From contig NZ_JAUSBN010000054.1 of assembly GCF_030651995.1 (NCBI RefSeq), positions 1 to 64,000 on the forward strand: a stretch of DNA of 64,000 nucleotides, read 5' to 3'. Positions 1 to 64,000 of the stretch are shown piece after piece. A model generated the notes under the pieces. It was not told the DNA's origin and searched no databases. It worked only from the letters and a program-made list of their open reading frames with translations. This DNA is from Reyranella sp. (GTDB taxonomy: Bacteria; Pseudomonadota; Alphaproteobacteria; Reyranellales; Reyranellaceae). Every line of letters starts with the position of its first letter. Within the stretch, counting starts at the first letter, position 1. A program made the translations under genes and the position numbers.

Positions 1-2
1 CA

Positions 3-116
3 CTGACCAAGCGCGGTGCAGCGTCGTTCGATGGCGACCTCCGGCCGCTTCTGCAGAACCTGCAATACTTCAAGGACCTGCTGGCGCTGCCGCGCCGGCT
101 GCCGGGAGCGATCTGA
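3..116 (+). CDS. C-terminal end of an unidentified protein (partial)
   Basis: The frame is open from the window edge and stops at TGA 114-116, giving the last 37 residues of a protein (ending LPRRLPGAI). The next gene's ATG begins three bases after the stop, so the two are probably co-transcribed. The fragment is rich in Leu, Arg and Pro and shows no motif that names a family. Only the position and the coupling to the hydrolase can be supported. Confidence 0.55.
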   Translation: MTKRGAASFDGDLRPLLQNLQYFKDLLALPRRLPGAI

Positions 117-118
117 CC

Positions 119-976
119 ATGGCACCGGCTCTGGATCCGATGGTGGGCCGTTACGTTCGGCTTGCCATCGACGGCGTTCCCCATCGCGTCTACTTCGAGG
201 AGGCCGGGCCCGAAACCGGCATTCCCCTCGTCTGCCTGCACACCGCCGGCGCCGACAACCGGCAGTTCCGCCATTTGCTGGCCGACCCCGAAATCACGCG
301 CCGTTTCCGCGTGCTCGCCTTCGACATGCCCTGGCATGGCAAATCTTCGCCGCCGCAAGGGTTCGAGCGCGAGGAATACCGGCTGACACGGGATTTCTAT
401 ACCGGGTTCGTGGTGGCCTTCGCCGACGCGCTGTCGTTGCAGCGTCCGGTGGTGATGGGCTGTTCGATCGGCGGTCGCGTCGTGCTGAACCTGGCCGCGA
501 CCCATGCCGATCGGTTCCGCGCGCTGGTCGGCCTGCAGGCGTCGGCGCATGTAGCGCCCTACTACGATACCGACTGGCTCCATCATGCCGATGTCCACGG
601 CGGCGAAGTGTGCGCCGGCATCGTTTCGGGGCTCGTCGGGCCGGACGCGCCGGCTGTCCATCGCTGGGAAACCCTCTGGCACTACATGCAGGGTGGCCCC
701 GGCGTCTTCAAAGGCGATCTCCATTTCTACAAGGTCGACGGCGACCTTCGCCAACGCATCGCCACGATCGATGCCCGCCGTTGTCCGCTGTTCCTGCTGA
801 CCGGTGAATATGACTATTCGTGCTCGCCTGCCGAGACCGAGGAGGTTGCCGCCCTGGTGCCGGGGGCCCGGTGCACGATCATGCCGGGCCTTGGGCACTT
901 TCCGATGAGTGAGGATCCCGAGCGCTTTCTCGAACACCTGCGGCCGGTTCTTTCTGAAATTGAGGAACTGGCCTAA
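119..976 (+). CDS. alpha/beta-fold hydrolase
   Basis: A 285-residue cytoplasmic hydrolase of the alpha/beta fold. The nucleophile elbow G-C-S-I-G-G carries the likely catalytic Ser116. An oxyanion-side HTAGADN motif lies near residue 41, an acidic residue in GEYDYS is the likely acid, and the catalytic His is in GLGHFPMSEDP near the C-terminus. Length and motif order fit the enol-lactonase/esterase branch, but the substrate cannot be read from the sequence. It starts three bases after the preceding stop, which suggests translational coupling with that unknown gene. Confidence 0.85.
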   Translation: MAPALDPMVGRYVRLAIDGVPHRVYFEEAGPETGIPLVCLHTAGADNRQFRHLLADPEITRRFRVLAFDMPWHGKSSPPQGFEREEYRLTRDFYTGFVVAFADALSLQRPVVMGCSIGGRVVLNLAATHADRFRALVGLQASAHVAPYYDTDWLHHADVHGGEVCAGIVSGLVGPDAPAVHRWETLWHYMQGGPGVFKGDLHFYKVDGDLRQRIATIDARRCPLFLLTGEYDYSCSPAETEEVAALVPGARCTIMPGLGHFPMSEDPERFLEHLRPVLSEIEELA

Positions 977-1170
977 GGGGCTGGGTATTGCAGCGAGTTC
1001 GGAGGTCATCGCCGCCTCGTTTCCGAGGTGCCGCTCCCAATGTCATGAAGACTTGTCAGGATTTGGAGCTGCCGGAATATTCCTGCGCGTTTCCTGCATT
1101 ACCTTTTCTGTTTATCTGGAAGGGGGCATGTTCCGGAATTGTTGGCTTTTTGACCGGGCCTTCGAAGGGA
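977..1170. other. Non-coding stretch after the hydrolase
   Basis: I see no credible gene here. The stretch is less GC-rich than its surroundings and contains short palindromes such as GGAATATTCC, but no convincing terminator with a T-run. The short ORFs crossing it have no recognisable product or ribosome binding site. Confidence 0.5.
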
Positions 1171-1216
1171 GATATGCAATATTGCAACTAACCCGGTGTG
1201 AAACCCGTGTTAGAGT
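1171..1216 (+). promoter_or_regulatory. Promoter/operator element, copy A (upstream of candidate sRNA)
   Basis: The element begins with GATATGCA, contains the perfect 12-bp palindrome TGCAATATTGCA (1175-1186) and ends with TGTTAGAGT, where TAGAGT (1211-1216) is a plausible -10 with an upstream TG. Compared base for base with 1521-1566, 33 of 46 positions agree with no gap. The identities cluster in the palindrome half-sites, the ACC.GG segment and the -10 region. I infer a regulator site overlapping or just upstream of a promoter that would start RNA near 1223. No good -35 hexamer is visible at standard spacing. Confidence 0.6.
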
Positions 1217-1222
1217 GCCCAC

Positions 1223-1368
1223 AGAGTAATACAGACAGCCCGCCGGCGGCCTCCCAAGCCGCTCAATCGAAGCCCCTTCCCACACACCCCAAGGCTTCGA
1301 TTACCCCACACCCAGGCGGGCTTATAAGGAAGGCCGGTCGCCCCCAAGCGATCGGCCTTTCGTATTTT
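1223..1368 (+). ncRNA. Candidate small regulatory RNA with C-rich loops
   Basis: The region folds into nested helices. A closing stem pairs 1237-1244 with 1315-1322 (8 bp). A first hairpin pairs 1246-1250 with 1258-1262 around the loop CTCCCAA. A second perfect 10-bp hairpin pairs 1265-1274 with 1293-1302 around a 18-nt C-rich loop. An intrinsic terminator follows at 1330-1368. The unpaired CUCCC and CCUUCCC segments resemble the anti-Shine-Dalgarno loops of alphaproteobacterial trans-acting sRNAs. The 5' end is inferred from the -10-like TAGAGT and is uncertain. I do not recognise the family. Confidence 0.6.
1330..1368 (+). terminator. Rho-independent terminator of the candidate sRNA
   Basis: An 11-bp stem pairs AAGGCCGGTCG (1330-1340) with CGATCGGCCTT (1349-1359), with one G-U pair and an 8-nt loop. 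It runs into a T-rich tail ending TATTTT at 1368. It is well formed, and no protein gene ends just upstream, which supports a separate non-coding transcript. Confidence 0.75.
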
Positions 1369-1520
1369 CGAGTTTCACGATCATCTCGCTGGAATCTGCA
1401 GAGAATGCCGGCTTGCCCTGCAGGGGATAGTAATTGCTGGATCTCTGCAACGTCAGATCACCCAAAAACGCCTATCTATAGTATGAAAAATGCAGTGTTT
1501 TGGGGTTCTCAAATCCATGT
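1369..1520. other. Spacer between sRNA terminator and TetR promoter
   Basis: This is an AT-richer spacer with no supported gene. It contains TATCTATAGTATG near 1471-1483 and no clear regulatory structure beyond short inverted repeats. Confidence 0.4.
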
Positions 1521-1566
1521 GATATGCATTTTTGCAAGTTACCTGGAAATCAGCGGGTGTTAGAGT
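1521..1566 (+). promoter_or_regulatory. Promoter/operator element, copy B (upstream of TetR gene)
   Basis: This is the second copy of the element at 1171-1216, offset by exactly 350 bases. It keeps the half-sites TGCA-N4-TGCA (1525-1536), the ACC.GG block and the TGTTAGAGT -10-like end. It lies immediately ahead of the TetR-type gene. The simplest reading is an autoregulated promoter whose regulator also controls the upstream sRNA. The -35 position is not obvious, so an alternative sigma factor or activator dependence is possible. Confidence 0.6.
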
Positions 1567-1603
1567 CGATCGACTGGAGCAATTCTCTTTCGATTGGTTT
1601 CCA

Positions 1604-2254
1604 ATGAAGATTGTCGGATTCGCGGTTGATGTGTCGCGCTCGCAAGACGAACGCATCGTACGAGACCAGCGAGTTCGGCAATCCCTGATCCGGGCGACCC
1701 TGGATCTCATCCAGGCGGGCGATGTCGAGCCGACGTCGGGTGCCATTGCAACCATCGCCGGCCTCTCGAGCCGCACGCTCTTCCAGCATTTCATCCGTCT
1801 TTCCGATCTCTATGCCGCCGCCTTCGAACTCGCCGTCAGCCGCGCCTTCGGACCGGACCGACAGGTGGACAGCGCGGTACCGCTTGCCAGCCGCATCGCG
1901 CTTCTGGTTTCGGATCGCGCTCAACTCTTCGAGGAATGGCTGCCGGTCTGGCACTTCGCGGAGCGCGTCCGACGTGCGGCGCCGGCCGTTGGCGCCGGTC
2001 TGGCGCATCTGCGCGGCATTCTACGCGAGCGAATTGCTGCGTGGTTCGCCGTCGAACTCGACGCGCTCGATCCGGTCGCGCGCGGCCATGCGCTCGATTC
2101 GCTCGATCGGACTTTCGGTCTCGATAGCTGGATGAACATGCGGGAGCGACAGCGTCTGTCGCCGATGCACGCGTCGCGGGCCTGGCGCTTCACGGCCGAG
2201 GCGATCGTGCAGCAGGCGCTCACCGGACCGGGTTCGTCACCGGCAGCGGCCTGA
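1604..2254 (+). CDS. TetR-family transcriptional regulator
   Basis: A 216-residue protein with an N-terminal helix-turn-helix of TetR type (…GAIATIAGLSSRTLFQHF…, about residues 35-65 from the chosen start) and a divergent helical C-terminal ligand domain. The frame stays open upstream to a TTG at 1532, but that lies inside the promoter/operator element, so the ATG at 1604 is preferred. It has no strong Shine-Dalgarno sequence at normal spacing (GGAG lies 24 nt upstream). Ligand unknown. The duplicated operator suggests that it represses its own promoter and the sRNA promoter. Confidence 0.8.
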   Translation: MKIVGFAVDVSRSQDERIVRDQRVRQSLIRATLDLIQAGDVEPTSGAIATIAGLSSRTLFQHFIRLSDLYAAAFELAVSRAFGPDRQVDSAVPLASRIALLVSDRAQLFEEWLPVWHFAERVRRAAPAVGAGLAHLRGILRERIAAWFAVELDALDPVARGHALDSLDRTFGLDSWMNMRERQRLSPMHASRAWRFTAEAIVQQALTGPGSSPAAA

Positions 2255-2262
2255 GACAAAGA

Positions 2263-2288
2263 AAGGGAGGCGGAAGTCCGCCTCCCTT
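2263..2288 (-). terminator. Terminator between convergent TetR and cytochrome c' genes
   Basis: A perfect 11-bp stem pairs AAGGGAGGCGG (2263-2273) with CCGCCTCCCTT (2278-2288) around a 4-nt loop. Read on the minus strand it is followed by TTCTTTG, so it best serves the cytochrome c' gene. On the plus strand the T-run is missing, though the hairpin may still slow readthrough from the TetR gene. Confidence 0.7.
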
Positions 2289-2310
2289 CATGTCGGTCGG
2301 GGCGGTTAGG

Positions 2311-2766
2311 CTAGTTGGCCTTCGCCTGGAACTTCTGGTGGCAGGCGCCGCAGGTCTTGCCGGTGTCGGCAAAGGCTGTCGCGAGCGCCTCGGCATTGCC
2401 TGACCCGGCTGCCACAGCGAGCTTGTCGTAAGCCACGTTCGCCGCCTTGCTGGCGGCTTCGAAGCCCGCCCAGTCGGTCCACACGGCCGGAAGCGCACGG
2501 GTCTCGCCCTTGTCGGAGCCGGCGGGGAACATCTTCAAGAAAGACGCTTCCAGCGTCTTGAGCTTTGCGGCCTGCTCGACGGCGCCCGCGGTCGGGCCCT
2601 TGGCGTCGACGATCGCCTTGATAGCGCGCATCGCGGCGGCGGTCTGCTTGCGGTTGTCCTTGCGCTGAGCGATCACGTCGCCCTGAGCCATCGCGATCGT
2701 CGCGCCGCCCACCATCGCCCCGGCCGCCAATGCGCCGACCAACGCCACCACCAAAGTCTTCCTCAT
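2311..2766 (-). CDS. Cytochrome c' (class II c-type cytochrome)
   Basis: A 151-residue exported haem protein. A signal peptide (residues 1-27, ending AMA) precedes a four-helix-bundle-type domain with the haem motif C-G-A-C-H (Cys139, Cys142, His143) close to the C-terminus, as in cytochromes c' and c-556. It probably acts in the periplasm in electron transfer or NO/O2 binding. The ATG at 2766 is chosen over the GTG at 2790 because AAAGGGGA sits at good spacing before it. It is divergent from a membrane cytochrome b gene, a common pairing in which the b-type protein supplies electrons. Confidence 0.88.
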   Translation of the reverse strand: MRKTLVVALVGALAAGAMVGGATIAMAQGDVIAQRKDNRKQTAAAMRAIKAIVDAKGPTAGAVEQAAKLKTLEASFLKMFPAGSDKGETRALPAVWTDWAGFEAASKAANVAYDKLAVAAGSGNAEALATAFADTGKTCGACHQKFQAKAN

Positions 2767-2965
2767 AGGCCCATCCCCTTTGATTCTCACGGTCGACGGG
2801 CAATTTATACCTCATCGACGACCGCAATGTTGCAGAGGTTGGCGCGGAAAGCGAACGGCCAGGTAGGCCACGATCCATCACGACTGCGTGTGGTGCCCTC
2901 GGCCTGGTCCTTGCCTACAGCCATGCTGACTCGGCTATTCTGGGCCCTCAAGGAGATGATGACCG
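2767..2965. promoter_or_regulatory. Divergent intergenic region, cytochrome c' / cytochrome b
   Basis: These 199 bases separate the divergent cytochrome genes and must carry both promoters. AAGGAGATGATG just upstream of 2966 provides the ribosome binding site of the b-type gene. I could not identify a confident -35/-10 pair. Confidence 0.4.
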
Positions 2966-3661
2966 ATGGCCGGCAAGAACGACAAGATCCTCGTCTGGGA
3001 CGTGCCCGTCCGTTTGTTCCACTGGGTGCTCGTGGCCCTGATGGCGACCTCGTACTTCAGCGGCCGGGCCGGCGGTGACTGGATGCAGCTCCATTTCTGG
3101 TCGGGTTACGCCATCCTGACCCTTCTGTTCTTCCGCCTCGCCTGGGGCTTCGTCGGCAGCACCACCGCGCGCTTCTCCAGCTTCCTGAAGGGTCCAGCGG
3201 CGGCCTTTACCCATGTCGCACACTTCTTCCGCAAGGAGGGTCCGCGCGACGTCGGGCACAATCCGCTGGGGGGTGCGATGGTCCTCGTCCTGATCTTCGC
3301 CGTCCTGGCCCAGGTCGTGACCGGATTGTTCACCGCCGACACCGACACCGGCATGGTCAACGGGCCGCTCGCCCTCAAGGTCTCCGACAAGTGGGTCGAG
3401 CGGGCTACCGATTTCCATGCCTGGTGGATCAACGTGCTGCTCATCCTGGTGGCGGTCCACGTTGCGGCCGTCGTGCTTTACCTCGTCTTGAAGAGGCACA
3501 ATCTGATCGGTCCCATGATCACCGGCCGCAAGCGCATCGACCAGGCGGTCGAGCCAGGCGCGCCCGCACCGCGGCTCGCCTTCGCATCGAGCCGCCTTGC
3601 GATGTCTGTCCTGCTCGCCTGTGCCGCTTTGGTCTATTTCATCGTCCGCGCAGGCGGCTGA
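2966..3661 (+). CDS. Cytochrome b561-type membrane protein
   Basis: A 231-residue integral membrane protein of the b561 / Ni-Fe-hydrogenase cytochrome b family. The hallmark N-terminus VWDVPVRLFHW carries a haem-ligand His. Further candidate ligand histidines are in MQLHFWSGY and in the DFHAWW…VAVHVAAVV segment. About four to five hydrophobic helices are visible, with a last one near the C-terminus. It probably passes quinol electrons to a periplasmic cytochrome, plausibly the divergently encoded cytochrome c'. Confidence 0.85.
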   Translation: MAGKNDKILVWDVPVRLFHWVLVALMATSYFSGRAGGDWMQLHFWSGYAILTLLFFRLAWGFVGSTTARFSSFLKGPAAAFTHVAHFFRKEGPRDVGHNPLGGAMVLVLIFAVLAQVVTGLFTADTDTGMVNGPLALKVSDKWVERATDFHAWWINVLLILVAVHVAAVVLYLVLKRHNLIGPMITGRKRIDQAVEPGAPAPRLAFASSRLAMSVLLACAALVYFIVRAGG

Positions 3662-3689
3662 CCGCTTGCGCGGCCTTGCTGGCCTGAAA

Positions 3690-3706
3690 CCACCCCTCTA
3701 GGGTGG
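3690..3706 (+). terminator. Short hairpin after the cytochrome b gene
   Basis: CCACCC (3690-3695) pairs with GGGTGG (3701-3706) around a 5-nt loop and is followed by CTTTAA. The T-run is short, so this is a weak terminator candidate. It lies 32 bases before the MoxR gene start. Confidence 0.35.
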
Positions 3707-3738
3707 CTTTAACCACAGTGAAATTTGGATTTTGCACC

Positions 3739-4587
3739 ATGAAATTTACCGGTACCGACTCTTACGTTGCCAGCGACGACCTGCGCGTGGCGGTGAACGC
3801 GGCGATCGCGCTGCAGCGTCCGCTGCTCATCAAGGGCGAGCCTGGCACCGGCAAGACCGTTCTGGCACATGAAGTCGCCAAGGCGCTCAACGCTCCGATC
3901 ATCGAGTGGCACATCAAGTCGACCACCAAGGCGCAGCAGGGCCTCTACGAGTACGACGCGGTCTCGCGCCTGCGCGACAGCCAGCTGGGCGACGAGCGCG
4001 TGAAGGACATCGCCAACTACATCAAGAAGGGCAAGCTCTGGGAGGGCTTCACCGCCCCGGTCCGCCCCATCCTGCTGATCGACGAGATCGACAAGGCCGA
4101 CATCGAGTTCCCGAACGATCTGCTGCAGGAACTGGATCGCATGGAATTCTACGTCTACGAGACGCAGCAGACCATCAAGGCGACCGAGCGCCCGATCGTC
4201 ATGATCACCTCGAACAACGAGAAGGAACTGCCGGACGCCTTCCTGCGCCGCTGCTTCTTCCACTACATCCGTTTCCCCGATCGCGAGACGATGACGCAGA
4301 TCGTCGACGTCCACTTCCCCGACCTGCAGCGCAACCTGCTGCGCGAGGCGCTGAACGTGTTCTACGACATCCGCGAAGTGCCGGGCCTCAAGAAGAAGCC
4401 GTCGACCTCCGAACTGCTCGACTGGCTGAAGCTGCTGATGGTCGAGGACATGTCGCCGGAGTCGCTGCGCTCCAAGGACTCCAAGCAGCTCATTCCGCCG
4501 CTGCACGGCGCGCTGCTCAAGAACGAACAGGACGTGCACCTGTTCGAGCGTCTGGCCTTCATGGCGCGGCGGGAGCAGCGCCAGTAA
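3739..4587 (+). CDS. MoxR-type AAA+ ATPase
   Basis: A 282-residue AAA+ ATPase of the MoxR/CoxD group. Walker A is GEPGTGKT (residues 33-40), Walker B is LLIDEID, and a sensor-1 Asn follows in MITSNNEKELPDAFLRRC. Such ATPases act as chaperone-like partners of VWA proteins in cofactor insertion or complex maturation, and the next gene is a VWA protein. The ATG at 3739 is preferred over a GTG at 3703, which lies against the hairpin that follows the previous gene. Confidence 0.9.
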   Translation: MKFTGTDSYVASDDLRVAVNAAIALQRPLLIKGEPGTGKTVLAHEVAKALNAPIIEWHIKSTTKAQQGLYEYDAVSRLRDSQLGDERVKDIANYIKKGKLWEGFTAPVRPILLIDEIDKADIEFPNDLLQELDRMEFYVYETQQTIKATERPIVMITSNNEKELPDAFLRRCFFHYIRFPDRETMTQIVDVHFPDLQRNLLREALNVFYDIREVPGLKKKPSTSELLDWLKLLMVEDMSPESLRSKDSKQLIPPLHGALLKNEQDVHLFERLAFMARREQRQ

Positions 4588-4609
4588 TCACTGCTGAGAG
4601 GAGAACGCG

Positions 4610-5791
4610 ATGTTCATCAACTTCTTCCTCGAGCTGCGCAACGCCAAGCTGCCGGTCTCCATCAAGGAATATCTTTCCCTGATGGATGCGATGGACAAGG
4701 GTGTCGCCGACTACAGCGTCGACGACTTCTACTATCTGTCGCGCGCCGCGCTGGTGAAGGACGAGCGCAACCTCGACAAGTTCGACCGCGTGTTCGGCAC
4801 CGTCTTCAAGGGGCTCGAGGCGCTGCCCCCCGAGGGCGTCGCCGCCGAGATCCCCGAGGAATGGCTGCGCAAGCTGGCCGAGAAGCTTCTCACCGAGGAG
4901 GAGAAGAAGCAGATCGAGTCGATGGGCGGCTGGGAGAAGCTCATGGAGACGCTGAAGAAGCGTCTCGAGGAGCAGCAGAAGCGGCACCAGGGCGGCAGCA
5001 AGTGGATCGGTACCGCCGGCACCTCGCCGTTCGGCGCCTACGGCTTCAATCCCGAGGGCGTGCGTATCGGCCAGGACAAGGGCCGCGAGGGCCGCGCCGT
5101 CAAGGTGTGGGACAAGCGCGAGTACAAGAACCTCGACGACACGGTCGAGATCGGCACGCGCAACATCAAGATCGCGCTGCGCCGCCTGCGCAAGTTCGCG
5201 CGCGAGGGGGCCGAGGTCGAGCTCGACATGCCCGACACGATCCGCTCGACGGCGCGCAATGCCGGCTATCTCGACATCAAGATGGTGCCGGAGCGTCGCA
5301 ACAAGGTGAAGCTGCTGATCCTGTTCGACATCGGCGGCTCGATGGATGCACATATCCGGGTCTGCGAGGAGCTGTTCTCGGCGGCCCGTTCGGAGTTCAA
5401 GCACCTCGAATTCTTCTACTTCCACAACTGCCTCTACGAGAAGCTGTGGAAGGACAATCGCCGCCGTCACGTCGACACCTTCTCGACGGCGCAGATGCTC
5501 CATACCTATCCGCCCGACTACAAGGTGCTGTTCGTCGGCGACGCCTCGATGAGCCCCTACGAGATCGCCTATCCCGGCGGCTCGGTGGAGCACTGGAACG
5601 AGGAAGCGGGCCAGGTCTGGATCCAGCGCGTGGCCGACACCTACCGCAGCATGGCATGGCTGAATCCGGTGCCGGAACGGCACTGGAGCTACACGCCGTC
5701 GATCCAGCTGCTGCAGCAGCTGACGAGCAACCGCATGTTCCCGCTCACCCTGGGCGGCCTCGACAGCGCGATGAAGGAACTCAACAAGTAA
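4610..5791 (+). CDS. VWA-domain protein, MoxR partner (CoxE-like)
   Basis: A 393-residue protein starting 22 bases after the MoxR gene behind a GAGAGGAG ribosome binding site. The N-terminal half is charged and helical (long Glu/Lys stretch around residues 85-125). The C-terminal half is a von Willebrand A domain whose metal site reads D-I-G-G-S (Asp240 to Ser244), a variant of DxSxS seen in this bacterial branch. It probably recognises a client enzyme for the MoxR ATPase. The client is unknown. The thiamine enzyme and redoxin genes downstream are candidates by proximity only. Confidence 0.88.
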   Translation: MFINFFLELRNAKLPVSIKEYLSLMDAMDKGVADYSVDDFYYLSRAALVKDERNLDKFDRVFGTVFKGLEALPPEGVAAEIPEEWLRKLAEKLLTEEEKKQIESMGGWEKLMETLKKRLEEQQKRHQGGSKWIGTAGTSPFGAYGFNPEGVRIGQDKGREGRAVKVWDKREYKNLDDTVEIGTRNIKIALRRLRKFAREGAEVELDMPDTIRSTARNAGYLDIKMVPERRNKVKLLILFDIGGSMDAHIRVCEELFSAARSEFKHLEFFYFHNCLYEKLWKDNRRRHVDTFSTAQMLHTYPPDYKVLFVGDASMSPYEIAYPGGSVEHWNEEAGQVWIQRVADTYRSMAWLNPVPERHWSYTPSIQLLQQLTSNRMFPLTLGGLDSAMKELNK

Positions 5792-5799
5792 GAAGCGCT

Positions 5800-5827
5800 G
5801 GGGCGCGCCACTGAAGTGGCGCGCCCC
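5800..5827 (+). other. Perfect 12-bp hairpin between VWA and thiamine-enzyme genes
   Basis: GGGGCGCGCCAC (5800-5811) pairs with GTGGCGCGCCCC (5816-5827) around TGAA. There is no T-run, so it is not a classical terminator. It may stabilise or process an operon transcript, or limit downstream expression. It covers the GTG at 5816, which argues for the ATG at 5849 as the next start. Confidence 0.6.
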
Positions 5828-5848
5828 CGGCCAAAGGGAGAAACGAAG

Positions 5849-7483
5849 ATGAAGACCGGCCCGGCAGTCGCGGAAATCCTGAAGCGCGAGGGGGTCGAGT
5901 ATCTCTTCGCCTATCCCGTCAACCATCTGATCGAACACTGTGCCGCGATCGACATCCGGCCGATCATCGTGCGCCAGGAGCGCATCGGCCTGCACATGGC
6001 CGACGCCATGTCGCGCATGACCAAGGGCCGCAAGATGGGCGTGTTCTGCATGCAGAGCGGCCCGGGCTCGGAGAACGCCTATGGCGGCGTGGCGCAGGCC
6101 TACGGCGAATCGGTGCCGCTGCTGGTCATCCCGGCGGGCTACCCGCGCCGCATCGCCCATGTGCCGCCGAACTTCAACTCCACCATCACCATGGCGCATG
6201 TCGCCAAGCATGCCGAGCCGATCACCTCGGGCGCCGACATCGAGAACGTCATGCGCCGGGCCTTCAGCCTGCTGCGCAACGGCCGCGGCTCGCCGGTCAT
6301 CATCGAGTTCCCGGCCGAGGCCAATGGCGAGGACGCGCCCGATCCGCTGACCTACGAGCCGATCAAGCCGACGCGCTACGGTCCCGATCCGGCGGCCGTG
6401 AAGGAAGCCGCCAGGGTGCTGGTCGAGGCCAAGCGCCCGGTCATCTATGCCGGCCACGGCGTGCACTGGGCCGAGGCCTATGACGAGCTGAAGGAACTGG
6501 CCGAGCTGCTGGCGATTCCCGTCTGCACCTCGCTGCAGGGCAAGAGCAGCTTCGACGAAACCCACCCGCTGTCGCTGGGCTCCGGCGGCCGTGCCTATCC
6601 GAGGCAGGTCCGCCACTTCCTCGACAAGTGCGACGTGCTGTTCGGCATCGGCTGCTCCTTCACCGAGACCAACTTCGGTATCTCGATGCCGAAGGGCAAG
6701 ACGGTGATCCACACCACGCTCGACCCCAACCATCTCAACAAGGACGTTCGCTGCCAGTACGGCCTGATCGGCGATGCCAAGCTCGCGCTCCGCGCCATGA
6801 TCGACGAGTGCAGCAAGCTGGTCGGGGGCAAGAAGCGCGACGCCGCGCCGGTCGTGGCGGAGATCAAGCCGATCGCCGACGCGTGGCTCGACGAGTGGAT
6901 GCCCAAGCTCACCAACAACGAGGCGCCGCTCAATCCCTATCGCGTTCTGTGGGACCTGCAGCACACGGTCGACAAGGCCAACACGATCATCACCCACGAC
7001 GCCGGCAGCCCGCGCGACCAGCTCTCGCCGTTCTGGAAGACGACGGCGCCGCACACCTATATCGGCTGGGGCAAGACCACGCAGCTGGGCTATGGGCTCG
7101 GCCTCGCCATGGGCGCCAAGCTCGCCTGCCCCGACAAGCTCTGCATCAATGTCTGGGGCGACGCGGCCATCGGCTTCACCGGCATGGACTTCGAGACGGC
7201 GGTGCGCGAGCGCATTCCGATCATGTCGATCCTGCTCAACAACTTCTCGATGGCGATCGAGCTGCACATCATGAAGGTGTCGACCGAGAAGTACCGCTCG
7301 ACCGACATTTCCGGCGACTATGCCGCCATGGCACGCGCCTTCGGCGGCTATGGCGAGCGCATCACCCGGCCGGAGGACATCATCCCGGCGATCAAGCGCG
7401 GCATCGAGCAGACCCAGAAGGGTGTGCCCGTGCTGCTGGAGTTCATCACCTCGAAGGAAGTGACGATCTCGACACCTAAGTGA
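5849..7483 (+). CDS. Thiamine-diphosphate-dependent enzyme, acetolactate-synthase-like
   Basis: A 544-residue enzyme with the three-domain layout of the acetolactate synthase / pyruvate oxidase family. The N-terminal PYR domain carries the cofactor-activating Glu44 in VRQER and the Q-S-G-P-G segment. The middle domain is at about 190-330. The C-terminal PP domain has WGDAAIGFTG and, about 20 residues later, LLNN, a thiamine-diphosphate motif with GDA in place of the usual GDG. AAAGGGA precedes the ATG. The redoxin-like selenoprotein candidate starts 19 bases after its stop, so they are probably one operon. Substrate unknown. Confidence 0.85.
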   Translation: MKTGPAVAEILKREGVEYLFAYPVNHLIEHCAAIDIRPIIVRQERIGLHMADAMSRMTKGRKMGVFCMQSGPGSENAYGGVAQAYGESVPLLVIPAGYPRRIAHVPPNFNSTITMAHVAKHAEPITSGADIENVMRRAFSLLRNGRGSPVIIEFPAEANGEDAPDPLTYEPIKPTRYGPDPAAVKEAARVLVEAKRPVIYAGHGVHWAEAYDELKELAELLAIPVCTSLQGKSSFDETHPLSLGSGGRAYPRQVRHFLDKCDVLFGIGCSFTETNFGISMPKGKTVIHTTLDPNHLNKDVRCQYGLIGDAKLALRAMIDECSKLVGGKKRDAAPVVAEIKPIADAWLDEWMPKLTNNEAPLNPYRVLWDLQHTVDKANTIITHDAGSPRDQLSPFWKTTAPHTYIGWGKTTQLGYGLGLAMGAKLACPDKLCINVWGDAAIGFTGMDFETAVRERIPIMSILLNNFSMAIELHIMKVSTEKYRSTDISGDYAAMARAFGGYGERITRPEDIIPAIKRGIEQTQKGVPVLLEFITSKEVTISTPK

Positions 7484-7502
7484 TTTGGAACGGGAGGCCG
7501 CG

Positions 7503-8561
7503 ATGACGAAGATCCTCACGCCCACGGGCGAGCACGACGTCGCCGCGCATGACGGCCTCTGGATGAGTCCCGTCGATGCCGAGCGGGTCACGGGCTGGAC
7601 TCTGAAGCCCGAGGGCATGTGTCGTGCCGATCTGTGCGTGCCGCTGCCCGCTTCCGCGCTCGCGCCCAACGAAGTCGACCTCGAAGCCTTCTGGAAGAAG
7701 CTGGGTGGCCCCGTGATCGCCAGCGAGGCGCGCGACGTGTGGGCATTGGGGGCGCCGGCCGAGGAGCGCAATGCCGCGCTCGAAGGTCTCGAGGCGCCCG
7801 ACTTCACCCTGCCGGATCTCGACGGCATGCCGCGTTCTCTGTCGCAGCTGCGCGGCCGAAAGGTCTTCCTCGCGACATGGGCCAGTTGGTGAGGCTGCCG
7901 TTTTGACTTGCCCGTGTGGCAGGCCCTCTACGAAGAACTGAAGGACAAGGGGTTCATGGTCGTGGCCGTGGCGGAGGAAAGCCGCGGTGCCGAACATGCG
8001 CGTCCGTGGATCGACCAGGCCGCATCGTCCTACTGGCAACTGATCGACGCCGATCATCGGCTCGAGGATCTCTACAATCTCGTGAACGTCCCGCAGGCGA
8101 TCTGGATCGACGAACAGGGCCGGATCGTACGCCCGCCCGAGACGGCCGGGTCGACCGATCACTTCCGGCGCATGGACCTCGCGACGCGCACGATGACTCC
8201 CGAGGACCAGGCAGACCGCCTGGCGGCGCGGCAGGCCTATCTCGATGCGGTGCGCGCCTGGGTCGCCACCGGGGCGCATGCCTTGCCGGCCGACCAGGCG
8301 CGCGCAGGCCTGCCGAAGGTCACGCCCGAGATTGCGGAGGCGCGGGCGCGCTTCCGGCTGGGGCTGTGGCTGCGCGCCAATGGCCGCGTCGCCGAAGGCG
8401 ACCTGCAGATGGCGGAGGCAAGTCGCCTGCACCCCGACTCGTGGAGCCTGTGGCGCCAGGCGGCGGACCTCGACGAGGTTGGCAAGGCCTCGGGTCCGGA
8501 GTTCTGGAAGCGCGTGCAGGCGCTCGGCGATCGCCCCTATTATCCGCCACCCAAACTGTAG
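7503..8561 (+). CDS. Redoxin-like protein, candidate selenoprotein (in-frame UGA at codon 130)
   Basis: Reading through TGA 7890-7892 gives a 352-residue protein. Residues about 95-250 form a thioredoxin/AhpC-TSA-like fold (APDFTLPDLDG start, then KVFLATWASW-U-G-C-R, then VPQAIWID). The C-terminal part is helical and TPR-like. The UGA sits exactly where redoxins carry the first active-site cysteine, one residue before Cys132, and the frame downstream stays open for 222 codons. I recall a ResA-like family with a WAxxUGC motif that fits. The start ATG has GGGAGG five bases upstream. The alternative is a recent nonsense mutation of a TGC codon. Confidence 0.75.
7905..7924 (+). promoter_or_regulatory. 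Candidate bacterial SECIS hairpin
   Basis: CTTGCC (7907-7912) pairs with GGCAGG (7918-7923), including one G-U pair, around the loop CGTGT. The pair G7905-C7924 can extend it past a bulged A. The loop begins 20 nt after the UGA and has a G in its second position. A short upper stem, a small loop with an early G and 16-37 nt spacing from the UGA are the properties known for bacterial SECIS elements that bind SelB. Confidence 0.5.
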
Positions 8562-8582
8562 TTCGCGAGCGATACGGACCCG

Positions 8583-8594
8583 CAACAATTGTTG
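8583..8594. promoter_or_regulatory. Perfect palindrome upstream of the Mo-hydroxylase/fcc-sox operon
   Basis: CAACAATTGTTG is a perfect 12-bp dyad in the 141-base gap before the long operon, 109 bases ahead of the first start codon. It could be an operator, but I see no second copy and no confident promoter hexamers. The ribosome binding site of the first gene is GGGAGG near 8693. Confidence 0.3.
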
Positions 8595-8702
8595 ATGGTC
8601 AGCGAGGCCATCACACCTCCGTGAGAGCGGACGGTTGCTTGGGCGGTCGCGCCCTCGCTGGGCTACGCTGTTTCCATATTTCCTGAACAACGGGAGGCTG
8701 GG

Positions 8703-9152
8703 ATGGCTGTCCTCAATGTCAACGGCAAGGCGGTCGACTACAATGCCGATCCGGATACTCCACTGCTCTGGGTGCTGCGTGAACAACTGGGTCTGACGGG
8801 CACCAAGTATGCCTGCGGTATCGCACAATGCGGCTCCTGCACGGTCCATATCGATGGTGCGCCGGTGCGTTCGTGCAGCGTACCGGTGAACGCTGTCGGC
8901 ACCCAGAAGGTCGTCACCATCGAAGCGCTGGCCGAGAACGGCGTGCTGAACAAGATCCAGAAGGCCTGGGTCGAGCTCGACGTACCCCAGTGCGGCTACT
9001 GCCAGAGCGGCATGGTGATGGCGGCGACGGCGCTGCTCGCGGCCAAGCCGAATCCGACCGATGCCGACATCGACGAGGCGATGACCAACATCTGCCGTTG
9101 CGGCACCTACCAGCAGGTCCGCGCCGCGATCCACGCCGCCGCCAAGGCCTAA
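8703..9152 (+). CDS. (2Fe-2S) subunit of a molybdenum hydroxylase (IorA-like)
   Basis: A 149-residue electron-transfer subunit with two [2Fe-2S] sites. The plant-ferredoxin site is Cys38, Cys43, Cys46 and Cys58 (C-G-I-A-Q-C-G-S-C). The helical-domain site is Cys97, Cys100, Cys131 and Cys133 (QCGYC…NICRC). This is the small subunit of isoquinoline 1-oxidoreductase / aldehyde dehydrogenase type enzymes, passing electrons from the molybdopterin subunit encoded next. It opens an eight-gene operon reaching 14890. Confidence 0.92.
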
Positions 9153-9167
9153 GGGGAGGGACGCATC

Positions 9168-11339
9168 ATGACGATCCAGACATCTCTCGGCCGTCGCGGC
9201 TTCCTGGTCAGCGGCGCCGCCGTCGCCGGCGGTTTCTCGCTCGGCTTCCACCTGCCCTTCGACGAAAGCGTGGCGCATGCTCAGGCCGTCAAGGAACTGA
9301 ACGCCTGGGTGGTCATCCATCCCGACGACAAGGTGGTCATCCGCATCGCCCGCTCCGAAATGGGCCAGGGCACGCTCACCGGCCTCTGCCAGCTCGTGGC
9401 CGAGGAACTGGAGTGCGACTGGAACAAGGTCACCTGGGAATATCCGACGCCCGGCGAGAACCTGAAGCGCAACCGCGTCTGGAGGAACTTCTCGACCGGC
9501 GGCAGCCGCGGCATTCGCGAAAGCCAGCAGTATGTCCGCGAAGGCGGCGCCATCGCGCGCGAGATGCTGATCGCGGCCGCGGCCAAGCAGTGGAACGTGC
9601 CGTCTGCGGAGTGCAGCGCGGCCAACAGCACCGTCACGCACAAGGGATCGGGCAAGACGCTGACCTATGGCGCCCTCGCGGCCGCAGCGGCCCAGCTCGA
9701 GCCGCCCAAGGAAGTGAAGCTCAAGGACCCCAAGGACTGGAAGGTCGCCGGCAAGCCGCTGAAGCGGCTCGACACGGTCGACAAGGTCACGGGCAAGCAG
9801 ATCTATGGCATGGATCACACGATGCCAGGCATGCTCAACGCCACTGTGCGCGCCTGCCCGGTGATCGGCGGCAAGCTCAAGGACTTCGATGCCAGCAAGG
9901 CCGAGAAGATGCCGGGCGTGAAGAAGATCTTCGCCATCGACGGCAACGCCGTCGTGGTGGTGGCCGACACCTACTGGCAGGCCAGGACGGCACTCGAGGC
10001 CGTCACGACCAACTGGGACATCGGCGATCTCGGCAAGGTCTCGACCGCGACGATCAACGCCATGCTCAAGGAGGGTCTCGACGCCAAGGAAGCCTTCGTC
10101 GGCAACAAGGCGGGCGACGCCCAGAAGGCGATCGACGGCGCGGCCAAGAAAGTCGAGGCCGTCTACAGCTTCCCCTATCAGCATCATGTCACCATGGAGC
10201 CGATGAACGCCACGGCGCGCTACACGGCCGACAGGTGCGAGGTCTGGTGCGGCACGCAGAACGGCGAGGCGGCTCTTGCCGCCGCGTCGGAAGCGGCTGG
10301 CCTGCCGATCGCCAAGTGCGAGGTCTACAAGCTGATGCTGGGCGGCGGCTTCGGCCGGCGCGGCCGGTCGGACTATGTGCGTCAGGCCGTGCTCGCGGCC
10401 AAGGAGATGCCCGGCACGCCGATCAAGCTGATCTGGTCGCGCGAAGAGGACATGACGCACTGCCAGTACCATCCCACGACGATGGCCAAGATGACGGCCG
10501 GTCTCGACGCCCAGGGGAACCTGGTCGGACTGCACGTGCGCATCTCCGGCCAGTCGATCCTGGCCTCGCTGCTGCCGCAGAACCTGGTGAACGGCATGGA
10601 CCCGATCGCCTTTCAGGGCCTCATGGCGTCCGGCGTCGAGGCGGCGTATGGCTACGACATCCCGAACCTGATGATCGACCACGCCATGCGCAACCCGCAC
10701 ATCACGGCCGGCTTCTGGCGCGGCGTGAACGTGAACCAGAACGCCGTCTACATGGAATGCTTCATCGACGAGCTGGCGGCGGCAGCGGGCCAGGATCCGC
10801 TCGCCTACCGCCTCAAGTACCTGAAGCCGAAATGGGCGGCGGTGCTGAAGGCCGCCTGCGACAGAGCGGGCTACGGCAAGCCGCTGCCCGAGGGCCGCTT
10901 CCACGGCATCTCGCAGGTCATGGGCTATGGCAGCTACGTCGCCGGCGTCGCCGAGGTCTCGGTGAGCCCCGACGGGCAGCTCAAGATCCACAAGATCACG
11001 GCGGCCACCAATCCCGGCCACGTGGTCAATCCGGCGCAGATCGACCGCCAGGTCGCGGGCTCGTTCGTCTATGGCCTGTCGGCTGCCCTGTACGGCGAGA
11101 TCACCGTGAAGGACGGGGTGGTCGAGCAGACCAACTTCGACACGTACAACGTGATGCGCATCGACGAGATGCCCGACGTCGAAACGGTGCTCGTGCCGAC
11201 CAACGACTTCTGGGGCGGCGTCGGCGAGCCGACCATCGCCGTGGCAGCGCCTGCCGTCCTGAACGCCATCGCCAAGGCGACAGGCAAGAGGGTGCGCAAC
11301 CTGCCGCTGATGAACAGCGACCTGAAGAAAGGCGCCTGA
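9168..11339 (+). CDS. Molybdopterin-binding subunit of a xanthine-dehydrogenase-family hydroxylase (IorB-like)
   Basis: A 723-residue catalytic subunit. The N-terminus has a twin-arginine-type signal (SLGRRGFLVSG followed by a hydrophobic run), implying export as a folded complex with the small subunit. Family motifs include EMGQGTLTG near residue 63, GGGFGRRG near residue 395, and GVGEPTIAVAAPAV close to the C-terminus, where the base-catalyst Glu of this family lies. It oxidises an aldehyde or N-heterocycle; the substrate cannot be told. The stop overlaps the ATG of the next cytochrome gene, which could be its electron acceptor. Confidence 0.9.
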   Translation: MTIQTSLGRRGFLVSGAAVAGGFSLGFHLPFDESVAHAQAVKELNAWVVIHPDDKVVIRIARSEMGQGTLTGLCQLVAEELECDWNKVTWEYPTPGENLKRNRVWRNFSTGGSRGIRESQQYVREGGAIAREMLIAAAAKQWNVPSAECSAANSTVTHKGSGKTLTYGALAAAAAQLEPPKEVKLKDPKDWKVAGKPLKRLDTVDKVTGKQIYGMDHTMPGMLNATVRACPVIGGKLKDFDASKAEKMPGVKKIFAIDGNAVVVVADTYWQARTALEAVTTNWDIGDLGKVSTATINAMLKEGLDAKEAFVGNKAGDAQKAIDGAAKKVEAVYSFPYQHHVTMEPMNATARYTADRCEVWCGTQNGEAALAAASEAAGLPIAKCEVYKLMLGGGFGRRGRSDYVRQAVLAAKEMPGTPIKLIWSREEDMTHCQYHPTTMAKMTAGLDAQGNLVGLHVRISGQSILASLLPQNLVNGMDPIAFQGLMASGVEAAYGYDIPNLMIDHAMRNPHITAGFWRGVNVNQNAVYMECFIDELAAAAGQDPLAYRLKYLKPKWAAVLKAACDRAGYGKPLPEGRFHGISQVMGYGSYVAGVAEVSVSPDGQLKIHKITAATNPGHVVNPAQIDRQVAGSFVYGLSAALYGEITVKDGVVEQTNFDTYNVMRIDEMPDVETVLVPTNDFWGGVGEPTIAVAAPAVLNAIAKATGKRVRNLPLMNSDLKKGA

Positions 11340-11632
11340 TGCATCGAGCGCTGCTGCCGGGCCTGACCAGCATGATCCTGCTGGCCGGTCCGGCAACGGC
11401 GGCCGATGCGCCGCCGGGCGCCAGCTCCTGCACCGGCTGTCACGCGTCGAAGAAAGTGTCGGATTCGGTGATCCCGCGCATTGCCGGCCGCAAGGCCCCG
11501 GACATCGTCACCTTGATGAGCGACTATCGCAGCGGCGCCTGGCCCTCGAGCGTGATGGGCCGCATCGCCAAGGGATTCGACGACCGGCAGACTGAAGCCA
11601 TCGCGGCCTGGTTTGCCGCGCAGCCGGAGTAG
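11339..11632 (+). CDS. fccA: Monohaem cytochrome c, FccA-like
   Basis: A 97-residue exported cytochrome. A signal peptide (ending ATA around residue 21) precedes a haem motif C-T-G-C-H (Cys31, Cys34, His35). The following IPRIAGR…MSDYRSG…VMGRIAKGF pattern is typical of the cytochrome subunit of flavocytochrome c sulfide dehydrogenase. The ATG overlaps the stop of the upstream gene (TGATG), and the flavoprotein subunit follows 13 bases later. Besides pairing with FccB it might serve the molybdenum hydroxylase. It is not in a long frame of its own, so it is easily missed. Confidence 0.82.
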   Translation: MHRALLPGLTSMILLAGPATAADAPPGASSCTGCHASKKVSDSVIPRIAGRKAPDIVTLMSDYRSGAWPSSVMGRIAKGFDDRQTEAIAAWFAAQPE

Positions 11633-11645
11633 GGACACAGCGGGC

Positions 11646-12902
11646 ATGGCGACGCGCCGTCATTTCCTGAAGATCAGCGCCGCGGCCGGCCTCGCGCCGG
11701 CCGTCGTTTCGGCGCAGGGCAAGGCCAGGGTCGTGGTGATCGGCGGCGGCTTCGGCGGCGCCACGGCGGCGCGCACCCTGAAGGCGCTGCAGCCCGCGCT
11801 CGACGTCACGCTGGTCGAGCCAAGTCCCGTCTATACCTCGTGCCCGTTCAGCAATTCGGTGCTCGCGAACCTGCGCGAGATCGACCAGCAGCAGTTCCGT
11901 TACGACGGCATCAAGGCGGCCGGCGTTACGATCGCGGAGACGAGCGCGACCGCGGTCGATGCCGAGGCGAAGACCGTGGCCCTGGCCGACGGCAACAGGC
12001 TTGCTTACGACCGGCTGGTCATGTCTCCCGGCATCGACTTCAACTGGGGCGCCCTCCCCGGCTACGACGAGGCCGCGGCCGAGAAGATGCCGCATGCCTG
12101 GAAGGCGGGGGCGCAGACCGTGCTGCTGCGCCGGCAGTTGCAGGCGATGGATGATGGCGGGCTGGTCGTCCTGTCGGCGCCGGCCAATCCCTTCCGCTGT
12201 CCGCCCGGACCCTACGAGCGCGCGAGCCTGATCGCCTACTGGCTCAAGATATGGAAGCCGAAGTCGAAGCTCCTGCTGCTCGATTCCAAGGACGCCTTCT
12301 CCAAGCAGCGCCTGTTCCAGAACGGCTGGGCCGAACTCTACCCGGGCATGATCGAGTGGGTGCCGCTCAGCCAGGGCGGCAAGGTGACGGCGGTCGATCC
12401 CGCGACGCTCACGCTCACGACCGAGTTCGCGAGCCACAAGGCTTCCGTCGCCAACGTGATCCCGCCGCAGAAGGCCGGCGCCATTGCGGCGCAAGCCGGC
12501 GTTGCCGATCGCACCGGCTGGTGCCCGGTCGAGCCGGTCGCCTTCGAATCAACCCTGCGCCCCAACATCCATGTGCTGGGCGATGCGGCGATCATGGGCG
12601 GCATGCCCAAGTCGGCCTTCGCGGCCAATGCCCAGGCCAAGGTCTGTGCCTCGGCGATCGTGAAGCTGCTGGCCGGCGAGAAGCCGCAGGATCCGATCCT
12701 GATCAACACCTGCTACAGTCTCGTCGCGGCCGACTACGGAATCTCGATCGCCGGCGTCTATCGTCCCGACAAGGGCCGGCTCACCGACATTCCCGGTGCC
12801 GGCGGCACCAGCCCGCTCGAAGCCGTAGGTGGCCTGCGGGGCCAGGAGGCGCTCTATGCGTCGAGTTGGTTCCGCACCATTGCCGCCGAGACCTTCGGCT
12901 GA
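11646..12902 (+). CDS. fccB: Flavocytochrome c sulfide dehydrogenase, flavoprotein subunit
   Basis: A 418-residue periplasmic flavoprotein with a twin-arginine signal (MATRRHFLK, residues 1-23). The Rossmann motif VVVIGGGFGG binds FAD. The redox-active cysteines of FccB are both present: Cys185 in PFRCPPGPYERAS and Cys356 in INTCYSLV. The C-terminus has the ASSWFRTIAAETFG ending typical of the family. It oxidises sulfide and passes electrons to the FccA cytochrome. It lies inside the operon with soxXYZA, where the same protein type is called SoxF. Confidence 0.92.
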   Translation: MATRRHFLKISAAAGLAPAVVSAQGKARVVVIGGGFGGATAARTLKALQPALDVTLVEPSPVYTSCPFSNSVLANLREIDQQQFRYDGIKAAGVTIAETSATAVDAEAKTVALADGNRLAYDRLVMSPGIDFNWGALPGYDEAAAEKMPHAWKAGAQTVLLRRQLQAMDDGGLVVLSAPANPFRCPPGPYERASLIAYWLKIWKPKSKLLLLDSKDAFSKQRLFQNGWAELYPGMIEWVPLSQGGKVTAVDPATLTLTTEFASHKASVANVIPPQKAGAIAAQAGVADRTGWCPVEPVAFESTLRPNIHVLGDAAIMGGMPKSAFAANAQAKVCASAIVKLLAGEKPQDPILINTCYSLVAADYGISIAGVYRPDKGRLTDIPGAGGTSPLEAVGGLRGQEALYASSWFRTIAAETFG

Positions 12903-12906
12903 TGCG

Positions 12907-13353
12907 ATGCGGGTCCTGGTCCTCCTCGCCCTCGCGTTCGTCGCTGGTCCCGCGGTGGCCCAGCAGCCTGCTCCTCCCGTCGTGCCGCAGATCGTCGACG
13001 ATTCGATCCCCCGCTCGCTCACCGGCCGGCCGGGCGATGCGGCGCGCGGCCGGGCGATCGTTGCCAGCCGCAGCGTCGGCCTCTGCCTGCTCTGCCATTC
13101 GGGACCGATTACCGAGGAGCGCTTCCAGGGCGACCTGGCGCCCAGCCTCGCCGGCGCGGGGTCGCGCTGGTCGGAAGGACAGCTGCGCCTGCGCATCGTC
13201 GACGGGTCGCGTCTCAATGCCGACACGATCATGCCCGCCTACTATCGCATCGAGGGCTTGCACCGGGTTGCCCGCAACTTCGAGGGCAGGACGATTCTCA
13301 CCGCCGCCCAGGTCGAGGATGTCGTGGCCTATCTCGTCACGTTGAGGGATTGA
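12907..13353 (+). CDS. soxX: SoxX, monohaem cytochrome c of SoxAX
   Basis: A 148-residue protein with a signal peptide (cleavage after AVA, about residue 18) and one haem motif, C-L-L-C-H (Cys60, Cys63, His64). The axial Met is probably Met109 in ADTIMPAYYR, and the GDLAPSLAGAGSRW segment is characteristic of SoxX. With SoxA it attaches thiosulfate to the SoxY carrier in the periplasm. The ATG at 12907 lies four bases after the fccB stop; the upstream extension of the frame overlaps fccB. Confidence 0.92.
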   Translation: MRVLVLLALAFVAGPAVAQQPAPPVVPQIVDDSIPRSLTGRPGDAARGRAIVASRSVGLCLLCHSGPITEERFQGDLAPSLAGAGSRWSEGQLRLRIVDGSRLNADTIMPAYYRIEGLHRVARNFEGRTILTAAQVEDVVAYLVTLRD

Positions 13354-13797
13354 ATGGATCGACGTCTCTTCCTTGCCGGCACGGCTGCCGTCGTTCTCGT
13401 GCCGCTCTCGCCCGCGACGGCGACCCCCGATGCCATGGCCGAGGCCATCCGCAAGGTCGTCGGGACGGCTACGCCGACCGAAGGCCGGGTCAAGCTCGAC
13501 GTCCCGCCGCTTGTCGAGAACGGCAGCACCGTACCGCTCACCGTGTCGGTCGACAGTCCGATGACCGAAGCCGACCATGTGAAGGCGATCCACGTCTTTA
13601 ACGAGAAAAACCCGCAGCCCAACGTCTTCTCCGCGCGCCTCGGCCCGCGCAGCGGCAAGGCCGTCATCGGCACGCGCATCAAGCTCGGCGACAGCCAGCG
13701 GATCGTGGCCATCGTCGAAACCAGCGACGGTAAATTCCTGAGTGCCGGCGCCGATGTGATCGTGACCCTGGCTGCCTGTCTCGAGGAATCGCCCTGA
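13354..13797 (+). CDS. soxY: SoxY sulfur-carrier protein with atypical C-terminus
   Basis: A 147-residue protein with a twin-arginine-like start (MDRRLFLAG) and the SoxY immunoglobulin-like fold. The carrier cysteine is Cys142, but the tail reads V-T-L-A-A-C-L-E-E-S-P. Canonical SoxY proteins end in a flexible GGCGG with the cysteine next to the terminus. Here the glycines are missing and five residues follow the cysteine. It starts directly after the soxX stop and is followed, with a one-base overlap, by soxZ. Either this is a divergent carrier class or its exchange partners differ from those of the thiosulfate pathway. Confidence 0.88.
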   Translation: MDRRLFLAGTAAVVLVPLSPATATPDAMAEAIRKVVGTATPTEGRVKLDVPPLVENGSTVPLTVSVDSPMTEADHVKAIHVFNEKNPQPNVFSARLGPRSGKAVIGTRIKLGDSQRIVAIVETSDGKFLSAGADVIVTLAACLEESP

Positions 13798-14117
13798 TGT
13801 CGAACATCCTGGTGAACGCTCCGAAGACCGCCAAGCGCGGCGCCGCCATCGAGATCAAGGCGCTGATCATGCACCCGATGGAGACCGGCTTCCGGCCCGG
13901 TCCGAACGGCCGCATCATCCCGCGCAACATCATCGAGCGATTCACCGCGACCTGGAACGGCGCCGAAATCTTCACGATGGACATGTCGCCGGCGATCGCC
14001 GCCAATCCATTCGTGTCTTTCTTCGCCGAGGCGAAGGAGAGCGGCACGGTGGTCCTGCGCTGGACCGGCGACGAGGGCTTCGCCGCCGAGCAGCGGGTCG
14101 ACATCGCCGTCGAATGA
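13797..14117 (+). CDS. soxZ: SoxZ, partner of SoxY
   Basis: A 106-residue protein without a signal peptide, consistent with export as a complex with SoxY. The conserved LIMHPMETGFR and FTATWNG…FTMDMSPAIAANPF segments identify SoxZ. Its ATG overlaps the soxY stop (TGATG) and its stop overlaps the soxA ATG (ATGA), so translation of soxY-Z-A is coupled. Confidence 0.94.
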   Translation: MSNILVNAPKTAKRGAAIEIKALIMHPMETGFRPGPNGRIIPRNIIERFTATWNGAEIFTMDMSPAIAANPFVSFFAEAKESGTVVLRWTGDEGFAAEQRVDIAVE

Positions 14118-14890
14118 CCGCGCGGCTGCTCGTCATCGGCTTGGCGCTGGTGTTCGCCGCATCCTATGCGGCCGCGCAAGTTGGCGCGGACAAGCGGCGG
14201 TCCGGCTACCAGGACATGGGCGAGGCCCTGCAGAAGATGCAGGACGACGATACGGCCAATCCCGGCATGCTGTTCGTCCAGCTCGGCGGCCAGCTCTGGA
14301 ACAGGGCGGTCGGGGCAGCCGACAAATCCTGCGCCGATTGCCATGGCGACGCCGCCGTCAGCATGAAGGGCGTGGCCGCGCGCTATCCCGCGATCCCGCA
14401 GGGCAGTGACCGTCCGGTCGATCTCGAGGGCCGCATCAACCTCTGCCGCACCGAGCATCAGAAGGCCGAGCCTCTGCCGCCGGAGAATCGCGACCTGCTG
14501 GCGCTCGCCGTGTATGTCGCGCACCAGTCGCGCGACCTGCAGATCGCGCCGCCCTATGACCCGCGCCTCGATGCCTTTCGCCGGGAGGGCGCCGAGATCT
14601 ATCGCCTCCGCCAGGGCCAGCTCAACCTGTCCTGCGCGATCTGCCATGACGACAATGCCGGCAAGAAGCTGGCGGGCATCGTCATTCCGGAGGCCCATCC
14701 CACCGGCTATCCGATCTATCGCCTGGAGTGGCAGGCGCTGGGCTCCCTGAAGCGCCGCCTGCGCAACTGCCTTGTCGGCATCCGCGCCGAGGCCTGGCCG
14801 CTCGATGCGCCGGAATATGTCGCGCTGGAACTCTATCTCATGCAGCGCGCCCGGGGACTGAAGCTGGAAACGCCGGCCGTCCGGCCTTAG
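14114..14890 (+). CDS. soxA: SoxA, dihaem cytochrome c of SoxAX
   Basis: A 258-residue protein with a signal peptide (about residues 1-21) and two haem motifs, C-A-D-C-H (Cys73-His77) and C-A-I-C-H (Cys174-His178). The active-site cysteine that becomes the persulfide ligand is Cys219 in RNCLVGIRAEAW. Together with SoxX it forms the SoxAX enzyme. This is the last gene of the operon; soxB and soxCD are absent from the window. Confidence 0.94.
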   Translation: MTARLLVIGLALVFAASYAAAQVGADKRRSGYQDMGEALQKMQDDDTANPGMLFVQLGGQLWNRAVGAADKSCADCHGDAAVSMKGVAARYPAIPQGSDRPVDLEGRINLCRTEHQKAEPLPPENRDLLALAVYVAHQSRDLQIAPPYDPRLDAFRREGAEIYRLRQGQLNLSCAICHDDNAGKKLAGIVIPEAHPTGYPIYRLEWQALGSLKRRLRNCLVGIRAEAWPLDAPEYVALELYLMQRARGLKLETPAVRP

Positions 14891-14971
14891 AGGCTTCCCG
14901 TCTCACATGGACCCGTCCACCTCACCCTGAGAGGCTGGCCGGAAATGAATTGAATCAATTCAAGCACTTAT
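14891..14971. other. Spacer after soxA with partial repeat
   Basis: A short non-coding spacer. It contains CTCACCCTGAGAGG near 14922, which looks like a degraded end of the palindromic repeat that follows. No terminator with a T-run is visible. Confidence 0.4.
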
Positions 14972-15081
14972 CTCATCCTGAGGAGCGCCGCGAAGCGGCG
15001 CGTCTCGAAGGATGGGCAACAGGCAAGGTGCGCGTTCCCACCCTTCGAGACGCATCGCTGCGCGATGCTCCTCAGGGTGAG
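14972..15081. repeat. Interspersed palindromic repeat, family A copy 1
   Basis: A 110-bp imperfect inverted repeat. The ends CTCATCCTGAGGAGC (14972-14986) and GCTCCTCAGGGTGAG (15067-15081) are complementary with one mismatch. Inner arms also pair (CGTCTCGAAGGATGGG with the CCCACCCTTCGAGACG side). This is the CTCATCCTGAGGAGC type of element widespread between genes in Rhizobiales/Rhodospirillales genomes; it carries no gene. Confidence 0.8.
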
Positions 15082-15136
15082 GTTATCGGGGCTGTTCATA
15101 GCCTCTTAGTTTAGCTGCATTCACTTCGAGTCAGAC

Positions 15137-15240
15137 TCTCAGGAGGTCGCGAAGCGGCCGTCTCGAAGGGTGGGCAGCAGACGCGATGCTCGTGCCCATG
15201 CTTCGAGACGCGCTCCTGTGGAGCGCTCCTCAGCATGAGG
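15137..15240. repeat. Interspersed palindromic repeat, family A copy 2
   Basis: A second copy of the same element, with arms GTCTCGAAGGGTGGGC and CATGCTTCGAGACGCGC and a right end CTCCTCAGCATGAGG (15226-15240). The left end has lost several bases (CTCAGGAGG), so the outer stem is imperfect. It lies 55 bases from copy 1 in the same orientation. Confidence 0.7.
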
Positions 15241-15407
15241 TTGTGGTGTATTTTTCGATCCCACTCGGAAGGACTCTAGGCGTTCGTCGGGCCGGAGTTT
15301 AATTTTCTCCGTTTGGCGATCTGTGAAGTCATTCCTGCCGTCATCGTTGCCGGATTCGACCGACCGTTTCATTGCAGCGGGCGCGAACACGCCCGTACAG
15401 TCAAGGC
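15241..15407. other. Non-coding spacer upstream of small hypothetical gene
   Basis: I see nothing specific here apart from short T-rich runs (TTTAATTTTCTCC near 15297) that could be part of a promoter. No gene or clear regulatory motif is supported. Confidence 0.4.
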
Positions 15408-15680
15408 ATGCTCAGCCTTGCCAGCACCCTCGTCGCCCGGGCGGCGCGCCTGTTGCAGGCGGCCTACGAAGAGCCTGCCCTCTGGACGATCTCCGCGCAG
15501 GGGCGCGTCGTGGGCTCGCTGATGTGTGAGGCCGGCGCATGGCGCCTGTCCTGGTTCGACGACGCCCCGCCGCGGCTGGTGAACCATGCCGGCCGGGTGG
15601 ATGGCGACGTCGAGGCGCTCGCCATCGTGCTAACAGAGCGGCTGGGTGCGACGGTGCGCCTGGAGTCGCTTCCGGTCTAG
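15408..15680 (+). CDS. Small hypothetical protein
   Basis: A 90-residue protein, unrecognised. It begins with an amphipathic helix (LASTLVARAARLL) and continues with alternating strands ending in LTERLGATVRLESLPV, which looks like a compact soluble alpha/beta fold. The ATG at 15408 follows AAGG. It is 26 bases upstream of the Lrp-type regulator on the same strand. Codon usage is normal for the region, so I take it as a real gene of unknown role. Confidence 0.55.
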   Translation: MLSLASTLVARAARLLQAAYEEPALWTISAQGRVVGSLMCEAGAWRLSWFDDAPPRLVNHAGRVDGDVEALAIVLTERLGATVRLESLPV

Positions 15681-15706
15681 ACTGGCGGCATCGCGTTGAC
15701 GGATTG

Positions 15707-16192
15707 ATGAACATGGATGCCATCGACAAGAAGATCGTCGCGCTCCTCCAGGAGGATGCGAGCCTTTCGCTGGCGCAGATCGCCCATCGCGTCGGCCTCT
15801 CGCAAAGCCCCTGCTGGAAGCGCATCCAGCGACTGGAAAAGTCCGGCGTCATCCTGAAGCGGGTGGCGCTGATCTCGCCCGAGGCGATCGGCATGGGGTT
15901 GACGGTGTTCGTGTCGATCGAGACCGGCGACCATTCCTCGGCCTGGCTCTCCAAGTTCGCCAGTACCGTCACGGCCATGCCCGAGGTGATGGAGTTCCAC
16001 CGCATGGCGGGCGACATCGATTACATGCTGAGGGTCGCGGTTCCCGACATGCAGGCCTACGACACTTTCTACAAGAAGCTGATCGACACGATGCCGCTCA
16101 AGAACGTGACGTCGCGCTTCTCGATGGAGCGCGTGAAGTCGACGACGGCCTATCCGATCGTCTCCGATCTCAAGCCCGTCCGTAAGCGTTAG
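15707..16192 (+). CDS. Lrp/AsnC-family transcriptional regulator
   Basis: A 161-residue regulator. The N-terminal winged helix-turn-helix (DAIDKKIVALLQEDASLSLAQIA, then GLSQSPCWKRIQRLE) is followed by an AsnC/RAM ligand-binding domain (…VMEFHRMAGDIDYMLRV…). Such proteins sense amino acids and form octamers. Two ATGs, 15707 and 15713, are equally possible. The 3' end overlaps the convergent DoxX gene by 23 bases. The target is not evident from the neighbours. Confidence 0.88.
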   Translation: MNMDAIDKKIVALLQEDASLSLAQIAHRVGLSQSPCWKRIQRLEKSGVILKRVALISPEAIGMGLTVFVSIETGDHSSAWLSKFASTVTAMPEVMEFHRMAGDIDYMLRVAVPDMQAYDTFYKKLIDTMPLKNVTSRFSMERVKSTTAYPIVSDLKPVRKR

Positions 16193-16619
16193 GCATCGCC
16201 CGCTCGAAGAGGAGCCAGTCGAGCGCCAGCCTGCCCGGCCCGAACTTGGCGAGGTAGAGCAGCGCCACGGCCCAGACCCCATGCGTGTCGAAGGCGTTGG
16301 GATAGACGAAGATCTGGATCACCAGGGTCATGCCCAGCAGGGCGAGCGCCGCCGGCCGCGTGAACAGGCCGAGGAAGAGCAGGAACGGCAGGCTGAGTTC
16401 CGCTCCCGTCGCCAGGTAGGATGCCAACTCGGGCGAGAGGAGCGGCAGCATATACTCTTCGCGAAACAGGGTGAGAGTCGTGCCGTCGGCCCAGCCGTCG
16501 AGCTTCAGCAGCCCCGAGCGCAGGAAGATCGTGCCGACGGAAAGGCGGGCGAGGAGGGCGAGCAACTCGTGCGGGATGCGTGCCAGCAGAGCGTCGAGAC
16601 GCGAGAGCAGAGCGATCAT
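16170..16619 (-). CDS. DoxX-family membrane protein of the bufferin operon
   Basis: A 149-residue protein with four hydrophobic helices and the DoxX motif RLSVGTIFLRSGLLKL near the N-terminus. It is the last gene of the DUF2282-DUF692-DUF2063-DoxX set and its ATG overlaps the stop of the DUF2063 gene. In related operons this position is called BufD/HvfD. It may help with membrane steps of the copper-peptide pathway, but its exact function is not established. Confidence 0.82.
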   Translation of the reverse strand: MIALLSRLDALLARIPHELLALLARLSVGTIFLRSGLLKLDGWADGTTLTLFREEYMLPLLSPELASYLATGAELSLPFLLFLGLFTRPAALALLGMTLVIQIFVYPNAFDTHGVWAVALLYLAKFGPGRLALDWLLFERAMPNAYGRA

Positions 16620-17413
16620 GAAGACGATCCTTGGGACAGGGTTGTGATGGCGCCGGCACCGAACAACGTCGCCAGCGCCGTTGCGAGGTCGAAACCGTCG
16701 TGGGCGCGCGACGCCGCATCGGCGGCGGCGCCCAACGCAATCCCTTGCGCCAGTTCGGCCACCAGCAGGTCGGCGCCCGGCGGAAGCCGTTGGACGAGAA
16801 CGTCGAGATGTGGCCGCGTCACCAGCGCCGTCTCGCCCGTCCAGTCGGCTGCCGGCGCCTCGGGCGTCGCGTCATGGGTATTGGTGCTCCAGACAGAGAC
16901 GATGGGCCACGGCGAGGCGATGACGGCCATGGCGGGATGCAGGCCGAGTCTGACGGAGCCAAGCGCTTCCGGAGGCAGCTCCGCGAGCCGGCCGATATCG
17001 GCCGCGCTGGCATCGGCGCTGTGGAATGCGACGTAGCGCGACCATTCCAGCCGGGCGATGTCGGGCAGATAGGGCAGGTCTGCGGCGGGATCGAACTCCT
17101 CCAGGAAGCTCGCGAAGGCGGCGCCATACTCGGCGAGGACGGGCGACCGCGGCGGATGCTGCTCGATGAAGACCAGCGCCATGGCGGTGAAGAATTCCTC
17201 GCCGACCAGGCGCTCCACGACGGGGAACCGTGCCGCCAGGGCGGCGGCCAGGCTGGCCTTCACGTTGTTGCGGTAGACGCCGAATCGTCGCTCGCGCGTC
17301 GGCCTGACGTCGTGACGGATGCCGTCGGGCACCTCCAGAGGGGCCTGAAGGACGGCATGGGCAAAGCGGTGCTGCAGGTCGGCGAGACCGTTGCCGTCAG
17401 GCTGCGCGGGCAT
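16616..17413 (-). CDS. bufC: DUF2063 / BufC-like partner of the DUF692 enzyme
   Basis: A 265-residue protein with the DUF2063 N-terminal region (ERRFGVYRNNVKASLAAALAARFPVVERLVGEEFF) and a variable C-terminal half. In bufferin and methanobactin-type systems this partner binds the precursor and the DUF692 iron enzyme to permit cysteine modification. Its start overlaps the DUF692 gene by 17 bases, indicating coupled translation. Confidence 0.85.
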   Translation of the reverse strand: MPAQPDGNGLADLQHRFAHAVLQAPLEVPDGIRHDVRPTRERRFGVYRNNVKASLAAALAARFPVVERLVGEEFFTAMALVFIEQHPPRSPVLAEYGAAFASFLEEFDPAADLPYLPDIARLEWSRYVAFHSADASAADIGRLAELPPEALGSVRLGLHPAMAVIASPWPIVSVWSTNTHDATPEAPAADWTGETALVTRPHLDVLVQRLPPGADLLVAELAQGIALGAAADAASRAHDGFDLATALATLFGAGAITTLSQGSSS

Positions 17414-18251
17414 CGAGGCCTCCGGCCGTCTGCAGAATCGACTGGGCCTGGTGGACTTCGGCCTCGAGGTCGAGCCAGGCCGGCACGTCGGAGTCCCACT
17501 CGATCAGCGTGGGACTCACGCCCCGGCGTGCGATCACATCCCGAAAGAGAGACCAGACCTCCGTAGAGATCGTCCGGTCGTGGGTATCGACGTACAGGGC
17601 GTCGCCGTCGCTCTCCAGCACGGCGTGACCGGCGAGATGGATCTCGCCGACATGCTCATGCGGGAAGCAATCGAGATAGGCGCGGGGATCGAAGCCGTGA
17701 TTGGCTGCGGAGACGACGACGTTGTTGACGTCGAGCAGCAGGCCGCAGCCGCTGCGTCGGGCAAGCGCCCGCAGGAAATCCGTCTCCGGCATTTCTTCCC
17801 CGTCGAAGCGGAGATAGGTCGAGGGATTCTCGATGAGGATGCGGCTTCCGAGTACCGTCTGGGCCTCGTCGACGTGGCGTGCCACCAGCGACAGGGTGGC
17901 TTCCGTATAGGGAAGGGGCAGCAGGTCGTTCAGGAAAGTCCCCTCATGCGTCGACCAAGCGAGATGCTCCGACACGATGAAAGGTTGATAGCGGTCCACC
18001 ACCGACTTCAGGCGCCCGAGATGACCCGGCGCCATGCCGTTGGCCGATCCGATCGACAGGCCCACGCCATGCACCGACAGCGGATAGAGCGCGCGTACGC
18101 GCTCCAGGAAGTGATGCGGCGGACCGCCGGCTCCCATGTAGTTCTCGGCATGCACCTCGAACCAGCCGACATCGGGTCGGGCTTCGAGGATGTGCCGCTG
18201 GTGTTCGGGCTTCAGCCCGGCACCGGCACGAAGCAGGCGGTCCGCCGTCAC
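17397..18251 (-). CDS. bufB: DUF692 multinuclear iron enzyme (BufB/MbnB type)
   Basis: A 284-residue TIM-barrel enzyme of the DUF692 family. Expected metal-binding residues are visible: VHAENYMG and HGVGLS near the N-terminus, SEHLAW, IENPS, LLDVNN and EIHLAGH, then THDRTIS and IEWDSD. MbnB-type enzymes use a di- or tri-iron centre to convert peptide cysteines into oxazolone/thioamide or thiooxazole groups. Start is GTG at 18251, 12 bases after the precursor gene, with GGAAG upstream. The substrate is presumably the DUF2282 peptide encoded just before it. Confidence 0.9.
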   Translation of the reverse strand: MTADRLLRAGAGLKPEHQRHILEARPDVGWFEVHAENYMGAGGPPHHFLERVRALYPLSVHGVGLSIGSANGMAPGHLGRLKSVVDRYQPFIVSEHLAWSTHEGTFLNDLLPLPYTEATLSLVARHVDEAQTVLGSRILIENPSTYLRFDGEEMPETDFLRALARRSGCGLLLDVNNVVVSAANHGFDPRAYLDCFPHEHVGEIHLAGHAVLESDGDALYVDTHDRTISTEVWSLFRDVIARRGVSPTLIEWDSDVPAWLDLEAEVHQAQSILQTAGGLDARAA

Positions 18252-18263
18252 GACGCGTCTTCC

Positions 18264-18554
18264 TTACATCGGGGCGAGCGTGCCCATGCGCTTCTTGCCG
18301 TCCTTGAGGGTCACTTCCATCTTGGCGCAGGACCCCTTGGCGACGTACTTCCAGGCCTTGGCGTCGTAGTCGGCCTTCGACGTGCCGGCGCAGGAATTGC
18401 TGCCGGTCGCGGCGCAGTCGTTCTTGCCCGCCATCGAGACGCCGTAGCACTTTTCCTTGTCGGCGTTTGCGGTCTGCGCGTTGGCGCCGGACGACATCAG
18501 GGCGGCGGCGGCGACGGCGGCGGCGAGGGCTACCGTGGTGGTACGATTGATCAT
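18264..18554 (-). CDS. bufA: DUF2282 bufferin precursor peptide (BufA1 type)
   Basis: A 96-residue exported peptide. A signal peptide (cleavage after GANA, about residue 26) is followed by a Lys-rich core with four cysteines: Cys36 in EKCYG, Cys47 in KNDCA, Cys55 in SNSCA and Cys76 in KGSCA. EKCYGV…AGKNDCA is the DUF2282 signature. Members are modified by DUF692/DUF2063 proteins into thiooxazole-containing copper-binding bufferins that protect the periplasm. The ATG has GGAGGA seven bases upstream. A probable SigF-type promoter lies about 50 bases upstream. Confidence 0.9.
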
Positions 18555-18603
18555 GGACAAATCCTCCTTGGCTCTCGAGCCAATCTCGGCTCGCAAAGGA
18601 TCA

Positions 18604-18629
18604 TTCGGGCGCAGCCGCGTCGGCGTTAC
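18604..18629 (-). promoter_or_regulatory. ECF (SigF-type) promoter of the bufferin operon
   Basis: Read on the minus strand, GTAACG (18629-18624) is followed after exactly 16 bases by CGAA (18607-18604). The divergent sigma gene has the same arrangement (GTAATG-N16-CGAA). I recall a GTAAC-N16-CGAA consensus for the Caulobacter SigF regulon, which includes DUF2282 operons. It places the start of transcription roughly 40 bases before the bufA ATG. Confidence 0.7.
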
Positions 18630-18663
18630 AGGTGCTCCGCCTTCTTTTTTGTCGGAAGCGCCT

Positions 18664-18689
18664 GTAATGTTTCGGCAAATCAACACGAA
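18664..18689 (+). promoter_or_regulatory. ECF (SigF-type) autoregulated promoter of the sigma factor gene
   Basis: GTAATG (18664-18669), 16 bases, CGAA (18686-18689). It is the mirror counterpart of the bufA promoter in the same 145-base divergent region and implies that the sigma factor drives its own operon. The RNA would start at about 18696, only a few bases before the GTG at 18700, so the leader is very short. Confidence 0.65.
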
Positions 18690-18699
18690 TGCGTGAAGA

Positions 18700-19257
18700 G
18701 TGGGCTCGTTGTCCGATCCGGAAGATCTCTCCGCACTCATGCGGGCGGCCCGGAAGGGGGATGACGAGGCCTATCGCCGTCTGCTGCTCCTCGTCGCGGC
18801 CTGGCTCCGTGGGGTGGCATCGCGCGGCCTGGCGGCAGCCGGTCGGCCGAACGCGGATTGTGAGGACATCGTCCAGGAGACTTTGCTGGCCATGCATCTG
18901 AAGCGCGACACCTGGGATGAGACGCAGCCCCTGCAGCCCTGGCTGCGGGCCATCGCGCGCCACAAGCTGGTCGATCATCTGCGCCGCCGCGGCTTCGCCG
19001 ATCATGTCGACATCGACGACCATTCCGACACGCTTGCCGCGCCTGCGGCTGCGGAGGAGGGAAGCGCCCTCGACGCGCGGCAGATGCTGGCCAGTCTGCC
19101 CGAGCGCCAGCGCCGAATCGTGGAAGGCATTTCCATCGAGGGGCAGAGCGCGAAGGACGTCGGGGTGAGGATGGGCATGAGCGAAGGCGCGATCCGGGTG
19201 ACGCTGCATCGCGCCCTTCGCGCGCTGGCCGATGCCTATCGCAAGGACAGGACATGA
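18700..19257 (+). CDS. ECF RNA polymerase sigma factor (SigF-like)
   Basis: A 185-residue ECF sigma factor. Region 2 contains [19 protein letters not shown] and the [17 protein letters not shown] promoter-melting part. Region 4 is [23 protein letters not shown] with the recognition helix [17 protein letters not shown]. The start may be GTG 18700, or TTG 18709, which has GAAGAG eight bases upstream. It overlaps the NrsF-like gene by four bases. Location next to the bufferin operon and shared promoter motifs point to copper or heavy-metal control. Confidence 0.9.
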
Positions 19258-19889
19258 AGACCGAGCAGCTCGTGGCATCCCTGGTTGCCGACCGGGCCGG
19301 GTCGGCGAGGCCGCTCGGACGCTCCGTGAGCCGGGCCGTGCTGGCGGGAGCGCTGGTGTCGCTCGTGATCTTCGCCCTCGAGTTCGGGCCGCGTGTCGAC
19401 CTTGCGGCGGCTCTCGCGACCTGGCGCTTCGATGCCAAGCTCGTGCTGGTCCTGGCGGCGCTGATGGCCGCCTCCGTCGCATGCCTCGCGATGGCGCGGC
19501 CGGTGACCACCGCGCGGTGGCGGTGGGCCGTGCTGCCGGTTCCCCTCATCGCGGCGGCGGCGCTGGGGACCGAACTCGCAGTGCTCCCTGCCGGAACCTG
19601 GGAGGCGCGGCTGGTCGGCAGCAATGCCCTCGTGTGCCTGACGGCCATCCCGCTCTTTGCGCTCGCGCCTCTGATGGCTCTGCTGCTCGCGATGCGTCGC
19701 ACGGCGCCGGCCTCTCCCGCGCTTGCCGGCGCAGCCTGCGGCGCACTGGCGGCGGCCGCCGCCGCGCTGATCTATGCCTTCCACTGCTTCGACGATTCGC
19801 CGCTTTTCGTCCTCACCTGGTATTCGCTGGCGGCGATCCCGGTCGTTCTTCTGGGCGCTGCCGTCGGGCACCGCCTGTTGCGCTGGTAG
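19254..19889 (+). CDS. nrsF: NrsF-like (DUF1109) membrane anti-sigma factor
   Basis: A 211-residue membrane protein with about six hydrophobic helices. Two cysteines, Cys128 (SNALVCLTAIP) and Cys178 (YAFHCFDDSP), match the pair that in NrsF proteins is thought to sense metals and release the sigma factor. The ATG overlaps the sigma gene stop, as usual for sigma/anti-sigma pairs. The 3' end overlaps the convergent LysR gene by 77 bases. Confidence 0.85.
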   Translation: MKTEQLVASLVADRAGSARPLGRSVSRAVLAGALVSLVIFALEFGPRVDLAAALATWRFDAKLVLVLAALMAASVACLAMARPVTTARWRWAVLPVPLIAAAALGTELAVLPAGTWEARLVGSNALVCLTAIPLFALAPLMALLLAMRRTAPASPALAGAACGALAAAAAALIYAFHCFDDSPLFVLTWYSLAAIPVVLLGAAVGHRLLRW

Positions 19890-20790
19890 CGGACGGTTCG
19901 CCCGCTGCGCGCAGGGCTTCGAAGAGCCGCCGCGCCGGCTTCGGAAGACGCCGTGAGTCGCGCACGTACAGAGCGAGCTCGCGCATCGACCAGGTCTCAG
20001 CGAGGCGCAGCGTCGCGAGCGGCAGGGCGCGACGGCAGCGCAAGGCGGTCGCTTCCGGCACGATCCCGACGCCGACGCCCGCCGCCACCATCGAGCAGAC
20101 GGTGTCGAGGCTGTTGACCCGGACGCGCAGCCGCAGGGCGCGGCCGAGGCGGGCGGCCTGCATGGCGAGATGCTCGTCGAGCGCGGTGCCGCGCGGCAGG
20201 CCCACGAAATCGAGGTCGAGCAGCTCGGCAAAGCCGGTCTGTCGCTTGCCTGCCAGGGGATGCCCGGCCGGCACGGCCAGCACCAGACGATCGGTCCGGA
20301 AGGGGTGGCTCTCCAGTCCCGGGACCAGCGCGGCCTGCGATCCGATGCCGATGTCGGCATCGCCCGCGGCGATGGCGGCGCCGATCGCCGGACTCTCGCG
20401 ATCCTCGAGATCGATGTCGACCGTCGGGTTGGCGGCGAGGAAGTCGGCCAGCAGCGCGGGCAGATGCTCCGAGAGCGCCGAGGTGTTGGCCAGGATCCGG
20501 ACCCTTCCCTTCAGGCCGCGCGAATAGGCGCCGAGATCGCCGCGCATGGTCTCGATCTGCTGCAGTACGATGCGGGCATGGTCGAGCAGGCTGCGTCCCG
20601 CATCGGTCGGTTCGACACCCCGCCGGCCGCGCTTCAGCAAGGGAACGCCGAGCAGGTCCTCCATGCCGCGAATGCGCGCACTGGCCGAGGCAAGGGCCAG
20701 GTGCGCCCGCTCGGCGCCGCGGGTGATGCTGCCGGTTTGCGTCACATGCAGGAAAAGCCGCAGGTCGGTGAAATCGAAGCGCAAGGACAA
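19813..20790 (-). CDS. LysR-family transcriptional regulator
   Basis: A 325-residue LTTR. The N-terminal winged helix (DLRLFLHVTQTGSITRGAE, LALASASARIRGMEDLLGVPLL) is followed by a substrate-binding domain (…RVRILANTSALSEHLPALLADF…). The C-terminus is about 25 residues longer than usual and rich in Gly, Ala and Arg; it runs into the 3' end of the NrsF-like gene. It is divergent from the TauE/SafE exporter gene, which is the likely target. Confidence 0.9.
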   Translation of the reverse strand: MSLRFDFTDLRLFLHVTQTGSITRGAERAHLALASASARIRGMEDLLGVPLLKRGRRGVEPTDAGRSLLDHARIVLQQIETMRGDLGAYSRGLKGRVRILANTSALSEHLPALLADFLAANPTVDIDLEDRESPAIGAAIAAGDADIGIGSQAALVPGLESHPFRTDRLVLAVPAGHPLAGKRQTGFAELLDLDFVGLPRGTALDEHLAMQAARLGRALRLRVRVNSLDTVCSMVAAGVGVGIVPEATALRCRRALPLATLRLAETWSMRELALYVRDSRRLPKPARRLFEALRAAGEPSATSATGGARRQRPEERPGSPPANTR

Positions 20791-20873
20791 GCTCCATCAG
20801 CCTTCGTCATGTCCAAAGGCATACGCCGTATTCTCCGCATTGCGAAGGGTCCAGCGGGCGGCAAGGGTGGGTC

Positions 20874-21614
20874 ATGGAGCTGTCGATCCTGGCTTTCGTC
20901 CTCGCGGTCTTCTCCCTGGCCGGTTTTGCCAAGGGCGTCATCGGACTGGGGCTTCCCACCATCTCGATGGGTCTGCTGGCCGTGGTCCTGTCACCCGTCG
21001 AGGCTGCGGCGCTGCTGATCCTGCCGTCCCTGGTCACCAATGTCTGGCAGATGCTGGACGGGCCGCATTTCAGGCCACTCCTGCGACGGCTCTGGCCCCT
21101 GAACCTCGGGGTCTGCCTCGGCACGTGGGCGGGCGCCGCCTTCCTGTCGGGGCTCGGCGGGCCGTATGGCACACTGGCGCTCGGTATTGCGTTGATGGCC
21201 TATGCCGTGTCCGGACTGGCGGCTCTGAAGCTCACCGTGCCGACCGGTGCAGAAAGGTGGATGGGCCCGCTCGCCGGGGCGAGCACGGGCGCCATCACGG
21301 CCGCGACCGGCGTCTTCGTCATTCCGGCGGTGCCCTATCTCCAGGCGATCGGTCTCACAAAGGATGAGCTGGTGCAGGCGCTCGGGCTGTCCTTCACCGT
21401 CTCGACGCTGGCGTTGGCTGTCACCCTGATGGGCAGCGCCGGCCTCAGTCTGGAGTTGGCCTGGCCGTCGGTCGCCGGCGTCGCTGTGGCGTTGCTGGGC
21501 ATGCGACTGGGCCAGGCCGTCCGTGCGCGGCTGTCGCCCGCGACATTCCGGTTGTGGTTCTTCTCGGGCCTTCTGGCGCTGGGCGCCTATCTCGCAGCGC
21601 GCGGGCTGATTTGA
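20874..21614 (+). CDS. TauE/SafE-family sulfite/organosulfonate exporter-like membrane protein
   Basis: A 246-residue protein with about seven to eight hydrophobic helices and the repeated half-structure of the TauE/SafE family (FSLAGFAKGVIGLGLPTISMGL at the N-terminus; GASTGAITAATGVFVIPAVPYL in the second half). Members export sulfite or small sulfonates, but many have other anions as substrates. The divergent LysR gene, 83 bases away, probably regulates it. Confidence 0.85.
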   Translation: MELSILAFVLAVFSLAGFAKGVIGLGLPTISMGLLAVVLSPVEAAALLILPSLVTNVWQMLDGPHFRPLLRRLWPLNLGVCLGTWAGAAFLSGLGGPYGTLALGIALMAYAVSGLAALKLTVPTGAERWMGPLAGASTGAITAATGVFVIPAVPYLQAIGLTKDELVQALGLSFTVSTLALAVTLMGSAGLSLELAWPSVAGVAVALLGMRLGQAVRARLSPATFRLWFFSGLLALGAYLAARGLI

Positions 21615-21681
21615 GCGGTCGATGGACGATCGCAGAGGCCGGGTCTAGCTTCCGGAACCGATTCATTCCTGGAGTGTTTTC

Positions 21682-22479
21682 ATGGCCGTGCACGCCCTCA
21701 AGACTTCAAAGGTTGCCGATCTTCGGTCCAACGTCTCGCCGGAGGAATGGCAGGCGCGTGTCGACCTCGCGGCCTGTTACCGGTTGATCGACCTGTACGG
21801 CATGTCCGACCTGATCGCGAACCACATCTCGGTGCGGGTGCCGGGCGAGCATGACGCCTTCCTGATCAATGCCTACGGATTGCTGTACGAAGAGATCACC
21901 GCTTCGAGCCTCCTGAAGATCGACCACGAGGGCAACATCCTGGCCAAGCCGGAGTTCAATGGCGGCCTGGACTACGGCGTCAACCGCGCCGGCTTCGTGA
22001 TCCACAGCGCCATTCACATGGCCAAGCCCGATGTCGGCTGCGTGATCCACACCCATACCTGGCCCGGCATGGCGGTCTCGACGATGGAATGCGGCCTGCT
22101 GCCCAACACGCAGACCTCGATGCGCTTCGCCAGAATCAGCTATCACGATTTCGACGGCGTGGTCCTCGATCTCGCCGCCCGCGAGGCTCTTGTGAAGAGC
22201 CTGGGCGACAACAACGCGATGATCCTGCGCAACCACGGTCTGCTGACGACCGGCGCGACGATACCCGAGGCGTTCAACGCCATGCACCGGCTGGAGCTGA
22301 GCTGCAAGACGCAAATCGCGGCCATGTCGTGCAACACCAAGCTGATCGACGTCCCGGCCGACGTAGTCGACGCGACCTACGTGAATTACCAGCCGAAGAC
22401 CCGCCGGCCGTTCGGCCTGCTGGACTGGCCGGCGCTCCTGCGGAAGCTCGACCGGATCGATCCGGGCTTCCGCGACTGA
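21682..22479 (+). CDS. Class II aldolase/adducin family protein
   Basis: A 265-residue protein of the class II aldolase/adducin fold. Zinc ligands are visible in HTHTWPG (about residue 118) and in LRNHGLLTTG (about residue 186), and the N-terminal SDLIANHISVRVPG segment binds the phosphate or carboxylate in aldolase relatives. GGAG lies at good distance from the ATG. It is followed directly by an ABC transporter gene. Substrate unknown. Confidence 0.88.
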   Translation: MAVHALKTSKVADLRSNVSPEEWQARVDLAACYRLIDLYGMSDLIANHISVRVPGEHDAFLINAYGLLYEEITASSLLKIDHEGNILAKPEFNGGLDYGVNRAGFVIHSAIHMAKPDVGCVIHTHTWPGMAVSTMECGLLPNTQTSMRFARISYHDFDGVVLDLAAREALVKSLGDNNAMILRNHGLLTTGATIPEAFNAMHRLELSCKTQIAAMSCNTKLIDVPADVVDATYVNYQPKTRRPFGLLDWPALLRKLDRIDPGFRD

Positions 22480-24327
22480 TTGGACACACCGCACAGTTCC
22501 GTACGTGCCTTCGCGGCCGTCGCCAGTGGATACTGGACGGCCCCGGGATACCGTGCCGTCGCGTGGATGCTCACCGGCGGTCTCGTGTTGCTCGGCGTCG
22601 CGAATGTCGGCATCGCGCTGTGGCTGAACATCTGGAACAGGGATTTCTTCAACGCACTCGACAAGCGTGACGTCGTCGAGCTCATGCGGCTGCTCTGGAT
22701 ACTGGCGGCCATCGTCGCCTCCGCGGGCGTCGCGGTGGCGATCCAGTTGCACGTCAAGCGGCGACTCCAGATCAACTGGCGCTCCTGGCTGTCGCACGTC
22801 ACGCTGCTGCGCTGGCTGAACGGCGGCCGCCAGTACCAGCTCGGCATGCTGGCCGACGAAGTCGACAATCCCGATGGGCGCATCGCCGAGGATATCCGCG
22901 TCTCGACCGAGCTTGCGGTCGAGTTCGCGCAGAGCATCCTGCAGTGCGTGCTGCAACTCGTCACTTTTCTCAGCGTGCTGTGGGTCCTGTCGGGCACGAT
23001 GCCGATCCGGCTGTTCGACCTGGAATTCGACCTGCCGGGCTACATGGTGTGGGCTGCCGTGGCCTACGCGCTGGTCGGCTCGCTGCTCACCTATTTTCTC
23101 GGCCGCGGCCTGATTCATGCCGGCAATGTCCGCCAGAGTCGCGAGGCCGACTTTCGGTCGGGGCTGACGCGGGCGCGCGAGCATGCCGAAGGCATTGCGC
23201 TGATGCGTGGCGAGGAGGACGAGCGCGAACGCTTGCGCAGCTCGCTCTCCGACCTGCGGTCGGCCTGGAACGTCCAGACGCGCGGCCAGGGAAGCCTCTC
23301 CCTGCTCACCAGCTCGCTGGCCTATCTCGCGCCCATCGTGCCGCTGATCGTCGCCCTGCCGCGCTATCTCGGCGGCGAGATCGCGCTGGGCGGCCTGATG
23401 CAGACGGCGCAGGCCTTCTCCAGCGTGCAGTGGGCGCTGTCGTGGCTGATCGACAATTTCCCCAAGTTCGCCGAGTGGCGCGCCTCGACCGATCGCGTGG
23501 TGCACCTGCACGTGGCGCTGACCGACCTCGAGGACAGCAGCGAGGCGCCTGACGAGGCGCGGATCGTGGTTCATCCGGCGGGCAAGTCCGACAAGCTGGT
23601 GATGCGCGATCTGGGCGTAGCCCGCCCCAACGGCAAGATGCTGGTGGCGGAAGCCGAGGTCGAGATCCAGCGCGCCGAGCGGGTGCTGATCCGCGGCCAG
23701 TCGGGCAGCGGCAAGAGTACGATCATGCGGGCGGTTGCCGGCGTTTGGCCGTGGGGCAGGGGGGCCATCCATCTGCCGACCGGCGCCATCACCTTCATGC
23801 CGCAGAAGCCCTATTTCCCGTTGGGCACGTTGCGCGACGCGATGCTCTATCCGGCTGAGCCGGAGGAGGGCATCAGCGACGAGGTGCTGAAGGACATGCT
23901 GCACAAGGTCGGCCTCGATCACCTCCGTGACCGACTCGACGAGACCGAGCGCTGGGACCACATCCTGTCCGGCGGCGAGCAGCAGCGCGTGGCCTTCGCC
24001 CGCGTTCTGGTCCACAAGCCCGCCTGGATCTTCATGGACGAGGCCACCTCGGCGCTCGACGAAGCCGGGCAGGAGAACGTCATGACTCTCCTGATCGAGG
24101 AGCTGCCGGAAACCTCGGTGGTCAGCATCGGCCATCGGCCGGGACTGGAAGTCTTCCATACGCGCGAGCTGACCCTGGAGCCCGGTCCCGACGGCACCAG
24201 GCTCCGGGCCGACGCAAGCCAGCGGTCTCTGGGCGACCTCTACCGCAAGGTGGCGGCGGTCAGCCGTTCGGCACCCCGCGACCCCGGCTTCTGGGCGAAG
24301 GTCCGCGCCAACCTGCTGGGCCGCTGA
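22480..24327 (+). CDS. ABC transporter, fused membrane/ATPase (SbmA/YddA-like)
   Basis: A 615-residue half-transporter. The N-terminal membrane domain (about 1-330) has NIWNRDFFNALDKRD, typical of the SbmA/BacA-YddA-ABCD group. The C-terminal ATPase has Walker A GQSGSGKST, signature LSGGEQQRVAF and Walker B WIFMDEATSALDE. The start is a TTG immediately after the aldolase stop; no ATG in a sensible place exists. The family moves peptides, vitamins or acyl-CoA esters. Substrate unknown. Confidence 0.86.
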   Translation: MDTPHSSVRAFAAVASGYWTAPGYRAVAWMLTGGLVLLGVANVGIALWLNIWNRDFFNALDKRDVVELMRLLWILAAIVASAGVAVAIQLHVKRRLQINWRSWLSHVTLLRWLNGGRQYQLGMLADEVDNPDGRIAEDIRVSTELAVEFAQSILQCVLQLVTFLSVLWVLSGTMPIRLFDLEFDLPGYMVWAAVAYALVGSLLTYFLGRGLIHAGNVRQSREADFRSGLTRAREHAEGIALMRGEEDERERLRSSLSDLRSAWNVQTRGQGSLSLLTSSLAYLAPIVPLIVALPRYLGGEIALGGLMQTAQAFSSVQWALSWLIDNFPKFAEWRASTDRVVHLHVALTDLEDSSEAPDEARIVVHPAGKSDKLVMRDLGVARPNGKMLVAEAEVEIQRAERVLIRGQSGSGKSTIMRAVAGVWPWGRGAIHLPTGAITFMPQKPYFPLGTLRDAMLYPAEPEEGISDEVLKDMLHKVGLDHLRDRLDETERWDHILSGGEQQRVAFARVLVHKPAWIFMDEATSALDEAGQENVMTLLIEELPETSVVSIGHRPGLEVFHTRELTLEPGPDGTRLRADASQRSLGDLYRKVAAVSRSAPRDPGFWAKVRANLLGR

Positions 24328-24377
24328 ACCGCCGCCTTTTGTGAGGCCCGCGGCGGCGTGATATTTCCCGCGGGCAG

Positions 24378-25655
24378 ATGCTCCGCTGGGTTTCACATCA
24401 CGTCGGGTTGGCGAAGCCCCGTCGCTTCGAGCGGATGATTGCGATCCTGGTCTCGCTGGTGCTGGCGGTGGTGGCGGGTGCCGTCGTGTGGCGTTACCAG
24501 CTCGCGTCCGAGCTGGCGCCGGGTTCGCCGCGCAGCTGGTATTTCGCTTACGTCGCGATCCTGCTCGGGCTCGGCATCGTCTGCGCGCGCTGGCCGCGCA
24601 TCACGATGGTGGTGGTGTCACTCGCGGCGATCGAACTGGGCCTGGGCCTCGGATCGGTCGCCCTGACCCGCCACGACCTGGCGAAGAGTGACCTGCTGCC
24701 CTCCGACCGGCCGCGCGAGGTGATCAGGACCTGGCATCCCCTTCTGCAAGCCACCAACGTGCCGACCTCGGCGGGAGACTCCGGGAAGTACCATGTCAAT
24801 TCGCAAGGATTGCGCGGTCGGGAGCGCTCGTCCGGGGAGCTGCGCGACAAGACGGTCGTTGCCGTCTTCGGTGGCTCGACGACCGAGGATCTCGCCGTTC
24901 GCGACGGCGAGACCTGGCCGGAACGACTGGAGGCCCTGTTGGGTGGCGAGCGGTTCGCCGTGCTGAACCATGGCGTCACGTCCAACAGCACGGTCCAGAT
25001 CGTGATCCGGACGGCGTTCTATCAGCCGGCCTTCGGCGTCCAGCCCGATTGTGCCGTCTATCTCGTGGGAGGAGGCGATGTCACCAGCGCGCACATCCGC
25101 AGTCTCGACCCGGGCTTTGCCGACTACCAGACGCCGCTGCTGATCGATGCCCTGGAAGTGCGGCGGGTGGAACGGCTGCTTCCATCGGCCTCGCCTCTGC
25201 TGCGCCTTCTCGGCCGGCTGGCGGCCTTCGCCTTCGATACCGCCCGTCCGCCTCAGCCGGAAGGGCAGCTGAGCGGCGATCCCGATCCGGCGCTGGAGGC
25301 GATCTTCACGCGCAACGTCCGGACGATCTCGGCGATCAACCGTCAGCGCGGCATCGCCACCATCTGGATCGGTGAGGTGTTCGATCACGCCTCGCTCGAA
25401 GCGGCGAGCTGGCGCGGCAGCCTGTGGGCGCCCTTCGTCAGGGTCGGCGACCTGCGGGCGCTGCTTTCGCGGTTGACCGGCATCCTGCAGCGCGAAGCCG
25501 CGTCGCTGGGTGACACCTATGTCGCGGTCGACGAGACGCAGTTCGAGGCCGCCGATTTCTGGGACGGCGAGCATTTCTCGCCGACGGGCTCCGCCCGGTT
25601 CGCGGCGCTGATCGCGCCTCGCGTTGCGGCGGCCTGCCGCAAGAAGCAACGCTAA
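24378..25655 (+). CDS. Membrane-anchored SGNH/GDSL-type hydrolase
   Basis: A 425-residue protein. Two hydrophobic helices (about residues 21-40 and 55-95) anchor it. An SGNH domain follows: block I F-G-G-S-T-T with the likely nucleophile Ser167, a block II Gly in NHGVTSNST, and the C-terminal Asp/His pair in DGEHFSPTG. Such proteins often deacylate or acylate cell-envelope polysaccharides. No operon partner is apparent. The repeat at 25683 follows its stop. Confidence 0.78.
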   Translation: MLRWVSHHVGLAKPRRFERMIAILVSLVLAVVAGAVVWRYQLASELAPGSPRSWYFAYVAILLGLGIVCARWPRITMVVVSLAAIELGLGLGSVALTRHDLAKSDLLPSDRPREVIRTWHPLLQATNVPTSAGDSGKYHVNSQGLRGRERSSGELRDKTVVAVFGGSTTEDLAVRDGETWPERLEALLGGERFAVLNHGVTSNSTVQIVIRTAFYQPAFGVQPDCAVYLVGGGDVTSAHIRSLDPGFADYQTPLLIDALEVRRVERLLPSASPLLRLLGRLAAFAFDTARPPQPEGQLSGDPDPALEAIFTRNVRTISAINRQRGIATIWIGEVFDHASLEAASWRGSLWAPFVRVGDLRALLSRLTGILQREAASLGDTYVAVDETQFEAADFWDGEHFSPTGSARFAALIAPRVAAACRKKQR

Positions 25656-25682
25656 GGCGAGATGATTTCTAATGGAGAGCCC

Positions 25683-25830
25683 GTCATCTCGACCGGAGCC
25701 TCGCGCAGCGAGGCGGAGTGGAGAGATCTTCTCTCTGCGAATCGCCGGCTTGTCGTCGATAAAAGGTCTCTCCACTTCGCGGCGGAGCCTGCCCCGAGGG
25801 CTTGCGAGGGGGCGCTTCGGTCGAGACGAC
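25683..25830. repeat. Interspersed inverted repeat, family B copy 1
   Basis: A 148-bp element. The left end GTCATCTCGACCGGAGC and the right end GCTTCGGTCGAGACGAC are nearly complementary. Inside, GGAGAGATCTTCTCTC and GGTCTCTCCAC form further arms. Other copies lie at 41621 and 46140. It sits between two convergent genes and encodes nothing. Confidence 0.8.
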
Positions 25831-25843
25831 GGGTCTCTCTTGT

Positions 25844-26323
25844 TTACAGCACCTCGTGGAAGCCGATCGCGACACGGTCCGGCGCGCGGGTGGCGACCCC
25901 GACGAAAATCGCGCGCTCCAGCCACTTGAGGGTCGGCTCCGATGTCTCGAAACGTGGCGCCGTGCGGAAGTGGTAGCTGCCGGGTGGCAGCAGCTCGCCC
26001 TTCGACATGCGCTCCAGAATTTCCGGACTCGCAACGCGCAGGCCCTCGTTCTGGACGTAGATTAGCGCGCCAGCCTTGCTGCGAATCGTGTAGCGCGCCA
26101 CCACCTCGATCGTGCCGTCGGGCCGCACGATCTGCCAGTCCGCGCCGCCCGGCAGGATCTCGCCGTCCAGCCGGGGGCCCCGCACCTCCCCGCCCAGGAT
26201 GTCGATGATGCGGCGATGGCCGCGCGCGGTCTGGCCAAGATCCTGCACCGGCCCGACCCTGGCCTTGATGGAGAAGGCGAAGCGCAGGGCGGGGGCGGTT
26301 TCGATGAAGGCGTCGACGTCCAT
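25844..26323 (-). CDS. DUF3237-family protein
   Basis: A 159-residue protein of the DUF3237 (UPF0311) family, recognised by RGHRRIIDILGGEVRGPRL…LPGGADWQIVRPDG and by YTIRSKAGALIYVQNEGLR. The predicted fold is a beta-barrel; the biochemical role is unknown. The ATG lies one base beyond the stop of the acyl-CoA dehydrogenase gene, so it is the end of a minus-strand operon of redox enzymes. The longer upstream frame is only the antisense of that gene. Confidence 0.82.
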   Translation of the reverse strand: MDVDAFIETAPALRFAFSIKARVGPVQDLGQTARGHRRIIDILGGEVRGPRLDGEILPGGADWQIVRPDGTIEVVARYTIRSKAGALIYVQNEGLRVASPEILERMSKGELLPPGSYHFRTAPRFETSEPTLKWLERAIFVGVATRAPDRVAIGFHEVL

Positions 26324-26324
26324 G

Positions 26325-27488
26325 TCAGGCCTGCTGCTTGCCGAGCAGGTGATCGGAGATGATGCGCTGCTGGATCTCCGAGGTGCCCTCGAAGATCTTG
26401 GTGAGGCGTGCGTCGCGCCAGTAGCGCTCGACGGCATGAAGCGTCGTGTAGCCGGCACCGCCGAACACCTGCAGCGCCTCGGAGGTGACCTTCTCGGCCA
26501 TTTCGGAAGCGTGGAACTTCACCATCGCCGCCTCCTTGTCACAGCGCCGCTTCTGGTCGATCTCGTCGCAGACGAAATACATGAGCTGGCGCGACGCCTC
26601 GATCTCGGTCGCCATGCGGGCGAGGCGGAAGCGCGTGTTCTGGAAGTCGCCGATCGCCTGGCCGAACTGGCGGCGCTCCTGCGCATAGGCGGTGGCGTCC
26701 TCCAGCGCGCCGCGGGCGAGGCCGATGGCGCGGGCCGCCGTATGGGCGCGGGCGCGCTCGAGCCCGGCCGAGATGTAGTAGAAGGCGCGGCCTTCCTCGC
26801 CGATCAGCGCCGAGCCGGGCAGCCGGCATTCGTCGAAGGCCAGTTCCCAGGTCTTCCAGCCGAAGTAACCGATCTTGGGAATCGGCGCGCCCTTCACGCC
26901 CGGCGGCAGCGTGCCCCGGGGCTTCTCGATCAGGAAGGAGGAGAGGCCGACATGCTTGCGCTTGGGATCGGGCGCGTCGGAGGTGCGGGCCACCAGCATG
27001 ATGTAGTCGGCGCCGTCGGCGAAGGTGCACCAGTACTTGTTGCCGGTGATCACCCAATCGTCGCCGTCCCGGCGCGCCCGGCAGGCGATGCTGCCGAGAT
27101 CGGATCCCACGTTGGGCTCCGACATGGCCGCGGCGCCCAGAAATTCGCCGCGGGCGGCGCGGGGCAGGAAGACGGCCCGCTGTTCCTCGGTCATGCCGCG
27201 CCCGGCGCTGAGGCCGTTTCCGCGCGCGATGATGGAGGCCACGCTCATCCAGCCGCGCGCCAGCTCCTCGGTGATGAGGCAGTATTCGAAGACGCCGAGG
27301 CCCAGGCCGCCATACTGCTCGGGGATCACGATGCCGAAATAACCCATGTCGGCCAGCTTCTGGATCAGCTCGGGCGGGATGTCGCCCTTTTCCGGATCGA
27401 GCTTGTTGGCGACCGGCAGCACTTCCTTCATGACGAAGGCGCGCGCCGTCTCCTGGATCATGCGGCGCTCGTCAGTCATGTAACCCAT
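26325..27488 (-). CDS. Acyl-CoA dehydrogenase family protein
   Basis: A 387-residue flavoprotein. The middle-domain signatures AMSEPNVGSDLGSI and KYWCTFADGADY and the C-terminal helix with FGGAGYTTLHAVERYWRDARLTKIFEGTSEIQ identify the family; the Glu in FEGTSE is in the position of the catalytic base of many members. It oxidises a CoA thioester with electrons going to ETF. GGGGAA precedes the ATG by five bases. It lies downstream of a GMC oxidoreductase and a flavin monooxygenase. Confidence 0.92.
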   Translation of the reverse strand: MGYMTDERRMIQETARAFVMKEVLPVANKLDPEKGDIPPELIQKLADMGYFGIVIPEQYGGLGLGVFEYCLITEELARGWMSVASIIARGNGLSAGRGMTEEQRAVFLPRAARGEFLGAAAMSEPNVGSDLGSIACRARRDGDDWVITGNKYWCTFADGADYIMLVARTSDAPDPKRKHVGLSSFLIEKPRGTLPPGVKGAPIPKIGYFGWKTWELAFDECRLPGSALIGEEGRAFYYISAGLERARAHTAARAIGLARGALEDATAYAQERRQFGQAIGDFQNTRFRLARMATEIEASRQLMYFVCDEIDQKRRCDKEAAMVKFHASEMAEKVTSEALQVFGGAGYTTLHAVERYWRDARLTKIFEGTSEIQQRIISDHLLGKQQA

Positions 27489-27588
27489 GTCATTTCCCCG
27501 TTTCTTGCATCGGCATCGTAGCGAACTTCGAGGCGATCACAGTGCGCAGAATCCTGTTCGGCGCCACGATGCGTTTTCTCTGTGCGGC

Positions 27589-29181
27589 TCAGCGCGCATC
27601 CTCGCGGATCATCGTCGCGCCCTTCTCGCCGATCATGATGGTGGGCGCATTGGTGTTGCCGGTGGTCAGCGTCGGCATCACCGAGGCATCGATCACCCGC
27701 AGACCCTGGAGGCCGTGTACGCGCAGGCGCGAATCGACGACGGCGCGCGGATCCTCGCCCATCCGGCAGGTGCCGACCGGATGATAGAGCGTGTTGCCGG
27801 CGCGGCGGGCATAGGCCAGCAGGTCGGCGTCGGTCTTCACATCGGGGCCGGGCTGGATCTCGCCTTCACTGTGCTGGGAGAGCGCCGCCGCCGCGAAGAT
27901 GCGGCGGGTGTGTCGAAAGCCGCCCAGCAGGGCCAGCTCGTCGGTGTGCGTGGTGAGATAGTTCGGCTTGATGTGCGGGCGCGCGAAGGGGTCGGACGAG
28001 GCCGCCATGATCGTGCCGCGGCTGTCGGGTTTCACGACGCAGACGACGCAGCTCATGCCGGGCCGTTCGTCGAGCTGCCCGAACTTCAGCGGATGCGAGC
28101 TGCCGGGTGTGAACAGCAGCTGCAGGTCGGGGGAGGCCAGGCCCTCGCGGCTATCGCAGAAGACCTGCGCCGTCGTCACGCCGAAGGTGAGGGCGCCGCG
28201 GCCGGTGAAGGCAAAGCGCAGGATCTCCGGCAGCACGCGCGGAAAGCGCGAGACCTCGTTGACCGTTTCGACACCCTTCACGCGATGCACGACTCGCACG
28301 ACGTAGTGGTCGATCAGGTTCGATCCGACGCCAGGCAGGTCGTGCACCACCGGGAGGCCGAGCGACTGCAGGTGCGCCGCCGGCCCCACACCGGAGATCT
28401 GCAGGATGTGCGGTGAGTTGACGGCGCCGCCCGAGACGATGACCTCGCGGTTGGCCCGTACCTCGGTGAGCTTGCCGCCACGCTGGAAGGTGACGCCGAC
28501 GCAGCGCTTGCCCTCGAACATCAGCTTGCCGCCCTGGGCGTTCGTCTCGACCCGCAGGTTGGGACGGCTGCGTGCCTCGCGGAGATAGGTCTGCGCCGTC
28601 GAACCGCGCCACCGTCCGCGACGGGTCATCTGCGAATAGCCGACGCCGTGACGCGTCTTGCCGTTGAGGTCGGGATTGAACGGGAAGCCGGCCTGCTGGG
28701 CGCCTTCAACGAAACGATGAGTGAGGGGCAGGATGGTGCGATAGTCCTCGACCTTGAGGGGGCCGTCCTGGCCGCGTACCTCATTGTCGCCGCCCTGCAC
28801 GTACTGCTCGGACTTCATGAAGTAGGGCAGCACGTCGTCGTAGCTCCAGCCGCGGCAGCCCATCTGGGCCCAGCCGTCGAAATCGGCCGGCGCGCCGCGC
28901 ACATAGAGCATGCCGTTGATCGAGCTCGAGCCGCCCAGGGTGCGGCCGCGCGGCCACTCGATGCGGCGGTCGCCCGAGCCCTTCTCCGGCTCGGTCGTGT
29001 AGTTCCAGTTCACCAGCGGATTGCGGATCAGCGAGCGTATGCCGGCCGGGATGTGGATCATGGGATGCCAGTCGCTGGGGCCGGCCTCCAGCAGGATCAC
29101 CGTCGCGCCGGTCTCGCTGAGGCGCGCCGCGACCGTGCAGCCGGCCGATCCCGCGCCGACGACGACATAATCCGCCTGCAT
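27589..29181 (-). CDS. GMC-family oxidoreductase (choline-dehydrogenase-like)
   Basis: A 530-residue FAD enzyme. The N-terminal Rossmann motif VVVGAGSAGCTVA, the GMC signature [19 protein letters not shown] near residue 80, and the C-terminal catalytic His/Asn region ([27 protein letters not shown]) are all present. GGGGGAAGAAAC precedes the ATG. It oxidises an alcohol to an aldehyde. A paralogue lies at 39485. The preceding flavin monooxygenase gene ends 13 bases before its start. Confidence 0.93.
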   Translation of the reverse strand: MQADYVVVGAGSAGCTVAARLSETGATVILLEAGPSDWHPMIHIPAGIRSLIRNPLVNWNYTTEPEKGSGDRRIEWPRGRTLGGSSSINGMLYVRGAPADFDGWAQMGCRGWSYDDVLPYFMKSEQYVQGGDNEVRGQDGPLKVEDYRTILPLTHRFVEGAQQAGFPFNPDLNGKTRHGVGYSQMTRRGRWRGSTAQTYLREARSRPNLRVETNAQGGKLMFEGKRCVGVTFQRGGKLTEVRANREVIVSGGAVNSPHILQISGVGPAAHLQSLGLPVVHDLPGVGSNLIDHYVVRVVHRVKGVETVNEVSRFPRVLPEILRFAFTGRGALTFGVTTAQVFCDSREGLASPDLQLLFTPGSSHPLKFGQLDERPGMSCVVCVVKPDSRGTIMAASSDPFARPHIKPNYLTTHTDELALLGGFRHTRRIFAAAALSQHSEGEIQPGPDVKTDADLLAYARRAGNTLYHPVGTCRMGEDPRAVVDSRLRVHGLQGLRVIDASVMPTLTTGNTNAPTIMIGEKGATMIREDAR

Positions 29182-29194
29182 GTTTCTTCCCCCC

Positions 29195-30664
29195 TCAGAG
29201 TGTGCCGGATCGCCGGTCGCGCGGCACGAAATAGTCGGTCGGCGCGAGCTCCGGATCTTCCTGTGCATACATGTTCCGTACGTGCGTCTCGACGTCGTCG
29301 CGGAACAGCGCGTGCGAGATCGACTGCACGAGGCGTGTCGAGCCGACGAACAGGCCGGGAATGTCGCCGGAGAGCGCGCCGTGGCTCAGGATGCTGCCCC
29401 AGTTGAAGAGGTGGATGTCGCCCATGTGCGGTGTGCGGCCGGGCACCTTCTCGATCAGCTCGAAGCCCGGACCGAGATAGGGATAACGTGCCGCCTCGGC
29501 GTTGGCGCTGGCGTCCGCCGGCGTACGGCGGTCGCCCCACAGGGTCGCGTTGGCGGCGAACGGTCCCAGTTCCGGGCGCCGCGCGAGATCGATGTCGAAG
29601 CCGGTGCCCAGCAGGACCGCATCGAAGCGTTCCGTCCCCTTGGTCGTCTTCACGGTGACGCCGTCCGCGTCGACGATCATGTCGAGCCACGGCTCGGCGA
29701 AGCGGAAGGCGAAGCCCGGCAGCTTCTGCGCCCGCAGCACAGATTCGTGCGGCGGTGGTGAGCCGGCCGCCAGCATGTAGGTGTAGATCTTCCAGCGCCA
29801 GTCATCGTCCAGCATGCCCTGGCCGCGCTGGAAGCCGGGGAAGGAGACGCCCTTCGACTTGTTGACCTGGGGCAGGTGCGGCCGCCGCGCATAGCAGATC
29901 GCCTCGCGCGCACCGGCTTCCAGCGCCGTGCAGGCATTGTCGATCGCCGTCGCGAGCACGCCCAGGATTCCGAGGCGCTTGCCCTTCAGCTGCGTGAAAT
30001 CGATCTCTTCCAGCGTGTGGAAGACGCGGCCGGCGCGGGCGGGATCCGCGGGGTCGAACGAGGGGAACGACGGCCAGCGGAAGCCACCCGATCCGTCGCG
30101 GCCGTTGGCCAGCACGATCTTGCGCGCCAGCACCGTTTCGCCGGTCGACAGGCTCGCCTGCAGGAAGTCGCCGGCGGGCTCGATCCCGAGCAACGACACC
30201 CCGTTCTCGACCTTCAGGTCGACGACCCTGCGCACCCACAGGAGATAGGAGAGCCAGTCGAGCCGTGCGATCTTGTAGAGCTTCTCCCAGCCCTCGGCGC
30301 CGTGCTGGGCCTCGTACCAAGCGCGGAAGGTGAGCGACGGCACGCCGAGGTCGGGGCCGGTGAGATGCTTGGGCGAGCGCAGGATCGGCATGCGCGCCGT
30401 GGTGTTCCACGGCCCTTCATGGCCGTGGGTGTTGCGCTCGATCACGCGGATGTTGCGGATGCCCTCGCGCAGCAGGCCCCAACCGACGGTCTGACCGCAC
30501 ATGCCGGCGCCGACGATCAGAACGTCGAGTACGCGGCGGCCGTCGGGGCCGGTCTTCTCCGGCACCCAGTTGGCCGGCGGATAGTTCAACCGCGCCAGGT
30601 CGTGGCGCGCGGCCGTCTCGAGTTCGTCCAGGCCCGGCGAATGCCGCTCGACAATACCATCCAT
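29195..30664 (-). CDS. FAD/NAD(P)-dependent monooxygenase-like protein
   Basis: A 489-residue flavoprotein. The first dinucleotide motif is VLIVGAGMCGQTVG (about residue 48), and a second appears as GILGVLATAIDNA near residue 232, where the glycines are partly lost. Layout resembles flavin-containing or Baeyer-Villiger type monooxygenases (LLGTGFDIDL in the C-terminal third). The ATG at 30664 is chosen over a GTG at 30685 because GGAAG lies just upstream. It is divergent from the benzoylformate-decarboxylase-like gene and heads the minus-strand operon. Confidence 0.82.
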   Translation of the reverse strand: MDGIVERHSPGLDELETAARHDLARLNYPPANWVPEKTGPDGRRVLDVLIVGAGMCGQTVGWGLLREGIRNIRVIERNTHGHEGPWNTTARMPILRSPKHLTGPDLGVPSLTFRAWYEAQHGAEGWEKLYKIARLDWLSYLLWVRRVVDLKVENGVSLLGIEPAGDFLQASLSTGETVLARKIVLANGRDGSGGFRWPSFPSFDPADPARAGRVFHTLEEIDFTQLKGKRLGILGVLATAIDNACTALEAGAREAICYARRPHLPQVNKSKGVSFPGFQRGQGMLDDDWRWKIYTYMLAAGSPPPHESVLRAQKLPGFAFRFAEPWLDMIVDADGVTVKTTKGTERFDAVLLGTGFDIDLARRPELGPFAANATLWGDRRTPADASANAEAARYPYLGPGFELIEKVPGRTPHMGDIHLFNWGSILSHGALSGDIPGLFVGSTRLVQSISHALFRDDVETHVRNMYAQEDPELAPTDYFVPRDRRSGTL

Positions 30665-30886
30665 GCCGTGCTTCCGACCCTCCACGCATTTCCTTAGCAG
30701 GGTGGCCCCGTTGAATGAACTGCCGTGCCTCTGCGGCCTGTCGTATCACGGGGAGGAACTGGACGGCCGCCGGTGGCCATCTCCGGATGCCATGGGCGCT
30801 CAAGCCCCGGTACTATGCGGGGAGTTGCCGATCCGGACGGGCGAACGGCGCGGCCGGACCAGGGAAAGTCAAAGGGAGAGTATGGA
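30665..30886. promoter_or_regulatory. Divergent region, monooxygenase / thiamine enzyme
   Basis: These 222 bases must hold promoters for both directions. AAAGGGAG (30871-30878) is the ribosome binding site of the plus-strand gene. I see no confident -35/-10 pair or palindromic operator. Confidence 0.4.
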
Positions 30887-32539
30887 ATGCGCGGACGTCA
30901 GGTTCTGTTGGACACGCTGATCAATCACGGGGTCGACCGGATCTTCGGCAACCCCGGCACGACCGAAAGTCCGCTGCTCGATTCCCTGCTCGACTATCCG
31001 CAGCTCCAGTACATCGTGCACCTGCATGAAGGCGTCGCGACCGGCGCGGCCAACTTCTACGCGCAGGCCAGCGGCAAGACTGCCTTCGTGAACCTGCATG
31101 TGGCGCCGGGCCTCGGCAATGCGATCGGCGCGATCTACAGTGCTCTGAAGAACAACTCGCCCATGGTGGTGACGGCCGGCCAGCAGGACACGCGCATGCG
31201 TCTGCGCGATCCGATCCTGGGCCACGACCTCGCCGCCATCGCTGCGCCCGTGACGAAGTGGAGCGTGCAGGTCGAGCGGGCTGACGAGCTGGGCCCGATC
31301 CTGCAGCGCGCCTTCAAGATCGCCAACGAAGCGCCGGCCGGTCCTGTGTTCGTGGCGCTGCCGATCGACGTGATGGAGCAGGAGACCTCCATTCCGGCGG
31401 GGCGGCCCGGCCATTCCTATACCGCGACCCGCCCCGATCCGGCGGGCATCGCCGCCATGGCCAAGCTGCTGGCGGCCGCGAAGAGCCCGACCATCGTGGC
31501 CGGCGACGATATCGCCCGCGCCGGCGCTGACAGGACGCTGGTCAAGCTGGTCGAGAAGCTGGGCGCCTCGGTCTGGTTCGAGGGGCTGCGCGGGCGGAAT
31601 TCCTTCCCGACCGATCATCCGGCCTATCGCGGCACGCTGGCCTTCGATGCGCCTGGCGTGGCCAGGCAGCTGGCCGACAGCGATCTCGTGCTGATGGTGG
31701 GCGGGCCCTTCTTCGAGGAAGTCTGGTACGCGCCGGGTTCGCCATTCGCCGCCGGCACCAAGGTGCTGCAGATCGAGGCCGGCGCCTCGCGGCTCGCCTA
31801 CAATTTCGCGCTCGATGCCGGCGTGGTCGCCGATGCCGGTGTGGCACTGGAGGCGCTCGACGCGGCCCTGACCGGCGTCGATGCGGCGGCGGCATCCAAG
31901 CGCAACGAAGAGATGAAGGCGCGCAAGGCGGCCGACGATGCGGCTCAGAAAGCGCGTGTCGAAAAGGCCTGGTCGCGCACGCCGACCTCGATGGCCCGCG
32001 CCATGGCGGAGATCCGCGCGGGCTCGCCGAAGGATGTCGTCGTGGTCGACGAGACGATCACCGCCAACCTCGACCTCTTCAAGACCTTCACCTTCAAGAG
32101 ACCGGGCGACTATTACAGCGGCCGCGGCGGCGGCATCGGCCAGGGGCTGGCCGGCGCCATCGGCGTTGCGGTGGCCGAGACGAAGCGGCCGATCCTGTGC
32201 CTGTCGGGCGACGGCTCGTCGATGTACTCGATCCAGGCGCTGTGGACGGCGGCACATCACGAGCTGCCGATCGTTTTCGTGATCCTCGCGAACCGCGAGT
32301 ATCGCGTGCTGAAGCACAACATCGACGCCTATCGCCAGCGCTTCGACGTGAAGTCGAACAAGCCCTATATGCACATGGACCTGACCGGCCCGACCATGGG
32401 CTTCGTCGATCTCGCCAAGGGCATGGGCGTCGCCGGCACCTACGTCGCCAAGGCCGACGACATCAAGGCCGCCGTCGAGGCCGCCTTCAAGTCCGGCAAG
32501 CCGCACCTCGTCGAAATCGAGATCGAAGGGAAGCGTTAA
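30887..32539 (+). CDS. Thiamine-diphosphate enzyme, benzoylformate-decarboxylase-like
   Basis: A 550-residue enzyme. The N-terminal domain has the FGNPGTTESPLLDSL motif and HEGVATGAANFYAQASGK with the activating Glu of the decarboxylase family. The C-terminal cofactor motif is LSGDGSSMYSIQALW…VILANREY. The motifs match benzoylformate decarboxylase-type enzymes, which decarboxylate aryl 2-keto acids to aldehydes. It lies upstream of an HpcH/HpaI aldolase (convergent) and is divergent from a monooxygenase, which suggests catabolism of an aromatic or branched keto acid. Confidence 0.88.
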   Translation: MRGRQVLLDTLINHGVDRIFGNPGTTESPLLDSLLDYPQLQYIVHLHEGVATGAANFYAQASGKTAFVNLHVAPGLGNAIGAIYSALKNNSPMVVTAGQQDTRMRLRDPILGHDLAAIAAPVTKWSVQVERADELGPILQRAFKIANEAPAGPVFVALPIDVMEQETSIPAGRPGHSYTATRPDPAGIAAMAKLLAAAKSPTIVAGDDIARAGADRTLVKLVEKLGASVWFEGLRGRNSFPTDHPAYRGTLAFDAPGVARQLADSDLVLMVGGPFFEEVWYAPGSPFAAGTKVLQIEAGASRLAYNFALDAGVVADAGVALEALDAALTGVDAAAASKRNEEMKARKAADDAAQKARVEKAWSRTPTSMARAMAEIRAGSPKDVVVVDETITANLDLFKTFTFKRPGDYYSGRGGGIGQGLAGAIGVAVAETKRPILCLSGDGSSMYSIQALWTAAHHELPIVFVILANREYRVLKHNIDAYRQRFDVKSNKPYMHMDLTGPTMGFVDLAKGMGVAGTYVAKADDIKAAVEAAFKSGKPHLVEIEIEGKR

Positions 32540-32555
32540 CGCGCGTTCATACGCG

Positions 32556-32597
32556 CGGGCGGGCGACAGCGCCTTCCGAGGCGCGATAGCCCGCCCG
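32556..32597. terminator. Bidirectional hairpin between convergent genes
   Basis: The outer stem CGGGCGGGC (32556-32564) pairs with GCCCGCCCG (32589-32597). An inner stem GCGCCT (32569-32574) pairs with AGGCGC (32579-32584). There is no T-run, but the position between two convergent genes fits a transcription stop or a readthrough barrier. Confidence 0.55.
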
Positions 32598-32647
32598 GTG
32601 CAGAAAAGACAAAGATCCTCGCTAAGCTTGGGATGACGGCCCTGCTG

Positions 32648-33433
32648 TCACTTCTGAAACGCCCGCACCTTCGCCTGGTGCGCACGGGCAGCGCCGGTCA
32701 GCATCGGCAGATCGTTGCCGGACAGCAGGAACTTCATGCCCTTGTCGGTGTAGAGCTTGAGCAGCTCTTCGGTGTAGGCGCCGCCCATGCCGGGCCATTT
32801 GCCGTGCTTGCGGCAGGCGGCGATGACCTTGTCGACCGCGGCCTGGACCTTCGGATTGCCGGTGTCGCCGGGGATGCCCATTTCCATCGACAGGTCGCTC
32901 GATCCCACGAGCAGGCAGTCGATGCCCGGCACCGCCGCGATCGCCTCGGCATTCTCGACCGCCTTGGGCGTCTCGATCATCACCACGATCAGCGTGTTCT
33001 CGTCCGACTTCGTCGTCATCTCGCCCAGCGGCATCGGCTCGTAGTCGAACTGCGCCTGGCCGCCGCCCACAGAGCGGTGGCCGCGCGGCGGATAGCGGAG
33101 CTTGTCGGCGATCTCCTTCGCCTCCTCCGGTGTATCGACATGCGGGACGACGATGCCCAGCGCGCCGCCGTCCAGCACCCTCGTCGCCATGGTGAGTTCG
33201 CCATACGGTACGCGCACGATCGGGGCGATGCCTGAGTCCTGCGCGGCGATGGCGATCTCGCACGCCGTCTCGATCGACATCGATCCGTGCTCGAGGTCGA
33301 TGAACAGCCAGTCGAAGCCCGCGGCCTTCATGACCTTCACGATGTCGACGTTGCGGACCAGCCGGATGCCGATGCCGATGGACAGTTCGTTCTTCTTCAG
33401 GCGCGCCTTGGCGGCATTGACTGCAAACGCCAT
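32648..33433 (-). CDS. HpcH/HpaI aldolase family protein
   Basis: A 261-residue TIM-barrel aldolase. FDWLFIDLEHG near the N-terminus, VPHVDTPEEAKEIAD, GHRSVGGG, and MIETPKAVENAEAIAAVPGID…VGSSDLSMEMG contain the metal-binding and substrate residues of the HpcH/HpaI family. It cleaves 4-hydroxy-2-keto acids to pyruvate plus an aldehyde. GGAGGAGAGA directly precedes the ATG at 33433. It is divergent from the VOC gene. Confidence 0.92.
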   Translation of the reverse strand: MAFAVNAAKARLKKNELSIGIGIRLVRNVDIVKVMKAAGFDWLFIDLEHGSMSIETACEIAIAAQDSGIAPIVRVPYGELTMATRVLDGGALGIVVPHVDTPEEAKEIADKLRYPPRGHRSVGGGQAQFDYEPMPLGEMTTKSDENTLIVVMIETPKAVENAEAIAAVPGIDCLLVGSSDLSMEMGIPGDTGNPKVQAAVDKVIAACRKHGKWPGMGGAYTEELLKLYTDKGMKFLLSGNDLPMLTGAARAHQAKVRAFQK

Positions 33434-33478
33434 TCTCTCCTCCATGGGTTTGTTCTTGCCCGGAGGAGGCTATTCGCC

Positions 33479-33859
33479 ATGACCTTTAAAGTCGAACGGA
33501 TCGACCATGTCGTGCTGCGTGTGCGTGATCTGGCCGGCATGGTGCGGTTCTACGAACAGGCGCTGGGATTCCGCGAGGAGCGGCGTATCGAGCGGCTGAA
33601 CCTCGTTCAGATGCGCGCCGGTTCCTCGATGCTCGATCTCGTGCATAGCGAAACGCAGGGCCCGGTCGTTGCGAACATGGATCACCTCTGCTTTCGCATC
33701 GAGCCGTTCGATCGTGACGCCATCGTCACGCAACTCGCGCCGTTTGGGATATCGGTCGGCGAAACCGTCGAACGCTATGGCGCCGAAGGCACCGGACCCT
33801 CGGTCTATTTCCATGATCCGGAAGGGAACCAGATAGAACTTAAGGGTCCGGCGCTTTAA
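33479..33859 (+). CDS. VOC-family (glyoxalase-like) protein
   Basis: A 126-residue single-domain vicinal-oxygen-chelate protein. IDHVVLRVRDLAGMVRFYEQALGF carries the first metal His. A second half with MDHLCFRIEPFDRDAIV supplies another His, and YFHDPEGNQIELKG ends with the metal Glu. It may be a lyase, isomerase or dioxygenase for the pathway of the neighbouring aldolase. Activity cannot be assigned. Confidence 0.85.
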   Translation: MTFKVERIDHVVLRVRDLAGMVRFYEQALGFREERRIERLNLVQMRAGSSMLDLVHSETQGPVVANMDHLCFRIEPFDRDAIVTQLAPFGISVGETVERYGAEGTGPSVYFHDPEGNQIELKGPAL

Positions 33860-33862
33860 GGC

Positions 33863-33890
33863 TTGGCCAACTCACACGATGTGATAGCCT
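33863..33890 (+). promoter_or_regulatory. Possible promoter of the peptide-type ABC operon
   Basis: TTGGCC (33863-33868) and TAGCCT (33885-33890) are separated by 16 bases, a weak match to a housekeeping promoter. It lies 57 bases upstream of the substrate-binding protein start. The match is modest, so the assignment is tentative. Confidence 0.3.
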
Positions 33891-33946
33891 AGAGCTAACG
33901 GGGAAGAACAAGCGCGCCAACGAGCGCGACCTCTGGGAGGATGAGA

Positions 33947-35545
33947 ATGAGAAATCGTCTGGCAATCATTGCCGGCGGCCTTGCGGCCGCCGTGGTCATC
34001 GCCGCTCCTGCCTTCGCGCAGAAGCAGGGCGGGACACTTCGTGTGTCCCATCGCGACAATCCGCCGAGTGCCTCGGTGCACGAGGAAGCGACGATCTCGG
34101 TGAACATGCCGTTCATGTCGGTCTTCAACAATCTCGTGTTTTTCGACCCGAAGGAGAAGATCAACAGTCCCGACAAGATCGTGCCCGAACTGGCCGAGAG
34201 CTGGTCGTGGAACGCCGACAAGACGAAGCTCACCTTCAAGCTGCGCAGCGGCGTGAAGTGGCATGACGGCAAGCCCTTCTCGTCCAAGGACGTGAAGTGC
34301 ACGTGGGACGCCCTGAGTGGGATTGACGAAAAGCAGGAGATGATCCGCAAGAACCCGCGCAAGGTCTGGTACAAGAACGTGAAGGAGATCACGACCAACG
34401 GCGACAACGAGGTGACCTTCACCCTCGCGCGCGAACAGCCATCGTTCCTGTCGATGCTGGCGGCCGGCTACTCGCCGGTCTATCCGTGTCACGTCGACTC
34501 GCGCACGATGCGCTCCAAGCCGATCGGTACCGGGCCGTTCAAGGTCGCGGACTTCAAGCGCAACGAGGCGATCAAGCTGGTGCGCAATCCCGACTACTGG
34601 AAGAAGGACCGCCCCTACCTCGACGCCATCGAGTTCAAGATCGTGCCAAACCGCAGCACCCGCGTGCTGGGCTTTGTCGCCGGCGAATACGATCTCACCT
34701 TCGATTCCGACATCACCTTCCCGCTGCTGAAGGACGTGAAGGCCCAGAAGGCGGACGCGATCTGCGAGGCGCGGCCGACCAACGTCCACACCAACCTGCT
34801 TATCAACCGCGACGCGCCGCCGTTCGACAATCCCAAGCTGCGCGAGGCGCTGGTCTATTCGCTCGACCGCAAGCCGTTCAGCGACATCCTGAGCCAGGGC
34901 AACGACCTGCGCGGTGCGACCATGCTGCCGCCGCCGGCCGGCGTCTGGGGCATGACTCAGGACGAGCTGCAGAAGCTTCCCGGCTTCGGGCCGGACATCG
35001 AGAAGAACCGCGAGGTCGCGCGCGGCCTCATGAAGGAACTGGGCTACGGCCCCGACAAGCCGCTCAAGATCAAGGTGGCGACGCGCAACATCGCCATCTA
35101 TCGCGATCCGGCCGTCATCCTCATCGACCAGCTGAAGCAGATCTACATCGAGGCGGAGCTGGAGCCGATCGACACCACGATCTGGTACAACAAGATCCAG
35201 CAGAAGAACTATCAGGTCGGTCTCAACCTGACCGGCGCCGGCCTCGACGATCCGGACGGCGTGTTCTACGAAAACTTCTACAGCACGTCGGACCGCAACT
35301 ACACGGCGTACAAGAACCCCGAGATCGACAAGATGATCGATGAGCAGTCGGCCATGACTGACTTGAACAAGCGCAAGGCCATGGTGACGAAGATCGAGCA
35401 GGCGCTGCTCAAGGACGGGGCGCGTCCGCCGATCGTGCATGGCGTCTCGAACACCTGCTGGGCGCCGGCCGTGAAGAACGTCGTCCTGCAGCACAACAGC
35501 ATCTACAACGGCTGGCGTCTCGAAGACGTCTGGCTCGACAAGTAA
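33947..35545 (+). CDS. ABC transporter substrate-binding protein, peptide/family 5
   Basis: A 532-residue secreted solute-binding protein with a signal peptide (about residues 1-24, ending AFA). The family 5 (SBP_bac_5) pattern is clear: TLRVSHRDNPPSAS, VPELAESWSWNADKTKLTF, KWHDGKPFSSKDV, and DDPDGVFYENFYS. The ATG at 33947 is chosen because GGGAGG lies six bases before it and would touch the ATG at 33941. It captures a peptide-like or other small ligand for the transporter encoded by the next four genes. Confidence 0.93.
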   Translation: MRNRLAIIAGGLAAAVVIAAPAFAQKQGGTLRVSHRDNPPSASVHEEATISVNMPFMSVFNNLVFFDPKEKINSPDKIVPELAESWSWNADKTKLTFKLRSGVKWHDGKPFSSKDVKCTWDALSGIDEKQEMIRKNPRKVWYKNVKEITTNGDNEVTFTLAREQPSFLSMLAAGYSPVYPCHVDSRTMRSKPIGTGPFKVADFKRNEAIKLVRNPDYWKKDRPYLDAIEFKIVPNRSTRVLGFVAGEYDLTFDSDITFPLLKDVKAQKADAICEARPTNVHTNLLINRDAPPFDNPKLREALVYSLDRKPFSDILSQGNDLRGATMLPPPAGVWGMTQDELQKLPGFGPDIEKNREVARGLMKELGYGPDKPLKIKVATRNIAIYRDPAVILIDQLKQIYIEAELEPIDTTIWYNKIQQKNYQVGLNLTGAGLDDPDGVFYENFYSTSDRNYTAYKNPEIDKMIDEQSAMTDLNKRKAMVTKIEQALLKDGARPPIVHGVSNTCWAPAVKNVVLQHNSIYNGWRLEDVWLDK

Positions 35546-35573
35546 CGCCTAGGCGTACGGAGGCACGACGAGG

Positions 35574-36521
35574 ATGGGAGCGTATCTTACCCGCCGCGTA
35601 CTGTTGATGGTTCTGACTCTCTTCGGGATGTCGGTGCTCATCTTCGTCATGCTGCGCCTGGTGCCCGGCAACATTGCCGACATACTTGTGGATTCGGCGG
35701 GCATCGCCGATCCCAAGGAGAAGGCCAAGATCGCGGCCGAGCTCGGCCTCGATCGGCCGATCTTCGATCAGTACCTGCAGTGGATCGGCGGTCTGGCGCG
35801 CGGCGACCTGGGCTTCGCCTACGTGTCGGAGCGGCCGGCCCTCGAGGAAATCGCACCGCGCATCCCGATCAGCGCCAAGCTCGCGGGCCTGGCGCTCTTC
35901 TACTCGGTCATCCTTGGCTTGCCGCTCGGCGTCATCAGCGCCGTCCGGCAGAATTCGGCGATCGACTATCTGCTGCGCCTCATCAGCCTGAGTGGACTGT
36001 CGCTTCCCTCCTTCTGGCTCGGCCTGCTGATCCTGATGGCGTCGGTCCAGTGGTTCGGCATGATCCCGATCTACACGAACGAGCCACGAAGTTTCATCGA
36101 CGAGATGCTGTTGCTCAGCATTCCGGCGGCCGCCGTCGGATTTCGAAGTTCGGCTCTGATCATGCGCCTGACGAGATCGTCCATGCTCGAGGTGCTGCGG
36201 CAGGATTACATCCGGACGGCGCGCTCCAAGGGCGCGTCCCAGACCACGGTCAACTACGTGCATGCGCTTCGCAACGCGCTGCTGCCGGTCGTCACCATCA
36301 TCGGCATCGAGGCGGCGTTTCTCGTCGGCGGCCTGATCGTGACCGAGACGGTGTTCAACATTCCGGGCGTGGCACGCTTCCTCGTCGAGGCCATCCTGTG
36401 GCGCGACTACCCGATCGTGCAGAACCTGGTGATGCTGATCGCCTTCTGCGTGGTCGTCGTCAATTTCCTGGTCGACATGGCCTATATGGCACTCGACCCT
36501 CGCATCAAGTACGCGGACTGA
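35574..36521 (+). CDS. ABC transporter permease (DppB-type)
   Basis: A 315-residue inner-membrane permease with six expected helices. The N-terminus RRVLLMVLTLFGMSVLIFVM is typical of DppB proteins. The EAA loop YIRTARSKGASQTTVNYVHALRNALLPV contacts the ATPases. It is followed eight bases later by the second permease. Confidence 0.93.
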   Translation: MGAYLTRRVLLMVLTLFGMSVLIFVMLRLVPGNIADILVDSAGIADPKEKAKIAAELGLDRPIFDQYLQWIGGLARGDLGFAYVSERPALEEIAPRIPISAKLAGLALFYSVILGLPLGVISAVRQNSAIDYLLRLISLSGLSLPSFWLGLLILMASVQWFGMIPIYTNEPRSFIDEMLLLSIPAAAVGFRSSALIMRLTRSSMLEVLRQDYIRTARSKGASQTTVNYVHALRNALLPVVTIIGIEAAFLVGGLIVTETVFNIPGVARFLVEAILWRDYPIVQNLVMLIAFCVVVVNFLVDMAYMALDPRIKYAD

Positions 36522-36529
36522 GGGCACCC

Positions 36530-37423
36530 ATGGCTGTCATCGACCATGATGCCGCGCTCGCCAAGGCCGGCGCCAACGTATCGGGCTTCTGGAGCCAGGC
36601 AGGCTTCCTCACCCGGCGCTATCCGCTGGGTGCGGTGGGCGCGATCCTGGTGCTGCTCTTCGTGCTGACCGCGTTGTTCGCCAACGTCATCGCACCGCAC
36701 GATCCGCTGTCGACCAACTCGCGGGCCTCCCTGGCCGCACCGGGGGGCACCTACTGGCTGGGCGCGGACTTCATGGGCCGCGACATGTTCAGCCGCATCG
36801 TCTACGGCGCGCGCATTTCGCTCGCCGTCGCCGTCGGCGCCACCCTGCTGGGCGGCATCCTGGGCGTGGTCATCGGCCTGATGTCAGGCTTCATCGGCGG
36901 CTGGCTCGACCTCGCGACCCAGCGCCTGATGGACATCATGCAGTCGCTGCCGCTTCTGGTGATGGCGCTGGTCATGGCCGCGTCCCTTGGGCCGTCGCTG
37001 GAGAACACGATCATCGCGATCGCGATCCCGCTGGTGCCCAGCGTGGCCCGCGTCGTGCGGTCGAGTACCCTGTCGCTGCGCGAGCAGCCCTTCGTCGAGG
37101 CCGCCCGGGCCATCGGCATGGGGGAAATCCGCATCGCCGTCCGGCACGTCCTGCCCAACACGCTGGCGCCGCTGATCGTGCTCGGCACGGCCCAGCTCGG
37201 TTCGGCGATCCTGACCGAGGCGTCGCTCTCCTTCCTGGGCCTCGGCATCCCGGAGCCCTATCCGTCATGGGGCCGCATGCTCTCGGAATCGGCGGCGGAA
37301 TACGTCCGCACGGCGCCGTGGCTCGTGATTTTCCCCGGTGTCGCCATCAGCCTCACGGTGTTCGGCACCAACCTGCTGGGCGACGCCCTGCGTGACATCC
37401 TCGACCCGAGACAGCGTACATGA
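36530..37423 (+). CDS. ABC transporter permease (DppC-type)
   Basis: A 297-residue permease with an N-terminal cytoplasmic stretch. The first membrane segment (about residue 40) leads into the DppC hallmark [14 protein letters not shown]…HWLGAD-like sequence (here [21 protein letters not shown]). The EAA loop is [27 protein letters not shown]. The ATG at 36530 begins eight bases after the previous stop. Its stop overlaps the next ATPase gene (ATGA). Confidence 0.93.
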
Positions 37424-38409
37424 GTTCTCTTCTTGAAGTGTCGGATCTCGGCACGTGGTTTTATACGCGCCAGGGAATCGTCAAGGCGGTCGATGGCGTC
37501 GACTTCGAAGTCGCCGCGGGCGAGACGCTGGCCATCGTCGGTGAATCCGGCTGCGGCAAGAGCATGACCGCGCTCTCGCTGATGCGGCTGATCCCCGACC
37601 CGCCCGGGCGCATCGTGTCGGGCTCGATCAAGCTGGCCGGCCGCGACCTGCTCAAGATCTCCGAGGAGGAGATGCGCGACGTGCGCGGTAACGAGATCTC
37701 GATGATCTTCCAGGAGCCGATGACGTCGCTCAACCCGGTGATGACGATCGGCAAGCAGATCTCCGAGGCGTTGATCCTGCATCGCGACATGGACCGCAGG
37801 CAGGCGATGAAGCGGGCGATCGAGATGCTGGAGCTGGTCCGCATCCCCGAGCCGGTGCAGCGCGCAAAGGAGTATCCGCACCAGCTCTCGGGCGGAATGC
37901 GCCAGCGCGCGATGATCGCCATGGCGCTGGCCTGCAATCCCAAGGTGCTGATCGCCGACGAGCCGACGACCGCGCTCGACGTCACCATCCAGGCGCAGAT
38001 CCTGGAACTGATCGTCGAGCTGCAGCGCGAGTTCAGCGCGGCGGTCCTCCTGATCACGCACGATCTCGGCGTCGTGGCCGAGACCGCGCACCGGGTCATC
38101 GTCATGTATGCCGGCCGCAAGGTCGAGGAAGCGACCGTGGGCGAGCTGTTCGCCAAGCCGCTTCACCCCTACACGGTCGGCCTCATGAATTCGATCCCGC
38201 GTCTCGACCTGATGCGCGGGCAGACCGATCGCACCAACGAGCGCCTGCAGGAAATTCCCGGCATCGTGCCGCCGCTGTTCGACCTGCCGCCCGGCTGCGC
38301 CTTCGCGCCCCGCTGCAGCAGGGCGGACGAGAAGTGTCGCAGCGAACGTCCAGCCTATGAGGAGAAGCAGCCCGGTCACTGGGCCGCCTGCTGGCACACA
38401 CATGGTTAG
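37420..38409 (+). CDS. ABC transporter ATPase (DppD-type)
   Basis: A 329-residue ATPase. Walker A is GESGCGKS, the Q-loop lies in [13 protein letters not shown], the signature is [14 protein letters not shown] and Walker B is [12 protein letters not shown]. The C-terminal oligopeptide domain has the [16 protein letters not shown] cysteine motif, which binds an iron-sulfur cluster in some DppD proteins. The gene overlaps its neighbours on both sides. Confidence 0.94.
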
Positions 38410-39376
38410 CGCAAATCCCCCCGTCATCGAGGTCAAGGACCTCAAGAAGCACTTCCCGGTAAAGAAGGGCCTGCTGCGCCGCACCGTCGGTCAGGTCTAT
38501 GCCGTGGATGGCGTCACCTTCACCGTAGGGGCCGGCGAGACGCTCGGCTTGGTGGGCGAGTCGGGCTGCGGCAAGACCACAGCCGGCCGTGCCGCCATGC
38601 GCCTGGTCGAGCCGACCTCGGGATCGATCAAGGTCGAAGGCAAGGAGATCATGGGCCTCTCGAAGGGCGAGCTGCGGCCCTACCGGCGGCAGATGCAGAT
38701 CATCTTCCAGGACCCATTCTCGTCCCTCAATCCGCGCATGACCGCAGGCGACATCGTGGGCGAGCCGTTGCTGGTCCATGGCGTTGCCAACGCCAAGGAA
38801 CGCCAGGAGCAGGTGTCCGCGCTGTTCGCCCGTGTCGGTCTCCGTCCGGCGCAGATGAGCAACTATCCGCACCAGTTCTCGGGCGGGCAGCGGCAGCGCA
38901 TCGGCATCGCACGTGCCCTGGCGCTGGGACCGAAGCTGATCGTGGGCGACGAGCCGGTCTCGGCGCTCGACGTTTCCATCCAGGCGCAGGTCATCAACCT
39001 CCTGATGGAACTGCAGGCGGAGCGTCGGCTCTCCTACCTGTTCATCTCGCACAATCTCGCGGTGGTCGAGCATATCAGCCACCAGATCGCCGTGATGTAT
39101 CTCGGCCGCATCGTCGAATATGCCGACACGCGGTCGATCTTCACCAACGCCCAGCACCCCTATACGGAAGCCCTGCTGGCCGCCGTCCCGGTGCCGGATC
39201 CCGCCATCAAGCGGAAGAAGATCGTGCTCCAGGGCGACGTGCCCAGCCCCGTGAAGCCGCCGTCGGGGTGTCATTTCCATACGCGCTGTCCCTATGCGGT
39301 GGCGCGCTGCAAGGTGGAAGCGCCACCGCTGCGCGAAATAGCGCCGGGGCATCAGGTTTCCTGCCACCTGCGCTAG
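38402..39376 (+). CDS. ABC transporter ATPase (DppF-type)
   Basis: A 324-residue second ATPase of the heterodimer. Walker A is GESGCGKTT, the Q-loop is [13 protein letters not shown], the signature is [14 protein letters not shown] and Walker B is [12 protein letters not shown]. The C-terminal [14 protein letters not shown] motif mirrors that of the partner. The ATG at 38402 overlaps the preceding stop by eight bases. It completes the five-gene transporter. Confidence 0.94.
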
Positions 39377-39386
39377 ATGAAAAGCC

Positions 39387-39414
39387 CCTCTCCTTCGCTT
39401 CGTAGGCGGAGAGG
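39387..39414 (+). terminator. Hairpin after the ABC operon
   Basis: CCTCTCC (39387-39393) pairs with GGAGAGG (39408-39414) around a 14-nt loop, and the stem can be extended with one mismatch. No T-run follows, so termination efficiency is doubtful. Confidence 0.4.
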
Positions 39415-39455
39415 AGCGTGAACTGGGGTCGCGCCGCGTTACAGACGCGCTAGAC

Positions 39456-39476
39456 TGTCTCCCGAAAAGGGAGACA
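39456..39476 (+). promoter_or_regulatory. Hairpin masking the ribosome binding site of the second GMC gene
   Basis: TGTCTCCC (39456-39463) pairs perfectly with GGGAGACA (39469-39476) around the loop GAAAA. The 3' arm contains GGGAGA, the Shine-Dalgarno sequence for the ATG at 39485. The RNA could therefore occlude its own ribosome binding site. Confidence 0.55.
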
Positions 39477-39484
39477 GAAACGCT

Positions 39485-41101
39485 ATGGCCAATTGGGATT
39501 ACATCATCGTGGGCGGCGGGTCCGCCGGCTGCGTGCTGGCCAATCGCCTCACCGAGGATGCCAACGTCAAGGTCCTGCTGCTGGAAGCCGGGCCGCCCGA
39601 CAAGTCGATGTGGATCGACATCCCGGCGGGCTTCACGAAGCTGCTGAACCATGAAAAATTCAACTGGAACTTCCAGATGGAGCCGGAAGAGGGCGTGGCC
39701 GGACGCAGCATTCCCTGTCCGCGCGGCCGCACGCTCGGCGGCTCGAGCTCGATCAACGGCATGCTTTACGTGCGCGGCCAGCCGCTCGACTACGACACGT
39801 GGGGGCAGTTCGGCAACCGCGGCTGGTCCTATTCGCAGGTCCTGCCGTACTTCAGGAAGTCCGAGAACTACGAGCCGGGCGGCGACGATAGCCGCGGCCG
39901 GGGCGGTCCGCTGAACGTCGCGCAGATGTGCGACACGCACGAGCTGTGCGATGCCTTCATCGATGCGGCCGAGGCCACCGGCTATCCGAAGAACGCCGAC
40001 TATAACAACGGCAACCAGGAGGGCTTCGGCTACTTCCAGGTGACGATGAAGAACGGCAAACGCCAGTCGACGGCGCGCGCCTTCCTCGATCCCATCCGCT
40101 CGCGTTCGAACCTGACCATCGAGACCGATGCGCTGGTCAAAAAGCTGATCCTCGAGGGCAAGCGCTGTGTCGGCGTCTCCTACAGCGTGCACGGCCAGGC
40201 GAAGGAGGCACGTTGCGGGCGCGAGGTCATCGTCTCGTGCGGCGCCGTGCAGTCACCCGGCGTGCTCGAGCATTCCGGCATCGGTCAGCCGGAGCTGCTG
40301 CGCAGCCACGGCATCGAGGTGAAACACGAGCTGAAGGGCGTCGGCGAGAATTACGGCGACCACTTCGCGCCGCGCATGAACTGGCGCGTGAAGCTGCCGA
40401 TCACGCTGAACGAGCGCACGCGCGGCATCAACCTCGTGAAGGAGGTGGTGCGCTACTACACGACCGGCCGCGGCGTGCTCGCGCTCACCGCCGGCGTCGT
40501 CTACGGCTTCGTGCGCACCCGGCCGGGCCTCGACTCCCCCGACATGCAGTTCCACATGGCGCATGCCAGCTACGATACGGCGCAGAAGCGCGATCTCGAG
40601 CGCGAGCCCGGCATGACCGTGGTCATCGGCCAGTGCCGGCCCGACTCGCGCGGCTCGATCCACATCAAGTCGGCGATCCCGGGCAGCGCGCCGGCCATCC
40701 GGCCGAACTTCCTGTCGGCCCAGATCGACCGCGACGCCACGGTCGCCGGCATGCAGATCGCCCGCAAGATCGTCTCGCATCCGTCGATGTCGAAGTACAT
40801 CGCCTTCGAGAACAATCCCGGCGACAAGGTTCAGAGCTACGACGAGTGGCTGAGCTTCGCCCGCGGCAACGGCCAGACGACCTATCACGTGGTCGGGACC
40901 TGCAAGATGGGCTCCGATCCGATGGCCGTGGTGGACGACCGGCTGCGGGTCCACGGGATCGCCGGGCTGCGGGTGATCGATGCCTCGATCATGCCGACGG
41001 TTCCCTCGGGCAACACCAATGCACCCACGATCATGGTTGCCGAGAAGGGCGCGGACATGATCAAAGAGGATGCAAAGGCGGGCCTCAAGGCGGCTGCCTG
41101 A
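39485..41101 (+). CDS. GMC-family oxidoreductase (choline-dehydrogenase-like)
   Basis: A 538-residue FAD enzyme, paralogous to the one at 27589-29181. The Rossmann motif is [16 protein letters not shown], the GMC signature [19 protein letters not shown] is identical in the core, and the catalytic region is [11 protein letters not shown]…[17 protein letters not shown]. It probably oxidises an alcohol imported by the preceding transporter or produced by the aldolase pathway, which is inference from position. Confidence 0.93.
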
Positions 41102-41121
41102 CGGTAACAGTGGGGGACGTG

Positions 41122-41556
41122 ATGAAGCCTGTGAGGTCCATACTCGCCATCCTGGCGGTCGGCGGCCTGTTGTCGGCCTGTCACGGCTACACTCCCAAGA
41201 CCGAGTCGAAGCGCGACATGCTGCAGGACTCGGGCTTCAAGGTCGTCTCGCTCAAGACGCCCGGCCAGGCCGCTTCGTTCAAGCAGCTGCCGCCGCACAA
41301 GCTCGTGCGGAAGACCTACAACGGCAAGCCGGTGTGGGTGTACGCCGACCCGACGATGTGCGGCTGCCTCTACATGGGCACGCAGGACAATTACAACGCC
41401 TACATCAAGGAGGCGTCGAAGCAGATGATGACCACCGCGATGCGCGCTAACTTCCAGGACGATCCCTACAGCCCGACCGGCATGGACAATGCCGTCGACA
41501 ACGACATGGATTGGGGCGTTTGGGGCAACCCGGGCTATTACGGCCTGCCCTACTGA
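41122..41556 (+). CDS. Hypothetical lipoprotein
   Basis: A 144-residue lipoprotein of unknown function. The signal ends in the lipobox L-S-A-C, so Cys at about residue 22 should be lipidated. The mature part has [20 protein letters not shown], with a C-G-C pair, and a Tyr/Asn/Asp-rich tail. The ATG at 41122 lies 20 bases after the GMC stop. It is followed by a strong terminator. The gene is hidden inside a longer frame antisense in sense to the GMC gene, so it is easily overlooked. Confidence 0.78.
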
Positions 41557-41573
41557 GGGCGGCCTGACATCGA

Positions 41574-41607
41574 AACGCCCGGCGGAGCGATCCGCCGGGC
41601 GTTTTTT
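41574..41607 (+). terminator. Strong rho-independent terminator
   Basis: AACGCCCGGCGGA (41574-41586) pairs perfectly with TCCGCCGGGCGTT (41591-41603) around GCGA, followed by a run of six T from 41602. It ends the GMC-lipoprotein transcript. Confidence 0.92.
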
Positions 41608-41620
41608 GTGAAGGATGTCC

Positions 41621-41742
41621 GTCGTCTCGACCGGAGCGCGCAGCGCGAAGTGGAGAGACCTTCTCTCCACCAAAAGCCGGAAAATCGTTGGAAGAAGATC
41701 TCTCCGCTCCGCCTCGCTGCGCGAGGCTCCGGTCGAGATGAC
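41621..41742. repeat. Interspersed inverted repeat, family B copy 2
   Basis: A 122-bp element with ends GTCGTCTCGACCGGAGC (41621-41637) and GCTCCGGTCGAGATGAC (41726-41742), complementary but for one position. Internal arms GGAGAGACCTTCTCTCC and AGATCTCTCCGCTCCG follow the same plan as copies 1 and 3. It lies between convergent genes, just past the terminator. Confidence 0.82.
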
Positions 41743-41746
41743 AGAG

Positions 41747-42355
41747 TTACTTCGGCTGCGTCGCCGGCACGCCGAGCGAGAGCATCAGGCGGTTGGCCCA
41801 GTTGAAGAACGAGGCCGCGCCGACCAGGTCGGCGATTGCGGCATCGTCGAGGCCGACCTTGCGCAGGCGCTCGACATGGTGCTTGCCGAAGGTCATCGGC
41901 AGGGCGGTCAGCGCCACCGACGCGGCGACGATCGCTTCCCAGCGCTCATCGAGCTTGGCCTCCACGCCTTCGTCGAGCAGGCGCTGCACGTCGTCGACCC
42001 TCTTCGAATAAGTCGCGGCGAAGCGGGCATGGACGGAGGCGCAGTAGATGCAGCCGTTCAGGCGCGACGTTGCCGCCGCCGCCAGCTCGCGCTCGGCGCG
42101 CGGCAGCCCCGCCTCGGGATTGTAGAAGATGTCCTTGTCGGTCCGCGTGCGGGCCTCCAGCACGTCGGGATCGCGCGCCAGCAACCTGAAGTACGGCGAC
42201 TTCACGCGCGTCGCGTCGACCAGGCTCTTGATGTGGTGCTCGGTCATGTCGGCTTCGGCCATCGGCTCGAGCCACGGCAGCCAATCGAGCATGTCGCGCG
42301 TGAAGACCACCGGCTCGGTGTGCGGCGGCGGCGTCAGGGTCTTGTCGGTGCTCAT
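41747..42355 (-). CDS. Alkylhydroperoxidase (AhpD/CMD)-domain protein
   Basis: A 202-residue protein of the carboxymuconolactone decarboxylase/AhpD fold. The redox motif is complete: Cys102-x-x-Cys105 in NGCIYC with His109. I recall a family called 'alkylhydroperoxidase domain protein, Avi_7169 type' that pairs with the CMD protein encoded just upstream. The ATG overlaps the stop of that gene (ATGA). It may act as a peroxidase or carry electrons for a flavin enzyme. Confidence 0.85.
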
Positions 42356-42927
42356 AGGGTGCTCGCGAGGACGCCCAGGCCGGCTACGACCCGGATCTGG
42401 TAGGACAGGAAGGAGACGAGCTGGGAGACCGTCACGATGTCGTTGGTCGACCAGCCGGCATCGAGCAGCGACTGCAGCGACGCCGCCGATGAATCGCGCG
42501 GATGAAACACCAGCATGTGCGTGTGCTCGAACGCGGCGGCGAGGCGCGGCCCGAGGGTCGCCCGGCCGGCATCGCTCACCTTCCAGGTCGGACCCGGCGC
42601 ATCCTCGACCGAAAGCGGTCCTTTCGGAAAGTGGCCGTAGGGACCCGTGATCCTGGCGGCCGCGACTTCGGTCGCGATGGCGGTGCGCAGGGCTGCGGGC
42701 AGCTTGGCGGCATAGAAGGCGTCCGTCTTCGGCTCGCCGTGCAGGCCCGCGACGAACGACGCGATGGCGTGGCGTTCGTCAGCGCTGACCCCGCCCAGGT
42801 CCTTCGGCTCGAACAGCGAAGTGTAACTCGCCTGCGCGTGCGTGCGCGCCTCGGAGCGCTGGCCGCGGATCGCGTCCAGCTTTGAGCCCGGTGCGATACC
42901 CACCAGGCTGTCGATCACGTCTGTCAT
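42352..42927 (-). CDS. CMD-domain protein (Avi_7170-like)
   Basis: A 191-residue protein of the AhpD/CMD superfamily without the CxxC motif. The middle part (ADERHAIASFVAGLHGEPKTDAF) and the LDAGWSTNDIVTVSQLVSFLSYQIRVVAGL tail fit the CMD fold. Members of this type occur in sets with the AhpD-like partner and a luciferase-like monooxygenase. Here the monooxygenase survives only as a remnant whose stop overlaps this gene's ATG. Confidence 0.82.
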   Translation of the reverse strand: MTDVIDSLVGIAPGSKLDAIRGQRSEARTHAQASYTSLFEPKDLGGVSADERHAIASFVAGLHGEPKTDAFYAAKLPAALRTAIATEVAAARITGPYGHFPKGPLSVEDAPGPTWKVSDAGRATLGPRLAAAFEHTHMLVFHPRDSSAASLQSLLDAGWSTNDIVTVSQLVSFLSYQIRVVAGLGVLASTL

Positions 42928-43130
42928 GCGACTTGTCTCGTCCCCGCTTTGACTTCCGGCGCCCAGCCCAATGCAGGCGCGACCTTGCCGGCGAACAGCT
43001 CGATCGACCGCAGGATATACGGGTGCGGCGGATCGATCGAGTGAACCTGCATGGTGAGATCGGTCGACCGCTGCAGGGTCGAATCGGCCTGCAGCACCTG
43101 GTGCCTACGCCGTGGGGCGATGGGAATATT
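42924..43130 (-). pseudogene. 3' remnant of a luciferase-like monooxygenase gene
   Basis: The minus-strand frame reads …GNIPIAP…, then STDLTMQVHSIDPPHPY, then ILRSIELFAGKVAPALGW, and stops at TGA 42926-42924, which overlaps the ATG of the CMD gene. RSIELFAGKVAPAL resembles the last helix of bacterial luciferase-family monooxygenases, and the coupling to CMD/AhpD genes fits their usual gene order. There is no start codon or N-terminal domain; upstream the frame enters the ketopantoate reductase gene and meets a stop at 43257. I read it as a gene truncated by recombination. Confidence 0.6.
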
Positions 43131-44193
43131 ACCCTCCGAGCAGGGCGGCGGACGGCGCCAGCTCCTTACGCTCGACCTTCTTCACGATCTCGGTGAGCCT
43201 GGCGTGGGTCGGTGCCTTCACGCCGATATAGTCGCCGCGCTCGGCAATGTAGCCGTTCATGAACTCGATCTCGGTGCGGCGGCCCTTGATGATATCCTGC
43301 GCCATCGAGGGGCGCTGGATGTCGGCGCGCGGGTTGGGGTTGGTGTTGGAGCCGGGCCGCAGGATCGCCTCGACCTCGTCGAGTGCCGCCTTGTCGTTCT
43401 CCGAAGCGCGGGCCAGCAGTTCGGGCTCGAACTTGCCGATCTTCTCGATGTGATATCCCAGCGCCTGGCCGACGCGCACCGCCTCGCCACCCAGCTTGAT
43501 CGAGAAGCGGCGCACGGCGTCGTTGCGATCGCAGTCGGTGCCGGTCATGCCGGTGGCGGCCGAGACGCCGTTCTTCATGCCGTTCTGGCAGAGCTTCGAC
43601 CAGCGCTCGCCCCACAGGTTGGTCGTGGTCTTGGCGCTGTCGATCATGCCGACCATCTCGCGCAGCTCTTCGACCCTCTTGGTGATGCGGCCATGGACCT
43701 CGCCGACGCGGAAGACGGTGTGCTTGTCGCCGCCCTTGGAAACGGTGCGGCGGATCTTGCCGGCCTCGTACATGTCGACCGAGATCAGCGACGCGACCAT
43801 GCCGACGGTCTTGCCCCAGCCCACGACGCCCGCGATCCGCTCCTCGTTCAGGCAGTTCTGCAGCGACACGACGTAACCGTCCGGTGCCAGATACTGCTTG
43901 ATCAGCGCCGTCGCCCATTCGGTGTCGTAGGACTTCATCGACACGAACGCGATGTCGATCGGCTTCTGGCGCGACAGGTCCTGCATCTCGGTGAGATGCA
44001 TGGTCTTGGCCTTGGTGACCGTGAACTTCTCTTCCGGCGTCACGCCGTCGAGTTCGAGCCCGTTCTTGCGGATGGTCTCGATGTTCTCCGGCCAGAAATC
44101 GATCAGGGTGACGTCGAGACCCGCTTGCGCGAGGTATCCACCGACATAGCCGCCCAATGCTCCCGTGCCGACGACTGCAATTCGCTTGCCCAT
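43129..44193 (-). CDS. Ketopantoate reductase family protein
   Basis: A 354-residue NADP-binding dehydrogenase of the ApbA/PanE family. The Rossmann motif is IAVVGTGALGGYVGGYLA. The catalytic Lys and Asn are probably in WSKLCQNGMKNGVSAATG, and GGEAVRVGQALGYHIE follows. It may be a true ketopantoate reductase or, more likely here, a dehydrogenase of another 2-keto acid. The gene ends at a TAA overlapping the luciferase-like remnant and starts 22 bases after the hydrolase gene. Confidence 0.85.
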   Translation of the reverse strand: MGKRIAVVGTGALGGYVGGYLAQAGLDVTLIDFWPENIETIRKNGLELDGVTPEEKFTVTKAKTMHLTEMQDLSRQKPIDIAFVSMKSYDTEWATALIKQYLAPDGYVVSLQNCLNEERIAGVVGWGKTVGMVASLISVDMYEAGKIRRTVSKGGDKHTVFRVGEVHGRITKRVEELREMVGMIDSAKTTTNLWGERWSKLCQNGMKNGVSAATGMTGTDCDRNDAVRRFSIKLGGEAVRVGQALGYHIEKIGKFEPELLARASENDKAALDEVEAILRPGSNTNPNPRADIQRPSMAQDIIKGRRTEIEFMNGYIAERGDYIGVKAPTHARLTEIVKKVERKELAPSAALLGG

Positions 44194-44217
44194 CCTGATC
44201 TCCCTTGAAGCTGTTCG

Positions 44218-46107
44218 TTAAGGCGCGACGCGCGGCTCTTTACGCGCACGGTCGAGATAGCGTTCGGCGTCCTCGGCCAGCAGCAGCCGGTCGGCCATCA
44301 GTTGCGCGACGACCGTCTGGACCCTGGCCACATAGTCGGGGCCGCTCCTGTAGCGTTCGGCGATCGAGGGCCGCGGATCGCCCGCGGCCTCGCGCGCGGC
44401 CTTGTCGAGCGGCAGCGGCAGGCAGCTGCCGTCACGATCGGCGATCTCGCCGGCGGGGTAGGGCGGCTTGTACTCGTTCCAGCCAGTGTAGGTGGCGAGC
44501 GGCACGGCGATGTCGGGCAGGCGGATGCCCGCGATCTCGTTGCCGTCGGCATCGACCTTGCTCACCAGGGTTCGATAGGCCTTGTCCGGAACCGCGGGCC
44601 TCACCCAGTCGCCGGGCGGCGCCACGACGTTGGTGGTGCGCACGATCGCGGCGCCTGGAACGGCGGGAAAGCCGGTCTTGTCGGGCTCCACCAGCGTGCC
44701 CGCAGCGAGCGTCGGCACGCGGCTGGGTGGTGGTGCGATGCCCGATACCACCCATGCGTCGAGGGCGACCAGCAGGGCCCGGACCGCCGGCATCGGATTG
44801 TGCGGGTTGCGCGGATTGAGGTTCGGGCCGGGATCGGTCGTGGCGCCGGCGCGGCCGCCATGCTGCGTTCCCGCAATCATGTAGACGCGCGAGTTTTCCG
44901 GCAGGGCGACGTCCTGCCCACCCAGCGGATCGGTGTGCAGCAGCGACGCGCCCTTCTGCCAGTATTCGGTCGAGGTGTTGGTCTCGATCAGCAGCGGATC
45001 GCTGCCGTCGCCCCGGAACAGCGAGCCGCTCTTGCCCGTCAGCGGATCGTCGAGCGTCGCCGTCGAGAAGGGGAACTCGTTCTCGGGGAAGCCGTGATCC
45101 TCGTGCTGGGTGTTGGTGCGCGCCGGCTGGGCGAAAGGCGTGTTGAAGAACACGCGGCCGACGCCGGCGATGTGGCTCAGGATGCCGTCGAACACGCGAC
45201 GTCCTTGTTCGTCGCGGTTGAAGCCTTCGGAGATGTGATTGCGCAGGTAGCGGCCGGCCTGGGAGAACCCGATGGCCAGCGCATGCGTCATCGGCCGGCC
45301 CGTCGCCTTCACCGCCTCGGGCGAGTGGCGCAGCCAGCTCACCACGTCGCGCGTCGCTGCGAAGCCCAGCCCCTGGACCTTGGGATTCTTCGCCTCGTAG
45401 TGGAATTCGTAGAGGAAGCCCGGCCTCGCCTGCGTGCCCTCGCGCAGCCTGATCGAGCGGGAGTCGACGAAGGACCACTGGTTCAGGGGCAGTTCGCGCG
45501 GCTCGTCGTCGGCGCGTTCGCGCACGGTGAGGCGCGCCCGCGGCTGTTCGAGCGTCGCGGCCTCGTGCGAGAGCTTGAACGCTTCCAGCACGCCGACGCG
45601 CGTGCCCGAGACCCATTCCTCGCGAACCGTCCGCACGATCGGCTGGCCGTTGTCGGTTGCGACAGGCGCCGTCAGGGCAAGCCCCATGTTGGCGCGGGGC
45701 GCATCCGGGTCCCAGCCCGACCAGACGATCGTGTAGCCGAGGCGCAGGGGAAAGGCGTTGCCGAGATCGGCCAAGGTCTTCGGATCGTTCACGCCCTGCG
45801 GGCCGTCGGCGATGTTGCCGAACAGCATCTTGCGGCCGCGATTGTTCACTTCGTAGAGGATGCGGCCATTGCCTCGCGCCGGATCCTTCGGCCGCAGGAT
45901 GAAGACGCTGGTCGCGTACTCGACCTTGCCGGCGGCATTGCGCGGCACCTTGGCGATCAGCGCGATGCCGCTGTTGGCGGGCACGGTCGGATCGACCTCG
46001 CCGCGGGCAACGGCGATGACGCGTTCATAAGCGCCTGCCTCGTCGAACGCGGCCCCGCCGGCGAGGGGCTCGATTTTCTCAATATCCAGGGAGACGAGCA
46101 CTGACAC
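44218..46107 (-). CDS. Large alpha/beta-hydrolase-domain protein (Abhydrolase_10-like)
   Basis: A 629-residue protein. The N-terminal third (FDEAGAYERVIAVARGEVDPTVPAN) is the beta-rich part common to this family. The hydrolase core has the elbow G-F-S-Q-A-G-R near residue 280, and AGTQHGGRAGA could supply the His. It has no signal peptide. Substrate unknown. The family is annotated simply as alpha/beta hydrolase domain-containing proteins. It probably shares a transcript with the ketopantoate-reductase-like gene. Confidence 0.78.
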   Translation of the reverse strand: MSVLVSLDIEKIEPLAGGAAFDEAGAYERVIAVARGEVDPTVPANSGIALIAKVPRNAAGKVEYATSVFILRPKDPARGNGRILYEVNNRGRKMLFGNIADGPQGVNDPKTLADLGNAFPLRLGYTIVWSGWDPDAPRANMGLALTAPVATDNGQPIVRTVREEWVSGTRVGVLEAFKLSHEAATLEQPRARLTVRERADDEPRELPLNQWSFVDSRSIRLREGTQARPGFLYEFHYEAKNPKVQGLGFAATRDVVSWLRHSPEAVKATGRPMTHALAIGFSQAGRYLRNHISEGFNRDEQGRRVFDGILSHIAGVGRVFFNTPFAQPARTNTQHEDHGFPENEFPFSTATLDDPLTGKSGSLFRGDGSDPLLIETNTSTEYWQKGASLLHTDPLGGQDVALPENSRVYMIAGTQHGGRAGATTDPGPNLNPRNPHNPMPAVRALLVALDAWVVSGIAPPPSRVPTLAAGTLVEPDKTGFPAVPGAAIVRTTNVVAPPGDWVRPAVPDKAYRTLVSKVDADGNEIAGIRLPDIAVPLATYTGWNEYKPPYPAGEIADRDGSCLPLPLDKAAREAAGDPRPSIAERYRSGPDYVARVQTVVAQLMADRLLLAEDAERYLDRARKEPRVAP

Positions 46108-46139
46108 ACGCGGAGTGGTGGTTGAAGGTCAAAGACTCC

Positions 46140-46261
46140 GTCGTCTCGACCGGAGCCGAGCGCAGCGAGGCGAAGCGGAGAGATCTTTTATCTGCGCTCG
46201 GCCGGCAATTGGTGGAGAGCAGGTCTCTCCACTCCGCGCTGCGCGCTCCGGTCGAGACGAC
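46140..46261. repeat. Interspersed inverted repeat, family B copy 3
   Basis: A 122-bp element with ends GTCGTCTCGACCGGAGC and GCTCCGGTCGAGACGAC, a perfect 17-bp terminal inverted repeat. Internal arms GGAGAGATCTTTTATC and AGGTCTCTCCACTCCGC correspond to the other copies. It lies between two tandem minus-strand genes, so the element is not limited to transcription ends. Confidence 0.85.
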
Positions 46262-46318
46262 GGGCTCTGCTTTCAAGCACCGGAGTCTTTGGCTGATCTG
46301 CCTTGAAGTCATCCCGGT

Positions 46319-46744
46319 CTAAGCCCTGGCTTCCGCCTGGACCTCTTCGGCCGGGAAGTTCAGCTCCACGCCGACGCCGTCGGGATCGTAGAGGAAGATC
46401 TGCGCAGCGCCGGTGCGCGGCACGATCTGCTCGCGGAACTTCACGTTCTTCGCCTGCAGGCGCTTGCGTACGCCGGGCAGGTCGCTGGCGGCGAAGGCGA
46501 TGTGATCGAAGCGGCCGGTGTCCTCGAACTTCTTCTCGGTGCCGCGCACGACGATGCCCTCGCGCGGCTTGCGTTCGCCCAGCAGGTGCACGGTGGCCAC
46601 GCCGCCGGAATAGAGCCAGTAGCCCGGGAAGCCGAGCGGCGGCCGGTCGCCGTTCTCGAGGCCCAGGACGTCGCAATAGAAGTCCTTGGTCGCTTCGAGG
46701 TCAGACGGCTCGATCGTGTAGTGCTGAAGGGGGCCAAGCGGCAT
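46319..46744 (-). CDS. VOC-family (glyoxalase-like) protein
   Basis: A 141-residue single-domain VOC protein. The N-terminus LQHYTIEPSDLEATKDFYCDVLGL has the metal His. The second half has FDHIAFAASDLPGVRKRL and ends with IFLYDPDGVGVELNFP, carrying the metal Glu. It is immediately downstream of an acyl-CoA-dehydrogenase-like flavoprotein on the same strand, so it may be an extradiol-type or isomerase partner. Activity uncertain. Confidence 0.84.
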   Translation of the reverse strand: MPLGPLQHYTIEPSDLEATKDFYCDVLGLENGDRPPLGFPGYWLYSGGVATVHLLGERKPREGIVVRGTEKKFEDTGRFDHIAFAASDLPGVRKRLQAKNVKFREQIVPRTGAAQIFLYDPDGVGVELNFPAEEVQAEARA

Positions 46745-46764
46745 GGTCGGTCTCCGGGGTCAGG

Positions 46765-47970
46765 TCAGACGAAAGTGAGGTCGGCGTCGGCGCCCATCAT
46801 CCAGGCACCCACGGTCTCGAAATGGGAAAGCCGGCCCTGCAGTTGCTGGGTCACGGTATGGATGTCGCGGAACCGCCGCTCCAGCGGATGGTTCTCGAAG
46901 ATCGCCGTAGCGCCGGCCGCATTGTAGGCGAAGTCGACGGCGTCCTTGGCCTTGTGGATGGCGTTGGTCGCGGCCATGCGGATGGTGATGCGCTGCTCGA
47001 CCGTGATCGTGTTGCCGGCCGAGAGATCCTTCCAGATGCCGGCCATCGACTGCAGCACGAAGGCGCGGGCGGCGCGGAGATTGACCTCGGCCTGGGCCAG
47101 GTTGGATTGCACGACGGCATTGTCGCGCAGCGGGCTCTTCAGCCCGCGCGGGACCTTGTTGCGGGCGACGTCGAGGAAGCAGTCGAGCGCGCCGCGGGCG
47201 ATGCCGCAGGCCACGGCGGCGAAGCCCATCTGGTAGCAGGTGCCGGCGCCCATCCTGTAGAGCGGTCCGCTCTCGCGGCATTCGAGCTCGAAGTCGCGGG
47301 TGATCGAATGGTCGGCGCGCACGAAGAAGTCGTCGAGCGCGAACTGGTCGCTGGCGGTGCCGCGCAGGCCGACCGTATTCCAGATGTCTGTCCATTGAAC
47401 GTCGCCGGTGCGCACCAGCATGGTGCGCTCCTGCTGCCGGCCGGTGTCGTCGAGGCGCGGCGAGCCGTCGGCCTTGAAGATCGGGCAATGGGCGCCCAGC
47501 CAGGTGGCGTGCCGGCCGCCGGACGCGAAGGCCCAGACGCCGGTCACGCGGTACCCGCCTTCACACTCGACGGCCTTTACCTTCGGGCCGGGGCCCCAGG
47601 CCAGCACGGCGCGCGGATCGTCGCCGAAGATCGCGCGGGCGACCGGCAGGTCGAGATAGGCCGCCGACATGGCGCAGCCGCCGGCCTGGCTGAGACACCA
47701 GGCCGTCGAGGCGTCGCCACGGGCGATCGTCTCGATCACATGGAAGAAGGTCACGGGATCGGTCTCGATCCCGTCCGACGATCTCGGCAGCAGCAGGCGG
47801 AACAGCCCTGCCTCATGGAGCTTGTCGAGCAGCGCCGGCGGCAGCCGGCGGGTCTCCTCGATATCGTTGGAGGCAGCCTCGACGGCCGGCCGCAGGGCGT
47901 CGGCACGGGAGATCACGGCAGGGTCGCCGGCGAGATCGGCGGCGGACGGGATCAGCGTATCCAGGACCAT
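46765..47970 (-). CDS. Acyl-CoA-dehydrogenase-like flavin monooxygenase
   Basis: A 401-residue protein of the acyl-CoA dehydrogenase superfamily, with the layout of two-component flavin hydroxylases (HsaA/HpaH-like): LPPALLDKLHEAGLFRLLLPRS, ETIARGDASTAWCLSQAG, VTGVWAFASGGRHATWLGA and WNTVGLRGTASDQFAL. It lacks the FEGTSE catalytic segment of true dehydrogenases. The ATG at 47970 is directly preceded by GAGGAGG with almost no spacer, so the exact start is uncertain. A flavin reductase partner is not in the window. Confidence 0.8.
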   Translation of the reverse strand: MVLDTLIPSAADLAGDPAVISRADALRPAVEAASNDIEETRRLPPALLDKLHEAGLFRLLLPRSSDGIETDPVTFFHVIETIARGDASTAWCLSQAGGCAMSAAYLDLPVARAIFGDDPRAVLAWGPGPKVKAVECEGGYRVTGVWAFASGGRHATWLGAHCPIFKADGSPRLDDTGRQQERTMLVRTGDVQWTDIWNTVGLRGTASDQFALDDFFVRADHSITRDFELECRESGPLYRMGAGTCYQMGFAAVACGIARGALDCFLDVARNKVPRGLKSPLRDNAVVQSNLAQAEVNLRAARAFVLQSMAGIWKDLSAGNTITVEQRITIRMAATNAIHKAKDAVDFAYNAAGATAIFENHPLERRFRDIHTVTQQLQGRLSHFETVGAWMMGADADLTFV

Positions 47971-48242
47971 CCTCCTCAAGTGTCTGAGTACATCAGGCGG
48001 GAGCCAGTTCCCTGTCGATCTCAGCGATCGACTGTTCCCTAGGTTCAATCCCGAAGAAATAATAGACCACCCCGGCCCTCGGGAACCAGCAGCCGACATG
48101 GAGAAAGGCCGTCGGAATCTCGGGCAGCGGTACATCGGGCTTCAGTGGCATCTCCCCCGGACCCCGTTTGCCCGTCGAAACGCATCGCTGCAGGGCGACC
48201 CTCTCCTTTGCTAAGGAGGAGCGCGACCAAAGGGAGATCATC
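47971..48242. other. Divergent spacer, flavoprotein / PEP-mutase-like gene
   Basis: These 272 bases separate divergent genes. They contain a possible small minus-strand ORF (47993-48151) and the ribosome binding site AAAGGGAG of the plus-strand gene. No confident promoter pair is visible. Confidence 0.4.
47993..48151 (-). CDS. Possible small protein, 52 residues
   Basis: The frame from ATG 48151 gives MPLKPDVPLPEIPTAFLH…, then VGCWFPRAGVVYYFFGIEP and an acidic tail IAEIDRELAPA. GGGGGAG touches the ATG. The composition (Pro, aromatic, no long basic runs) looks more protein-like than most antisense frames here, but I recognise no family and the ribosome binding site spacing is poor. Confidence 0.3.
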   Translation of the reverse strand: MPLKPDVPLPEIPTAFLHVGCWFPRAGVVYYFFGIEPREQSIAEIDRELAPA

Positions 48243-49103
48243 ATGAACTGGACCGACCGCCGGACACGTTTCCGGGCGCTGCTCGCGGGCGAGCGCTGTT
48301 TCCATCCGGGTTCGGTGTTCGATCCGATCTCCGCCCGCATCGCCGAGGATCTGGGCTTCGAGATCGGCATGTTCGCCGGCTCCGTCGCCTCCATGACCGT
48401 GCTGGGCGCTCCCGACCTGATCGTGCTGACCTTGAGCGAATTTGCCGGACAGGCCTATCGCATCAACCGCGCCGGCAACCTGGCGCTCATGGTCGATGCC
48501 GATCACGGGTACGGAAATGCACTTAACGTGAAGCGTACGGTCGAGGAACTCGAGACCGCCGGGGTCGCGGGTCTGAGCATCGAGGACACCGAACTGCCAA
48601 CACCGTTCGGGACGACCAAGCCGCGAATGGTTTCGATTGCCGAGGGCGTCGGCAAGATGAAGGCTGCCCGCGCCGGTCGGCAGGATCCCGGTCTCTGCAT
48701 CGCCGGTCGCACCAGCGCCATCCAGATCACCAGCCTCGAGGACACGATCGCGCGCGGTCAGGCCTACGAGGCGGCCGGGGTCGATGCGCTGTTCTTCGTC
48801 GGTGTGAAAACGCGTGCCGAACTGGACGCGATCTCGGCCGCCACCAGGTTGCCGCTGATCCTGGGGGGCGGAACGCCGGAGCTGAGCGATCTCGACTATC
48901 TCGGCGCCCGCCGTGTGCGCATCGCCTTGCAGGGACACCAGCCTTTCGCCGCCGCGGTGAAGGCGACCTACGAGACGCTGAAGGCGCTGCGCGAGGGCGT
49001 TGCGCCGTCCAGTTTGCAGGGCGTCGCCGATGCCGAGCTGATGAAGCGCGTCACGCGTGACGGCGACTACACGAAGTGGACGAAAGACTTCCTGGCATCG
49101 TAG
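48243..49103 (+). CDS. Isocitrate lyase/PEP mutase family protein (oxaloacetate decarboxylase-like)
   Basis: A 286-residue TIM-barrel enzyme. LMVDADHGYGNALNVKRTVEELE carries the Mg-binding Asp residues. GLSIEDTELPTPFG and AGRTSAI follow the pattern of the oxaloacetate decarboxylase/2-methylisocitrate lyase branch, which lacks the KKCGH loop of isocitrate lyase. AGGGAG precedes the ATG. It probably cleaves or decarboxylates a 2-keto or 2-hydroxy dicarboxylate. Confidence 0.9.
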   Translation: MNWTDRRTRFRALLAGERCFHPGSVFDPISARIAEDLGFEIGMFAGSVASMTVLGAPDLIVLTLSEFAGQAYRINRAGNLALMVDADHGYGNALNVKRTVEELETAGVAGLSIEDTELPTPFGTTKPRMVSIAEGVGKMKAARAGRQDPGLCIAGRTSAIQITSLEDTIARGQAYEAAGVDALFFVGVKTRAELDAISAATRLPLILGGGTPELSDLDYLGARRVRIALQGHQPFAAAVKATYETLKALREGVAPSSLQGVADAELMKRVTRDGDYTKWTKDFLAS

Positions 49104-49175
49104 CGCGTCGCCACTGTGATCGGAGCGAACGGCCGACGCCTGCCGGACGCGGGGCGGTCGATCGTGAGCCCCGGC

Positions 49176-50180
49176 TCAGCGTCGGCTGAGCATTTCGACC
49201 AGCTCGACGAACGCCTTGGAGCGCGCCGCGAGCGTGAAGTTCTCGACGATGAAGGCCCGCGGGTCGAACCTGCCGCTCGACGCGGCTGACCAGAAGGCAT
49301 CGAATCCGGCGTCGAAGCCGGCCGCGTCCTGGAACTTCATGCCGCAGCGATCGTCCCAGTAGGGCGCCGACGTGACCGGGCTGAAGACCACACGATGAGG
49401 GTAATAGTCGGTGTCCTGCCAGACGCCACCCAGGTCCCAGGCGAAAACGGGAATGCCGCAGGACAAGGCCTGCTGCAGCGCTATGCCCTGGGTCTCGTGC
49501 TCGCACAGGAAGATCATGGTCCTGGTTCTTCGCAGGAGCGCTTCGAAGTCTTTCTCCTGGTAATGGCCATAGGCGATGCGTGCGACCTTGAGACCGGTCT
49601 TGCCGAGGCTCTCGAGGATCGGGTCGCGCACCTGGGCGCGATCGCGCTCTGGGTGGCAGCGGATCTTCTCGTACACGAGGACGTCGATGTCTTTGTCGGG
49701 CGTCGGGACCCACCTGTCGGTATCGATGCCGACCGGCCAGGCGTGAACCTTGTCGCCCCAGTTCACGGCGAACATCTGGCGCTGCCACTCGCACGCCACC
49801 ACGACGCCGAGAATGTTGTGCTCGGTGAAGAGATCGGGCGCGTCGACCGGATGATTGTGCACCGCCGGACCGAAGATGATCGGAGTCGTGGGGCCGAATC
49901 TGTCGAGCAGATGCGGCTTGCCGAGGACGCACGCCACTTCGTCAGGATGCGATCGAAGATGGCGATAGTCGTTGACCCGATAAGGAGCGCCGATCTTGTC
50001 GAGCCCTGCCATCAGATTCAGGAAAACGCGCTCCAGGCCAAGAATGCGTCGCGGCCCGCGAACGAGACGGCGGATGACGGCGCGCGGATACCGGTCGAAC
50101 GGCAGCCAGCGATCACTGTCCGAGCCGTCATGATAGAAGAGATTGAGCGGCCTTGTGCTCGACAACGCAGCCAAGTCCAC
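49176..50180 (-). CDS. GT-B (family 4-like) glycosyltransferase
   Basis: A 334-residue protein. The C-terminal half has FLCEHETQGIALQQALSCGIPVFAWDLGG, the E-x7-type donor-site motif of family 4 glycosyltransferases. The N-terminal half (PTTPIIFGPAVHNHPVD…VVVACEWQRQMF…KVHAWPVGIDTDRW) has the acceptor-side Rossmann layout. No membrane segment is evident. It follows the small transglutaminase gene by 79 bases on the same strand, so it may belong to the same operon. Sugar and acceptor unknown. Confidence 0.7.
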   Translation of the reverse strand: MDLAALSSTRPLNLFYHDGSDSDRWLPFDRYPRAVIRRLVRGPRRILGLERVFLNLMAGLDKIGAPYRVNDYRHLRSHPDEVACVLGKPHLLDRFGPTTPIIFGPAVHNHPVDAPDLFTEHNILGVVVACEWQRQMFAVNWGDKVHAWPVGIDTDRWVPTPDKDIDVLVYEKIRCHPERDRAQVRDPILESLGKTGLKVARIAYGHYQEKDFEALLRRTRTMIFLCEHETQGIALQQALSCGIPVFAWDLGGVWQDTDYYPHRVVFSPVTSAPYWDDRCGMKFQDAAGFDAGFDAFWSAASSGRFDPRAFIVENFTLAARSKAFVELVEMLSRR

Positions 50181-50259
50181 GCCTCATTGGAATCACATGC
50201 CGTGTCGCCGACCATACTGTCGGGGTCCTTGCGGTGGCAAGGAAAATAGGCTGGGGCGA

Positions 50260-51138
50260 CTAGCCTGTCGGGACCAGGGTCACGGCGACGCCATAGGAGT
50301 GGGAGTCGCCGCCCAGGATGACGCCGCGCAGCGGGCTCACGTCGGAGAAGTCGCGGCCCCAGGCAACGGCGACGTGATCCTCGTGCGCGATCAGGTCGTT
50401 GGTCGGGTCGAGATGGACCCAGCCGGCAGCCTCGCCGCACCATACGGCCACCCAGGCGTGGCTCGCATCGGCGCCGCGCAGGGCGATCTCGTCCCTGGAG
50501 TGGATCGTGCGGATGTACCCGGAGACGTAGCCTGCCGCGAGACCGTGGGCACGCAGCGCCGCGATCTCCACATGGGCGAAATCCTGGCAGACCCCGGCCT
50601 TGCCGGCGAAGACGTCGGCGAGCGGCGTCGAAATGTCGGTTGCGCCGGGGTGATACTCGAAGTCGGACTTGATGCGCGAAGTCAGCTCACGCGCCGCTTC
50701 CAGAATGGGACGTCCCGCCGTGAAGGACTGCGCGCCGTAGGCCCGCAGCGCATCGACGTTTGGGACCAGCGGTGACTCGTAGATGAACTCGCTGGCCGAG
50801 ACCGGTTGGGGGAATCCGTCTCCGAGGAAGCCGTCCCGTATGCTCTCCCACGCCGGTGTCGAATTGGCTGCCGGCGGCTCAGGGAAGCGGACGTCGACCT
50901 CGGCCCGCACCTCGATGTCGAAGCGCGTGTGCGGCTTGTCGATCCGGTAGATGTCGATGAGATTCCCGAAATGGTCGACATGCTGAACGGCAAGCGCCGG
51001 CAGTGGGCTGGTCACGATGCCGATCGCGGTAACCGTCTGGCCCGGAAAGTCGCGGGCGCGCAGATGCGCGATGTGGTGCGCCGAGTCGACCGTGCTGGCG
51101 TAGGTGTAGGTCGTGCGGTGCGAAAGCAGGTACTGCAT
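50260..51138 (-). CDS. Transglutaminase-like protein
   Basis: A 292-residue protein. An N-terminal beta-sandwich (LSHRTTYTYASTVDSAHHIAHLRARD) is followed by the papain-like transglutaminase core with a complete triad: Cys184 in GVCQDFAH, His227 in ASHAWVAVW and Asp244 in HLDPTND. It is the last of three adjacent genes (DUF2126 transglutaminase, ATP-grasp/alpha-E, transglutaminase), separated by two bases from the ATP-grasp gene. It may act as a peptidase or peptide ligase on the product of that enzyme. Confidence 0.9.
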   Translation of the reverse strand: MQYLLSHRTTYTYASTVDSAHHIAHLRARDFPGQTVTAIGIVTSPLPALAVQHVDHFGNLIDIYRIDKPHTRFDIEVRAEVDVRFPEPPAANSTPAWESIRDGFLGDGFPQPVSASEFIYESPLVPNVDALRAYGAQSFTAGRPILEAARELTSRIKSDFEYHPGATDISTPLADVFAGKAGVCQDFAHVEIAALRAHGLAAGYVSGYIRTIHSRDEIALRGADASHAWVAVWCGEAAGWVHLDPTNDLIAHEDHVAVAWGRDFSDVSPLRGVILGGDSHSYGVAVTLVPTG

Positions 51139-51140
51139 GC

Positions 51141-53642
51141 TCAGTCTCCACCCGAGGAGCCCACCGCCTGGGCCGCCGGCACATGCGAGAAATAGGCGCG
51201 GGTGATGGCCTCGGAGAGCCTGTCGAGCTGCTGTTCCGTGTCGGACGCGACATCGCGCAGCATGGCGAGCGCAAGCCCCTCATGACGCCACGCCTGTTCG
51301 TCGCCGCCGAACTGGCGGACCACCGCTTCCAGGTCCACTTCCAGCGAGTCGGGCAGCGCAGCGACCCGGACGCCCGAAGCGCGCGCCAGATAGTCGAGAT
51401 GCGCCTTGATGGTGCGAAGCTGGAAAACCAGTCCGCGCGGATTGGCATCGTCGAGGATGACGAGGTCGAGCACGGGAGCGGGCTGCAGCTGGCCGAGATA
51501 GCGCGTGCGGTAGGTGATGGTGCTGTCGCACAGTTCGAGCGCCAGGCGCATCGCGGCGTCCCAGTCGATCGGCGAAAGCGTGAAGGGGCCGAGCGCGCCG
51601 GTGAGCACATGCAGTCCGCGTTCGATACGGCGGCCGAGATCGAGGAATCGCCAGCCCGTACCGCGCGTCATGTTCTCCTGCGCCAGGCCCGACAGCGTGG
51701 CGACGAACCGCACGATCTCGTCGAGGGCGGCGAGCAGCGGATCGAGGTTGCCGCGCGCCGCCAGCAGGCGCTTGCGCACTTCGACCATCTCAGGGCCCGC
51801 GGCCGTCGTCATGTCGACCGAGAAGCGATCGCGCATGGTGGCGGTCAGTCGCTGGATGCCGTCGAGCACGGTGGCGAGGCCGCGATCGTCGGCCGCGACG
51901 CCCGCCAGGCCCTGTTGGAACAGGGCGCTCTCGGGCGGTGCCAGGGCCGACGCGTGATCCATCAAATTCGCTGCGTCGAGCAACCTGCCGAGCAGCTTGA
52001 GTTCGACGGCGTCGCGCGGGCCGACGGCGCCCTGCGCCACGCGCGCCGCCGTGGTGCGCAGGAGACGCGCATCGTTGTCGAGGCGCTCGATGTAGCGGCC
52101 GAGCCAGAAGAGATTGTCGGCGACCCTGCTCTGCAGGTCGGCGGTGCCGCGCTCGACGGCGAGCTGGTGAAAGCGCCGGGTCGTCGGCAACTGGACGTCG
52201 GCGGCATCCTCGGCCAGCACCCATACGTCCTTCAGGGTGCCGTGCAGCCTGCCCAGCGAGCGCAGCGCAGTGTCGCCGTCGGGCTCGCGGGCGAGGCCGC
52301 CCGGCAGTACGTGATAGGTGTCGTGGTCGGCCACGACGAAGGCGCGCATCACGACGGCCGACGGCACCAGAGACTGCCCGTCCCACTTCGGCGTGAGCGA
52401 CGGCGTCATGGGGTACTGCGCGACATACTGGCCGGGCTGGGCGCGGATGCGTTCGACCAGCGCCGCGCGCTCGGCCTGTTCGAGCATGCCCACGACGATG
52501 GGTTCGCGGTCCTGGCCGAGGCAGGGGCGCACGATCATGAGGTCGAGGTTGGCCAGCGCGAAGGTGAGCGCCGCCGGCTCGCCCAGCCACCATACGTCGA
52601 GCGACGGCATCCGCAGCTTCTCGCCCAGCAGGTGTTCACTCAGCCGCTCCAGGAAGGGCATGATCGCCGGCGTCTCGACGACCCCCGATCCCAGCGCATT
52701 GGCGAGCGAGATATTGCCGTTGCGAGTGGCTTCCACCAGGCCGGTCACGCCCAACGCGGAATCGGCGCGCATTTCCAGCGGGTCGGCGAAGGCGCTGTCG
52801 AGCCGCCGCAAGAGCACATGCACGGGCCGAAGGCCGGCGAGTGTCTTGATCGAGACCTGGCCGTCGCGCGCGACCATGTCGCCGCCTTCGACCAGCGGGA
52901 CGCCCAGCACGCGCGACAGATAGACATGCTCGAAATAAGTGGCCGAGAGCGAGCCTGGCGTCAGCACCGCCATGTTGGGCTGGGACACGGCGGCCGGCGC
53001 CATCGAGCGCAGCGACTCTTGCCAGCGGTCGACGAAGGGCCGGAGATGGCGGACGGGGATGGAGCGAAAGGCCTCCGGCAGGCTGCGCGCCAGCACGCGG
53101 CGCATCTCCAGGGCATAGCCCACGCCCGCGGGAAGCTCGGTATGGTCGGCCAGGACGTGCCAGCGTCCGTTCCCCAGCCGCACCAGGTCGACCGCATAGT
53201 TGCCGAGGTAACGTCGCGGCGCGGCGCCGTCGGTGACCCGGGCGGGTCGCAGGAAATGCCGGTTGGCGTGGACCAGCATCGGCGGCAGCAGCTTCCGTTT
53301 CAGCAGCGTCTGCGGGCCGTAGACATCGGCCAGGACCCGGTCGAGCAGCTTGGCGCGCTGGATCAGGCCGGCCTCGATGCCCGCCCATTCGTCGGGCGTG
53401 ATGACCATCGGCAGGGGATCGAAGGTCCAGCGGGCCGTACCGCGATCGTCCAGCAGGTTGACGGTCGCGCCCGATTCCTCGAGCTGCCGGCGCGCGCTCT
53501 CGACCCGTTCGCCGAGCCCGTTGGGCAGCGAGCGGATGACGCTCAGGATGCCTTGCCAGTGATAGCGGATCGACTTCTGGCCGGTGACCAGTTCGTCGTA
53601 CGCGCTCGCCGGCGAGGAAGAGAGGCCGCGCAACGACTCCAT
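51141..53642 (-). CDS. Circularly permuted ATP-grasp / alpha-E fusion protein
   Basis: An 833-residue fusion. The N-terminal part (about 1-480) is the circularly permuted type 2 ATP-grasp domain (GIEAGLIQRAKLLDRVLADVYGP, FLRPARVTDGAAPRRY, VSQPNMAVLTPGSLSATYFEH). The C-terminal part (about 500-833) is the all-helical alpha-E domain (VADNLFWLGRYIERLDNDARLL). In other bacteria these are often two adjacent genes. ATP-grasp proteins of this class are predicted peptide or amide ligases. It shares an operon with two transglutaminase-like proteins. Confidence 0.9.
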   Translation of the reverse strand: MESLRGLSSSPASAYDELVTGQKSIRYHWQGILSVIRSLPNGLGERVESARRQLEESGATVNLLDDRGTARWTFDPLPMVITPDEWAGIEAGLIQRAKLLDRVLADVYGPQTLLKRKLLPPMLVHANRHFLRPARVTDGAAPRRYLGNYAVDLVRLGNGRWHVLADHTELPAGVGYALEMRRVLARSLPEAFRSIPVRHLRPFVDRWQESLRSMAPAAVSQPNMAVLTPGSLSATYFEHVYLSRVLGVPLVEGGDMVARDGQVSIKTLAGLRPVHVLLRRLDSAFADPLEMRADSALGVTGLVEATRNGNISLANALGSGVVETPAIMPFLERLSEHLLGEKLRMPSLDVWWLGEPAALTFALANLDLMIVRPCLGQDREPIVVGMLEQAERAALVERIRAQPGQYVAQYPMTPSLTPKWDGQSLVPSAVVMRAFVVADHDTYHVLPGGLAREPDGDTALRSLGRLHGTLKDVWVLAEDAADVQLPTTRRFHQLAVERGTADLQSRVADNLFWLGRYIERLDNDARLLRTTAARVAQGAVGPRDAVELKLLGRLLDAANLMDHASALAPPESALFQQGLAGVAADDRGLATVLDGIQRLTATMRDRFSVDMTTAAGPEMVEVRKRLLAARGNLDPLLAALDEIVRFVATLSGLAQENMTRGTGWRFLDLGRRIERGLHVLTGALGPFTLSPIDWDAAMRLALELCDSTITYRTRYLGQLQPAPVLDLVILDDANPRGLVFQLRTIKAHLDYLARASGVRVAALPDSLEVDLEAVVRQFGGDEQAWRHEGLALAMLRDVASDTEQQLDRLSEAITRAYFSHVPAAQAVGSSGGD

Positions 53643-53697
53643 GGGCCCGGATACAGAAGTGGAAACGAACGGTCGGACTGCCTGTGAGGCGGGCGAA

Positions 53698-56600
53698 CTA
53701 TAGGCTCTGGGCCCGCCGCAGGTCGAGCGTCAGCGGATGCTCGGGATTGTCGAGCGGACGCGGTTCCGGCGACGCTCCACCGGTATGTCCGATGGCGAAG
53801 AAACGGGCCCGCCGCCGCGCCTCGGCCTCGTTGGCGTTGACCGGCATGCGGTCGTAGTTGCGGCCACCCGGATGGGCCACGTGGTAGGTACAGCCGCCGA
53901 TCGAGCGGCCGCTCCACGAATCGTGGATGTCGAAGGTGAGGGGCGCGTGCACGCCGATGGTCGGATGCAGGGAGTTCGCTGCCTGCCAGGCGCGATAGCG
54001 CACGCCCGCGACGTATTCGCCAGCCGTGCCGGTGGCGCGGAGCGGCAGCTTCCAGCCGTTGCAGGCAATGACATGGCGCTGGTCGTTCAGCCCGGCGACC
54101 TTGACCTGCAGTCGCTCCACCGTGGAATCGACGTAGCGGACCGTGCCGCCGCCGCCCGGCTCCTCGCCCAGTACGTGCCAGGGTTCGAGCGCGTGCCGAA
54201 GTTCGAGTTCGAGGCCGCGCTGCGCCACTTCGCCGAGCTTCGGGAAACGGAATTCGAAATGCGGGGCGAACCACTGGGATGAGAATGCGTAGCCCGCCTC
54301 GCCGAGATCGGAGAGCACGTCGTTGAAATCCTGCCATACGAAATGCGGCAGCATGAAATCGTCGTGCAGGCGGGTGCCCCAGCGGCTGAGCGGCCGCTCG
54401 TAGGGGTGCTCCCAGAACCTGGCGACCAGGCCGCGCAGCAGGGCCTGCTGCGCCACGCTCATGCGCCAGTGCGGCGGCATCTCGAAGGCGCGCAGCTCCA
54501 GCAATCCCCGGCGGCCGGCGGCGGACTCGGGCGTGAACAGCTTGTCGATGCAGAACTCTGTGCGGTGGGCATTGCCGGTCGCGTCGACCAGCAGGTTGCG
54601 GAACACACGGTCGACCAGCCACGGCGGGGTCTGCCGTCCCGGCGCGATCTGGCGGAAGGCGATCTCGAGCTCGTGCAGCGCATCGTTGCGCGCTTCGTCC
54701 ACGCGCGGATGCTGGCTGGTCGGGCCGATGAACAGGCCGGAGAAGAGATACGAGAGCGACGGATGGTTCAGCCAGTAGCCCAGCAGGCTCTTCAGCAGGT
54801 CGGGCCGTCGCAGGATCGGCGAGTCGGCGGCCGAGGGACCGCCCAGGACCACATGGTTGCCGCCGCCGGTCCCGGTGTGGCGGCCGTCGATCATGAACTT
54901 CTGGGCGCCAAGCCGCGTCGTGCGCGCTTCCTCGTAGACGATCTCCGTGCGTTCGACGACCTCGGTCCAGGTCGCGGAGGGATGGATGTTGACCTCGATC
55001 ACCCCGGGGTCGGGCGTGACGCTGAAGTGCAGGACCCGCGGATCGCCGGGCGGCGTGTAGCCTTCGATGAAGATCGGCTGGTCCTGCTCCTCGGCCGTGT
55101 CCTCGAGCGCCGTCACCAGGTCGAGATAATCCTCCATGCGCTCGGTCGGCGGCATGAAGACATGGAGATGACCGTCGCGCGGCTCGAAGGCCATTGCGGT
55201 GCGCACGATTCCGGCGGCCGAAGCGCCGACGGCGGGGCCCAGGCCCGTGTTCGGGGCCAGTGCCCGGCGCCACGCCTCTCGGCGGGCTTCGGCATCGCCG
55301 GCGGTATCGCCCGCGAGTCCCGGTTCCTGACGGCGCAGCACCGGCGCGCGCCGGAAAGCATCGAGCGGCGGCAGATCGGGATGCGGCGCCATCGGATCGG
55401 GCTGGACGATGACGTCGGTGTCGCCGGGGGCCGCCCAGGGCAGCGAATCGAGCGGCAGGCGATAGCCGATCGGCGAATCACCGGGAATCAGATAGCACTT
55501 CTCGGAGCGCAGGAACCACGGACCGCTCTTCCACCGTGGTGCATGCCCGTGCCCGTTGCCGCGCCCGCCATGGTCGCGCCCATTGTGATCCCGAATAACC
55601 GGCAGGACGTAGCCGACCGAACTTTCGAGGCCCTTTTCGAAGACGCGGGCCAGACGCTCGCGCTCCAGCGGATCCTTCACCCTGGCTTCGTCGACCACGA
55701 CGTTGCTGGGCAGGCGCCGTTCGCGCCAGAGATAGTACCAGGTGTCCTCGTAGGCCGGGAAAAGATAGTCGGGATCGAGCTGCAGGCGTTGCGCAAAGGC
55801 GAGAGCGAAGCGGTGCGCAGCCTCGACGGTGGCGCCGACCGGCTTGGACTCCAGCGCATAGAGCTGCGGATTCCGCCAGACCGGCTCGCCGTCCTTGCGC
55901 CAGTAGCAGCCGAGCGCCCAACGCGGCAGCTGCTCGCCGGGATACCATTTGCCCTGGCCGAAATGCAGCAGCGGTCCGGTCGAGAATCGGCTCGCGAGCT
56001 TGCGGAACAGCACGCCCGCCAGCCGCCGCTTCTCGGGGCCGAGCGCCAGGGTGTTCCATTCCGGCCCGTCCATGTCGTCGACCGACACGAAGGTCGGCTC
56101 GCCGCCCATGGTGAGGCGTACGTCATGCTTGCCGATGTCGCGCTCGATCGCCTCGCCGACCTTGAGCAGGGTGGCCCATTGCTCCTCGGTATAGGGCTTG
56201 GTGGTGCGCGGCGTTTCGCGCACGCGCGTCACCGTCATCGCATGCTCGAACTCGACCTCGGCCTTCTCGATCGCGCCCTCGATCGGCGCCGCGCTCGATG
56301 GTTCGGGCGTGCAGGCGAGGGGAATGTGACCTTCGCCGGTCAGCAGCCCGGAGGTCGGATCGAGGCCGATCCAGCCGGCGCCCGGCAGATAGACTTCGCA
56401 CCAGGCGTGGAGGTCGGTGAAGTCGTGCGTTGGACCCTCGGGCCCTTCGAGCGGCTTCTCGTCGGCCACGAGCTGGATCAGGTAACCCGAGGCGAATCGA
56501 GCGGCAAACCCCAGGTGGCGCAGGATCATGACCAGCAGCCAGCCGGTGTCGCGGCAGGATCCCTTGGCGCGGGCGAGCGTCTCCTCGCAGCTCTGCACAC

Positions 56601-57093
56601 CCGGTTCCAGGCGGACGATGTAGCCGATCTCGCGCTGCAGGCGGGCGTTCAGGCCGACGATGAAATCGATCGTGCGCTGCTCTTTGCGGTCGACCGAGGC
56701 GAGCCAGGCCGAGAGTCTCGGCCCCAGCGGTTCCAGCTTGCGGAACGGCGCGATCTCCTCGGCCAGCGAGGCATCGTAGGCGAAGGGCCAGGTCTCGGCC
56801 GAGGGCTCCAGGAAGAAGTCGAACGGATTGATGACCGACATGTCGGCCACCAGGTCGACCACGACCTCGAAAAGATCGGTCTTTTCCGGGAACACCAGCC
56901 GCGCCAGGTGATTTCCCTGCGGATCCTGCTGCCAGTTGATGAAATGCTGGGCCGGGGTGACCTTCAGCGAATAGGAAAGAACGGGGGTCCGGCTATGGGG
57001 GGCCGGACGCAGACGCACGATCTGCGGCCCCAGTTCGATGGGTCGGTCGTACCGGTAGGTCGTCCGATGATGCAGCGCGACGTGGATGCTCAT
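53698..57093 (-). CDS. Transglutaminase / DUF2126 large protein
   Basis: A 1131-residue protein. The N-terminal transglutaminase domain has the triad Cys180 (AKGSCRDTGW), His229 (DLHAWCEVY) and Asp245 (GLDPTSGLL). The remaining 850 residues are DUF2126, with LTMGGEPTFVSVDDMDGPEWN, KWYPGEQLPRWALGCYWRKDG and GLFIGPTSQHPRVDEARND among conserved parts. DUF2126 contains a glutamine-synthetase/COOH-NH2-ligase-like domain by published prediction. It heads the set and is divergent from the SDR gene. Confidence 0.9.
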   Translation of the reverse strand: MSIHVALHHRTTYRYDRPIELGPQIVRLRPAPHSRTPVLSYSLKVTPAQHFINWQQDPQGNHLARLVFPEKTDLFEVVVDLVADMSVINPFDFFLEPSAETWPFAYDASLAEEIAPFRKLEPLGPRLSAWLASVDRKEQRTIDFIVGLNARLQREIGYIVRLEPGVQSCEETLARAKGSCRDTGWLLVMILRHLGFAARFASGYLIQLVADEKPLEGPEGPTHDFTDLHAWCEVYLPGAGWIGLDPTSGLLTGEGHIPLACTPEPSSAAPIEGAIEKAEVEFEHAMTVTRVRETPRTTKPYTEEQWATLLKVGEAIERDIGKHDVRLTMGGEPTFVSVDDMDGPEWNTLALGPEKRRLAGVLFRKLASRFSTGPLLHFGQGKWYPGEQLPRWALGCYWRKDGEPVWRNPQLYALESKPVGATVEAAHRFALAFAQRLQLDPDYLFPAYEDTWYYLWRERRLPSNVVVDEARVKDPLERERLARVFEKGLESSVGYVLPVIRDHNGRDHGGRGNGHGHAPRWKSGPWFLRSEKCYLIPGDSPIGYRLPLDSLPWAAPGDTDVIVQPDPMAPHPDLPPLDAFRRAPVLRRQEPGLAGDTAGDAEARREAWRRALAPNTGLGPAVGASAAGIVRTAMAFEPRDGHLHVFMPPTERMEDYLDLVTALEDTAEEQDQPIFIEGYTPPGDPRVLHFSVTPDPGVIEVNIHPSATWTEVVERTEIVYEEARTTRLGAQKFMIDGRHTGTGGGNHVVLGGPSAADSPILRRPDLLKSLLGYWLNHPSLSYLFSGLFIGPTSQHPRVDEARNDALHELEIAFRQIAPGRQTPPWLVDRVFRNLLVDATGNAHRTEFCIDKLFTPESAAGRRGLLELRAFEMPPHWRMSVAQQALLRGLVARFWEHPYERPLSRWGTRLHDDFMLPHFVWQDFNDVLSDLGEAGYAFSSQWFAPHFEFRFPKLGEVAQRGLELELRHALEPWHVLGEEPGGGGTVRYVDSTVERLQVKVAGLNDQRHVIACNGWKLPLRATGTAGEYVAGVRYRAWQAANSLHPTIGVHAPLTFDIHDSWSGRSIGGCTYHVAHPGGRNYDRMPVNANEAEARRRARFFAIGHTGGASPEPRPLDNPEHPLTLDLRRAQSL

Positions 57094-57202
57094 GACGGCC
57101 TGCTGTTTCGCTCCGAAGACAGACTAAGCAAGTGACATGCCACTAAGCAAGGAACTGGCGCTATGCTTCCGTCATGATCCTTTTTTGACGGGACCGTTCA
57201 TC

Positions 57203-57946
57203 ATGACCAACCACTTCGATCTCACGGGCAAGGTTGCCCTCGTCACCGGCGGCAGCCGCGGGCTGGGCTACCAGATGGTGAAGGCCTTCGCCGACCACGG
57301 GGCCGACGTCTTCATCACCAGCCGCAAGCTGGAGACCTGCGACAAGGTCGCGGCCGAGGTTCGGGCGATGGGCCGCAGGGCGGCAACCTATGCCTGCAAC
57401 GTCGCCAACTGGCAGGAACTCGACGGCATGGTAGAGGCGGCCTACGCAGCCTTCGGGAAGATCGACATCCTAGTGAACAATGCCGGCTCCTCGCCGCTCG
57501 CCCCTTCGTCGCTGGAGACCCCGGAACAGCTGTTCGACCGCATCGTGTCGCTGAACTTCAAGGCACCGTTCCGTGTGATGTCGCTGGTCGGCAGTCGTAT
57601 GGCGGCGGGCGAGGGCGGTTCGATCATCAACGTCTCGAGCGCCGGCGCGCTGCGCCCGCGTCCGCAGATCGCGCCTTACGCAGGCGCCAAGGCGGCACTC
57701 AACGCGCTCACTGAGGCCTTCGCCTTCGAGTACGGGCCGAAGGTGCGGGTGAACACGATCTCGCCGGGCCGCTTCCTGACCGACGTGTCCAAGGCCTGGC
57801 CGGAGGAGCACAAGGCCAACCCGACGGCGGCGCTGAAGCGCAGCGGCCAGCCGGAGGAAATCGTGACGGCGGCGCTCTATCTCGCGTCGAGCAAGTCGAG
57901 TTTCACCACCGGATCGCTGGTCCGGGTCGATGGAGGAATCGCATGA
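57203..57946 (+). CDS. Short-chain dehydrogenase/reductase (SDR)
   Basis: A 247-residue SDR. The nucleotide motif is TGGSRGLGYQ, the structural motif NNAG follows at about residue 90, and the catalytic triad is Ser in NVSSAGAL with Tyr and Lys in YAGAK. ATG 57203 is preferred over an upstream in-frame start at 57137, which adds a non-conserved leader. The stop overlaps the alcohol dehydrogenase ATG. Together they may interconvert a hydroxyl and carbonyl group of one substrate. Confidence 0.92.
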   Translation: MTNHFDLTGKVALVTGGSRGLGYQMVKAFADHGADVFITSRKLETCDKVAAEVRAMGRRAATYACNVANWQELDGMVEAAYAAFGKIDILVNNAGSSPLAPSSLETPEQLFDRIVSLNFKAPFRVMSLVGSRMAAGEGGSIINVSSAGALRPRPQIAPYAGAKAALNALTEAFAFEYGPKVRVNTISPGRFLTDVSKAWPEEHKANPTAALKRSGQPEEIVTAALYLASSKSSFTTGSLVRVDGGIA

Positions 57947-59073
57947 AGATGAAAGCCGGCGTTCTCACGGTCTGCGGTGCGCCCCGCCCCTTCGCGAAGT
58001 CGAAGCCCATCCATGTGGTCGAGGTCGATCTCGATCCGCCGGGCGAGGGCGAGGTCCTGGTCAAGGTGGGCGGCGGCGGTCTCTGCCACTCCGACCTGTC
58101 GCTGATCAACGGCGACCGGCCGCGCCCCGTGCCGATCGTGCTGGGCCATGAAGGCTCGGGCGAGATCGTCGAGGTGGGCGCGGGCGTGCACGACGTGAAG
58201 GTGGGCGACCATGTATGCTTCACCTTCAACGTGAGCTGCGGCCGCTGCCGTCGCTGCCTCGAAGGCCGTCCCTACATCTGCGAGCGCTCGATCACGCCGC
58301 GCGCCGCCGGCCAGCTCCTGTCCGGCCATCATCGCCTCCATATGGACGGCAAGCCGGTGAACCATCACTCGGGCGTTTCCTGCTACGCCGAATATGCCGT
58401 GGTCGATCGCGGCTCGATCGTGGTCATCGACCGCAGCCTGCCGCTCGACGTGGCGGCGTTGTTCGGTTGCGCCGTCGTCACGGGCGTGGGCGCCGTCGTG
58501 AACACCGGCAAGATCGAGCCGGGCAGTTCGGTGGCCATCGTCGGCCTCGGCGGCGTGGGTCTCAGCGGCCTGATGGGCGCGGTGCTCGCGGGCGCGGGTC
58601 GCATCGTGGCCATCGATCTCTCCGACGAGAAGCTCGGTCTTGCCCGCCAACTCGGTGCGACGGACACGGTGAATGCCAAGGACGTCGACCATGTCACGCA
58701 GGTACGCGATCTCACCAACGGCGGTGTCGACTATGCCTTCGATCTCGCCGGCACCATCAAGGCGATGGAGACGGCCTATCTCGTCACCCGCTGGGGCGGC
58801 ACGACAGTGACGGCGGGGCTGTCACCGATCGTGGCCGACTTCTCGTTCAAGCAGAGCATGCTGGTCAGCGAGGAGAAGACGATCAAGGGCTCCTACATGG
58901 GAAGCTGCGTGCCGGTGCGCGACATCCCGCGCTTCATCGCGCTCTACCAGCAGGGCAAGCTGCCGGTCGACCGCATGGTCAGCCAGCGCATCGGGTTTGA
59001 CGAGTTGAACGAAGGCTTCGACCGCCTGCAGGATGTGGCGACCGTTCGGCAGATACTGGTGCCGCACGGATGA
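57943..59073 (+). CDS. Zinc-dependent alcohol dehydrogenase (medium chain)
   Basis: A 376-residue enzyme. Catalytic zinc ligands are Cys48 and His69 (GHEGSGEIVEVG follows). Structural zinc ligands are Cys99, Cys102, Cys105 and Cys113 in CGRCRRCLEGRPYIC. The NAD motif is GLGGVGLSG near residue 205. Length and motifs resemble the class III/AdhC-type branch rather than short quinone oxidoreductases. It overlaps the SDR gene by four bases. Confidence 0.93.
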   Translation: MKMKAGVLTVCGAPRPFAKSKPIHVVEVDLDPPGEGEVLVKVGGGGLCHSDLSLINGDRPRPVPIVLGHEGSGEIVEVGAGVHDVKVGDHVCFTFNVSCGRCRRCLEGRPYICERSITPRAAGQLLSGHHRLHMDGKPVNHHSGVSCYAEYAVVDRGSIVVIDRSLPLDVAALFGCAVVTGVGAVVNTGKIEPGSSVAIVGLGGVGLSGLMGAVLAGAGRIVAIDLSDEKLGLARQLGATDTVNAKDVDHVTQVRDLTNGGVDYAFDLAGTIKAMETAYLVTRWGGTTVTAGLSPIVADFSFKQSMLVSEEKTIKGSYMGSCVPVRDIPRFIALYQQGKLPVDRMVSQRIGFDELNEGFDRLQDVATVRQILVPHG

Positions 59074-59107
59074 CGACAGAACTTGCAAAACATCTTCAGG
59101 TCCGTCG

Positions 59108-59569
59108 ATGTCCCTCGAGATCGCCACAGAGACTCCATTGCAGGACGAGGTCCGTACGCTCGTTGCCGAGCTAAACGCCGTGCTGCTGGAACTGACGCCG
59201 CCCGAACACTGCCACCATCTGACGGTCGAGCAGATGGCCGATGACGATACCACCGTCTTCATCGCGCGAGAGGGCGGCGTGGCGATCGCCTGTGGGGCGC
59301 TGAAGCGACACGGCGACGGCATCGGTGAGGTCAAGCGCATGTACACGCGGCCGAGCCATCGTGGCCGCCGGATCGGCGAGCAGATCGTGGCCCGCATCGA
59401 GGCGATGGCGCGCGCCGAGGGGCTGAAGCGTCTCGTGCTGGAGACCGGCGACCGTCACTACGCGGCCTGGAAAGTTTATGAACGTTCCGGCTTCACACGC
59501 TGTGGTCCGGTTCTCGATTACGCCGACGTCAAATGGTCGGTGTTCTACGACAAGGCGCTTGCCGACTGA
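59108..59569 (+). CDS. GNAT-family N-acetyltransferase
   Basis: A 153-residue acetyltransferase. The acetyl-CoA motif A is EVKRMYTRPSHRGRRIGEQIVARIE (R-x-x-G-x-G/A type), followed by LVLETGDRHYAAWKVYERSGF. ATG 59108 is 34 bases after the alcohol dehydrogenase stop; the longer frame upstream overlaps that gene. Substrate unknown. Confidence 0.88.
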   Translation: MSLEIATETPLQDEVRTLVAELNAVLLELTPPEHCHHLTVEQMADDDTTVFIAREGGVAIACGALKRHGDGIGEVKRMYTRPSHRGRRIGEQIVARIEAMARAEGLKRLVLETGDRHYAAWKVYERSGFTRCGPVLDYADVKWSVFYDKALAD

Positions 59570-59572
59570 GGT

Positions 59573-60538
59573 CTAATCCGCCGCGGCGTAGAGGCGGTCG
59601 AGATCGCCGTCGTCGTAGGCGTATTCGGTCGAGCAGAACTCGCACTTCACCGAGACGCGGCCGGTCTTGTCGCGCAGGTCGACGAGTTCCTCGCGCCGGA
59701 TCGAGCGCAGCACGCTGTCGATGCGCTCGCGGCTGCAGCGGCAGCGCGCCTCGAAGGGCCGCCGGTCGAAGACCCTGGGACCCTCCTGATGGAACAGGCG
59801 GTGCAGCAGGGTGGTGCCCGGCAGCGCCGGATCCAGCATTTCCTTCTCGGTGGCCGAGGCCATCAGGATCACGGCCTTGCGCCAGTCGTCCTCGCGCTGC
59901 TCGGCATCGACGTCGACGCGGCCGGCGTCGAACTCGGGCATCTGCTGGACCATGAGGGAGGCGGCGAGCCAGCGGTGCCCGTCACCCGTTTCGTCGCGGC
60001 GCGCCGTGATCTTGATGCCGGTCGGCAGCTGCTCGGACTGACGGAAGTAGGTGTGGGCGCAGTCCGCGAGGGTCGCGCCCTCAAGCGGCACGACGCCCTG
60101 GTAGCGCTCGGTATGCTGGCCCTGGTCGACGGTGAAGGTGAGGCGGCCCTGGCCGAACAGTTTGGGGATGTAGCCGTCGGGAACGTCCTCGTTGCCGCTG
60201 CCCAGCGCGATGGCCAGCTTCCAGGAATCGAACTGCGCATAGCCGCGCAGCGCCCCGTCGCTGGTGAGATCGGTGACCAGCAGGCGGATCGGCCCGTCGC
60301 CGGTGATCTGCAGGGTGAAGATGCCGTCGTACTTCAGCGAGGTCGCGAGGGTGGCGCACAGCGCCATCGACTCGGCCAGCGGCCGCGCTACGGCCAATGG
60401 ATAGCCGTGGCGCTCGATCACTTCATCCAGGGCGGGACCCAGCCGGACCAGCCGGCCGCGCACGCCGAGCGCGTCCAGTTGGAAAGGAAGGACGCGGTCC
60501 CAGTCATCGGAAGGAGGTCCTCCCGATGGCGAGCTCAA
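59573..60538 (-). CDS. hslO: Hsp33 redox-regulated chaperone
   Basis: A 321-residue Hsp33. The C-terminal zinc redox switch is complete: Cys266 and Cys268 (C-R-C), Cys299 and Cys302 (C-E-F-C). The N-terminal chaperone domain has [28 protein letters not shown]. Oxidation releases zinc and activates holdase function in the cytoplasm. The start appears to be TTG 60538, overlapping the argF TGA; a GTG at 60547 is possible. A longer frame upstream is antisense to nothing but overlaps argF, so it is not used. Coupling to argF is common in alphaproteobacteria. Confidence 0.9.
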
Positions 60539-61461
60539 GACAGGCACCAGGCCAGGATGCTCTTCTGGGCATGCAGGCGGTTCTCGGCCTCGTCGAACAC
60601 GACCGACTGCGGACCGTCGATCACCTCCGCGGTCACTTCCTCGCCGCGATGCGCGGGCAGGCAGTGCATGAAGATCGCGTCCTTCTTGGCCTGCTTCATC
60701 AGGCGCTCGTCGACCTGGTAGGCGCGCAGCAGATTGTGTCGTCGCGCGGCGCTCGGGCTGTCGGGATCCTCGTCGCCCATCGACACCCAGGTGTCGGTGA
60801 CCACGCAGTCGGCGTCCTTCACCATCGACCCCGGGTCGTGGCCGATCGAGATTTGGCCCCTGGACTTCTCGGCCCACTGGACCACGTCGGCCGGCGGTGT
60901 CAGTTCGGGCGGGCAGGCGATGCGCAGCTCGAAGTCGAACTGGACCGCCGCATGGATCCAGGACGTCGCCATGTTGTTGCCGTCGCCGGACCAGACCACC
61001 GACTTGCCCTGGATGGGACCGCGATGCTCCTCGTAGGTCATGACGTCGGCCATCAGCTGGCACGGATGGGTCTTGTCGGTCAGCCCGTTGATCACCGGCA
61101 CGGTCGCGTACTTCGCCATCTCGAGGAGCTTCTCCTCGACGGTGGTGCGCATCATGATGATGTCGACGTAGCGGCTGAGCACGCGCGCGGTGTCGGCGAT
61201 GGTCTCGCCGCGGCCGAGCTGCGTATCGGTGCGGCCCAGCATGATCGTCTGGCCGCCGAGCTCGCGCATCCCGACCTCGAACGACACGCGGGTGCGCGTC
61301 GAGGGCTTCTCGAAGATCATGGCGAGTGTCTTGCCGGCCAGCGGCTGGTCGTGCCCGCCGCTGGACCGTGCCTTCTTCATCGCCTTGCCGTGATCGAGGA
61401 TCTGGCGAAGCGTCCTGGGATCGACCTGGTCGAGGTCGAGGAAATGCTTGGGCGTTGCCAT
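60535..61461 (-). CDS. argF: Ornithine carbamoyltransferase
   Basis: A 308-residue enzyme that makes citrulline from ornithine and carbamoyl phosphate. The carbamoyl-phosphate motif S-T-R-T-R is at residues 54-58, and the HPCQ motif (THPCQLMAD) at 132-135. The ornithine-side H-C-L-P-A-H-R is at 266-272. Full length for the family. It starts six bases after argD ends and overlaps hslO at its 3' end. Confidence 0.97.
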
Positions 61462-61467
61462 GGGGGC

Positions 61468-62664
61468 CTACCCGGCGGCCTTGGACGCCGCCTCGAAGGA
61501 CTCCGCTGCCTGCCCGAGAATCGCGATGCCCTCGTCCAGTGCCGCCTTGTCGGCGATCAGCGCCGGGAAGATGCGGATCACGTTCTCACCGGCCGGCGGG
61601 ACCAGGAGTCCCAGCGACTGCAGCTTGTTGACCATGTCGCCCGCCGGCACCGACGGGGCGCACTGCAGGCCCTGCAGGAAACCCGTGCCGCGCTGCTCGA
61701 CGAACACCGTGGGATGCTTCTTGCAGAGTTCCTCGAGCCTGCCCTTCAGGTACTCGCCCTTTTCGCGCACGTCCTCGATGAAGCCGGGCGCCAGCAGGAC
61801 GTCGAGCACGGCATTGGCGACGCCGGTGGCCAGCGGGTTGCCGCCATAGGTCGAGCCGTGCGTGCCGGGGACCATGCCGACCGCCGCCTTCTCGGTTGCC
61901 ATGAAGGCGCCGATCGGGAAGCCGCCGCCCATGCCCTTGGCGATCGCCGCGACATCGGGCTTCACACCCGACCAGTCGTAGCCCCACAGCTTGCCCGTGC
62001 GGCCGAAACCCGTGTGGATCTCGTCGTAGAACAGCAGCAGGCCGAACTCGTCGCAAATGGCGCGCAGGTCCTTCAGGAACTGCGTGGTCGTCGCACGGAT
62101 GCCGCCTTCGCCCTGGATCGGCTCGACCAGGATGCCGGCGGTCTCGTCGTCGATCATGTCGCGGACGACGTTGGTGTTGTTCAGGGGAGCGTGGAGATAG
62201 CCCGGCGCCGGCGGGCCGAAGCCTTCGAGGTACTTCTCGTTGCCGGTGGCGGCGAGCGCGTTCAGCAGGCGGCCGTGGAACGCCGCCTGGAAGCAGATGA
62301 TCTTGTACCGCTTCGGCTGGCCGTTCATGTACTGATACTTGCGGATCAGCTTGATGCCGCCCTCGATGGCTTCCGCGCCGGAGTTGCAGAAGAACATCGT
62401 GTCGGCGAACGAATTCTCGACCAGCCGCTTCGCCAGCTTCTCGCCGTTGCCCACCCGGAACAGGTTCGACGTGTGCCAGAGCCTGGAACCCTGCTCGGTC
62501 AGCGCCTTGACCAGGTAGGGATGGCAGTGGCCCAGCGCGTTCACGGCGATACCGGACGTGAAGTCCAGGTAACGTCGGCCGTCCACCGCGTAGAGATAGT
62601 TACCCTCTCCGCGTTCGAACACGACGTCCTTGCGACCGTACGTCGGCATCACAGCCGTAATCAC
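61468..62664 (-). CDS. argD: Acetylornithine aminotransferase
   Basis: A 398-residue PLP enzyme of class III aminotransferases. The PLP-binding Lys243 is in IAKGMGGGFPIGA, with Asp214 in FYDEIHTGFGRTG. NSGAEAIEGGIK binds the phosphate. A location directly before argF supports the acetylornithine role, though the same fold covers ornithine and 4-aminobutyrate transaminases. GTG 62664 has GGGAGG six bases upstream; ATG 62649 is the alternative. Confidence 0.92.
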   Translation of the reverse strand: MITAVMPTYGRKDVVFERGEGNYLYAVDGRRYLDFTSGIAVNALGHCHPYLVKALTEQGSRLWHTSNLFRVGNGEKLAKRLVENSFADTMFFCNSGAEAIEGGIKLIRKYQYMNGQPKRYKIICFQAAFHGRLLNALAATGNEKYLEGFGPPAPGYLHAPLNNTNVVRDMIDDETAGILVEPIQGEGGIRATTTQFLKDLRAICDEFGLLLFYDEIHTGFGRTGKLWGYDWSGVKPDVAAIAKGMGGGFPIGAFMATEKAAVGMVPGTHGSTYGGNPLATGVANAVLDVLLAPGFIEDVREKGEYLKGRLEELCKKHPTVFVEQRGTGFLQGLQCAPSVPAGDMVNKLQSLGLLVPPAGENVIRIFPALIADKAALDEGIAILGQAAESFEAASKAAG

Positions 62665-62747
62665 AGCGAGCCTCCCTCAAAAGCCAAAAACCCCCGCCGA
62701 TCCGACGATTCCGGGATGGAAACTCCGGGGTTTGGCGAGGGGCGGGC

Positions 62748-62776
62748 ACTATCTTACCGGGGTCCGGGTGTGTCAA
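62748..62776 (-). promoter_or_regulatory. Near-consensus sigma-70 promoter of argD-argF-hslO
   Basis: On the minus strand TTGACA (62776-62771) is followed after 17 bases by GATAGT (62753-62748). The -35 is a perfect match and the -10 a fair one. The predicted start near 62741 gives a leader of about 77 nt that contains a C-run, a G-run and TTTTT (around 62684-62690). Confidence 0.75.
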
Positions 62777-62807
62777 CTTGGGGTGGTCGGCCGGCGGCGG
62801 CCGTCTT

Positions 62808-62825
62808 GAGGGGCCTCGACCCCTC
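62808..62825 (+). other. Short hairpin upstream of the acyl-AMP ligase gene
   Basis: GAGGGG (62808-62813) pairs with CCCCTC (62820-62825) around CCTCGA. It lies six bases before the AGGAG ribosome binding site. Too short to be called a terminator. Confidence 0.35.
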
Positions 62826-62846
62826 TGCTAGGAGACCCGCCTTCCG

Positions 62847-64000
<1,154 letters not shown>

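Follow-up and report, generated by a model that had tools for sequence, protein, structure and literature searches.

The Locus and Its Reading Frame

The window analyzed here, a stretch of 64,000 nucleotides of a Reyranella sp. contig (NZ_JAUSBN010000054.1, positions 1 to 64,000), contains on its forward strand a frame that starts at ATG 7503, meets one in-frame TGA at 7890-7892 (codon 130), and stays open for a further 222 sense codons up to the TAG at 8559-8561, just as the original prediction had described it. Translation through the TGA as selenocysteine (Sec) gives a protein of 352 residues, with the sequence KVFLATWASW-U-GCRFDLPVWQ around Sec130. The gene, its parts, and the signals associated with it are as follows.

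7503..8561, plus strand: probable selenoprotein gene for a ResA/TlpA-like protein of 352 residues with a WASWUGC motif and Sec at codon 130 (frame, profile match, TGA conservation, and structure model)
7492..7497, plus strand: GGGAGG, Shine-Dalgarno-like, probable ribosome binding site (seen directly in the sequence only)
7503..7757, plus strand: N-terminal region, about residues 1-85, with the invariant pair C40-x4-C45 (homologue alignment; confident model)
7758..8174, plus strand: domain of thioredoxin type (ResA/TlpA, AhpC-TSA), spanning roughly residues 86-224 (Pfam, profile, and structure matches)
7890..7892, plus strand: in-frame TGA, read as selenocysteine 130 (TGA in 58 of 58 loci covering the site)
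7896..7898, plus strand: codon of Cys132, presumed resolving cysteine (invariant, 25 of 25)
7908..7922, plus strand: bacterial SECIS-like hairpin, stem 7908-7912/7918-7922 plus the pair C7907-G7923, apical loop CGUGU at 7913-7917
8175..8558, plus strand: C-terminal region, mostly helical, weakly TPR-like in some homologues (model, Pfam)

Frame length alone is weak evidence for a gene here, because the DNA is GC-rich and antisense open reading frames of more than 1000 codons (1089 and 1306 aa in a mechanical ORF list) overlap the selenoprotein gene. Codon usage was coding-like on both sides of the TGA, with scores of 0.19 and 0.18 for the two complete halves. To be retained in a codon-score screen of the 64 kb, trained on ten genes of the window, a TGA had to have at least 40 codons on each side and a score above 0.15 over the nearest 300 nt on both sides, thresholds that we set ourselves. 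TGA 7890-7892 was the only one that passed, its upstream side barely (0.15 when rounded). The NF041054 profile spans the TGA (residues 23-351, E 8.9e-87), and the AhpC-TSA profile scores 57 bits against the read-through protein versus 22-23 bits against each half alone.

Domain Organization and Predicted Fold

The best Pfam matches of the read-through protein were AhpC-TSA (PF00578, 57 bits against a cut-off of 26) and Redoxin, with GSHPx below threshold. The N-terminal region of the window protein (about residues 1-85) had no Pfam match. In the C-terminal region, TPR_14 was matched in 11 of 25 family members at E 0.01, the window protein having no such match. The protein alignment took in 25 of the 58 loci, and the residues invariant across these 25 homologues include C40, C45, Sec130, G131, C132, Asp135, W139, and P197; the position of P197 presumably resembles that of the cis-Pro of thioredoxins. 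No export signal or membrane anchor was apparent in the window protein when judged by eye.

The structure model was confident (mean pLDDT 93.7, pTM 0.90). With this predicted model as the query, ResA structures headed the Foldseek list (2f9s, E 2.4e-11), and VIA returned 3gl3_B (Z 15.2, rmsd 2.2, 140 residues aligned) and 1st9_A (Z 14.7, rmsd 2.2, 136 aligned). In the VIA list, DsbE-like proteins and ResA reached Z 13.9-15.2 and peroxiredoxins 11.7-12.9, a small difference. The best matches to ResA and DsbE-like proteins cover about residues 89-259, and these comparisons hardly probe residues 1-85 and 260-352. A profile alignment with 3kcm placed U-G-C on the CxxC motif, with Sec on the first catalytic Cys and one residue missing before the second. 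This agrees with the earlier proposal that the UGA occupies the first catalytic cysteine position of a thioredoxin-like protein, with a Cys two residues on. The protein is predicted to adopt a ResA/TlpA-like thioredoxin fold, in which Sec130 takes the place of the first cysteine of the CxxC motif and the second Cys follows two residues later.

Conservation of the TGA and Distribution of the Gene

A tblastn comparison yielded 59 rows, the window and 58 further loci. One row (L056) begins at residue 187 and therefore lies outside the 58, window included, that cover position 130. All 58 carry TGA at this position, their gene sequences all differ from one another, and the lowest identity to the window protein among the TGA-bearing loci is 37%. 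Together with the alignment of the first catalytic Cys of 3kcm to residue 130, this answers the call of the original prediction for homologues with Cys or Sec at that site. Two of the 58 loci (L033 and L074) contain one additional in-frame stop elsewhere in the gene. The genomes found to have the gene include those of R. massiliensis (L031) and R. aquatilis (L026).

Within the class, the gene was found in 22 of 385 genomes, as 25 matches with one TGA each; one match (in G313) carries a TAG besides its TGA. SelA was detected in 56 of the 385 genomes, including all 22 that have the gene (Fisher 5.8e-21, phylogeny ignored). Within the order, the gene was present in 71 of 76 genomes and in 51 of the 51 with a listed completeness of 90% or more and contamination of 5% or less. 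A hand count from the table of this search gave 78 of 79 matches containing TGA, counted as presence per match rather than by its place row by row; the remaining match is a fragment past the site. Five of the 71 gene-bearing genomes of the host family (G749, G759, G770, G785, and G794) had no SelA match. Each of the five is a draft assembly of 140-770 contigs, and three fall inside the completeness and contamination limits above; the absence of SelA likely reflects assembly gaps.

With thresholds of 1e-25 to 1e-40, no full-length Cys version was found in the sampled genomes of the class, the phylum, or the order. For the class and the phylum, scoring took in the best five first-look candidates per genome, and Cys relatives with weaker matches may have escaped detection. 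Among 398 genomes of Pseudomonadota, the sequences matched were those of the window's own genome, one genome of the same genus, G422, and G625. The latter two, which are without TGA, were rejected as full-length Cys versions, their matches covering the thioredoxin domain only (113 and 139 profile positions). Plasmids held no homologue at a threshold of 1e-20.

Some genomes hold two divergent members: L058 and L081 in G091, L059 and L079 in G123, and L078 and L080 in G227, in each case one of the WAPYUGC type and one of the SSWUGC or ASWUGC type. Two matches, some of them fragments, were also seen in eight genomes of the order. In a tree of 54 of the 58 sequences, which left out four short or interrupted rows (L033, L057, L074, and L078) and has long branches and no outgroup, the window sequence sits among Reyranella rows. 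Four contigs titled Rhizobium, Asaia, or Enhydrobacter aerosaccus (L042, L049, L035, and L054) were also placed among Reyranella rows, which suggests that these records are mislabelled.

Selenocysteine Machinery

A check for selA, selB, selC, and selD, advised together with the original prediction, found all of them in the genome. The first three are grouped on contig 34 and selD lies apart on contig 80.

C34:124489-125580: selA, same genome
C34:125737-127587: selB, same genome, 465 bits
C34:128052-128143: tRNA-Sec (selC), anticodon TCA, same genome
L107:4086-6365 (contig C80), minus strand: selD, fused, 297 bits

In the fusion protein, SelD follows a pyridine nucleotide-disulfide oxidoreductase domain, and the SelD sequence reads MRCGGCGAK. 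The fusion scores below the cut-off for TIGR04369, 'oxidoreductase/SelD-related fusion protein'. Fusions of Ndh with SelD that carry a CxxC motif are described in PMC2398784.

At a threshold of 1e-60, the TIGR01553 Sec formate dehydrogenase was missing in 16 of the 22 gene-bearing genomes of the class, that of the window included; the 22 genomes gave 54 TIGR01591 matches, all free of internal stops. The Sec trait can therefore persist without a Sec-containing formate dehydrogenase. In two relatives in the genus (G280, contig C17, and G358, contig C2), a TGA-bearing TIGR01553 formate dehydrogenase gene lies at a distance of about 3 kb from selA.

A SECIS-Like Hairpin Downstream of the UGA

RNAalifold, applied to an RNA alignment of 33 of the 58 sequences, returned a single hairpin in which 7908-7912 pair with 7918-7922 around the loop CGUGU, 20 nt past the UGA; the DNA at this site reads TTG CCC GTG TGG CAG. 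The bacterial SECIS constraints given in PMC13188914 are a loop of 3-9 nt, a stem of 4-16 bp, G among the first two nucleotides of the loop, a spacing of 16-37 nt, and an MFE of at most -7.5. All 33 folded sequences conform, with a stem of at least 4 bp, a 5-nt loop with G second, a spacing of 20 nt, and an MFE of -7.5 or lower, taken as the lowest value over stretches of 36-55 nt starting at the UGA; the 22 nt around the hairpin alone fold at -3.3 to -12.2.

The stem pairs in 98.8% of the cells of the 33-sequence alignment, in which the changes within the hairpin were one-sided and no two-sided compensatory change was found. Neither its covariation score, equalled by 118 of 500 shuffles, nor its pairing, equalled by 33 of 500, stood clearly above the shuffles. 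In the minimum-energy fold of the window's own sequence, the SECIS hairpin gives way to a pairing of GGCAG with CUGCC lying upstream, and the stability of this fold did not differ from that of shuffles (z -0.03); the rival stem holds in 90.9% of cells against 98.8% for the SECIS-like hairpin. The codons underneath the hairpin are restricted. Val138 is encoded by GTG in 23 of 24 rows, the strongest codon conservation among 105 scored sites, and Leu136 by TTG or CTG only, a choice that supports constraint on the RNA. An Rfam scan of 6500-9500 gave nothing above threshold; a sub-threshold match to a CRISPR repeat was dismissed as chance.

Gene Neighborhood

Upstream, a PRK06154-like thiamine pyrophosphate enzyme gene (5849-7483, 861 bits) ends 19 bp before the selenoprotein gene. 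Of 34 named loci, 32 have this enzyme gene upstream, 0 to about 3.4 kb away (the other two loci are at contig ends), and so do three further regions from the same genus. Sox sulfur-oxidation genes occur 4-7 kb downstream (11340-14890), where SoxX, SoxZ, and SoxA score above their NCBIfam cut-offs and the gene between SoxX and SoxZ is SoxY by position; we labelled a further product in this stretch, from weak matches, as a flavocytochrome-like FAD protein. In many Reyranella loci the Sox region stands next to the selenoprotein gene; none of the regions fetched outside the genus has it.

Twenty-four regions were fetched for the class matches, 21 of them from outside the genus and several of these cut by contig ends. 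In 20 of the 21, none of 19 other window genes tested was matched; the exception (L085, same family, outside the genus) had a match to an alpha/beta-hydrolase only. An all-against-all comparison of the fetched regions disclosed no widely shared neighbor, and the two largest neighbor clusters were antisense shadows of the selenoprotein gene itself. As no neighbor is widely shared beyond the genus, the neighborhood was rejected as a clue and no function was drawn from it.

Relation to Known Families

The original prediction pointed to a ResA-like family with a WAxxUGC motif. Such a family exists as NF041054 (NCBIfam WAxxUGC_long, 'ResA-like WAxxUGC motif-containing protein'), but the window protein scores 8.4 bits below its curated cut-off (291.6 bits against 300; 285 in the genome search). 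The likeness extends over the full length, with residues 23-351 of 352 matching profile positions 10-353 of 354, and includes the Sec position and the W-A-x-x-U-G-C motif, which for NF041054 we took from the family's name. Of the 22 matching genomes of the class, 6 reach the cut-off, and a homologue from the same host family (G186) passes at 309.7 bits; the cut-off therefore looks slightly high for this clade. The top scorers (486 and 494 bits) have WAPYUGC and share about 40% identity with the window protein.

A 'Prx-like (UGC-containing)' family assigned to pfam00578, with 46 Sec and 855 Cys sequences, appears in the 2008 GOS survey (PMC2398784). Two other papers name a 'UGC-containing Prx-like protein' (PMC9312934) and a 'UGC-containing TlpA disulfide reductase family protein' (PMC13188914). 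By these descriptions, the window protein shares with them the pfam00578 or TlpA-type (cd02966) domain and the UGC motif. The GOS family has its 855 Cys sequences, whereas no full-length Cys version of the long form described here was seen. The model name NF041054 does not occur in the main text of PMC13188914. A text search of the literature found no paper naming WAxxUGC or a bacterial ResA-like selenoprotein, and a search for a Reyranella selenoprotein returned only papers that seemed unrelated by title and start of abstract. The protein is a member of the already catalogued UGC-type TlpA/Prx-like selenoproteins and not a new kind.

With the ResA, TlpA, and CcmG thiol-disulfide oxidoreductases the protein shares the predicted thioredoxin fold and the placement of Sec130 at the first catalytic Cys. 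It differs from them in having UxC for CxxC, additional N- and C-terminal regions, and, by eye, no export signal or anchor. Against the ResA model NF002854 (PRK03147), whose motif we take to be CxxC, it scores 69.8 bits, below the curated 170, and has UGC in place of that motif.

Alternative Readings

A stop codon between the halves of a known fold has the look of a pseudogene, and the original prediction had allowed for a TGC or TGT turned into TGA. Sequencing error is excluded, as 58 mutually different gene sequences share the TGA. For a broken gene in general, whether by mutation or by error, the chance is negligible in view of those 58 of 58 loci, of the order search (71 of 76 genomes, with TGA in 78 of 79 matches and the last one a fragment that starts past the site), and of coding scores that are about equal on either side. 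The mechanical ORFs flanking the TGA could instead be two genes, one for an N-terminal protein of 129 aa and one for a protein of 217 aa restarting at TTG 7908. Such a split would fall inside one thioredoxin domain, ahead of its second redox residue, and would cut off from the second protein Gly131, Cys132, and Asp135, which lie ahead of TTG 7908 and do not vary among the 25 aligned homologues; the AhpC-TSA score of 57 bits for the whole against 22-23 per half also speaks against it, and we consider this arrangement scarcely conceivable. Reading of the UGA as another amino acid, by a near-cognate Trp tRNA or a reassigned code, draws on the facts that Sec is read here from sequence, that the window's own fold does not favor the SECIS hairpin, and that five draft genomes have the gene but no SelA match. 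It is nonetheless very improbable given that the position is that of the catalytic Cys of the fold, that all 22 gene-bearing genomes of the class sample also have SelA, that the genome has a tRNA-Sec, that codon choice downstream is constrained, and that no further TGA in the window passed the screen.

A different kind of alternative accepts Sec130 and concerns the activity, the enzyme being a peroxiredoxin-like peroxidase and not a thiol-disulfide oxidoreductase. In its favor, Pfam ranks AhpC-TSA and Redoxin first and adds GSHPx below threshold, and PMC2398784 calls the UGC family Prx-like. The closest structures, in contrast, are DsbE-like proteins and ResA (Z 13.9-15.2 versus 11.7-12.9 for peroxiredoxins, a small difference), and the presence of another redox residue two positions after Sec130 would fit disulfide exchange. 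We consider a peroxidase possible, with the odds somewhat against it.

Proposed Mechanism and Implications

The reading of the locus as a single gene for a 352-residue selenoprotein with Sec at UGA 7890, which the original prediction put forward, is strongly supported by the conserved TGA, the sel genes, and the SECIS-like hairpin, and from these sequence data we place its probability at about 95%. In the mechanism that we propose, SelB carrying Sec-tRNA would bind the hairpin at 7908-7922, and Sec would be inserted at UGA 7890. The nucleophile would be Sec130, positioned where helix 131-149 begins, and Cys132 would resolve it as a short Sec-Gly-Cys selenenylsulfide, where ResA has its CxxC disulfide. 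Its probable role is cytoplasmic, the protein acting as a thiol-disulfide oxidoreductase or a thiol peroxidase. More speculatively, the C40/C45 pair could be linked to the active site as its partner or as a relay.

The gene encodes a well-supported, uncharacterized selenoprotein that is near-universal in one bacterial family. With a score just under the NCBI family cut-off, it is at risk of being annotated as two ORFs or as a pseudogene. The selenoprotein gene is a candidate client of the Sec machinery in this genome and may be a main reason for keeping it. A bolder version, which we regard as doubtful, is that the family exists in the Sec form only, that a Sec-Gly-Cys ring together with C40/C45 performs chemistry beyond the reach of cysteine, and that in Reyranellaceae and several further lineages of alphaproteobacteria the Sec machinery is kept by this family, not by formate dehydrogenase. 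The finding poses a testable question, namely which selenoprotein maintains the Sec trait in alphaproteobacteria without a Sec-containing formate dehydrogenase.
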